This document shows, in pieces, positions 1-35,741 of a stretch of DNA of 35,741 nt (position 1 is the stretch's first letter; each line of letters begins with the position of its first letter). This stretch comes from Chitinophaga pinensis. GTDB lineage: Bacteria > Bacteroidota > Bacteroidia > B-17B0 > Aurantibacillaceae. The stretch is from contig CAMCZO010000023.1 in assembly GCA_945887955.1 (NCBI GenBank), forward strand, positions 1-35,741, given 5' to 3'. A program made the translations under genes and the position numbers. The notes beneath the pieces are model-generated. The model was not told the origin of the DNA and made no database searches. It saw nothing but the letters and a program-made list of their open reading frames with translations.

Positions 1-299
1 TTATGAAAAAAAAATCGGGAGCTCATGAATGGTTAATAGAATTTATTAAAGAGCCGAATAATTTTGATTTTTTTATATCCGTATTAGACGATACTTTAAA
101 AAAACAAAACAGCGATTATGAAGCTAAAAGATATAATGATTTTGTTTTACACTTGCCTATTGTGAGAAAAATGCCAAAAAATAGTTTTTATGCTTGGCTA
201 AAATTAAATAAAAAAATAGGGGCTCAATATAAAGTGCCTCGATTAAGCAACGACCGTAAAGTATTAGAAGAAATCTATAATTTAAGTAAGACCTTGTGA
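1..299 (+). CDS. GH3 auxin-responsive promoter family protein, C-terminal fragment
   Basis: Only the last 98 or so codons are inside the window; the frame is open to the left edge, and the ATG at position 3 is probably an internal methionine. The segment matches my memory of the C-terminus of Bacteroidota GH3-family proteins: GAHEWLIEF, then a 'LNSDYEAKRY'-like stretch (here QNSDYEAKRY), a short 'P-V-MPKNSFYAWL' run and the terminal KVPRLSNDR. GH3 proteins are acyl-adenylate-forming enzymes that, in plants, conjugate amino acids to carboxylic acids; the bacterial substrate is unknown. The stop codon overlaps the GTG start of the next gene by 4 bases, so the two are translationally linked. Family call is fairly confident; function is not. 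Confidence 0.75.
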   Translation, partial: MKKKSGAHEWLIEFIKEPNNFDFFISVLDDTLKKQNSDYEAKRYNDFVLHLPIVRKMPKNSFYAWLKLNKKIGAQYKVPRLSNDRKVLEEIYNLSKTL

Positions 300-1093
300 T
301 TTTTTTAAAGAAATATATTTTTATTTTATTAATTTTTATTAGCGTCTCATTTACTCAAGGAGATAAAAAAGCGCAAGTTGAGATTATAAGTCCCCTTGAT
401 TTTTTTACTACAGATAATTTGGGGAATATTTATACGGTAAAGAATGATGAGGTTGTGAAATTTTTGCCCAATGGGAAATTTTTTGCTCGCTATAGCAATT
501 TAAAACTTGGCAAGATTGCATCAATAGACGCCACCAATCCTTTAAAAATTATTTTATATTATCGCGACTTTCAAACTATCGTTTTTTTAGATAATCAACT
601 TTCGGCAAATAGCGAAGCGGTTTTATTAGATGCCTTAGGCTTGGAACAGTCTGAATTGGTTTGCGCAGGTTCGAATAATAGTTTTTGGATTTACAATAAA
701 CAAAACAATGAATTAATTCGCTTCAACGAAAATTTAAAAAAAGCAACTGCGACAGGAAATTTAAAACAAATTTTAAAAACAGATTTAACGCCTAACTATA
801 TGATTGAACATAACGGTTTTTTGTTTTTGAATTGCCCTAATAATGGTATTTTTGTTTTTGACATGTTTGGTTCATACAGCAAATTAATAGCAATAAAAGA
901 AATAAAAGAATTTAGTGTAAATGAAAAAGCGATTTATTATAAAAAAGACAGTGTTTTTTGTAGTTACAATTTAAAAGATTTTGAAGAAATTTGTAAGCCT
1001 TTAATTAATAATAAATTTATTTTAGGTGTAAAATACTTAAACAAAAATATATATTTTGGCTATAAAGATTCTTTGGTAATTAAAACGCTTTAA
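296..1093 (+). CDS. Secreted beta-propeller-like protein of unknown function
   Basis: 265 codons starting at a GTG that overlaps the preceding GH3 stop (GTGA), which suggests coupled translation. Residues 1-21 form a signal peptide: two lysines, a hydrophobic stretch rich in I/F/L, and a likely cleavage near FTQG. The remainder is made of repeating short beta-strand units such as 'TDNLGNIYTVKNDEVVKFLPNG' (about residues 39-60) and 'NGIFVFDMFGSY', typical of NHL/six-bladed propeller proteins. No catalytic motif is visible. It probably acts in the periplasm or at the surface. It is convergent with paaE, with only 2 bases between the stop codons and no terminator hairpin. No specific family was recognised. 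Confidence 0.7.
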   Translation: MIFLKKYIFILLIFISVSFTQGDKKAQVEIISPLDFFTTDNLGNIYTVKNDEVVKFLPNGKFFARYSNLKLGKIASIDATNPLKIILYYRDFQTIVFLDNQLSANSEAVLLDALGLEQSELVCAGSNNSFWIYNKQNNELIRFNENLKKATATGNLKQILKTDLTPNYMIEHNGFLFLNCPNNGIFVFDMFGSYSKLIAIKEIKEFSVNEKAIYYKKDSVFCSYNLKDFEEICKPLINNKFILGVKYLNKNIYFGYKDSLVIKTL

Positions 1094-1095
1094 AA

Positions 1096-2157
1096 TTAAG
1101 CGTCGTAATCAATAACTACTTTTTCGCTTAAAGGATGAGACTGACAAGTTAAAATAAAACCCTCATCAACTTCGGCATCAGTTAAAGCAAAATTAGCATC
1201 CATTTTTACTTTTCCCTCTATTACTTTTGCTCTGCAAGTGCAACAAACAGCTCCTTTGCAGCTAAAAGGGGCGTCAACCCCTGCTTCAATAGCGGCATCT
1301 AAAATACTAATTCCTGAAGTTTTAAGATTAAAAATAGTTTCAATTCCATATTGCAATACTTTTATACTTGCATTTACATTACCACTAAATTTTTTTTCAT
1401 CAGAATCAATCGCCTCAATAACTGAAGAAAAGTATTCGATATGAATTTTTTCTTTTGCGATTTTGAGAGAGTCTAAAGTAGATTTTATATTTTCCATCAT
1501 GGCCCCTGGCCCACAAATAAAATATTCGTCAGCAGTAACATTACCAAAATTCTCGATTAAGGCCAGTGCCTTATCTTTTGTAATAATTCCTGTTTGAAGG
1601 GCAGAAATTTCAGATTGAGGCTGATCAAAAATATAAATAATTTTTAAAGCAGGGAATTGGTTTGAGATGCTATCAAGCTCTGATTTAAAGATTGTACTTT
1701 CTTCATTTTTATTGGCATAAAATAGTGTAATGCTGCTTTGTTTCTCGATATATAAAACACTTTTAATAATACTCATCATTGGAGTAATGCCGCTTCCGCC
1801 AGCAAGTAAAACATAATGTTTTTTATTTACTCCTGATAAAATTGTATGAAAGTTTCCCATTGGAGTCATCACGTCCACATTATCACCTACTTTTAACTCT
1901 CTATTAATAAAAGTAGAGGCTTTTCCTCCATTTACCTCTTTAATAGCTACTCTTAATTCTTTATCGTAAGGACTAGAACATAAACTATAAGAGCGACGAA
2001 TTTCTTCGCCATTTAATTTTAATTTTAGGGTAATATACTGCCCTTGTTTAAATTGGTATTCAGGCTGTTGTTGAGGCGGGACATCAAATGCCACCGAAAC
2101 CGAATCTGTAGTTTCGCGTTTAATATCTTTAACTTTTAAGGTGTGAAAACGGGCCAT
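1096..2157 (-). CDS. paaE: Phenylacetyl-CoA epoxidase, reductase subunit PaaE
   Basis: 353 residues, close to the usual length of about 356. It passes electrons from NAD(P)H through FAD and a 2Fe-2S cluster to the PaaAC di-iron oxygenase in aerobic phenylacetate breakdown. Domains in order: FAD-binding barrel with RRSYS at 54-58; NAD(P)-binding domain with GGSGITPMM at 120-128 and the CGPGAMM motif; C-terminal plant-type ferredoxin with cluster ligands C300, C305, C308 and C338 (CX4CX2CX29C). Other ferredoxin reductases share this layout, but the position facing paaABCD makes PaaE the clear call. The ATG is followed by MARFHTLKV, a normal start for the family. It is transcribed away from paaA and shares a 162-base intergenic region with it. 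Confidence 0.93.
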   Translation of the reverse strand: MARFHTLKVKDIKRETTDSVSVAFDVPPQQQPEYQFKQGQYITLKLKLNGEEIRRSYSLCSSPYDKELRVAIKEVNGGKASTFINRELKVGDNVDVMTPMGNFHTILSGVNKKHYVLLAGGSGITPMMSIIKSVLYIEKQSSITLFYANKNEESTIFKSELDSISNQFPALKIIYIFDQPQSEISALQTGIITKDKALALIENFGNVTADEYFICGPGAMMENIKSTLDSLKIAKEKIHIEYFSSVIEAIDSDEKKFSGNVNASIKVLQYGIETIFNLKTSGISILDAAIEAGVDAPFSCKGAVCCTCRAKVIEGKVKMDANFALTDAEVDEGFILTCQSHPLSEKVVIDYDA

Positions 2158-2176
2158 AATTTATATAACTAGAATG

Positions 2177-2184
2177 CAAAAATA
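2177..2184 (-). promoter_or_regulatory. Putative -7 element for paaE
   Basis: On the minus strand this reads TATTTTTG, matching the Bacteroidota -7 consensus TAnnTTTG, 19 bases before the paaE ATG. No clear TTTG -33 box is found at the expected distance, so support is modest. Confidence 0.35.
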
Positions 2185-2264
2185 ATTCTTTAATAAGCTA
2201 TAAAAAAATTTATTTAAGTTAAACAAAGTCAAACAAATACTTGTTTATGTTCTAAATACATTTT

Positions 2265-2294
2265 TTTGAATAAACCGCATAAATTCTATCTTTG
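2265..2294 (+). promoter_or_regulatory. Putative paaABCD promoter
   Basis: A TTTG at 2265-2268 and TATCTTTG at 2287-2294 are separated by 18 bases, which fits the Bacteroidota -33/-7 pattern (TTTG / TAnnTTTG) well. The paaA ATG follows 25 bases after the -7 box. This is the best supported promoter in the window. Confidence 0.6.
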
Positions 2295-2319
2295 TAGTAA
2301 CTATATTAATTTAGTATAA

Positions 2320-3261
2320 ATGGAAACGATTAACCTTGAAGATTTGTTTGAAGCTAAGTTGGCAAAAAACGAAATGATTGAGCCAAAAGATTGGATGCCC
2401 GAAAATTATCGTAAGCATCTAATTCGTCAAATTTCTCAGCATGCTCATAGTGAGATTGTAGGAATGCTTCCAGAAGGCAATTGGATTACTAGAGCCCCAA
2501 GTTTAAGAGCTAAATTAATATTGTTGGCTAAAGTTCAAGACGAGGGTGGGCATGGCTTATATTTATATACAGCAGCCGAATCTTTAGGAATTACTCGCGA
2601 AGAAATGCTAGACGCCTTACTAACTGGTAAAGCAAAATATTCATCTATTTTTAATTATCCTACATTAAGTTGGGCCGATGTTGGGGCCATAGGCTGGTTA
2701 GTAGATGGAGCTGCTATTATGAATCAGGTTATGTTACAGAGATCCTCTTATGGTCCATATAGTAGAGCGATGGTTCGTATTTGTAAAGAAGAAAGTTTTC
2801 ATCAACGCCAGGGTTATGAAATTATGACCCAACTATCATTTGGAACTAGTGAACAAAAAGAAATGGCTCAAGACGCGTTAAATCGCTGGTGGTATCCAAC
2901 ATTAATGATGTTTGGTCCTCCAGATGTTGAAAGTCCGAATAGCGAAAATGCAATTAAATGGCGAATAAAACGCGAAACAAATGATCAACTTCGTCAACGC
3001 TTTATAAATCAAACCGCTATTCAAGTGGAATACTTAGGACTAGTTGCGCCAGATAAAAACCTAAAATGGAATGAAAAAAAACAGGGCTACGATTATAGCG
3101 ACCCAGATTGGAATGAATTCAAAAGTGTGATAAAGGGAAATGGCATTTGTAATAAAGATAGATTATTATCTCGAAACAATTCTCATAAAAATGGCGAATG
3201 GGTTCGTGAAGCGGCTATAGCATTCGGAAAAAAGCAAGAGCAAGAATCAAAAGCAGCATAA
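2320..3261 (+). CDS. paaA: Phenylacetyl-CoA 1,2-epoxidase catalytic subunit PaaA
   Basis: 313 residues (family about 310). PaaA is the catalytic alpha subunit that epoxidises the aromatic ring of phenylacetyl-CoA with O2. Candidate carboxylate and histidine ligands of the ferritin-like di-iron site are HAHSE at 41-45, DEGGH at 74-78 and KEESFH at 156-161. The N-terminal run around [19 protein letters not shown] is characteristic of the family. It is the first gene of paaABCD, with the well matched promoter just upstream and paaB starting 41 bases after its stop. Acts in the cytoplasm as part of PaaABCE. Confidence 0.96.
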
Positions 3262-3302
3262 AAAGTATATCAACCAAATTAAATTTTTTTAAATTTATAC
3301 TA

Positions 3303-3593
3303 ATGAATAAAGATAGTCAGGGAGAATTATGGGAAGTGTTTGTTCAAAAAAAAGCAGGCCAGCCTTTTGTTCATTGCGGTAATTTGCATGCTTATGATAA
3401 AGAAATGGCTTTACAAAATGCCAGAGATTTGTATACTAGAAGAGGAGAAGGCATGTCGTTGTGGATTGTTTTAAGTAGCTCAATTGTTGCCAGTAGCCCA
3501 GAAGATGCCGGTTCATTTTTTGAACCATCTAACGATAAAATTTACAGGCACCCTACATTTTATCAAATACCTGATGGGATTGGGCACATGTAA
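3303..3593 (+). CDS. paaB: Phenylacetyl-CoA epoxidase subunit PaaB
   Basis: 96 residues, the usual size. PaaB is a small non-catalytic subunit needed for the epoxidase complex. The start WEVFVQKKAGQPFVHCGNLHA and the middle 'A-NARDLYTRRGEG-SLWIV' are hallmarks of the family, as is the C-terminal run ending YRHPTFYQIPDGI. It sits between paaA and paaC on the same strand and is surely co-transcribed with them. No oddities are visible. Confidence 0.95.
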   Translation: MNKDSQGELWEVFVQKKAGQPFVHCGNLHAYDKEMALQNARDLYTRRGEGMSLWIVLSSSIVASSPEDAGSFFEPSNDKIYRHPTFYQIPDGIGHM

Positions 3594-3650
3594 AAATATT
3601 TTTTAAGGGATAGCTCTGACAAATAATTGATATTCAAATTATTTTATTAA

Positions 3651-4403
3651 ATGAAAGATTCATTATATAATTACACATTAAGATTAGGTGACACAAGTTT
3701 AATTTTAGCACAAAGATTAAGCGAATGGACTGGACACGGCCCTTTTTTAGAAGAAGATTTAGCCTTAACAAACATAGCGCTCGATATTTTTGGACGAGCT
3801 AAAGGCTTATTAGAATATGCTGCAAAAAAAGAAGGTAAAGGAAGAACAGAGGATGATTTAGCTTTTTTTAGAAGCGATAGAGAGTTTTTTAATTTATTAA
3901 TTACTGAACAGCCAAATGGAGATTATGCAAAAACGATGATTCGTCAGAGCATTATCGATTGTTTTGATTTATTATTTTATACCGAATTAGCGAAAAGCAA
4001 AGATTTAACATTAGCCGGCATAGCATCAAAATCTGTAAAAGAAATAACATATCATAAACGCCATAGTTTTAGTTGGGTGGTTCGTTTTGGAAACGGGACA
4101 GAAGAAAGCTTTTCGCGCTTACAAAAAGGGCTTAACGAAATTTGGGCATACTCGGGCGAATTATTTGAAATGAATGAGGATGATCATAACTTAATAAAAG
4201 AGGGCATTGCCGTTGATTTAGATTCTTTAAAACAAAAATGGGAATTAGAAATTAAGGAGTTGTTTGAAAAAGCAAATTTAGTAATTCCCGAAACATTGTT
4301 TATGCAACAAGGCAGTAGAAAAGCATTGCATAGTGAGTATTTGGGTTATATATTAGCCGAAATGCAATCGATTCCAAGAATGCACCCTAATGCAAAATGG
4401 TAA
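3651..4403 (+). CDS. paaC: Phenylacetyl-CoA epoxidase structural subunit PaaC
   Basis: 250 residues (family about 248). PaaC has the ferritin-like fold of PaaA but acts as a structural partner in the heterodimer. The family signatures LGDTSLILAQRLSEW near residue 13, 'DLALTNIALDIFGRA' near residue 36 and 'EITYHKRHSFSWVVRFGNGTEES' near residue 130 are all present, as is the C-terminal HSEYLGYILAEMQ. It is third in the operon, 57 bases after paaB. The next 150 bases hold a short membrane-peptide frame before paaD. Confidence 0.95.
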   Translation: MKDSLYNYTLRLGDTSLILAQRLSEWTGHGPFLEEDLALTNIALDIFGRAKGLLEYAAKKEGKGRTEDDLAFFRSDREFFNLLITEQPNGDYAKTMIRQSIIDCFDLLFYTELAKSKDLTLAGIASKSVKEITYHKRHSFSWVVRFGNGTEESFSRLQKGLNEIWAYSGELFEMNEDDHNLIKEGIAVDLDSLKQKWELEIKELFEKANLVIPETLFMQQGSRKALHSEYLGYILAEMQSIPRMHPNAKW

Positions 4404-4412
4404 TAAAATGAT

Positions 4413-4520
4413 ATGGCGAGTAAAAACATATGGAAAAAATTTAGTCCTTATTTTGTTGACATTTGGCAATATGTTATCATTATTATTATTATGATTGTCG
4501 CGGCCATTTCTATTCTTTAA
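4413..4520 (+). CDS. Possible 35-residue single-span membrane peptide
   Basis: A complete ATG-to-TAA frame lies in the gap between paaC and paaD, starting 9 bases after the paaC stop. It reads MASKNIWKKFSPYFVDIW at the N-terminus, with basic residues K4, K8 and K9, and then a strongly hydrophobic helix of I, V, M, A and L from about residue 21 to the end at ISIL. This is the shape of a small inner-membrane protein. The gap is otherwise unexplained, since paaD is best started at 4555. I do not recognise a family, and an AT-rich region can produce such a frame by chance. Conservation in other Bacteroidota paa operons would settle it. Confidence 0.45.
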   Translation: MASKNIWKKFSPYFVDIWQYVIIIIIMIVAAISIL

Positions 4521-4554
4521 GAATAGATTTTTGTTAAATAAGCTTTTGTTAAAG

Positions 4555-5040
4555 ATGCATACTAAAGAAGAAGTCTTCGCGTTGCTTTCTGAAATTCCAG
4601 ACCCTGAAATTCCGGTTATATCTATAGTAGAATTAGGGGTAATTCGTGAAATTTTAATAGAGGGAACTCACATCGAAGTTTTTATTACGCCCACCTATAG
4701 TGGATGTCCAGCAATGAAACAAATGGAAGACGATGTTAGAAAAAAATTAAGCGAAAATGGGTTTAATGAAATTAAAAGTACAATTATTTATTCACCTGCT
4801 TGGACGACCGATTGGTTAAGCGAAGAAGCAAAATTAAAGCTTCAAAATTATGGCATTGCTCCGCCAGAAGAAACAACTTCTGATAAATCTTTTTTAACTA
4901 ATTCAAAAAAAAACATTACTTGCCCAAGGTGTAAAAACAAAAATACAGTAATGATTTCTCAATTTGGAAGCACTGCTTGCAAAGCGCTTTATCAATGCAA
5001 AGAATGTTTAGAGGCCTTTGATTATTTTAAATGTATTTAA
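4555..5040 (+). CDS. paaD: Phenylacetate degradation protein PaaD (DUF59 / iron-sulfur maturation)
   Basis: About 161 residues from the ATG at 4555. This start is preferred over an in-frame TTG at 4495 because the protein then opens with MHTKEEVFALLSEIPDPEIP, the normal beginning of the DUF59/MIP18 fold. PaaD is required for epoxidase activity and is thought to help assemble metal cofactors. A C-terminal zinc-ribbon-like part has CPRC, the FGSTACKALYQC motif and a terminal 'CLEAFDYFKC'. The GCPAMKQMEDDV segment in the middle is the conserved DUF59 cysteine region. Last gene of the paa operon; it is convergent with a glycosyltransferase gene that ends one base further on. Confidence 0.93.
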   Translation: MHTKEEVFALLSEIPDPEIPVISIVELGVIREILIEGTHIEVFITPTYSGCPAMKQMEDDVRKKLSENGFNEIKSTIIYSPAWTTDWLSEEAKLKLQNYGIAPPEETTSDKSFLTNSKKNITCPRCKNKNTVMISQFGSTACKALYQCKECLEAFDYFKCI

Positions 5041-5041
5041 T

Positions 5042-5911
5042 TTATAGTTTATAATTTTTATTTTCTCCAATTCTCCAGCCGCTTAATTTTTCGATCAAAA
5101 AAATAATTTTATATTTTATATTTATTTTTACTTTACGTTTATCATAAATAAAATTCCATTGAGCATTTTTAATTCTTGTTTCAAAAACAGCTGGATGAGT
5201 GCCATTATACTTTTCTAATAAATCGGCGTTGCCGTAATCATAATCTTTTTTATCAGGAATATTATTTTTTATCCATTTATCGTTGTGCCACATTTTATGA
5301 AAACTATTCTGTTTAGCCTGTTGAGCACTTGGCGGCTTTACCCATCCATAATGGTATATAAATGCTCCGGTTTTTTTAACCCTTAATTTATGATCATTAA
5401 TCATTCTAAAACCTTGCGCATCTTTATAAGAACGAATTTTTTTATTATTTCTAACTATACGAATTTCATTTTTATACCAACCACTGCCGATTCCAATATA
5501 ATAATATTGTCCATAAAAATGTTTATATTCAAATAATAAGCCATCAATAGATTGATCATCTTTATAAAGGGACATATTCTCTTTTATTTTATTGAGATCG
5601 TTTTCGTGAACACATTCATCGCTTTGAATATAAAAACACCAATCAAAATCATTCGGAATTGCATCAAACACTTTATTTGTTTCAATAGCTAAAACGGCAC
5701 CTCCTTGTCTTAAATTATCGTCCCAAATAGTATCTATTATTTTTATTTTCTCTGAATTAATAGATGAAATTAGTTTACGGGTATCGTCATCGCTTTTCCC
5801 AACGCCTACATAAAATTCATCGCATAATATTAATATTGAATTAATTGCTTCAACAACAGGATAATCATATTTTATAGCGTTGCGAATAATTGTAAAGCCT
5901 GCAATTTTCAT
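5042..5911 (-). CDS. Glycosyltransferase family 2-like protein
   Basis: 289 residues. The start MKIAGFTIIRNAIKYDYPV, followed by a conserved 'CDEFYVGVGKSDDDT', is a known Bacteroidota GT-A variant. 'DWCFYIQSDECVHE' around residues 90-103 corresponds to the DXD-type nucleotide-sugar and metal-binding region. Later 'IYHYGWVKPP' is also typical. It probably moves a sugar onto a surface glycan or glycoprotein, but donor and acceptor cannot be read from the sequence. It lies 9 bases downstream of tamL on the same strand, so the pair may be co-transcribed. Family call is solid, function general. Confidence 0.8.
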   Translation of the reverse strand: MKIAGFTIIRNAIKYDYPVVEAINSILILCDEFYVGVGKSDDDTRKLISSINSEKIKIIDTIWDDNLRQGGAVLAIETNKVFDAIPNDFDWCFYIQSDECVHENDLNKIKENMSLYKDDQSIDGLLFEYKHFYGQYYYIGIGSGWYKNEIRIVRNNKKIRSYKDAQGFRMINDHKLRVKKTGAFIYHYGWVKPPSAQQAKQNSFHKMWHNDKWIKNNIPDKKDYDYGNADLLEKYNGTHPAVFETRIKNAQWNFIYDKRKVKINIKYKIIFLIEKLSGWRIGENKNYKL

Positions 5912-5920
5912 AATAATTAA

Positions 5921-8440
5921 TTAAAAAGGGTAGCCTATTCCGAAGTTAAGAACAGAATAATTCAACGGTTTTTTATCAAACGTCCAGCGGTCGCCGGCTA
6001 AAAGTTTAGGATCTTTCAGAGGGACGGCTAAGTCTAAACGAATCACAAAAAAAGTCAGGTCCCATCTCAATCCAAACCCAGCTCCAATAGCTATTTGATC
6101 TGCAAATTTATTTAATAAAAATTCACCATCTTTTTTATTAATATCGGGCTGTATTCTCCAAATATTTCCTGCATCAATAAAAAATGCGCCATTAAAAGAA
6201 GCAAACATTGGAAAGCGAAATTCAACGTTTCCTTCCATTAAAAGATCCCCAATTTTATCAAATTGACTTGTATTGCCAGAAGGATCATATCCTCCTGGGC
6301 CTAATGTTCTTGCTCTCCAAGCCCTAATACTATTAGGCCCCCCACTAAAAAAACTTTGTTCATATGGCAATACGTTTAAATTAGACAATGGCTTTCCAAT
6401 ACCAGCGGCAATTCGATAAACTAACCATGTTTTTTTAGTAATAGGAATATGAGATCTGAAGTCTAAATCGGTTTTTATAAATTGGGCAAAAGGAATGTTG
6501 TCAATTAAATATCTCCCCAATGAATCGCTCTTTGCACCAGATAGCTTATAAGTCGCTCTTAGAATTGAACCTGATGATTGAATATTTAACCTTAAGTAAT
6601 AGGATGCTTTTTTATTGATATTGGCGTTTTCTTTGGAATTAAAGTTAAATACATATTTAGTTAATGTGGTGATGTGATTTTGAAATGAATTTAATAAAAA
6701 GGCATCTTTTAAAGTAATGAGTTTATTTATGAATTCATTAGAAAGGGTTGCATTAACGAAATAAATTTCTATTGGCACTAATTCGTGTTTAATTTGTTTT
6801 TGATGAGTTTTAAAATAAAATCCATAATTAATATCGGTAATTACTCTATTAAATTTAGGGCTTGATTGATAATTTAAAGACGTTTTAATGAAAGTTTGAG
6901 GCATTACACTTTTTTTAAATTTTAATAAAGAGAATGGAAAAAATGCCCTTGGAATAGAAAATGTAAGTTCGGGACCAAATTGAATAGTATTAAATTTTTT
7001 TTGTAATTGATTTATGCTATTATCTGTAGTGTTATCGGAGTTAAATTGTGTTTGCGCTATTATGTTTCCCTCTAGTTTTAATTCTAATAACTCGCCTGCT
7101 CTAAAAAAATTTCTATTTTGATAAACAACACTTCCATCTATACCTATGTTTCCACTTGTGTTTGTCCCTTCTAGCTGAGAAGTAATGGATTGTTTAATCA
7201 TTGGAGAACATACAATGTAGCAGTCTAAACCATGAAGGGTTTTATTATTTAAAAAAAACTGAATGGTTACATTTTTAAATACACCAAGGCTTAATAATTG
7301 TTTATAGGTTTGTTCGGCAGAATCTTTTCTAAACCATTGACCTTTATAAACATTTATATTATTTAAAAATAACGATTGTTTATAAGCTAGATTATCATTA
7401 GTTAGAAAAATAGAGCCGTTTAAACTGCTTTTTATAGAATCTTTAAAAGGAGCTTCATGCACGTTTCCAATAATAGACTCTGTGATGATATAAACATTAT
7501 CTAATGAATAACGACTATGATTCACATATATAGTTGAGTCTAAATTACCTTCAGAGGATTTTTCAAATTGTTTTAAATGGATTGTAATAGAAAGGCAATG
7601 ATTATTATAATTTGAATCAACATCAAAGTTTAGATAGGCGCTTTCAAAAAAGTAATATCCATTATTTAGCGCAAGTTCAGTAATTCTTCGTCTCTCTAAC
7701 AAAAGGGCCTCGGAATCATAGTTCATGCCTCTTTTTAAAAGACAATTAGAACTATCTGATAAGATAAGTGCGCCTAAATTAAGATCATCCATTTTATAAT
7801 CAATATTTTTGACCTCATAGACTTTTTTAGGAATTAAATTAAATATTACTGAAGCCCGTTTTGATTTTCCTTTAACATAAATACTATCTCTTACTTCATT
7901 ATTTAAAAACCCTTTACTAAATAAATATTTAGAAATTTGTACCCGCGTTTGAATAATTAGAGAAGAGTCGAGGATAATAGCTGGCTCTCCAATATTTCGA
8001 ATACTTTCTAATAATATAGGTTTTTCAAGATCTTTTAATGTAGGAGCTTTAGGTTTTTTGCCTTTTTTAAGACGCTTGGCATTTAACTTTTCGAAATGCA
8101 AATACGTGTTTATGTTTTTTTGTTCGTAGGATAAATTGCGGTTTATTTTTTTTTGATTTATTTTTTGTTCATCAAATAAATTATACCACCAAACATAAAA
8201 ATCAATTTTACGTAAAAATTTTCTATTGGGTTTTTGTCTATAAAAGGCCTCAAAATTTTCTTTAGGTAAATTTGTTGCCTTTACATTTACTACATCAATT
8301 TTATCCAAAATGTATTGATTAGGTAATAATTTTTTAGAAGAATTGCAGGAAAAAATAAAGAAAATAGAAATAGGTAGTATAAAATAAATTACTCGAATTT
8401 TAATATAACTTTTGTTTTCTATTTTTGTTTGTATTTTCAA
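5921..8440 (-). CDS. tamL: TamL-type outer-membrane Omp85 lipoprotein
   Basis: 839 residues. Residues 1-32 make a lipoprotein signal ending in FIFSC, with the lipidated cysteine at 32; this lipidation distinguishes TamL from ordinary TamA. The N-terminal half contains POTRA-like repeats. From about residue 420 the chain alternates as an outer-membrane barrel and includes the Omp85 signature region FFSGGPNSIRAWRARTLGPG. TamL works with TamB in outer-membrane assembly or transport in Bacteroidota; no tamB is adjacent here. No ATG fits before the signal peptide; the only reasonable start is TTG at 8440. It is divergent from the RNA methyltransferase gene, with about 36 bases between starts. Confidence 0.88.
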   Translation of the reverse strand: MKIQTKIENKSYIKIRVIYFILPISIFFIFSCNSSKKLLPNQYILDKIDVVNVKATNLPKENFEAFYRQKPNRKFLRKIDFYVWWYNLFDEQKINQKKINRNLSYEQKNINTYLHFEKLNAKRLKKGKKPKAPTLKDLEKPILLESIRNIGEPAIILDSSLIIQTRVQISKYLFSKGFLNNEVRDSIYVKGKSKRASVIFNLIPKKVYEVKNIDYKMDDLNLGALILSDSSNCLLKRGMNYDSEALLLERRRITELALNNGYYFFESAYLNFDVDSNYNNHCLSITIHLKQFEKSSEGNLDSTIYVNHSRYSLDNVYIITESIIGNVHEAPFKDSIKSSLNGSIFLTNDNLAYKQSLFLNNINVYKGQWFRKDSAEQTYKQLLSLGVFKNVTIQFFLNNKTLHGLDCYIVCSPMIKQSITSQLEGTNTSGNIGIDGSVVYQNRNFFRAGELLELKLEGNIIAQTQFNSDNTTDNSINQLQKKFNTIQFGPELTFSIPRAFFPFSLLKFKKSVMPQTFIKTSLNYQSSPKFNRVITDINYGFYFKTHQKQIKHELVPIEIYFVNATLSNEFINKLITLKDAFLLNSFQNHITTLTKYVFNFNSKENANINKKASYYLRLNIQSSGSILRATYKLSGAKSDSLGRYLIDNIPFAQFIKTDLDFRSHIPITKKTWLVYRIAAGIGKPLSNLNVLPYEQSFFSGGPNSIRAWRARTLGPGGYDPSGNTSQFDKIGDLLMEGNVEFRFPMFASFNGAFFIDAGNIWRIQPDINKKDGEFLLNKFADQIAIGAGFGLRWDLTFFVIRLDLAVPLKDPKLLAGDRWTFDKKPLNYSVLNFGIGYPF

Positions 8441-8476
8441 AATGAATCAATAAATTGTGCTAATTTAGGGTTAATT

Positions 8477-9235
8477 ATGCTTAGTAAAAATCAAATAAAA
8501 GAAATACAATCACTTCAGGTAAAAAAAAATCGCGAAGAAAAAAAAACATTCCTTGCAGAGGGCATAAAAACTGTTAATGAAATAATAAATGAATCGCCAA
8601 TAATAATTGAACACATTTTTGCCACTCACGATTTTATTCATAAAAACACATTAAAAATAAGGCAATTACAAATAAAATACACAGAAATTACTGAAGAGGA
8701 ATTAAAAAAAATAAGCATTCAAAATAATCCAAATCAGGCAGTAGCAATTTGTAATTATTTTAAAGCTCGCCCCGTAAGTTTTGATTTTGAAAATAATTTT
8801 TCATTTTATCTTGATGATATTCGTGATCCAGGCAATATGGGCACTATAATTCGTTTAGCCGATTGGTTTGGCATAAACACTATTTATTGTTCGCCTACAA
8901 GTTGTGAGTTTTATAATCCAAAAGTAATTCAGGCCACAATGGGCTCGTTTTTGAGAGTTGGCTTATTGTATATTGAATTAAACGAACTTATTCAAAAGAA
9001 TAATATTAATCATGTATATGGAGCAGTTTTAAATGGCAAAAGTATTTATAAAGAGCCTTTAAAAAACGGATTGATTATTATTGGCAATGAAGCAAATGGG
9101 ATAGGCGAGCAAAATTTACAAAAAGCAACACAATTAATTTCTATACCAGCTAATAATAATAAAACAGAATCTTTAAATGCAGCTATAGCATGTTCGATAA
9201 TTGCAGCAGAATTTTTTAGACAATTAAAAAGCTAA
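8477..9235 (+). CDS. TrmH/SpoU-family RNA 2'-O-methyltransferase
   Basis: 252 residues from the ATG at 8477. An in-frame ATG at 8429 would overlap tamL and give a non-conserved N-terminus; MLSKNQIKEIQSL fits the family start. The substrate-binding domain comes first. The SPOUT domain follows with motif 1 'DDIRDPGNMGTIIRLADW' at about 113-130, the 'NPKVIQATMGSF' region and GNEANGIG (motif 2), ending in LNAAIACSIIAAEFFRQ (motif 3). These motifs form the trefoil knot that binds S-adenosylmethionine. It probably methylates rRNA or tRNA ribose; the exact target is not evident. Confidence 0.9.
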   Translation: MLSKNQIKEIQSLQVKKNREEKKTFLAEGIKTVNEIINESPIIIEHIFATHDFIHKNTLKIRQLQIKYTEITEEELKKISIQNNPNQAVAICNYFKARPVSFDFENNFSFYLDDIRDPGNMGTIIRLADWFGINTIYCSPTSCEFYNPKVIQATMGSFLRVGLLYIELNELIQKNNINHVYGAVLNGKSIYKEPLKNGLIIIGNEANGIGEQNLQKATQLISIPANNNKTESLNAAIACSIIAAEFFRQLKS

Positions 9236-9287
9236 TTCCATTAAAAATAATATAAATTAAATAAACACTTAATAACCATATTATTTT

Positions 9288-10127
9288 TTAGATTAATTTA
9301 TGTTTCTTAATTACCCAAACTGAAATAAATACGCTAATTTCATATAATAAATACATAGGAACGGCAACTATCATTTGAGAAGTAACATCAGGACTAGGAG
9401 TAATTATTGCAGCAGTAATTAATATTATTACCAAAGCATGTTTTCGATATTTACGCATAAAAGAAGGAGTAATTAAACCCATGCGCGTTAAAAAATAAAC
9501 TAAAATAGGCATTTCAAAAATTATACCAGCTACTAATGTCATGGTACTAATTAATGAAATATAATCATCAAATGTATTTTGAGTTTGAACAATGCCACTT
9601 GAAGAAACTTGATAATTGATTAAGAAGTTATAGCTCATGGGGAATAATAAAAAATAACCAAAAAAGACACCGATTAAAAATAATACAGAAGCAATAAATA
9701 TAAATGTTTTTACAGGCCCAATTTCTTTATTTTTTAATGCTGGACGAATAAATTTCCATAATTCCCATAATATAAAAGGGAAGCCGATAATTATTCCACT
9801 TAAAAAAGAGATCCACATGTGATTGAAAAACTGTTCAGAAGCACTTAGGGTTTGTAAATGCGCTGGCTTTATAATCATACACATAATATCACCAGCACCA
9901 ATTTTCTGACCTAACAAACAAAGCGTTCGGTAAGAAATAAAATCTTGTTTTAATGGGCCAAAAATAATTGTATCAAAAACAAAATCATTATAACAAAAAG
10001 CAATTATCGAAAATATTAAAATAAATGCCGCGCTTCGAACCAGATGCCACCTAAACGCTTCTATATGTTGTAGAAAAGACATTTGAGAGGAATTTGATTT
10101 ATTTTTAACTGAATCGAAAAAAGCCAT
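9288..10127 (-). CDS. tatC: Sec-independent (Tat) protein translocase subunit TatC
   Basis: 279 residues. TatC is the polytopic inner-membrane receptor for twin-arginine signal peptides. The N-terminal MSFLQHIEAFRWHLVRS corresponds to the conserved 'FLxHLxELRxRL' region. Six hydrophobic segments follow, including 'PFILWELWKFIRPAL' (conserved glutamate-containing loop) and 'FEMPILVYFLTRMGLI'. It starts 3 bases after the aroA stop, so it is the last gene of the pabA-aroB-aroA-tatC run. No tatA or tatE gene is seen in the window. Confidence 0.95.
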   Translation of the reverse strand: MAFFDSVKNKSNSSQMSFLQHIEAFRWHLVRSAAFILIFSIIAFCYNDFVFDTIIFGPLKQDFISYRTLCLLGQKIGAGDIMCMIIKPAHLQTLSASEQFFNHMWISFLSGIIIGFPFILWELWKFIRPALKNKEIGPVKTFIFIASVLFLIGVFFGYFLLFPMSYNFLINYQVSSSGIVQTQNTFDDYISLISTMTLVAGIIFEMPILVYFLTRMGLITPSFMRKYRKHALVIILITAAIITPSPDVTSQMIVAVPMYLLYEISVFISVWVIKKHKLI

Positions 10128-10130
10128 AAG

Positions 10131-11369
10131 TTAAGATCCTAAATTTACACTAAAACCAACTGATTTCAAATCTTTCCAAAAACGAGGATAAGACTTTGAG
10201 ACCACTTCTGGATTAGCAATTTTAATTGAATTATAAACTAAAGCTAAAGGGGAAAAGCTCATAGCCATTCGATGATCATTATAGGTTTCGATTACGCCTT
10301 CAAATGGAATTGGCTTTGATTTTTTTAATTCAATTGAGTTATTTGTTATTACTAATTTTGCGCCCATTTTTTCTAATTCTGTTTTTAAGGCAATAATCCT
10401 ATCGCTTTCTTTAAACTTTAAAGTAGATAACCCATTTAATTTAGCACAAATACCTAATCCAAAACAAGTAACCGCAAATGTTTGAGCAATATCAGGGCAA
10501 TTAATAAAATTATAGTTAATAGATTTTGTTTCTAATTTTTTTCGAGAAATAATAATAGAATTTTTTTTATATTTCGTTTCTACACCTAAAATTTTATAAA
10601 GTTCTGGAAGTATAGAATCTGACTGTAGGCTTTTTTTATTTAAAAAATTTAGTTCAATTTTAGCATTTTTTGATAAAGCACAAATACTATACCAATAAGA
10701 CGCCGAAGACCAATCTGACTCTATTTTTATCACTTTGATTTGTTTTGATTTGGTGCTGGAATTAACAGTATACGTGTTTTTGAGTTTAGAAATAGGGACA
10801 TTAAATTTTTTTAAAAGAGCAGCCGTCATTTCAATATAAGGAGACGATACAATTCTATTTTTCAAAGTTAAAACTAATCCATTTTTTAATTTTGGAGAAA
10901 TAAGAAGAAGAGCAGAAATAAATTGACTACTTTGGCTTGCATCAATTTTTAGAGCGCCGCCTAAAATAATTTTACCTTTAATTTCTAAAGGCGGATAGTT
11001 TTCTTTTTCAAGAAACTTAATTTCTGCGCCCAAACTTTTTAGTGCAGCAACTAATTCGCCTATCGGTCTTTTTTTCATTCTATCAGAACCCGTTATCGTC
11101 CACGTTCCTTTTTTAATCGCTAGTAAAGCAGTTAAAAATCGCATATCAGTTCCCGCATCAAGAATATTGATATTTTTATTTTTTGCCTCTTTAATTTGTC
11201 GAAGCGCCTTTAATAGTAGCTTAGTATCTTCTGAATCAGATAAATTTTTTAAATCGATTTTTAAATCCAATATTTCTTTTAATAATAATAAACGATTACT
11301 TAAGCTTTTTGAACCAGATAAATTAATACTGCAATTAATAGGAAATCTTGGTGCAATTATTTGAATCAT
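10131..11369 (-). CDS. aroA: 3-phosphoshikimate 1-carboxyvinyltransferase (EPSP synthase)
   Basis: 412 residues, slightly shorter than the usual 420-430. It joins shikimate-3-phosphate with phosphoenolpyruvate, the sixth step of the shikimate pathway. Visible motifs: GSKSLSNR at 19-26 (K21 and the following serine/arginine bind substrates), DAGTDMRFL around 71, the QSSQF region, the KESDRI segment and YNDHRMAMSF near the C-terminus. It overlaps the aroB stop by 4 bases, so translation of the two is coupled. Parts of the middle are lysine/asparagine rich as expected in AT-rich DNA. No catalytic residue appears to be missing. Confidence 0.95.
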   Translation of the reverse strand: MIQIIAPRFPINCSINLSGSKSLSNRLLLLKEILDLKIDLKNLSDSEDTKLLLKALRQIKEAKNKNINILDAGTDMRFLTALLAIKKGTWTITGSDRMKKRPIGELVAALKSLGAEIKFLEKENYPPLEIKGKIILGGALKIDASQSSQFISALLLISPKLKNGLVLTLKNRIVSSPYIEMTAALLKKFNVPISKLKNTYTVNSSTKSKQIKVIKIESDWSSASYWYSICALSKNAKIELNFLNKKSLQSDSILPELYKILGVETKYKKNSIIISRKKLETKSINYNFINCPDIAQTFAVTCFGLGICAKLNGLSTLKFKESDRIIALKTELEKMGAKLVITNNSIELKKSKPIPFEGVIETYNDHRMAMSFSPLALVYNSIKIANPEVVSKSYPRFWKDLKSVGFSVNLGS

Positions 11370-12430
11370 TTAATCAAATTATTATGGTATGTTATCGCTT
11401 TTTGAATTTGAGTTTCGCTCACAATGACATCTAGTTTAAAAGAGCCAATGCCATTAATTAAAGAAAATAATAAAATATTTTTGGAGGCCTTTTTATCATT
11501 TTTGATTCGATTAATGATCGAAGAAATAGGTATTTCAGATATTGACCTAAGCTTGAAATGAGAAGTTATAACAGAATAAATTTCTAAAAGCATGGGTTTA
11601 GAAATTAATTGTTTTTGATATGAAATCTTGCTTTCTATTAACAAGCCAATAAGAACTGCTTCTCCATGAAGCATAGGCGCCTCTGAATTTAAGAACTCCG
11701 ATTCTATTGCATGACCAATAGTGTGTCCAAAGTTTAAAGATTTTCTAATTCCTTTGTCAAAAGGATCTTTTAAAATAATTTTATTTTTTATTTGAATACT
11801 TTTAGTAATCAACTTGATATAACTTGTTTTTTCTGAAAAAGAAGATAATTCATTCCAAAACGGATGGCTATTCACTAAAGCTATTTTATAAATTTCGGCA
11901 AGTCCATTTTTAAGTTGGCGCAGACTAAGCGTTTTTAAAAACTTAGTATTTATAAATACACCTTTAGGCTGATTAATTGTGCCAATGATATTTTTAAATT
12001 CATTAAAATTTATCCCTGTTTTTCCACCCAAACTAGCATCTGCCATTGCTAAAAGAGTTGTTGGGATATTAATAAAGTCTATTCCTCTTTTAAAAGTTGC
12101 TGCAGCAAAGCCCCCCAAGTCGCTTATAACTCCTCCTCCAAAATTAATTAATAAAGTATTCTTATCAGCATTCTTATCAATTAGTGTTTGCCAAATTAGT
12201 GTGCTAAATTTTAAAGATTTAGATTTTTCGCCAGGTTTAATTTTTATAATTTGAGCTGTAATTAATTTTGGGCAGGCAATTAATAAATGAGGCAAACAGA
12301 GTTTTATTATGTTTTGATCAGATAAAATAAAATAAGAGGTGTATTTTTTTATTTCTAAGAAATTACTCAAAGAATCAAGAGAATTATCTTCGATTGTTAC
12401 ATTGTATCCATTTGATTTAATTAGCGTCAT
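11366..12430 (-). CDS. aroB: 3-dehydroquinate synthase
   Basis: 354 residues, usual length. It converts DAHP to 3-dehydroquinate with NAD+ and a divalent metal, the second step of the shikimate pathway. Motifs: GGGVISDLGG at 98-107 (NAD binding), 'IPTTLLAMADASLGGKTGIN' around 122-141 and LNFGHTIGHAIE with metal-binding histidines. It is 24 bases downstream of the pabA-type gene and overlaps aroA, so the operon carries several chorismate-related steps in one transcript. Confidence 0.96.
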   Translation of the reverse strand: MTLIKSNGYNVTIEDNSLDSLSNFLEIKKYTSYFILSDQNIIKLCLPHLLIACPKLITAQIIKIKPGEKSKSLKFSTLIWQTLIDKNADKNTLLINFGGGVISDLGGFAAATFKRGIDFINIPTTLLAMADASLGGKTGINFNEFKNIIGTINQPKGVFINTKFLKTLSLRQLKNGLAEIYKIALVNSHPFWNELSSFSEKTSYIKLITKSIQIKNKIILKDPFDKGIRKSLNFGHTIGHAIESEFLNSEAPMLHGEAVLIGLLIESKISYQKQLISKPMLLEIYSVITSHFKLRSISEIPISSIINRIKNDKKASKNILLFSLINGIGSFKLDVIVSETQIQKAITYHNNLIK

Positions 12431-12454
12431 ATTTATTTTTGAAAATTAATCCAT

Positions 12455-13027
12455 TCACTCATTATCTGAAAGCCAATTTTTTATTATTGTTTCACCATAT
12501 TCTGATAAAATAGATTCAGGATGAAATTGAACCCCTCTTACGTTATAAAATTTATGTTTTATAGCCATTATATTATTTTGATCATCGATTGCTGTAACAA
12601 TTAAATTAGGATGAATCGTTTGCTCATTTATAAGCCATGAATGATAACGGCCCGCCAAAAATTTTTTTGGGCAGTTATTAAATATTTTATCTTTTGATAT
12701 AACATTAATATTAGAAGCCACGCCGTGCCATACAGGCGAAACATTTTTTAATGGCGAATTAAAGGCTTCTCCAATAGCTTGATGCCCTAAACAAACTCCG
12801 AATATGGACTTAGTTTTATAAAAACGATTGATGACTTGGGGCAAAATACCTGCTTTTGATGGCAATCCGGGGCCTGGGGACAATAAAATTTTATCGTAAA
12901 TATTAATTTGATCTAGTTTTATCTGATCATTTTTAACTAAATCGATATTAATAGAACTTACTTTTTCTATTAAATGAATTAGATTGTAAGTAAAGCTATC
13001 ATAATTATCTATTACTAAAAGTTTCAT
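12455..13027 (-). CDS. pabA: Glutamine amidotransferase of aminodeoxychorismate/anthranilate synthase
   Basis: 190 residues, single class-I glutamine amidotransferase domain. It releases ammonia from glutamine for the PabB or TrpE partner. The start MKLLVIDNYDSFTYNL, the oxyanion loop SPGPGLP at 50-56, nucleophile C79 in GVCLGHQ, and the catalytic H169 and E171 in QFHPES are all intact. The sequence alone does not separate PabA from TrpG, and many bacteria use one protein for both. The neighbouring aroB and aroA and the absence of other trp genes make pabA the more natural label. First gene of the operon ending with tatC. Confidence 0.85.
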   Translation of the reverse strand: MKLLVIDNYDSFTYNLIHLIEKVSSINIDLVKNDQIKLDQINIYDKILLSPGPGLPSKAGILPQVINRFYKTKSIFGVCLGHQAIGEAFNSPLKNVSPVWHGVASNINVISKDKIFNNCPKKFLAGRYHSWLINEQTIHPNLIVTAIDDQNNIMAIKHKFYNVRGVQFHPESILSEYGETIIKNWLSDNE

Positions 13028-13047
13028 ATATTTTGAATGCTAATTTA

Positions 13048-13055
13048 CAAAAATA
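13048..13055 (-). promoter_or_regulatory. Putative -7 element for the pabA-aroB-aroA-tatC operon
   Basis: Minus-strand TATTTTTG, a match to TAnnTTTG, 20 bases upstream of the pabA ATG. No TTTG -33 box is visible at the right spacing. Confidence 0.35.
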
Positions 13056-13126
13056 CGGCACGAAACTTTATACTAATATAAAAATATGCAGCGGAAAAAA
13101 CTCGCCACAATAATGAACTAATTTTT

Positions 13127-13459
13127 TTAATTTCCTAAATCTTCAAATCTAACATCGGAGTCGAGATGATCATTTGAATTATTGCTGGGCTTAATTTCAG
13201 GTGCGTTTTCCTTAATGTGCTTGATAGATTCATCTAGCCCCTCAATAAATTTATCAAAATCTTCTTTATATAAAAAGATTTTATGTTTTTCATATGAAAA
13301 TTTTCCATCGTCTCCAAAGCGTTTTTTGCTTTCTGTAATTGTTAAGTAATAATCATTGCCTTTGGTGCTTTTAACATCAAAAAAGTAAGTACGCTTTCCT
13401 GCTCTCACAGATTTAGAGAACAAATCGTCTCTATCATTTTTTTCAAATTCGTCTGACAT
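13127..13459 (-). CDS. DUF3276 family protein (PUR-alpha-like nucleic-acid binding)
   Basis: 110 residues. The core 'SVRAGKRTYFFDVKSTKGNDYYLTITESKKRF', residues 16-47, followed by 'KHKIFLYKEDFDKFIEGL', is the signature of Bacteroidota DUF3276 proteins, which adopt a PUR-domain fold and are expected to bind single-stranded DNA or RNA. The two ends are acidic and probably disordered. It stands alone between the terminators at about 13.75-13.83 kb and the pabA operon, in the same direction. The precise role is unknown. Confidence 0.88.
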   Translation of the reverse strand: MSDEFEKNDRDDLFSKSVRAGKRTYFFDVKSTKGNDYYLTITESKKRFGDDGKFSYEKHKIFLYKEDFDKFIEGLDESIKHIKENAPEIKPSNNSNDHLDSDVRFEDLGN

Positions 13460-13749
13460 AATATGTATTTAATATAAAACAAATATTATAAAAAACTTAA
13501 TAGGTTGTTTATAGTGTTAATAATTAAGACTTATTGTTAATAGCCCAAAATTAATAAGCTTAAAATATTTTAATCTTAAATATAGAATAACTAAATAAAA
13601 ACAACTTTAATTTTTAATTTATAAGAGAAAAGAAATAGGGGCTAAAAAAAGACAATTTTAGTGATAAGCGAAATAAGTATTAAAGAGAGAAAAAATAAAT
13701 TTAAAAATTGTAATTGATTTAATGTTTTAAAAATCAAAATGATTTAAAT
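13460..13749. other. Gene-free AT-rich stretch
   Basis: Together with the flanking terminator hairpins this is about 370 bases without a gene between the DUF3276 gene and the histone-like gene. It is very AT-rich with frequent stops in all frames. I see no RNA gene, repeat or convincing promoter motif; the DUF3276 promoter must lie in its left part. Confidence 0.5.
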
Positions 13750-13772
13750 AAAAAAAACCTGCTTACACAGGC
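13750..13772 (-). terminator. Possible second rho-independent terminator
   Basis: Read on the minus strand: a short CCTG/CAGG stem with a 6-base loop followed by a run of eight T. It lies about 60 bases downstream of the strong terminator of the histone-like gene and may act as a backup. The short stem makes this weak. Confidence 0.4.
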
Positions 13773-13803
13773 TAAAATTATTTTTTAGAATTTTAAATAA
13801 AAC

Positions 13804-13831
13804 AAAAAACCCCGCTAATGCGGGGCTTTTA
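13804..13831 (-). terminator. Rho-independent terminator of the histone-like gene
   Basis: Perfect stem CCCCGC (13810-13815) and GCGGGG (13820-13825) with a TAAT/ATTA loop, flanked by an A-run on the left that becomes a T-run on the minus strand. It starts right after the stop codon of the Lys/Ala/Pro-rich gene. The GC-only stem stands out sharply in this AT-rich region. Confidence 0.85.
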
Positions 13832-13954
13832 TTACTTTTTCTTAGCTGCTTTCTTTTTTGGAGCTGCTTTCTTTTTTGGAGCTGCTTTTTTTGCTGCTGC
13901 TTTTTTTGGAGCTGCTTTTTTTGGAGCTGCTTTTTTTGTTGCTTTTTTAGCCAT
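13832..13954 (-). CDS. Small Lys/Ala/Pro-rich histone H1-like protein
   Basis: 40 residues from ATG at 13954 to TAA at 13832, composed almost only of lysine, alanine and proline: MAKKATKKAAP, then repeats of KKAAP / KKAAA / KKKAAP, ending AAKKK. This is the composition of histone-H1-like tails and of short bacterial 'histone H1' proteins, which bind DNA non-specifically and compact it. A strong terminator follows the stop, supporting a real, independently transcribed gene. The repeating GCAGCTCCAAAAAAG-type units may let the copy number of repeats vary by slippage. The plus-strand frame over the same bases is a shadow rich in F and A. No folded domain is present. Confidence 0.75.
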   Translation of the reverse strand: MAKKATKKAAPKKAAPKKAAAKKAAPKKKAAPKKKAAKKK

Positions 13955-14215
13955 GATTTTTTTTGTTTTTGAGATTTGTTACTACGAAGTAAATAAAATT
14001 TTTAATGTTATCTAATTATTATATGTTTATTTTTTCAACATTGAATTGTTGAAATTGTTAATAGCGAAAAAAAAGTTATTTCGAATAAAACCATTTAGAA
14101 ATAATAAAACATGTTTATTATTTTATAAAGAGCATAAACAGTCTATTCTAAAGGGGTTTTCAAATGGGATAAAAAATATATGGAAAAATTTGAATGATAA
14201 ATGAAGTGGTTTTTT

Positions 14216-15853
14216 TTATTCTTTTATAAAAACATCTTCTTCAATTTCCCAATCTGAAACTACTTTTAATTGTTTCGAATGAATATATACTTTTTCAGGC
14301 TGATGTTTTAAAATAAAATTACCCGTATCCCATTTTTTATTTTCATTCGTATCGTATATTATTTTTAAAAAATAATTTGCAGGCTCAACATCAATAAAAT
14401 CAATAGTTTTAGAGTTGCTAGACGATAATGATAAAGAAACTGACTGTTCTTTTATTATGTTTTCTTTTTCATCAATAAGCTGAATAATATGGTTTTGTTT
14501 TTTATTAAAAAGTATTTTCAAACTTACTTTGCCAAAATCTAATTTATTTTGTGTTTTAAAATTTAATCGAATAGTATCATTTGTATTTCCTTTTAAATCA
14601 AAAAAAGCTAGAGTGTCAAATTTAAGTTTGTAGTTAGCCCCTTGTTTTAATTTGCTGTCGATTTGATATTGAAATGGATTAATCCATTTGCCTTTAATAC
14701 TTGAATAATTAATTAAAGAGTCTTCTTTTGATTCCCATTTAATTTTATTTAAGTCAACTTTATTTGTATCCATCCAATTTAAAAAACAAATTTTTAAGAC
14801 ATCGTTTAGTTTCAATATATTCGAATATAAATTAGTTTCAAAAGATTTAAGTTTTTTCTTATTGTTTTCTTTTGGTAAGGAGATTATTAGAGTATCTGTT
14901 TTAATTAAATTTTTGTATGACAATACTAACTTTAGCGTGTCAGTTATGTTTTTATAATAAATCGAAACAGTATCTTTTTCGTTTTTTAAGTTTATTTCAA
15001 ATATATTTTTAGCATTAATTGCCAAAAGTGGCCTAATATTTATTAGCGTTTTTTGATTAAGTATAATTTGTGTAAATCCATAATACGGACTTATTATTTT
15101 TTTTACAAAAGATTTTGATGGGATTTCATCAAATACTTTAAAAATCAAATTTGTATCTCTTAATAAATTAAGAGGCTGATCTAGAAATCCACGTTTTTCA
15201 ATTTCACCATCAACCTGATTATTTTTATTTTTATCTAAAAATGCAATAGCGATAAATGATTTTGATGGTAATTTTGGTAAAACAAATAACCCCTCTTCAT
15301 TAGTTTTGGCCAAATAAACAGGGCTATTATTAAATGGAATAGTATCGTTAAAGTTTTGGTTTTCATATAATCCAATACTAATTTTAGCTATTGGCTTATT
15401 ATTAAATGCATTTAATACTTTACCACTTATTTTTATGGAGTCTATTATTTTTCCAGTAGAAAAAACATATTCAAAATTTAACAAAGGATTTCCTTCATGC
15501 ATATCTATAATAGACGAACCAAAATAAAAACGATAAGTAGTGTTGGGCAATAACTCGTCTTTCTTTATGCGAATCAACAACTCTTTTCCTAAAACACTTA
15601 TTTCGGGAGTTGTCTTTATTTTAGGACATATTATTAGTTGGTTATTTAAGTCATTTAATTTAATGAATTCGTCAAATTTAATTGATATTGTTTCTGAATC
15701 GAACAGAACGGAGTTATTATTTGGTATTGCTTCGATTAATTTTGGTGGACTTAAATCTTTTTTTCCGCCACTTAAATTAACAACCTGTGCACAATTACAA
15801 AAGAGTAAAGAAAATAATATAATTATTTCTAATTTCGTTATCGATTTGAGCAT
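14216..15853 (-). CDS. Big_5 (SbsA Ig-like) domain lipoprotein
   Basis: About 545 residues from the ATG at 15853; an upstream in-frame TTG at 15865 is less likely. The signal peptide ends at a cysteine in FCNCAQ (C21), giving a lipoprotein. It continues 'VNLSGGKKDLSPPKLIEAIP' into an Ig-like Big_5 domain at about 25-135, ending 'LLNFEYVFSTG'. This N-terminal layout is very common in Bacteroidota and is usually annotated only as an Ig-like domain protein. The remainder consists of beta-rich segments, including a carboxypeptidase-regulatory-like part ('ISGKVLNAFNNKPIAKISIGLYE') near 140. Probably anchored in the outer membrane; function unknown. Divergent from the radical SAM gene. Confidence 0.8.
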   Translation of the reverse strand: MLKSITKLEIIILFSLLFCNCAQVVNLSGGKKDLSPPKLIEAIPNNNSVLFDSETISIKFDEFIKLNDLNNQLIICPKIKTTPEISVLGKELLIRIKKDELLPNTTYRFYFGSSIIDMHEGNPLLNFEYVFSTGKIIDSIKISGKVLNAFNNKPIAKISIGLYENQNFNDTIPFNNSPVYLAKTNEEGLFVLPKLPSKSFIAIAFLDKNKNNQVDGEIEKRGFLDQPLNLLRDTNLIFKVFDEIPSKSFVKKIISPYYGFTQIILNQKTLINIRPLLAINAKNIFEINLKNEKDTVSIYYKNITDTLKLVLSYKNLIKTDTLIISLPKENNKKKLKSFETNLYSNILKLNDVLKICFLNWMDTNKVDLNKIKWESKEDSLINYSSIKGKWINPFQYQIDSKLKQGANYKLKFDTLAFFDLKGNTNDTIRLNFKTQNKLDFGKVSLKILFNKKQNHIIQLIDEKENIIKEQSVSLSLSSSNSKTIDFIDVEPANYFLKIIYDTNENKKWDTGNFILKHQPEKVYIHSKQLKVVSDWEIEEDVFIKE

Positions 15854-15862
15854 AAAACAAAA

Positions 15863-15870
15863 CAAAAGTA
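15863..15870 (-). promoter_or_regulatory. Putative -7 element for the Big_5 lipoprotein gene
   Basis: Minus-strand TACTTTTG matches TAnnTTTG, 9 bases before the ATG at 15853, which would give a very short leader and also argues against the start at 15865. Confidence 0.35.
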
Positions 15871-15918
15871 ATCACAATATTTTATAAACCATTTAAGTTT
15901 ATCGTTCTTATTTAAAAC

Positions 15919-15926
15919 TATCTTTG
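15919..15926 (+). promoter_or_regulatory. Putative -7 element for the radical SAM gene
   Basis: TATCTTTG matches TAnnTTTG and is the same octamer as at paaA. It ends 7 bases before the TTG start at 15934, implying a nearly leaderless message or a start slightly downstream. The -33 region has only a partial TTT match. Confidence 0.4.
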
Positions 15927-15933
15927 TGGCACT

Positions 15934-16947
15934 TTGATAAATTATTATATAGGCATAGTAAAGAAACTTTCTTTTTATAAATGTTACAACTTTTTAAAAT
16001 TAGTAATTGGGTTTTATTTATCGCGACTTATCAAATTTCCAAAACAATTTGGGCTTCCCGTTTTTGTAAGCATCGAGCCTACCACTAGTTGTAATTTAAG
16101 ATGTCCTCAATGCCCAAGTGGCTTAAGAACTTTTACGAGGCCGATTGGGATGCTAAATATTAATTTATTTGAAAAAGTAATTACCCAAATTAAAAGGCAT
16201 GTTCATAGCTTAACTTTTTATTTTCAAGGGGAACCGTATTTAAATCCAGACTTCTTAGAAATGGTTAAAATAGCACATGAGAAAAATATTTATACAATAA
16301 CAAGTACTAATGCCCATTTTTTAAGCGAAGAAATAGCAAAAAAAACAATTTTATCTAAATTAGATAAGCTTATTATTTCAGTAGACGGCATAACTCAAGA
16401 AGCTTACGAGCATTATAGAGTAGGAGGCAGTTTGAATAAAGTAATTGAAGGCACAAAAGAAATTATCAAGCAAAAAAAACTTTATAAAACTAATACACCT
16501 CATCTTGTTTGGCAGTTTGTTGTATTTAAGTCTAACCAAAATCAAATCGCTTCGGTTAAAAAATTAGGAAAAGAATTGGGGGTAGACGAAGTAAAAATAA
16601 AAACGGCACAGATTTATGATTTTGAGAATGGAAATGACTTAATTCCTGAGTTAGAAAATTATTCTAGGTATAAAAAAGATGAAAATGGGGCATTTAAAAT
16701 AAAAAATAAATTGCTTAATCAATGTTGGCGAATGTGGCAAGGGTGTGTTATTACTTGGGATGGAAAAATTGTACCCTGTTGTTTTGATAAAGATGCAAAG
16801 TATAAATTAGGGAATTTAGAAGTAGAAAATTTTAAAGACATTTGGTTTTCTGATCCTTATACTAATTTTAGAAAATCTATTTTAGAAAGTAGAAATAAAA
16901 TTGATATTTGTAGTAATTGTTCTGAAGGAACAAAGGTTTTTGAATAA
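15934..16947 (+). CDS. Radical SAM/SPASM domain protein
   Basis: 337 residues. Radical SAM core with the CX3CX2C cluster motif C53, C57, C60 in 'EPTTSCNLRCPQCPSG'. A C-terminal SPASM region carries further cysteines at about 264, 271, 282, 283, 326 and 329, suited to auxiliary Fe-S clusters. SPASM enzymes modify peptides, proteins or carbohydrate-like substrates; no precursor peptide or partner gene is evident nearby, so the substrate is open. Starts at TTG because no ATG lies before the conserved region; the N-terminal 40 residues are typical of this Bacteroidota subgroup. It is followed by folB after 110 bases, with no clear functional tie. Confidence 0.88.
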   Translation: MINYYIGIVKKLSFYKCYNFLKLVIGFYLSRLIKFPKQFGLPVFVSIEPTTSCNLRCPQCPSGLRTFTRPIGMLNINLFEKVITQIKRHVHSLTFYFQGEPYLNPDFLEMVKIAHEKNIYTITSTNAHFLSEEIAKKTILSKLDKLIISVDGITQEAYEHYRVGGSLNKVIEGTKEIIKQKKLYKTNTPHLVWQFVVFKSNQNQIASVKKLGKELGVDEVKIKTAQIYDFENGNDLIPELENYSRYKKDENGAFKIKNKLLNQCWRMWQGCVITWDGKIVPCCFDKDAKYKLGNLEVENFKDIWFSDPYTNFRKSILESRNKIDICSNCSEGTKVFE

Positions 16948-16999
16948 AAAGAGGGAAACACAGGTGAAAATTTTAGTAAACAAATTTCTTTAATATTAA

Positions 17000-17007
17000 T
17001 AAATTTG
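17000..17007 (+). promoter_or_regulatory. Putative -7 element for folB
   Basis: TAAATTTG matches TAnnTTTG 50 bases upstream of the folB ATG. No -33 box is clear; chance occurrence is possible in such AT-rich DNA. Confidence 0.3.
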
Positions 17008-17057
17008 TATGTTTTTAAAGGCTTCTAATAATATTTAAATAAAAATGAGATAAAAGC

Positions 17058-17417
17058 ATGGTGCATTCTATAAATATTGAAGGAATAAAGTTGTATGGTT
17101 ATCATGGTTGTTTGGAAGAGGAAGCAAAAATTGGCGGCCATTATATTGTAGACGTATATTTGACAACTGATTTTTCACAATCCCTTTTAACAGACAATTT
17201 AAATAATACCATTGATTATTGTAGCATATACGAAATCTGCAAATCCGAAATGGCAATTAGAAATAAATTAATTGAATGTGTTTGTGATCGAATTTTTCAA
17301 AAAATTAAACAACAATTTAAACAAATAAAAACACTTCATGTTAAACTAACAAAGTTAACACCGCCTATGAATGGAAATGTAGAAAAAGTAAGTGTAGAGA
17401 TAAAAGATGAATCTTAA
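17058..17417 (+). CDS. folB: Dihydroneopterin aldolase
   Basis: 119 residues, usual length. It cleaves dihydroneopterin to 6-hydroxymethyl-dihydropterin in folate synthesis. The family pattern is clear: INIEGIKLYGYHGCLEEE at 5-22, with the conserved glutamate after YGYHG; 'NTIDYCSIYEICKSE', containing the conserved tyrosine, about 50-64; and LHVKLTKLTPP near 93 with the catalytic-site lysine. Stands alone between the radical SAM gene and thiL. Confidence 0.92.
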   Translation: MVHSINIEGIKLYGYHGCLEEEAKIGGHYIVDVYLTTDFSQSLLTDNLNNTIDYCSIYEICKSEMAIRNKLIECVCDRIFQKIKQQFKQIKTLHVKLTKLTPPMNGNVEKVSVEIKDES

Positions 17418-17474
17418 GTTAATTATTTGATAAATTTATTTTCAAAAAAGATTAAACACCGATTCATTTATATT

Positions 17475-17482
17475 TATTTTTG
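17475..17482 (+). promoter_or_regulatory. Putative -7 element for thiL
   Basis: TATTTTTG, a TAnnTTTG match, 26 bases before the thiL ATG. No TPP riboswitch-like structure was recognised in the short leader. Confidence 0.35.
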
Positions 17483-17508
17483 TAAATTAAGATTGATAAG
17501 ATAAAATT

Positions 17509-18567
17509 ATGGAATTTGATAATACCTCAGATACAAATTTAGCGGAACTTGGTGAATTTGGATTAATAAAACATTTAACGCAGCACATAGAATTATATCA
17601 ACCATCTACTATTAAAGGGGTTGGTGATGATGCAGCAGTTATTAATTACGAAGACTTGCAAACTGTTATTTCGACAGACATTTTAATAGAAGGAGTTCAT
17701 TTTGATTTAACCTATGTGCCATTAAGGCATTTGGGCTATAAAAGTGTGATTGTAAATCTAAGCGACGTATATGCTATGAATGCCCACCCCAAACAGATAT
17801 TAGTTTCTATTGCGCTTTCTAATCGATTTAAATTAGAAGCTATTGAGGAATTATATTCGGGGATGCTTGCCGCCTGTAAAAAATATAAAGTTGATTTAGT
17901 TGGAGGCGATACAACATCTAGTTTGAGTGGTTTAGTAATTAGCATTACTGCAATAGGAGGAGTTAAGAAAGAAGATATTACTTACAGAAATGGCGCAAAA
18001 GAAACTAATTTATTATGCGTGAGTGGTGATTTAGGAGGCGCTTACATGGGCTTACAAATTTTGGAGCGAGAAAAATCGGTGTTTAATGAAAATCCAAAAT
18101 TACAACCTGATCTGGAGGGTAAAGATTATTTGCTTGAGCGCCAATTAAAACCAGAAGCGAGAAAAGATATCATAGAAACATTACATAGTTTAGGCATAAA
18201 GCCAACGGCGATGATTGATGTGAGCGATGGATTATCTTCTGAAATATTACATCTTTGTTCTCAATCAGATGTTGGAGTTGAATTGTATGAAGAAAAAATC
18301 CCGATTGATTCTTTAACTTATGAAACTGCTCGCGAATTTAATTTAGACCCAACTTTATGTTCATTAAGTGGAGGAGAAGATTATGAACTATTATTTACGA
18401 TTGATATTAGTGAATACGAAAAATTAAAAAATTCAATGGATATAACAATTATTGGTCATATAACAGATAAAGCAAAAGGATGCAACATGATTTCAAAATC
18501 AGGAACTGTTCACGAATTAAAAGCACAGGGCTGGAATGCATTATTGCAAAAAAAAGATGAGCATTAA
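17509..18567 (+). CDS. thiL: Thiamine-monophosphate kinase
   Basis: 352 residues. It phosphorylates thiamine monophosphate to thiamine pyrophosphate using ATP. Motifs in order: GEFGLIKHL, GVGDDAAVI at 37-45, STDILIEGVHFDL at 55-67, NLSDVYAMNAHP at 83-94, a GGDTTSS block near 126 and 'AMIDVSDGLSSEILHLC' plus 'LSGGEDYELLFT' in the C-terminal half. These aspartates bind Mg-ATP. No other thiamine gene lies in the window. About 380 gene-free bases follow. Confidence 0.95.
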   Translation: MEFDNTSDTNLAELGEFGLIKHLTQHIELYQPSTIKGVGDDAAVINYEDLQTVISTDILIEGVHFDLTYVPLRHLGYKSVIVNLSDVYAMNAHPKQILVSIALSNRFKLEAIEELYSGMLAACKKYKVDLVGGDTTSSLSGLVISITAIGGVKKEDITYRNGAKETNLLCVSGDLGGAYMGLQILEREKSVFNENPKLQPDLEGKDYLLERQLKPEARKDIIETLHSLGIKPTAMIDVSDGLSSEILHLCSQSDVGVELYEEKIPIDSLTYETAREFNLDPTLCSLSGGEDYELLFTIDISEYEKLKNSMDITIIGHITDKAKGCNMISKSGTVHELKAQGWNALLQKKDEH

Positions 18568-18839
18568 ATATAAAAATGCTTTTGTGTTTTTTAGGCCTTT
18601 AAATTGAGTTTAGATAACATATAATTAGTGTAGAGTTTTTTATCAATTTCTTTATAAATTGTAAATTATAGAAGATGTCATAATATGTCGGCACGTATTA
18701 TTTATGATAATAGTATTTAGTAGAGCATTAAATTCTCAAAAGCCCTCTAATTCAAATCCCTATTTTAACACACCAAAAATCCACCACTTTTTTTAAAACT
18801 AAGATTATCGTGGCCAAAAAATAGTTAATGAAACAATAG

Positions 18840-18861
18840 GCTATGCTCATTAAAACATAGC
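18840..18861. repeat. Inverted repeat GCTATG-N10-CATAGC upstream of feoA
   Basis: Perfect 6-base arms (18840-18845 and 18856-18861) separated by 10 bases, about 85 bases upstream of the feoA start. It could be an operator for an iron-responsive repressor, but it does not match a Fur or DtxR consensus that I can recognise. Confidence 0.35.
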
Positions 18862-18886
18862 TTAATAAATAATTAAATTGAAATTA

Positions 18887-18904
18887 ATACCTTTTTTAAG
18901 GTAT
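18887..18904. repeat. Palindrome ATACCTT-TTTT-AAGGTAT upstream of feoA
   Basis: Perfect 7-base arms (18887-18893, 18898-18904) around TTTT, 41 bases before the feoA ATG. No T-run follows in either direction, so it does not look like a terminator. An operator or mRNA leader hairpin is the more likely reading. Confidence 0.4.
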
Positions 18905-18945
18905 AGCCATTTATAGATAAAACAAGTAATTTTATAGGAAATAAA

Positions 18946-19179
18946 ATGAAGACGCTATCTCTAGCAAAATTAAAAAAAGGCCAAAAAGCTGTTATTAAAT
19001 CCTTTACTAACAAGACATTAAGTTCAAAATTAATAGAAATGGGTTGTTTGCCAGGAGAAACTTTTGTTATTACAAAAATTGCCCCCTTAGGTTCGCCAAT
19101 TGCAATTTTTATTGCTGGCTACGAATTAAGTTTAAGAAAAGATGAAGCTGATTCAGTTTTAATTGAATTAATTTTATAA
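18946..19179 (+). CDS. feoA: Ferrous iron transport accessory protein FeoA
   Basis: 77 residues, single SH3-like FeoA domain. The motif pattern LKKGQKAVIKSF..., 'KLIEMGCLPGETFVITKIAPLGSPIAIFIAGYELSLRKDEA' is standard for the family. FeoA is a small cytoplasmic protein that supports FeoB-mediated Fe2+ uptake. It is 4 bases upstream of feoB, so the two form an operon. ATG at 18946 is the obvious start. Confidence 0.94.
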   Translation: MKTLSLAKLKKGQKAVIKSFTNKTLSSKLIEMGCLPGETFVITKIAPLGSPIAIFIAGYELSLRKDEADSVLIELIL

Positions 19180-19183
19180 TTAG

Positions 19184-21211
19184 TTGCTTGATAAAAAAAA
19201 TAATCATCTTAAAATCGCGCTGCTTGGAAATCCTAATTCAGGTAAATCAAGTTTATTTAATTCGCTAACAGGATTAAAACAGAAAACAGGAAATTATGCA
19301 GGAGTAACAGTAGACAGATTAGAGGGTGAAACTACATTTTTTATTAATAACGAATCGCATCCCATTAAAGTTATTGATTTACCTGGTGCCTATAGTTTGT
19401 TTCCAAAATCTAGCGACGAGGAAATTGCATGCAAAACTCTGCTAGATAAAAAAGAAGAAATAGATGTAGTAGTTATTGTTTTAGATGCTACTAGTTTAAA
19501 AAGAAATCTATTGCTCGCTACACAAATCATTGATTTAAAAATCAAAACTGTATTAGTTCTTAATATGATTGACGAAGCGAACAGTCAGGGGATTATTATT
19601 GATATTCTGGGGCTTCAAAACACGCTCGGCATTGATGTAGTATGCTTAAACTCAAGAAAACAAGAAGGTTTTGACAATCTTAAAAAGGCAATTTTGAATG
19701 CAAGAATAAGTTCGAGTGTTTTTTATAACATTTCTACTTTTAATACTGAATTTATAAGCTATAAAGAATTTATAAGTAGTCATATTTATTCGAAAAAAAC
19801 AGAAAGTGATATTGAGAATTCAGATAAACTGTACCGATTTAATATTATTAATTACCTCATTGCAAAATTTGTAAAAACACCTGCACAACTATCCCTTAAA
19901 GCCATTACATCAAAAATAGATGCTGTTACAACACACAGAGTATATGGTTATTTGATTTTAATTTTTATACTTTTTCTAGTTTTTCAATTTATATTTTTTA
20001 TTTCGGAAACTCCAATGAATTGGATAGAATCTGTATTTTTAGGATTGGGCGATATAATTAGTACTCAATTGCCAAAAGGAGCTCTTAACGACTTAGTCGT
20101 GCATGGGATTATTGCTGGAATAAGTGGCGTTGTAATGTTTGTTCCTCAAATTGCCTTTTTGTTTTTATTTATTGGCTTACTCGAAGATACTGGCTATATG
20201 GCTCGCGCTAGTTTTATTATGGATAGAGTGATGCGACCTTTTGGTTTGAATGGCAAATCTGTTATTCCCTTAATCAGCGGAACGGCATGCGCGGTTCCTT
20301 CAATTATGGCCACACGATCTATCAGTAATATAAAAGAACGATTAATAACAATTTTTATTTTACCGCTAATTAGTTGCTCTGCCCGATTGCCCGTTTACAC
20401 TCTTCTCATTGCGGTTATGTATCCTAAGTCTACTTTTTTAGGATTCTTTAATTCTCAAGGTCTTGTTTTATTATTTCTATATTTATTAGGATTTGTTGCA
20501 ACACTTTTAACTGCATTTGTTTTAAAACGAATTGTAAAAACAAGCGAATCTTCTTTTTTTATTATGGAACTTCCTGTTTATAGATGGCCGCAAGGTAAAA
20601 ACATTGGCATTCTGGTTTACTCAAAAGTTATAATTTTTATAAAAGAAGCAGGTAAAATAATTTTAGCTATTTCAATTATACTTTGGTTTTTAAGCTCACA
20701 TGGTATAAATAAAGAATATCAAGAATTAGAAATAAAACAACAAAAGCTTAGTAGTTCTTATCCAACTTTAGCCATTAAAAAAGAAATCAAACAAATAGAA
20801 ACTCAAAAATTAGAGCAATCTTTTATTGGCCACCTGGGGCATTTTATTGAGCCAGTTATAAGGCCACTTGGATTTGATTGGAAGATTGGCATTTCATTAA
20901 TTACATCTTTTGCCGCAAGAGAAGTTTTTGTTGGAACAATGGCTACTATTTACCAATCTGAAGATTCAGAAAAAAGCGAAGGAATTAAACAAAAATTATT
21001 AAACGAAAAAGACGAAACAGGTAAACCAAAATATAATTCTGCGGTGTGTTGGTCTCTTTTATTATTTTACGCCTTTGCCATGCAATGCATGAGTACAATG
21101 GCAGTTGTAAAACGCGAAACAAAAAGCTGGAAATGGGTTTTTGCACAATTACTGTTTATGTCAGTTTTAGCTTATGTTTCGGCATTTGGAGCGTATCAAA
21201 TATTATCATAA
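19184..21211 (+). CDS. feoB: Ferrous iron transporter FeoB
   Basis: 675 residues. N-terminal G domain: G1 GNPNSGKS at 15-22, G3 DLPG at 65-68 and G4 NMID at 127-130. The membrane part begins around residue 250 and contains the Gate regions, including the cysteine-containing 'ISGTACAVPSIMATRSI' and 'LPLISCSARLPVYTLLI'. It imports Fe2+ across the inner membrane. The start is TTG at 19184, since no ATG lies between the feoA stop and the G domain. Compared with the E. coli protein (about 773 residues) it is shorter, as is common in Bacteroidota. No separate feoC is recognised downstream. Confidence 0.95.
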   Translation: MLDKKNNHLKIALLGNPNSGKSSLFNSLTGLKQKTGNYAGVTVDRLEGETTFFINNESHPIKVIDLPGAYSLFPKSSDEEIACKTLLDKKEEIDVVVIVLDATSLKRNLLLATQIIDLKIKTVLVLNMIDEANSQGIIIDILGLQNTLGIDVVCLNSRKQEGFDNLKKAILNARISSSVFYNISTFNTEFISYKEFISSHIYSKKTESDIENSDKLYRFNIINYLIAKFVKTPAQLSLKAITSKIDAVTTHRVYGYLILIFILFLVFQFIFFISETPMNWIESVFLGLGDIISTQLPKGALNDLVVHGIIAGISGVVMFVPQIAFLFLFIGLLEDTGYMARASFIMDRVMRPFGLNGKSVIPLISGTACAVPSIMATRSISNIKERLITIFILPLISCSARLPVYTLLIAVMYPKSTFLGFFNSQGLVLLFLYLLGFVATLLTAFVLKRIVKTSESSFFIMELPVYRWPQGKNIGILVYSKVIIFIKEAGKIILAISIILWFLSSHGINKEYQELEIKQQKLSSSYPTLAIKKEIKQIETQKLEQSFIGHLGHFIEPVIRPLGFDWKIGISLITSFAAREVFVGTMATIYQSEDSEKSEGIKQKLLNEKDETGKPKYNSAVCWSLLLFYAFAMQCMSTMAVVKRETKSWKWVFAQLLFMSVLAYVSAFGAYQILS

Positions 21212-21392
21212 AAAAAATATTAAAATATATACCTGTAAAAAAAACTGAGAAGATTAATCTAGTAATTGTGTAAAAATAAAATGAAGAAGTTTGTGCTTTT
21301 GAAGACCATTTAAAAACTCAATTACTCGAAACTATTTATAATATTTATACTCGCTTAAAATAAATATAAATCAATACTAACATATTCTTAAA

Positions 21393-21779
21393 ATGCGTGT
21401 AAATATTTTTATTTTTATAATTATTTTTTCTTTAAGTAACTGCCAAGAGTCAAGTAATAAATATGAATTAAAACAAATTGTTGACGATTTAAATAAAAAA
21501 TGTCCAAAAATGATTGATTCAGAAACAAAATTTGAGGGGATAGAATTTATTGAACCAAATAAGATTATTTATAAATTTACTCTTATAAATTTATCTGTTC
21601 AAAATGTTGACACAACACAATTTAAATTAGCGCTATGGCCCGGAATTTTAAGCACCATAAAAATCAGTTCAGAAATGAAAAAATTAAGAGATAATCAAAC
21701 AAATATCGATTATCTGTATTTAGACAAATATAAAAGACACATTTATACTTTTAAAATAGTTCCTGAGAATTATCATTAA
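21393..21779 (+). CDS. Small conserved lipoprotein of unknown function
   Basis: 128 residues. The hydrophobic N-terminus ends at a lipobox-like SLSNC with C17. The mature part begins with a short helical stretch and carries 'LNKKCPKMIDSETKFEGIEF', a pattern I have seen in a widespread small family of secreted proteins whose members have 'CPxxVDxxTRLD' at this place. It ends in a beta-rich half. The family's role is not known to me. It stands between feoB and gpsA, with 77 bases to gpsA; neither link suggests a function. Confidence 0.65.
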   Translation: MRVNIFIFIIIFSLSNCQESSNKYELKQIVDDLNKKCPKMIDSETKFEGIEFIEPNKIIYKFTLINLSVQNVDTTQFKLALWPGILSTIKISSEMKKLRDNQTNIDYLYLDKYKRHIYTFKIVPENYH

Positions 21780-21856
21780 CTAACTAATAAAAAAGGATGG
21801 AAATTTAAACGACGATAATATAATTTTTGTGTAAATTCAACCCTAAATAATTATCA

Positions 21857-22846
21857 ATGATAAAAATAGGAATCATAGGTAGCGGAAGTTGGGCCACAGC
21901 GCTGGCTAAATTAACATTAAATAATACCAATCACATCAATTGGTATGTTCGAAAGCAAGAAGATTGCGATTATTTTAAAGAATATAAAAACAATCCACGC
22001 TATTTAAGTTCGATAGAGTTTAATACCGATAACATTACTTTTTATAATTCGATAGTCGATTGTATTCGTAATTCAAATCTTATAATTTTAGCAATACCCT
22101 CTGCTTTTTTACATGAATCGTTTAAAGAAATAACTGAAGATGATTTAAAAAATAAAACAATTATTTCAGCTATTAAAGGAATAATACCTGAACATAATTT
22201 AATAGTTGGAGAGTATTTAAATAAAATTTATCAAGTGCCTTTAGAAAATATTGGCGTTATAACTGGCCCCTGTCATGCCGAAGAGGTTGCTCTCGAAAAA
22301 TTAAGTTATTTGACCATTGCCTCAATCGATACCAAGAAAGCAAAAGTACTAAGCGATTTACTTAATTGTAGATATTTAAAATCATCAGTTAGTGATGATA
22401 TTTATGGTACAGAATATTCTGCAGTAATTAAAAACATCATCGCATTAGCAGGAGGAATTTGCCATGGACTTGGATATGGCGATAATTTTTTAGCTGTATT
22501 AGTAAGCAATGCTATTCAAGAAATAAAACGCTTTGTTGATGCTGTTCATCCAATTAATCGAGACATTAATGCTTCGGCTTATTTAGGTGATTTAATAGTT
22601 ACTTCATATTCACAATTTAGTCGCAATAGAATGTTCGGCAATATGCTAGGAAAAGGCTATAGTATAAAACAAGCTCAATTAGAAATGAATATGATTGCTG
22701 AGGGCTATTTTGCTGTTAAATGTGTTTACGAGATAAATAAAAAATATAAGGTTCATATGCCAATAACAAATGCAGTTTATAACATCGTTTATCAAAATAA
22801 AGATGTGCGCAAAGAAATTGTCAATTTATCAAACTTATTATCTTAA
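21857..22846 (+). CDS. gpsA: NAD(P)-dependent glycerol-3-phosphate dehydrogenase
   Basis: 329 residues. It reduces dihydroxyacetone phosphate to sn-glycerol-3-phosphate for phospholipid synthesis. The Rossmann start MIKIGIIGSGSWATALAKL has GxGxxA at 8-13. Further conserved blocks are 'VGVITGPCHAEEV'-like residues near 134 and the catalytic lysine region 'EYSAVIKNIIALAGGICHGLGYGDN' near 190. C-terminal 'GYFAVKCVYEINKKYKVHMPI' is also standard. First gene of a short operon with the membrane protein and epimerase that follow at spacings of 4 and 10 bases. Confidence 0.95.
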   Translation: MIKIGIIGSGSWATALAKLTLNNTNHINWYVRKQEDCDYFKEYKNNPRYLSSIEFNTDNITFYNSIVDCIRNSNLIILAIPSAFLHESFKEITEDDLKNKTIISAIKGIIPEHNLIVGEYLNKIYQVPLENIGVITGPCHAEEVALEKLSYLTIASIDTKKAKVLSDLLNCRYLKSSVSDDIYGTEYSAVIKNIIALAGGICHGLGYGDNFLAVLVSNAIQEIKRFVDAVHPINRDINASAYLGDLIVTSYSQFSRNRMFGNMLGKGYSIKQAQLEMNMIAEGYFAVKCVYEINKKYKVHMPITNAVYNIVYQNKDVRKEIVNLSNLLS

Positions 22847-22850
22847 CATT

Positions 22851-23483
22851 TTGAAAAAATTAGCATTATTTATTTCTGTAGTTTTTCATCCCTTGCTCAT
22901 GGCCACATATGGTTGTTTACTATTATTTTTTTGTATTCAAAATACTGTTTATGATTACCTAACACCTTTTGATGCAAAATGGAGAGTTACATTTATCGTG
23001 TTTTTTTTCTCGATGATTTTTCCAGCTCTAAATATTTTTATACTTTTCAGATTAAAACGAATTCCAAGTATACTCCTTTCCAAGCCAAGCGATAGAACCT
23101 ATCCATATATCATAACAGCATTGTTTTATTTCGGTTTATTTTATTTGCTTTTGGATGTTAATATTTGGAATAGCATCAAACTTTTTATTTTAGGTGGCGG
23201 TGTTGCTATTTTATTAACTTCCTTAATTAATTTTAAAACTAAAATAAGTGCTCACATGGTAGGCTTAGGTGGTATTTTGGGTTTAATCATCTCTGTTTCT
23301 CAACTCATAAAATTTGACATGACATTATTTTATATTATTATTATTTTAATAGCAGGCTTAGTTGGCTCTGCTCGCTTAATATTAGATGAACATAAGCCTT
23401 ACCAGTTGTACCTTGGATTTTTATTGGGTTTTATTGTACAAATTAGTTTATTTTTGGGTTTACAAAAAATAATATTTGCTTAA
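22851..23483 (+). CDS. Conserved multi-span membrane protein
   Basis: 210 residues when started at the TTG at 22851, 4 bases after the gpsA stop. A longer frame beginning inside gpsA is possible but its first 27 residues are only the gpsA shadow. The start MKKLALFISVVFHPLLMATYG is a conserved opening in Bacteroidota membrane proteins that are often left as hypothetical. There are about six hydrophobic helices. A conserved-looking 'DRTYPYIITALFYF' and 'SAHMVGLGGILG' with a histidine lie in the middle, which recalls PAP2-phosphatase-like proteins, but the full acid-phosphatase motif is not present. Function unknown. Confidence 0.7.
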   Translation: MKKLALFISVVFHPLLMATYGCLLLFFCIQNTVYDYLTPFDAKWRVTFIVFFFSMIFPALNIFILFRLKRIPSILLSKPSDRTYPYIITALFYFGLFYLLLDVNIWNSIKLFILGGGVAILLTSLINFKTKISAHMVGLGGILGLIISVSQLIKFDMTLFYIIIILIAGLVGSARLILDEHKPYQLYLGFLLGFIVQISLFLGLQKIIFA

Positions 23484-23493
23484 ATAATCTATT

Positions 23494-24510
23494 TTGAATT
23501 TAGTTACTGGCGCCACAGGAATAATTGGAAGTCATGTTGTTTTTAGTTTATTACAAAACAATGAACTCGTTATTGCCGGAAAACAAAAACAAAGTGATAT
23601 TTTAAAAGTAAAAAAGCTTTTTTCATATTACACCAAAAATTATCAAGAACTCTTTGATAAAATAAAGTGGGTAGAAATTGATTTACTTGATATATACTCA
23701 ATCGAAGCTGCACTTGAAAACGTAAACTGTGTTTATCATTGCGCTGGAATGGTATCTTTTAATAAAAAAGATAGAGCAAAACTTTATCAAATAAATGAAA
23801 TTGGCACAACCAATATTGTTAATGCTTGTTTAAACAAAAACATCAACTCTTTCTGTTATGTAAGTTCAATAAGTACTATTAATAACCTGGATTATAAATT
23901 GCCATTAAACGAAGATGTTTTTTGGAAAAAATCGGGCAAAGAAAGTGATTACAGCATCAGTAAGTATAATGCTGAACGAGAAGTTTGGCGTGGAATTGAA
24001 GAAGGTTTATCTGCAGTTATTGTAAATCCGGGAATTGTTTTATCTCCAGGATTTTGGAACCAAAGTAGTTCTGTATTATTTAGCACCTGCCTTAAAGGAA
24101 ATAAATTTTACACCAATGGAAGCTCTGCATATATTGGCGCTTTAGATTTATCTGCTATTATGTTAGAATTGATTTCCGCTAAAAAATTTGGTACGCGTTA
24201 CATCATTATCGAAAATAATTACAGCTACCATTTTATTTTAAGCGAAATTCAAAAACAATTAAATAAAACGCCGCCTTCTATTAAAATATCTAAGTGGCAA
24301 ATGAGATTAGGAAGATTAGTTTCACAATTTGCTTCAATTTTCACAAAAAATCATCCAATAATTAGTACCAGTATGATTAATTCTGCTTTTAATACGCAAA
24401 CATTTTCAAATCAAAAAATATTAGCCCTTACTAAAAGACAGATAATGCCTATTAATCAAGTTATAAATGAAATTTGCAAGATTTATTTATCTGAAAATCA
24501 AAAAGAATAA
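23494..24510 (+). CDS. NAD-dependent epimerase/dehydratase (extended SDR)
   Basis: 338 residues. The Rossmann motif TGATGIIGSHV is at 5-15, preceded by only a few residues, which fixes the TTG at 23494 as the start. Active site: the serine in 'FCYVSSIST' around residue 125 and YSISKYNAE around residue 153, giving the YxxxK pair. The fold is that of sugar-nucleotide epimerases and dihydroflavonol-reductase-like enzymes; the substrate is not evident. Ten bases downstream of the membrane protein, in the gpsA operon. Confidence 0.85.
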   Translation: MNLVTGATGIIGSHVVFSLLQNNELVIAGKQKQSDILKVKKLFSYYTKNYQELFDKIKWVEIDLLDIYSIEAALENVNCVYHCAGMVSFNKKDRAKLYQINEIGTTNIVNACLNKNINSFCYVSSISTINNLDYKLPLNEDVFWKKSGKESDYSISKYNAEREVWRGIEEGLSAVIVNPGIVLSPGFWNQSSSVLFSTCLKGNKFYTNGSSAYIGALDLSAIMLELISAKKFGTRYIIIENNYSYHFILSEIQKQLNKTPPSIKISKWQMRLGRLVSQFASIFTKNHPIISTSMINSAFNTQTFSNQKILALTKRQIMPINQVINEICKIYLSENQKE

Positions 24511-24588
24511 AAATTAAATAAATAAAAAAAATTACTTTGTTTTTTTTCAAATTTGTCTTAAATTAGTATAATAATTTAATCAATTAAT

Positions 24589-25206
24589 ATGCACATTGCA
24601 ATAGCTGGAAACATTGGGTCAGGAAAAACAACTTTAACATCATTATTAGCTAAACATTATAAATGGCATGCTCATTATGAGGATGCTGACGATAATCCTT
24701 ATTTAAATGATTTTTATGAAGACATGCAACGCTGGTCTTTTAATTTACAAGTTTACTTTTTAAATAATCGGTTTAATCAAATTTTAGATATTAGAAAAGG
24801 AAAGCACACCGTTATTCAAGATCGAACAATTTATGAAGATGCATATATTTTTGCGCCTAACCTTCATGCAATGGGTCTTATGACATCACGAGATTATGAT
24901 AATTATTTTTCTTTATTTAAGTTGATGGAAAGTTTGATTAAAGCGCCAGATTTAATTATTTATTTACGCGCAAGTGTTCCAACTTTAGTAAAACAAATTC
25001 AAAAACGTGGTCGCGATTACGAAAACAGTATTCGCTTAGATTACTTAAAGCGCTTGAATGAACGTTATGAAGGGTGGTTCTCATCATACGAATCAAGTAA
25101 AATTTTAGTAATAGATGTAGATGATATTAATTTCAGCGAAAATAAAGAAGATTTAGGAAAAGTAATTCGTTTGATTGACGCCGAATTAAATGGCTTATTC
25201 AAATAA
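24589..25206 (+). CDS. Deoxynucleoside kinase
   Basis: 205 residues. P-loop GNIGSGKTT at 7-15, then 'YEDADDNPYLNDFYED' (substrate contacts), QVYFLNNRF, and the catalytic 'IQDRTIYEDAYIFA' (DR motif) near residue 80. The lid region 'RGRDYENSIRLDYLKRLNERYEGWF' is arginine rich. This is the dNK/dGK family that phosphorylates deoxynucleosides in salvage. Specificity among deoxyadenosine, deoxyguanosine and others cannot be told. Starts at ATG 24589; separated from the epimerase by 78 bases. Confidence 0.9.
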   Translation: MHIAIAGNIGSGKTTLTSLLAKHYKWHAHYEDADDNPYLNDFYEDMQRWSFNLQVYFLNNRFNQILDIRKGKHTVIQDRTIYEDAYIFAPNLHAMGLMTSRDYDNYFSLFKLMESLIKAPDLIIYLRASVPTLVKQIQKRGRDYENSIRLDYLKRLNERYEGWFSSYESSKILVIDVDDINFSENKEDLGKVIRLIDAELNGLFK

Positions 25207-25277
25207 TACTTTTATACTTTATTTTTATCATTCTGATTATATTAAATTCAATTTTTTCGAACAAACATTTCGTTTAA

Positions 25278-26459
25278 ATGGATCCTAAAAAGCCAACAAT
25301 ACTTTTTTTGGCGTCATGGTACCCAATACCATCTAATCCAAATCATGGAATTTTTATTAAAAATCATGCACTAGCTCTTAGTGAATATAAACAAGTAATT
25401 TTAGTTTATGCTTATTCTAGTTCAACGAAAGATAACGATCAAATCATAAAAAATAATATTAATAAGAACTTTGAAGAGTGGACAATTTCTTACAAAAAAA
25501 CAATATTTTTTTTTCCAATAATATCTGGACTTATAAAACTAATCAGATTTAAGGCTTCATATAAAAAACTTATTAATGAATTAATTTTATCAAATTATTC
25601 AATTAAAGCAATTCAATTGAATACAATATTTCCTGCAGCGATGGTTTTACCATTATTTAAAAATAAATTTAAGGTGCCCTATACAATTGTTGAGCATTGG
25701 AGTGGATACTTATCTGAAGACGGAAATTACAGAGGCTTTTTATTAAAGTATGTTACCAAAAAAACTATTTCCTTAGCAAAAAAGGTTTTCTATGTTTCTG
25801 AAAAACAAAAACTCGCAATGCTAGAAAATGGGTTGATTGGCAATTATAAATTACTTTATAATGTAGTTGATACAACTATTTTTTTTCCAAACACACAATT
25901 AAAATCTAAAAAGCCAATGTTATTGCACGTGTCTTCATTGATAGAAAGAGAAAAAAACATTAAGGGAACATTGCGTGTTTTAAAAAAATTACAAGATAAT
26001 AACCAAGAAATTGATTTTTATTTTATTGGCGGGACTAATGAATTAGTCAATTTTTATGCTGATTTTTCAAAAAAAATGGGATTAAACAATATTTATTTTT
26101 TGGGAGAAAAAACGCCAATCGAGGTTGCCGATTATATGAAAAGAGCTCATGCCTTAATTTTATTTAGCCATTTTGAAGGAATGCCGGTAGTTGTTCTTGA
26201 ATCGCTGGCTTCAGGGCTTCCAGTTTTCTCAAGTAATGTGGGGCAACTTCCATATTTGATAAAAGATTCGTTTGGCAAATTAGTTACACCAGGCGATGAA
26301 ATAAAATTAACTAATCTACTTACAGAATTTTTACAAGGCCATTTAAATTTTAATACAAATGAAATGGTAGAATTTATTAATAAAAATGCTAGCCATAAAC
26401 TAGTTGGTAAATATTTGAACGATTGTTATAGTGATTTTGAAGACTCATCAATAAATTGA
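25278..26459 (+). CDS. Glycosyltransferase family 4 protein
   Basis: 393 residues, GT-B fold. The N-terminus has FLASWYPIPSNPNHGIFIKNHALAL, typical of GT4 enzymes of cell-surface glycan synthesis. The C-terminal donor-binding domain has HFEGMPVVVLESLASGLPV around residue 296, the E-x7-E motif, followed by 'SSNVGQLPYLI'. The sugar donor and acceptor are unknown. Its last 34 bases overlap the 3' end of rsmA on the opposite strand, a convergent overlap. Confidence 0.88.
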   Translation: MDPKKPTILFLASWYPIPSNPNHGIFIKNHALALSEYKQVILVYAYSSSTKDNDQIIKNNINKNFEEWTISYKKTIFFFPIISGLIKLIRFKASYKKLINELILSNYSIKAIQLNTIFPAAMVLPLFKNKFKVPYTIVEHWSGYLSEDGNYRGFLLKYVTKKTISLAKKVFYVSEKQKLAMLENGLIGNYKLLYNVVDTTIFFPNTQLKSKKPMLLHVSSLIEREKNIKGTLRVLKKLQDNNQEIDFYFIGGTNELVNFYADFSKKMGLNNIYFLGEKTPIEVADYMKRAHALILFSHFEGMPVVVLESLASGLPVFSSNVGQLPYLIKDSFGKLVTPGDEIKLTNLLTEFLQGHLNFNTNEMVEFINKNASHKLVGKYLNDCYSDFEDSSIN

Positions 26460-27211
26460 GTTAGCTCTACAAATTGAGAAACAGATAATTGTTCTGGTCT
26501 TTTATCCAATAATGGATGGCGCACTTCATTATTATTAAATAAACTTCTAACTGAATTTCGAATAGTTTTTCTTCTTTGATTAAAAGCTGTTTTAATTACT
26601 TTTTTAAATAGAACCTCATCGCAATCTAATTTATTTATTTTATTTCTAGTTAAACGAATGACTGCGCTTTTTACTTTTGGGGGAGGATTAAAAACATTTT
26701 CGTTTACCGTAAATAAATACTCTATATCATAAAAAGCTTGAAGCAATACACTTAAAATACCATAAGCTTTAGTGCCTGGCTTTTCGGCAATTCGCAAAGC
26801 AACCTCTCTTTGAAACATTCCAACAACACAATCAATATGATTTTTGTTTTCTAAAACATTAAACATAATTTGACTCGAAATATTATAAGGAAAGTTTCCT
26901 ATCAAATTATATTTCTCTCCAATAAAAGGTTTTAAATCTGATTTTAAAAAATCGGCCATTATAATTTTACTACTTTGTTGAGGGTACTTATTTTTTAAAA
27001 AATTTACTGATTCAGTATCTAAATCTATGGCTAAAAATTTTTCTTGTGAATTAATTAAGAATTGCGTTAAAACTCCAGTGCCAGGGCCAACTTCAATAAT
27101 TGGGGTAACTTTATCTATTTCTAATAAAGAATTTACAATGTTTAGTGCAATAGTTTGATCAGTTAAAAAATGTTGGCCTAAATGTTTTTTTGCCCTTACA
27201 TAATCCTGCAT
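26426..27211 (-). CDS. rsmA: 16S rRNA dimethyladenosine transferase RsmA (KsgA)
   Basis: 261 residues from the ATG at 27211. An in-frame TTG at 27238 lies inside prfB and is less likely; MQDYVRAKKHLGQHFLTD is the family start. It dimethylates two adjacent adenosines in the 3'-terminal helix of 16S rRNA. Motifs: EVGPGTG at about 40-46 (SAM binding) and NFPYNIS (the NLPYN-type catalytic motif, with F in place of L). The C-terminal KTAFNQRRKTIRNSV is also typical. Convergent overlap of 34 bases with the GT4 gene; 13 bases downstream of prfB. Confidence 0.95.
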   Translation of the reverse strand: MQDYVRAKKHLGQHFLTDQTIALNIVNSLLEIDKVTPIIEVGPGTGVLTQFLINSQEKFLAIDLDTESVNFLKNKYPQQSSKIIMADFLKSDLKPFIGEKYNLIGNFPYNISSQIMFNVLENKNHIDCVVGMFQREVALRIAEKPGTKAYGILSVLLQAFYDIEYLFTVNENVFNPPPKVKSAVIRLTRNKINKLDCDEVLFKKVIKTAFNQRRKTIRNSVRSLFNNNEVRHPLLDKRPEQLSVSQFVELTQFIDESSKSL

Positions 27212-27224
27212 AAGAAAATTTGTT

Positions 27225-28314
27225 TTATTTACCCCCAAGGGCCATTAAATATACTTTTATTAACTCATCTAAATCACCATCTAAAACGGCTTCTGCATTT
27301 GTTATTTTAAATTCAGTACGATGATCGTTTACCATTTTATAAGGATGTAAAACATAACTTCGTATTTGCGACCCCCACTCTATTTTCATTTTGCCATCTT
27401 CAACTGCCCGTTTACTTTCATTTCTTTTACGTAATTCTAATTCATATAATTGAGAGCGTAACATTTGCATGGCCATTGATCGATTCCCTAATTGTGATCG
27501 TTCTACCTGACAAACCACAACTATTCCGCTTGGTTTATGAGTTAACTGAACCTTACTTTCTACCTTATTTACATTTTGACCCCCTGCGCCACCGCTTCTT
27601 GAGGTTGCAATTTCTATATCGGCTGGTTTAATATCTATTTCAATGGTATCGTCAACTATTGGGTAGACATAAACAGAAGCAAAACTGGTGTGTCGTTTTG
27701 CGTTAGAATCAAAAGGGCTTATTCTTACTAATCGATGAACACCGTTTTCTCCTTTTAAATAGCCATAAGCAAATTGCCCTTCTATTTGAATAGAAATAGA
27801 TTTTATACCTGCTACATCACCAGCATTATAATCTAATTCTTTAACTTTAAAATGATGTTTTTCGGCCCACATTAAATACATGCGCATTAACATGCTCGCC
27901 CAATCACAACTCTCGGTTCCGCCGGCACCAGCATTAATTTGTAATATACAATCCAAGCCGTCTTCTTCACTACGAAGCATATTCTTAAATTCTATTTCTT
28001 CTAGCTTATTCAAAGTAAGTTGAAACTCATTTTCAGTTTCTTCTTCGGTAGCATCGCCACTTTTAAAAAATTCGTAAAGTGTGTTTAAATCATCTATCTG
28101 TTTAGATAATTCATCAAAGGAAAAAGTCCAGCTTTTTATTTGCTTAACTTCGTTTAAAATTTTTTCGGCTTTTTTAGAATCGTTCCAAAAAGTTGGATCA
28201 AGGGTTTTTTCTTCAAGTAACTCTAAATCATGTTTCTTGCTATCGTAGTCAAAGAAACCCCCTCAACGCGATACTGCGATCATTCAAGTCTTTTAATTGT
28301 TCGTTTGTAAACAT
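27225..28314 (-). CDS. prfB: Peptide chain release factor 2, programmed +1 frameshift
   Basis: The true gene is in two frames. From ATG at 28314, 21 codons ([14 protein letters not shown]...) lead to AGGGGGTTTCTTTGAC at about 28248-28263, where the in-frame TGA at 28249-28251 follows CTT. Skipping one T moves to the frame that continues with [10 protein letters not shown] and runs to 27225, giving about 362 residues. This is the classic RF2 autoregulatory site: a Shine-Dalgarno-like AGGGGG, slippery CTT and TGA-C. It lets low RF2 levels raise RF2 synthesis. Downstream motifs are intact: SPF (stop-codon recognition) in '[13 protein letters not shown]' and GGQ in [13 protein letters not shown] search for an unshifted frame only recovers the last 262 codons. 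Confidence 0.96.
28248..28263 (-). promoter_or_regulatory. RF2 programmed +1 frameshift site
   Basis: On the minus strand AGGGGG, three bases, then CTT-TGA-C. Codon 22 is the TGA. Shine-Dalgarno-like pairing three bases before the slippery CTT codon promotes the shift; rare for a Bacteroidota gene, where Shine-Dalgarno motifs are little used for initiation, to keep this element. Confidence 0.93.
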
Positions 28315-28430
28315 GGAGTTAAAGGTATAAAAAATAAACAAAAGACCTTAAATTTTAAAAATAAATTTTAAAAATAAATTATTAGATTATTATTCATTCG
28401 ACTTGCTTCGTTTTAAGATTTTTATTTTTA

Positions 28431-28438
28431 TATTTTTG
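28431..28438 (+). promoter_or_regulatory. Putative -7 element for the T9SS cargo operon
   Basis: TATTTTTG matches TAnnTTTG and ends 7 bases before the ATG at 28446. A TTG at 28403-28405 is about 25 bases upstream, longer than ideal. Confidence 0.4.
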
Positions 28439-28445
28439 TATTATA

Positions 28446-30713
28446 ATGATTCGAAACATTTTTATTCTGATTTTATTTTTATTTTCTAAACATAGTATTG
28501 GTCAATTATTTGTGGCAAGAGATACCATTTGTGTAATCGAAAATAATTATGTTTTAAAAATGCCATGGGCCAATGGAATTAATTATTCTAATATTTCTAG
28601 TACAGATTTAAATTATGATGGTAAAAAAGATTTAGTTGTTTATGATAGACTAAATAATTTTGGCGCTGGAAGGTTTAGATGTTTTATAAATAATGGATCT
28701 TCTGGTCAAACTAAGTATTTATCTGCACCCGAATTAAGTTACCATTTTCCTCAAGTTTATGGATGGGCTATTTTATTAGATTACAATTGCGATGCTAAAG
28801 AAGATTTATTTTGTTATACTTCTTTAGGCATAATGGTATACAAGAATGTAAGTTCGCCAGCAAATCCTGTTCAATTTGTTATTGCGGATACACTTTTAGA
28901 ATCAAATTATAACCCAGGTGGCAATCCAACTTACGGAAATATATATGCAAGTTCAGTTGGTGTTCCTGGAATTTCTGATATAGATAATGATGGTGATCTT
29001 GATATTTTAACTTTTTCGCCAGGGGGCAGTTTAATTGAATATCATAAAAATATTCGTGTCGAATCTAATTTATCCTGCGAGGCTCTTAAATTTGAGTATT
29101 CAGATAATTGCTGGGGTAAAATTTCAGAAGGAGCTTGTTCAACAGATTTAAATTCAAACTTTTGTAATTCTCAAAAACCAAATATTTCTCAACCTATTTA
29201 TCTAAATAATAAAATTTATCATGCAGGCTCCTGCCTTACCTGTATAGATAGTGATGGCGATGGAGATAAAGATTTAATTTTAGGCGATATTTCTTGTAAC
29301 ACGTCTCAATACCTTCACAACACTGGTACTATTAACAATGCCTTATTTTCGGATACTACTAAATTGTATCCTAATTATCCAAACAAAAATAACACGACAC
29401 AAATTAAATTAAACAATTATCCTTGCACTTATTATTTAGATGTTGATAGTGACAATAAAAAAGATTTAATTGCAACGCCCAATTCGCCTGCTAGCGAAAA
29501 TTTTAAAAGCGTTTGGTTTTACAAAAACACAAGCACAACAAACACAGTAAATTTTCAATTTATAAAAAATAATTTTTTACAAGACGAAATGATTGAAGTG
29601 GGACAAAATTCATTTCCGGTATTAATAGATTATAATGCCGATGGCTTAAAAGATTTGATTATTGGCACATATGGTTATTATCTCAACTCCCAACAAAATC
29701 CGTTAAGTGCTCGATTAACCCTTTATCAAAATATTGGAACATTAGCACAACCCGTTTACTCTTTAATTACGCGCGATTATGCTGGATTAAGCAGCTATAG
29801 TTTTATTAATCAAATAATGCCTACTGTTGGAGATGTTGATAATGATAATGATGTTGATATTTGTTTTGGCACCTCGAGTGGTCAAATTCATTGGCTCGAA
29901 AATACTGCTGGGGCAAACAATCTTTGTAATTTTTCTATACTACACAATAATTCATTTTCAATCACTACAATTTCTTCATCTGCAGCTCCTCAATTATTCG
30001 ATTTAGACAAAGATGGTAAGCTAGATTTAATTATTGGAACTAAAAACGGAAAATTATCATTCTATAAAAATATTAGTCCTGTATCCTCATCGCCATCATT
30101 TAGTTTAGTGAGTTCATTTTTAGGAAATGTAGATGTAAAAAACAATCCAAATGTTTATGGTATTGATGGCTATGCCGTGCCTTATTTTTATAACGAGGGG
30201 GCTATTACAAAATTATTAGTTGGTTCGGTAGGCGGAACTATTTATTATTATTCCTTACCAAATAATATAAATTCTAATTTTAATTTTATTCGAAGCGATG
30301 TTAATTTTTTAAATGAAGGTGGCCAATCTGCCATTTGCTTTGAAGATGTAAATAATGATAATTTACGCGATTTATTTGTTGGTAATGCTTCAGGAGGTTT
30401 AAGTTTTTTTTCTTCCAAATCGCCATTGGTTATTATAAAGGAATTTACTTTCGAGCAATTATTAAAAAACATGAGTGTTTTTCCGAACCCAGTAAACGAA
30501 CTAATAAATATTAATATTAATGATCTTGAATTTGATGAAGGACATTTGATTATTAATGATATGCTCGGGCAAACTGTTTTAATACAAAATAATCTTATAA
30601 ATAATCAAACTATTTCTTTAAATCATTTAGCGCCGGGTATTTACTTTATAAAAACAACAATTAAAGTAAAATCACAAGTAGTAGAAGTCACAAAAAAAAT
30701 TATAAAAAATTAA
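28446..30713 (+). CDS. T9SS type A sorting domain protein with FG-GAP-like repeats
   Basis: 755 residues. Signal peptide at 1-19 (ILILFLFSKHSIGQ). At least seven repeats carry a calcium-binding-like D-x-D/N-x-D-G pattern followed by DL or DI, e.g. DIDNDGDLDILTF, DSDGDGDKDLILG, DYNADGLKDLIIG and DLDKDGKLDLIIG; these are FG-GAP/VCBS units, which build a beta-propeller. The last 80 or so residues, from MSVFPNPVNELININI to PGIYFIKT, form the type A C-terminal sorting domain, so the protein should be exported by the type IX system. It is likely surface-bound or released; adhesion is a guess. The next gene starts right after its stop. Confidence 0.9.
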   Translation: MIRNIFILILFLFSKHSIGQLFVARDTICVIENNYVLKMPWANGINYSNISSTDLNYDGKKDLVVYDRLNNFGAGRFRCFINNGSSGQTKYLSAPELSYHFPQVYGWAILLDYNCDAKEDLFCYTSLGIMVYKNVSSPANPVQFVIADTLLESNYNPGGNPTYGNIYASSVGVPGISDIDNDGDLDILTFSPGGSLIEYHKNIRVESNLSCEALKFEYSDNCWGKISEGACSTDLNSNFCNSQKPNISQPIYLNNKIYHAGSCLTCIDSDGDGDKDLILGDISCNTSQYLHNTGTINNALFSDTTKLYPNYPNKNNTTQIKLNNYPCTYYLDVDSDNKKDLIATPNSPASENFKSVWFYKNTSTTNTVNFQFIKNNFLQDEMIEVGQNSFPVLIDYNADGLKDLIIGTYGYYLNSQQNPLSARLTLYQNIGTLAQPVYSLITRDYAGLSSYSFINQIMPTVGDVDNDNDVDICFGTSSGQIHWLENTAGANNLCNFSILHNNSFSITTISSSAAPQLFDLDKDGKLDLIIGTKNGKLSFYKNISPVSSSPSFSLVSSFLGNVDVKNNPNVYGIDGYAVPYFYNEGAITKLLVGSVGGTIYYYSLPNNINSNFNFIRSDVNFLNEGGQSAICFEDVNNDNLRDLFVGNASGGLSFFSSKSPLVIIKEFTFEQLLKNMSVFPNPVNELINININDLEFDEGHLIINDMLGQTVLIQNNLINNQTISLNHLAPGIYFIKTTIKVKSQVVEVTKKIIKN

Positions 30714-32186
30714 TTGAAATTAATTAAAACATATTTAGCTTTTTATTTAATAATTCATTTATTTTCTTGTACAAAAGACACTGGTATAAATGAGAGCGGC
30801 AACTATCCAAAAGAGGTTGGAGCTTTAATTTTAACAAAATGTGCCACATCGGGGTGCCACAATTCAAAAAGTTATCAAGCGGCGTCCAATTTGAATTTAG
30901 AAACTTGGGAATCTCTTTTTTTGGGAAGCGAAAGTGGTTCGGCCGTAATTCCATTCAGTAGTCAATTTTCATCGTTGTGTTACTATATAAATACTTATCC
31001 CGAATTAGGTTCTCAAAATCAACCAACGATGCCATTAAATAATACTAAGCTCAGTAAAAGTGAGGTGCTTTTAATTAAAAACTGGATTGATGCTGGAGCT
31101 CCTGATATAAATGGAAAAATTAAGTGGGCCAACTATCCTAATCAAAAAAAATTATATTTAGTAAATCAAGGATGCGATGTTGTAACAGTTTTGGATAGCG
31201 AAACCCAATTGCCAATTCGATATGTAAAAGTTGGCAACAAATTAAATAGTACACCTCATCAAATACGAGTTTCGCCTGATGGCAAGTATTGGTACGTTTT
31301 ATTTATAAATCATAACATCTTACAAAAATATAAATGCAGCGATGATAGTTATGTTGGAGATATTCCTTTAACCCCTTTTGCTGCCGGAACTTCTAACCAA
31401 AGTATTGATAATGCTCAAGATTGGAATACCTTTGTGATTTCTAAAGATAGTAAAAAAGCGTATTGTGTTTCTTTTACAAATAATGGAAAAATAGCTGCTG
31501 TAGATTTAGAAAATAAAAAATTAATTCATTATCTACCTGGCTTTTCATATCCTCATGGCATTGCTTTAAATGACAAAGAAGATACGTTGTACATAACTTC
31601 GCAATACGGCAATTACATTACCAAATTAGATTCTGGTTTTTCTTATAAACAAGAATTTTCTATTCAGCCAGGTGTTACTTGGAATAATAATTCCTTGCTC
31701 GACCCACACGATATTATACTGGCGCCAAATAAACAAGAATTTTTAATTACTTGCCAAAAATCTAACGAGGTACGCGTTTTTAATATCGCTAATAACTCAA
31801 TTAACACTATTATTTCTAGTGGTATTTTTCCTCAAGAAATTATTTTTTCAAAAACACGCAACGAGTTTTTTGTGAGTTGTACAAATGATACTATTAAGTT
31901 TATCAATTCGCATGGGCTAATTACAAAAATTAACGCCAATAATTATCAAGATGTAAAACATTTAGCTTGTGGGTTTCAGCCCCATGGTATTGCCGCCGAC
32001 GAATCTAAAAACTTGTTGTATGTTCTTTCTCGAAATATTTCAGCTAAAGGGCCTTTATCTCATCATACCAGCCAATGCTCTGGCAAAAATGGTTTTGTTA
32101 ACTTTATTGATTTATCCTTATTTTCTTTATTGCAAAAAAAATACGAATTAAGCGTTGATCCATATTATATTTTTGCACAACCATAA
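30714..32186 (+). CDS. Lipoprotein with cytochrome-c-like CX4CH motif and YVTN-type propeller
   Basis: 490 residues. Starts at TTG immediately after the preceding stop. Lipobox LFSC with C19. Residues 38-115 look like a planctomycete-type cytochrome c domain: 'ILTKCATSGCHN' contains C43, C48 and H49 (CX4CH rather than CX2CH), with QPTMPL later as a possible Met ligand and 'LIKNWIDAGAP' at the end, typical of this domain. From about residue 140 there are repeats of a seven-bladed YVTN-like propeller ('KLYLVNQGCDVVTVLDSET', 'SPDGKYWYVLFIN', 'YPHGIALNDKEDTLYITSQYGN'). It may be an outer-membrane-anchored redox or binding protein; whether haem is attached is uncertain. Confidence 0.8.
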   Translation: MKLIKTYLAFYLIIHLFSCTKDTGINESGNYPKEVGALILTKCATSGCHNSKSYQAASNLNLETWESLFLGSESGSAVIPFSSQFSSLCYYINTYPELGSQNQPTMPLNNTKLSKSEVLLIKNWIDAGAPDINGKIKWANYPNQKKLYLVNQGCDVVTVLDSETQLPIRYVKVGNKLNSTPHQIRVSPDGKYWYVLFINHNILQKYKCSDDSYVGDIPLTPFAAGTSNQSIDNAQDWNTFVISKDSKKAYCVSFTNNGKIAAVDLENKKLIHYLPGFSYPHGIALNDKEDTLYITSQYGNYITKLDSGFSYKQEFSIQPGVTWNNNSLLDPHDIILAPNKQEFLITCQKSNEVRVFNIANNSINTIISSGIFPQEIIFSKTRNEFFVSCTNDTIKFINSHGLITKINANNYQDVKHLACGFQPHGIAADESKNLLYVLSRNISAKGPLSHHTSQCSGKNGFVNFIDLSLFSLLQKKYELSVDPYYIFAQP

Positions 32187-32189
32187 AAA

Positions 32190-32606
32190 ATGACAGTAAA
32201 CGAAGCTTTAAAAAAACAACCTCTTTTATTATTTGATGGTAAATGTGTTTTATGTAACCAAGCCATATTATTTTTTTTAAAACACGAAAAAAATAAAGAG
32301 CTACATTTTATTTCGATTGAATCAGAATTAGGTATTTCAATTAAAAATTATTTCGAAATAAATACTAAAACAGATAGTATGATTTTAATTAAAAATCATG
32401 ATGCGTTTATAAAATCTTGCGCAGCTTTACGTTTAACAAAATATATGAAAGGAGGCTGGCCTTTATTGATAGTTTTGGTTATCATTCCTCCTTTTATTCG
32501 TAATTTTTTTTACGATCTAATTGCTCGCCGCAGAAAAAAATGGTTTGGCGAATTAGAAAATTGTGCTTTATTAAAAAACGAAGACCGTTCACGTTTTTTA
32601 GCTTAA
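32190..32606 (+). CDS. DCC-family thiol-disulfide oxidoreductase (DUF393)
   Basis: 138 residues. It contains FDGKCVLCN at 15-23, the DxxCxxC motif that names the family, with C19 and C22 as a CX2C pair. The pattern 'KCVLCNQAILFFL..HE', with 'MILIK' and 'KSCAALRLTKYMKGGW' later, is typical. The protein is probably a membrane-associated thioredoxin-like redox protein. Three bases separate it from the preceding gene, so it belongs to the same operon; a link to haem-motif cysteine handling is only a guess. Convergent with comF, stops overlapping by 4 bases. Confidence 0.87.
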   Translation: MTVNEALKKQPLLLFDGKCVLCNQAILFFLKHEKNKELHFISIESELGISIKNYFEINTKTDSMILIKNHDAFIKSCAALRLTKYMKGGWPLLIVLVIIPPFIRNFFYDLIARRRKKWFGELENCALLKNEDRSRFLA

Positions 32607-33298
32607 AAATTTTTTGCAGCAAAAGCAATGCTGATAACCGAAATTTTAATTCCTTCAATATCTTTTATGGTTTGCCAGGCAGCATCAATTGTAGCTCCAG
32701 TAGTTATTACATCATCCACTAACAAAACATGTTTGTTTTCTAAAATTGAGGGGTTATTTATTTTAAAAACACCTTCAACATTTTGCCATCGTTCAAACTT
32801 TTTCTTTTTTGTTTGAGTGCTAGTTTCACTCAATCTTAGAATACAATTATTGAGCATTGGCCGTTCAAAAATTTCGGATAAGCCCTTAGCAAAACATTCG
32901 CTTTGATTATAGCCCCGTTGTTTAAGTTTGTTTTTATGAAGTGGAATAGGGATTAATAAATCAACATCATCTAAAATTGAATTCGCCTTGAGCAAATTTG
33001 CATAATAATTACCAAGCCAAATTCCAAGCCCCATTTGATTTTGATATTTTAAAGCGTGTATCAATTTTTGAACCCTCCCACTCTTTTCGAAATTAAAAAT
33101 ACAAAGCGCGTGAATCAGAGGAACTCGACCGGCAAATAGCAAATTAATTTCGTTAACAGACAAGAGGTGGTAATTACTATGGGGCAAGGTGATAATGCAT
33201 TGATTACAAATTAAATCTTCATGCTTATACAAATTCGAGCCACAGGCTTCGCAATACCTTGGATAAATTAATGATAAAAAATCGTTAATAAGTGTCAT
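32603..33298 (-). CDS. comF: ComF family phosphoribosyltransferase-like protein
   Basis: 231 residues. N-terminal zinc ribbon with C16, C19, C31 and C34. The phosphoribosyltransferase domain carries 'HVLLVDDVITTGATIDAA', the PRPP-binding motif, near residue 191, and 'PIPLHKNKLKQRGYNQSE' in the middle. ComF proteins take part in DNA uptake for natural transformation or in nucleotide handling. No other competence gene is in the window. Divergent from the coiled-coil membrane protein gene, with 44 bases between starts. Confidence 0.9.
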   Translation of the reverse strand: MTLINDFLSLIYPRYCEACGSNLYKHEDLICNQCIITLPHSNYHLLSVNEINLLFAGRVPLIHALCIFNFEKSGRVQKLIHALKYQNQMGLGIWLGNYYANLLKANSILDDVDLLIPIPLHKNKLKQRGYNQSECFAKGLSEIFERPMLNNCILRLSETSTQTKKKKFERWQNVEGVFKINNPSILENKHVLLVDDVITTGATIDAAWQTIKDIEGIKISVISIAFAAKNF

Positions 33299-33317
33299 AC
33301 AATTTATACTAAAATAC

Positions 33318-33325
33318 TATTTTTG
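33318..33325 (+). promoter_or_regulatory. Putative -7 element for the coiled-coil protein gene
   Basis: TATTTTTG in the divergent gap between comF and the next gene, 17 bases before the ATG at 33343; no convincing -33 box. Confidence 0.35.
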
Positions 33326-33342
33326 ATTGTTATATTTATGTT

Positions 33343-34260
33343 ATGAATCAAGAAAATGAAAAATCTTCCAAAAAACGCGGTTTACTTTTTTGGATAATTA
33401 TTGGTCTAACGACTACTAATGTTATTACCATTTGGCTTTTGGTTAACGAAAAAAGTAAAGTAGCAAATACCATTACTATTTCAGAAAAAATACTTGTTGA
33501 AAAAAATACTGTAGAAGTCGATTTAGTAAACTTACAGAAAGATTACCAGAATCTACAAACAAATGATGCGGCGATGCAATTAGACATTGATGCTAAGCGA
33601 GCAAGGATAGAAGTATTAATTAAAGAAGCTTCAAGACATAAAGGCGACGCAACTATTATTTCTAAATTAAAAATAGAAATGCAAACATTGAGAAGCATTA
33701 TGCAAAGTTATGTAAGAACTATTGATTCCTTAAACACCCTCAACCAAACCTTAGTAGCCGAAAAAAAAACAGTACTAAAACAATTAGGTTCTGAAAAAGA
33801 AAAACAAAGTGTATTAATAAAAGAAAAAGACGAATTAAAAAGTACCATTGCAAAAGGTAGTATTTTAAGTTGTTTTAATATTAGCGCAAAAGCTGTTTTA
33901 TATAAACGAGGGGGTAAAAAAGAATCGGAAACAAACAAGGCCCGAAAAACAGAAAAGATAAAAGTTAGTTTTAGTTTAGGCGAAAATAAAATTGCCAAGG
34001 CAGGCGAAAAAACAATTTACGTAAGAATAATGACACCAGATGGTAAAGAACTAGCTAAAAGTTATGATGATAATTGCCGCTTTAATTTTAACCAAAGCAG
34101 TGGTTATTTTGCTGGAAGAGAAACTTTAAATTATGCTAATGCCGAATTAAATGGAGTTACTTATTGCGAAGGCCAGGGCGAGTATGTGCCAGGAAATTAT
34201 ATTATTGAAATTACCTGCGATGGAGTTGTTATTGGCAACACCTCTTTAAAATTAGATTAA
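33343..34260 (+). CDS. Single-span membrane protein with coiled coil and C-terminal beta domain
   Basis: 305 residues. A basic N-terminus (SSKKRG) leads into one transmembrane helix at about 15-34 ('LLFWIIIGLTTTNVITIWLL'). Residues 50-180 are a long charged helical stretch with coiled-coil heptads ('VEVDLVNLQKDYQNLQTND', 'LVAEKKTVLKQLGSEKEKQS'). The last 110 residues form a beta-rich region with 'IYVRIMTPDGKELAKSYDDNC' and a final 'YIIEITCDGVVIGNTSLKLD'. The layout is known for uncharacterised Bacteroidota proteins; topology suggests the helical and beta parts face the periplasm. I do not recognise a function. Confidence 0.65.
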   Translation: MNQENEKSSKKRGLLFWIIIGLTTTNVITIWLLVNEKSKVANTITISEKILVEKNTVEVDLVNLQKDYQNLQTNDAAMQLDIDAKRARIEVLIKEASRHKGDATIISKLKIEMQTLRSIMQSYVRTIDSLNTLNQTLVAEKKTVLKQLGSEKEKQSVLIKEKDELKSTIAKGSILSCFNISAKAVLYKRGGKKESETNKARKTEKIKVSFSLGENKIAKAGEKTIYVRIMTPDGKELAKSYDDNCRFNFNQSSGYFAGRETLNYANAELNGVTYCEGQGEYVPGNYIIEITCDGVVIGNTSLKLD

Positions 34261-34308
34261 AAAAACGTATTTATTATTTTGGGTATCTATTTTAGTGGCC
34301 TTATAAAA

Positions 34309-34327
34309 TTGCTATAATCAATAGCAA
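34309..34327. repeat. Inverted repeat TTGCTAT-N5-ATAGCAA upstream of the recombinase
   Basis: Perfect 7-base arms (34309-34315 and 34321-34327) around AATCA, about 32 bases before the recombinase ATG. Could be an operator or recombinase-binding site. A second imperfect repeat sits directly after it. Confidence 0.4.
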
Positions 34328-34331
34328 GCAT

Positions 34332-34350
34332 TTACTTGTTTTTAAAGTAA
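34332..34350. repeat. Inverted repeat TTACTT-N7-AAGTAA upstream of the recombinase
   Basis: Arms 34332-34337 and 34345-34350 with a 7-base loop, ending 9 bases before the ATG. Together with the previous repeat it makes the recombinase leader unusually palindromic. Confidence 0.35.
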
Positions 34351-34359
34351 TTTAGAATA

Positions 34360-35493
34360 ATGGTTAAACAAATTACTATTGCTCATGCCTTATATAATAA
34401 TAAGGAAAAAATATTTATAAATTTTAAATACGATTCTGCAACTATAGAATTAGTTAAGAAAATTGCCGATGCAAAATGGAGTCAAACTAATAAATGTTGG
34501 TATATAAGTTATTACGCAGAGGCCTTGCAGCTAATTAAAAACACTTTTGAGGCCAAAGGAATTACCATAAAATTATTAAACAAATATGAAGATGTAATTA
34601 ACCCAAGCCAAGTTAAAATTAAAAAACCTATTGATGCTTTACCTAATTTAAATATAGAACAAAAAGAAAAAATTAATCAATTTAACTATTGGTTAAAAAG
34701 CAAGCGCTATAGCGGAAGCACTATTGGAACTTATATGGATTCGATACAAACTTTTTTGAGATATTATTCAACTAAAAACCTGAGCGAAATCACAAATGAA
34801 GATTTAATAATTTTCAATAATGAATACATATTAGCCAACCATTATTCTGCCTCGTATCAAAATCAAATTGTTAATGCAGTAAAATTATTTTTTAGAAACA
34901 TTGAGAATAAACAATTACAGCCCGAATTAATTCACCGACCAAAAACCCAAAAACTATTACCTAATGTATTGAGTAAAGAAGAAATAAAATTAATATTGAA
35001 CGCACATAGCAACATAAAACATAAAGCCATGCTGAGTTTAATATATAGTTGTGGTTTAAGATGTGGAGAAATGTTACGATTAAAACCAGAACATATAGAT
35101 AGCAAACGAAATATTTTAATAATTAAACAATCAAAAGGAAGGAAAGACAGAATAACACCATTGAGTAATAAAATTATTTTAATGTTGCGAGACTATTATC
35201 ATTTACATAAACCAAAAGAATGGCTATTTGAAGGACAAAAACAAGGAGAGCCATATGATGAAAGAAGTTTACAAAATGTTCTTAAACAAGCCATAGGAAA
35301 ATGCCAAATTAAAAAACCAGTTAGTTTACATTGGTTGAGGCATAGTTATGCAACGCATTTATTAGAAAATGGAACAGATTTAAGATATATACAAGAAATA
35401 TTAGGACATAGTAGTAGTAAAACAACAGAAATCTATACACATGTGAGCACGAAAAATATCCAAAAAATCATTTCACCATTTGATTATTTATAA
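34360..35493 (+). CDS. Tyrosine recombinase/integrase with extra N-terminal HARP-like domain
   Basis: 377 residues. The catalytic set is complete: R234 (GLRCGE), K259 (QSKGRKDR), H324 and R327 (HWLRHSYATHLLENG), H350 (ILGHSS) and nucleophile Y359 (TTEIYTHV). A SAM-like core-binding domain at about 104-180 ('FNYWLKSKRYSGSTIGTYMDSIQTFLRYY') precedes it. Residues 1-75 are an added domain with 'IFINFKYDSATIELVKKI' and AKWSQTNKCWYISYY, resembling the HARP fold of SMARCAL1-type helicases and a Bacteroidota recombinase subgroup. It is the same direction as the palindromic region and the open frame that follow. Not XerC/XerD of chromosome dimer resolution, given the extra domain; it may belong to an integron-like or mobile element. 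Confidence 0.88.
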   Translation: MVKQITIAHALYNNKEKIFINFKYDSATIELVKKIADAKWSQTNKCWYISYYAEALQLIKNTFEAKGITIKLLNKYEDVINPSQVKIKKPIDALPNLNIEQKEKINQFNYWLKSKRYSGSTIGTYMDSIQTFLRYYSTKNLSEITNEDLIIFNNEYILANHYSASYQNQIVNAVKLFFRNIENKQLQPELIHRPKTQKLLPNVLSKEEIKLILNAHSNIKHKAMLSLIYSCGLRCGEMLRLKPEHIDSKRNILIIKQSKGRKDRITPLSNKIILMLRDYYHLHKPKEWLFEGQKQGEPYDERSLQNVLKQAIGKCQIKKPVSLHWLRHSYATHLLENGTDLRYIQEILGHSSSKTTEIYTHVSTKNIQKIISPFDYL

Positions 35494-35532
35494 AAAATGA
35501 TTAAATTCACTAAAATAAATATTAGCCAATTT

Positions 35533-35588
35533 ATGGCGGTTATTATACCCATATAGGTATTATACCCGCCATTTTATGGCGGGTATAA
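35533..35588. repeat. Nested palindromic element downstream of the recombinase
   Basis: A perfect hairpin has arms TTATACCCGCCAT (35560-35572) and ATGGCGGGTATAA (35576-35588) with loop TTT. Upstream, ATGGCGG occurs again at 35533-35539 and TTATACCC again at 35543-35550, so the same segments can form alternative pairs, for example 35533-35539 with CCGCCAT at 35566-35572. A smaller inverted repeat, ATACC-N6-GGTAT, is at 35545-35560. There is no T-run after the main hairpin, so a rho-independent terminator is unlikely. A single-stranded recombination site or attachment site for the neighbouring recombinase is a plausible reading. It lies 40 bases after the recombinase stop. Confidence 0.6.
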
Positions 35589-35628
35589 ACAAGTTATCGG
35601 GCAGCCTAAAACACGACACAGTAAATAA

Positions 35629-35741
35629 ATGACAGACTTCAAAACATATTACAGTTCAACATTTCGACAAGACATTAACCAGTTCTTTTCGACAATTCCA
35701 GATGATAGTAGGTTTCACGAAGACAAAGACAAAAAACAAAT
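35629..35741 (+). CDS. Start of an unidentified open reading frame, truncated by window end
   Basis: An ATG at 35629 opens 37 codons that continue beyond the window: MTDFKTYYSSTFRQDINQFF..., with DDSRFHEDKDKKQ at the edge. No family is recognised. Codon use is unlike the surrounding genes: GAC is preferred to GAT, AGG occurs, and TTC, CAG and CAC appear, whereas the rest of the window favours GAT, TTT and CAA. That points to a transferred gene. The position just downstream of the recombinase and palindrome makes a cassette gene possible, but a short fragment gives only weak statistics. Confidence 0.5.
   Translation, partial: MTDFKTYYSSTFRQDINQFFSTIPDDSRFHEDKDKKQ

Follow-up and report, generated by a model that had tools for sequence, protein, structure and literature searches.

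The window, the whole 35741-nucleotide stretch of DNA that was analysed, corresponds to contig C23 in a draft genome of 2.51 Mb (102 contigs, 93% complete); GC content along the window is 22-35% by kilobase. It stops 248 bases past the 3' end (35493) of a tyrosine recombinase gene, behind which lies the repeat-rich element under study. Contig C31 opens with the final 149 bases of the window, its first base being exactly G35593, and 35471-35603 recurs on contig C76 (99% identity over 133 bp) by a tRNA-Glu gene, with different sequence thereafter. In many genomes, draft contigs frequently end no more than about 100-300 bases from the recombinase stop; the probable cause is that variable arrays interrupt assembly. 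The features of the region, read as discussed below, are as follows.

34360-35493, plus strand: tyrosine recombinase gene, 377 aa, Xer/integron-integrase-like (sequence and structure model)
35479-35509, plus strand: promoter-like boxes TTTG (35479-35482) and TAAATTCA (35502-35509), 19 nt apart (motif match)
35508-35596, plus strand: putative attI, 77-bit match to covariance model R1, with this sequence among R1's 53 training members
35523-35529, no strand assigned: arm A1, TAGCCAA, the weakest arm (alignment and covariation, as for A2-A4)
35534-35539, plus strand: arm A2, TGGCGG, then TAT at 35541-35543
35566-35571, minus strand: arm A3, CCGCCA, with the mirrored ATA before it at 35562-35564; partner A2 or A4
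35577-35582, plus strand: arm A4, TGGCGG, then TATA at 35584-35587
35593-35594, plus strand: predicted crossover point G35593 / T35594 (G^TTATCGGG), from the C31 start and cassette junctions
35594-35741, plus strand: start of the putative first gene cassette, the rest lying on C31 up to an attC at C31:1522-1657

The hairpin element behind the recombinase gene

The initial annotation described two competing foldings built from short repeats, and the repeats are indeed confined to the element: within the window, ATGGCGG occurs only at 35533 and 35576, CCGCCAT only at 35566, TTATACCC only at 35543 and 35560, and GGGTATAA only at 35581. Both pairings are real. The tight hairpin at 35560-35588 has perfect 13-bp arms and a 3-nt loop, and the alternative pairing of 35533-35539 with 35566-35572 is part of a 20-nt, 85% complementary dyad at 35533-35572. 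The hairpin is well beyond chance, as the only perfect one in the window with an arm of at least 13, against a mean of 0.1 in 20 first-order Markov simulations of the window (0.0 for arms of at least 12 with a GC content of at least 0.45). When both strands of 35525-35600 were folded, as had been suggested, z-scores of -3.6 (plus) and -4.7 (minus) were obtained for RNA and of -4.4 (plus) and -5.0 (minus) for DNA, with 0 of 200 shuffles equally stable in each of the four folds. The two states are nearly tied, at -27.9 kcal/mol with pairs forced across the centre and -27.4 kcal/mol within the halves. Alternating arms with two mutually exclusive pairings at 35533-35588 are confirmed. The element extends beyond 35588 to the crossover at 35593, its family is conserved, and the hairpin arms are part of a four-arm set.

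In two sets of fetched recombinase loci, covariance model R1 finds the element at 85 of 100 and at 33 of 39, counts in which some loci overlap or are duplicates and which include the 53 training sequences; the element is present in relatives that carry the recombinase, where its absence had been named as a point against it. No attI match was obtained at 21 of the 139 fetched loci, some of which have little DNA downstream. Among 15 XerCD/paralogue control loci there was one match (L242:10-97), upstream of its recombinase; on this 3-kb contig the paralogous recombinase looks as if it were cargo. At four loci (L028, L029, L033 and L034), a gene that is Bro-N/ORF6N-like or HigB-like by eye sits between recombinase and attI, with about 660-945 nt from stop to crossover, and the attI and its promoter-like motif come after this interposed gene.

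From the relatives' loci, 100 distinct attIs were extracted. The search pattern was absent from two entries in one extraction and from 21 of 108 loci in another, and the invariance of TATA and AGTT among the extracted sites arises by construction, because the pattern contained both. A nearly gap-free alignment was made of 53 author-chosen attIs, leaving out 47. In its long fold, columns 17-42 pair with 51-76, and in its local folds, columns 17-22 pair with 28-33 and 60-65 with 71-76. Covariation over these 53 sequences was 0.486 for the long fold (shuffled 0.196, slid at most 0.151) and 0.554 for the local folds (shuffled 0.200, slid at most 0.166). The Watson-Crick share was highest between A2 and A3 (0.84), followed by A3-A4 (0.76), A1-A4 (0.60) and A1-A2 (0.57), the expected range being 0.39-0.43. 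Since arm A3 has two conserved partners, exclusive pairing is a trait of the family. TAT follows A2 and A4 and is mirrored 5' of A3 at identical spacing. The distance from the dyad centre to the crossover is 40-40.5 nt in 64 of the 100 attIs and within 2 nt of the median in 67, compared with 12 in shuffles.

A search elsewhere in the genome, also proposed earlier, placed the element not at many ordinary gene ends but at 7 attI loci only in this 2.5-Mb genome, and 7 loci were likewise found in a complete genome (G001). In G001, only 2 of the 7 adjoin a recombinase, and each of the five solitary ones is followed by attC-type matches or a cassette chain. In the window's own genome, attC-type sites lie 3' of the attIs on C23 (via C31), C76, C1 and C18, with a weak match on C44; no attC-type site or array was detected downstream of those on C3 and C35. 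Five of the six solitary attIs (C1, C3, C44, C18 and C35) carry a different arm type, and a search of the same genome for a second recombinase of the attI clade returned just XerC/D-like and weak matches. On C76 and at one G001 locus (L233), the solitary copy retains the recombinase gene's final bases and with them the promoter-like box in front of the attI.

Cassettes, attC sites and the recombinase

Downstream of the element, the unit on C31 begins GTTATCGGG and finishes CCCGATAAC...AAAACG^TTAGG, and that on C76 begins GTTATGGGC and finishes GCCCATAAC...AAACCG^TTAG; by their sequence, both are cassettes with attC sites. The C23 cassette contains one ORF of 180 aa and one of 306 aa, the latter Mrr-like (an Mrr-type nuclease cargo on C31), and the cargo genes of C76 are a Na+/H+ antiporter and a chloride channel. 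Across relatives, cassettes lie 3' of 34 of 44 testable attIs, compared with 9 of 564 control GTT sites, some of which may be cassette starts themselves. An attI was testable with at least 1.5 kb downstream, and a cassette was called from a start complementary to the attC R' over 8-9 bases; by this definition no cassette was detected at 10 of the 44. As many as 7 consecutive cassettes occur at one locus (L070).

A chain search located 73 distinct attC candidates, of which 38, picked mostly for similar length, were aligned with two sites of the window's own genome. In the attC stem, 17 of 17 pairs are altered on both sides, and covariation reaches 0.790 (shuffled 0.189, slid at most 0.091). An attC model trained on the present clade (R2) had no match on a class 1 region (L236); the present attCs may therefore differ from classical ones.

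The mapping of recombination junctions, which the initial annotation had called for, revealed natural junctions in relatives at the predicted base. In G001, one cassette of about 674 bp occurs at three loci with 98.9-99.7% identity, namely in the array of recombinase 1, as the leading cassette behind a solitary attI, and in one further array, and the flanking sequence switches at G^TT on both sides. The divergence between C23 and C76 is consistent with a G^TT junction and was counted as agreement. At a second pair of G001 loci, the attI and first cassette are common and identity stops 4 bases beyond the next G; this pair could alternatively be a segmental duplication. A Chryseobacterium plasmid carries a recombinase, an attI scoring 52 bits and attC sites with scores as high as 108 bits, and a group II intron maturase gene lies within its cassette array (L235:15738-17054). 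Two different arrays within one genome hold related gene sets with 77% identity (L022:1777-2605 and L021:8028-8853), including genes for ArsR-like regulators by eye.

The recombinase has no IntI-specific I2 region and carries an extra N-terminal domain. At the corresponding place it has 17 residues versus about 59 in 2A3V, a 44-residue stretch of IntI1 is missing, and the structure model has no helix there. The integron integrase 2A3V ranks first in a Foldseek search with this model and XerA next; by sequence, PDB 4a8e and 5hxy rank first. Profile scores fall below the cut-offs for TIGR02249 (197 bits, curated cut-off 265) and NF040815 (209.8 bits, cut-off 220). In a 34-row tree with several long branches, the attI-bearing clade is monophyletic (100/100) and apart from XerC/D, other Bacteroidota recombinases join it (97/92), and IntI is separate (99/97). 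On these sequence comparisons, an assignment to IntI by the usual definition is rejected. The N-terminal domain (34360-34587, about 75 aa) has a b-b-a-b-b-a-b order in the model; no Pfam entry matched it above cut-off, and weak DUF5710 similarity was seen in 4 of 18 members.

Homologues were found in 42 of 60 relatives (E <= 1e-40) and in 196 of 395 Bacteroidia genomes (E <= 1e-70), the latter count being an upper bound for the integron clade because this threshold admits paralogues without a visible attI. A scan of named genomes kept 80 loci, including Flavobacterium, Pedobacter, Algoriphagus and Cyclobacterium species. A sister group of recombinases with 37-39% identity (L248 and L252, in genomes G187 and G044) seemingly has GTT and a common cassette-like start downstream, and the other recombinase of G187 has an attC match at a distance of about 1 kb. 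The integron clade may thus extend further.

An integron reading and its rivals

Taken together, we read the element as an integron attI, with the recombinase gene immediately upstream and in the same orientation as the cassettes, a reading to which we give a probability of roughly 0.85. That 35508-35596 is an attI appears almost certain, and that the integron is run by an I2-less recombinase is very probable. Sequence comparison demonstrates the site, the boundaries of the cassettes, the architecture of attC, the exchange of a cassette between arrays in one complete genome and the absence of the IntI-specific region, and an integron-like working of the system is well supported. The recombinase would join attI to the attC of a cassette at G35593^T35594; that it is this recombinase that acts, we infer. 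On a wider and more tentative view, Bacteroidota might possess a second type of integron with an origin of its own, in which an I2-less Xer-like recombinase exchanges attC cassettes at a four-arm, possibly folded attI, with several scattered attI platforms on one chromosome and cassettes moving between arrays in trans.

As for what the arms do, the most likely answer is that they serve as double-stranded half-sites of the recombinase, an idea given somewhat better than even odds and placed ahead of folded recognition, its main rival. A1-A4 would be alternating copies of one half-site, made up of a variable 6-bp X', one base and TAT, so that A1+A2 and A3+A4 would approximate two tandem dif-like palindromes beside the core, comparable to the arrangement of DR1/DR2 in attI1. 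We propose that this alternation of half-site copies would give rise to the mutually exclusive hairpins. Between arm sequence and the catalytic domain there is a weak correlation (r 0.29; partial 0.33, a value reached in 0 of 500 permutations), lower than one would expect from sequence-specific binding. With the N-terminal domain no correlation was found (r 0.05; partial -0.16), and binding of the arms by that domain is unsupported.

Alternatively, though this seems less likely, the recombinase might recognise an extruded hairpin or cruciform by its shape, much as IntI does with attC, the exclusive folds being alternative states. Such recognition would suit arms that vary freely in sequence as pairing persists and that track the recombinase so poorly. 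It would also suit the long hairpin, whose energy reaches z < -2 in 79 of the 100 attIs (20 mononucleotide shuffles per site), in a comparison tilted to the long fold because the local fold used the long fold's best centre; a few attIs pair through the spacer too. However, all four arms are tied together, and a simple long hairpin needs neither A1=A3 nor A2=A4; the TAT by A4 is unpaired in the long fold; and the fixed spacing fits double-stranded phasing equally well. There is also no strand preference, the folding energy being lower on the plus strand in 46 and on the minus strand in 54 of 100 attIs (p = 0.77), and IntI itself recognises attI as a double strand by sequence, according to PMC8946536. 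The earlier proposal of a single-stranded recombination substrate is borne out as regards recombination, with cassette insertion at the predicted base in relatives; its single-stranded part is neither favoured nor disfavoured by the folding, in which both strands do equally well.

A regulatory RNA switch, the other function first suggested, is improbable. It would be an attenuator-like leader (1-2/3-4 versus 2-3) that controls cassette mRNA transcribed from the recombinase gene's 3' end, and the classic 1-2-3-4 order of the arms would accommodate it, as would the promoter-like motif immediately upstream. In relatives, TAnnTTT[GA] precedes 68 of 100 attIs versus 4.8 in shuffles, and in 60 of 100 there is in addition a TTG upstream versus 0.5 in shuffles. 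The match is weak in the window itself, where the TTTG box lies within the closing codons of the recombinase gene, and strong in relatives, when judged against the Bacteroidota promoter consensus. Given this strong enrichment, the element is probably transcribed too. Against a switch, arm mismatches in a strand-blind alignment are balanced (GT 70, AC 80), without a G-U excess. GT exceeds AC only in A3-A4 (22 versus 6), with 12 of these GT from a single column pair, 65-71, and 49 of 53 attIs have T in column 71; the tRNA control of this test, with only 21 cells, was too small for use. No T-run follows the element, as the initial annotation noted, and an Rfam search gave no match above the gathering score. 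Because the mismatches are balanced and the two strands fold with similar energies, the constraint on the arms looks to act at the DNA level.

Two further explanations carry less weight still. The neighbouring recombinase might be a bystander to cassettes moved by another enzyme, such as a canonical IntI that went unassembled; the incomplete draft and the five solitary attIs of the other arm type, for which no matching recombinase was found, leave some room for this. It is nonetheless very improbable, as attI adjoins this recombinase clade at most fetched loci and TIGR02249 exceeded its cut-off in none of 10 genomes, including one that is complete as a single contig. An ordinary intrinsic terminator or a chance palindrome, as a GC-rich hairpin shortly past a stop codon might suggest, is refuted by the missing T-run, the low copy number of seven, the cassette arrays that most copies head and the co-occurrence with the recombinase in relatives.

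Relation to known recombination systems

Lambda-type integrases combine an extra N-terminal domain with extra arm-type sites beside the core. The present system resembles them in having such a domain and extra sites by the core, and differs in that its arms are uncorrelated with the N-terminal domain. XerA and XerC-D with dif are the closest families to the recombinase by sequence, and A3-A4 shares with dif an 11-7-11 layout. Unlike Xer/dif, the recombinase here would serve cassette arrays, the crossover falls outside the palindrome, and the clade is apart from XerC/D.

PMC7790495 and PMC9668308 describe the additional domain or I2 helix near patch III as necessary for and unique to IntI. In the former, gain of the I2 helix is said to have given integron integrases single-strand recombination and cassette capture, the helix being absent from all other proteins and lacking known intermediates. 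An earlier intI survey demanded that domain or patch, as stated in PMC2426708, and IntegronFinder 2.0 recorded one complete integron in Bacteroidetes proper, in Salinibacter, according to PMC9024848. An open-access literature search, whose scope did not extend to preprints and most subscription papers, returned no report for Bacteroidota of I2-less integrons or of several attIs per genome. If the present reading is true, a large class of integrons has been overlooked, and the orphan attC arrays of Bacteroidota might not lack a recombinase. The mechanism or origin of attC recombination in the absence of I2 would be open to direct testing in harmless laboratory organisms, and a system that captures genes with an enzyme apparently lacking a part thought essential could help to show how integrons evolved. 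The dispersed attI copies would represent a new genome layout for cassette systems.

Similar to IntI integrons, both class 1 and sedentary chromosomal ones, the present system has an attI by a tyrosine recombinase gene, a G^TT crossover, a promoter-like motif near attI, and tandem cassettes with imperfect-palindrome attC sites. The attI core TATAAACAAG^TTA is similar to that of delta-attI1, given as AAACAAAG^TTRRRY in PMC12901181, and extra repeats lie upstream of the core, as do DR1/DR2 in attI1 (PMC8946536 and PMC12901181). In contrast to IntI integrons, the attI is located past the 3' end of the recombinase gene with the cassettes co-directional, it has four arms and occurs several times per genome, and the attC sites are matched by a model of their own. 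The recombinase also differs, having an extra N-terminal domain in a separate clade without the IntI-specific region; such a clade, devoid of the I2 region and distinct from IntI, appears to be novel.
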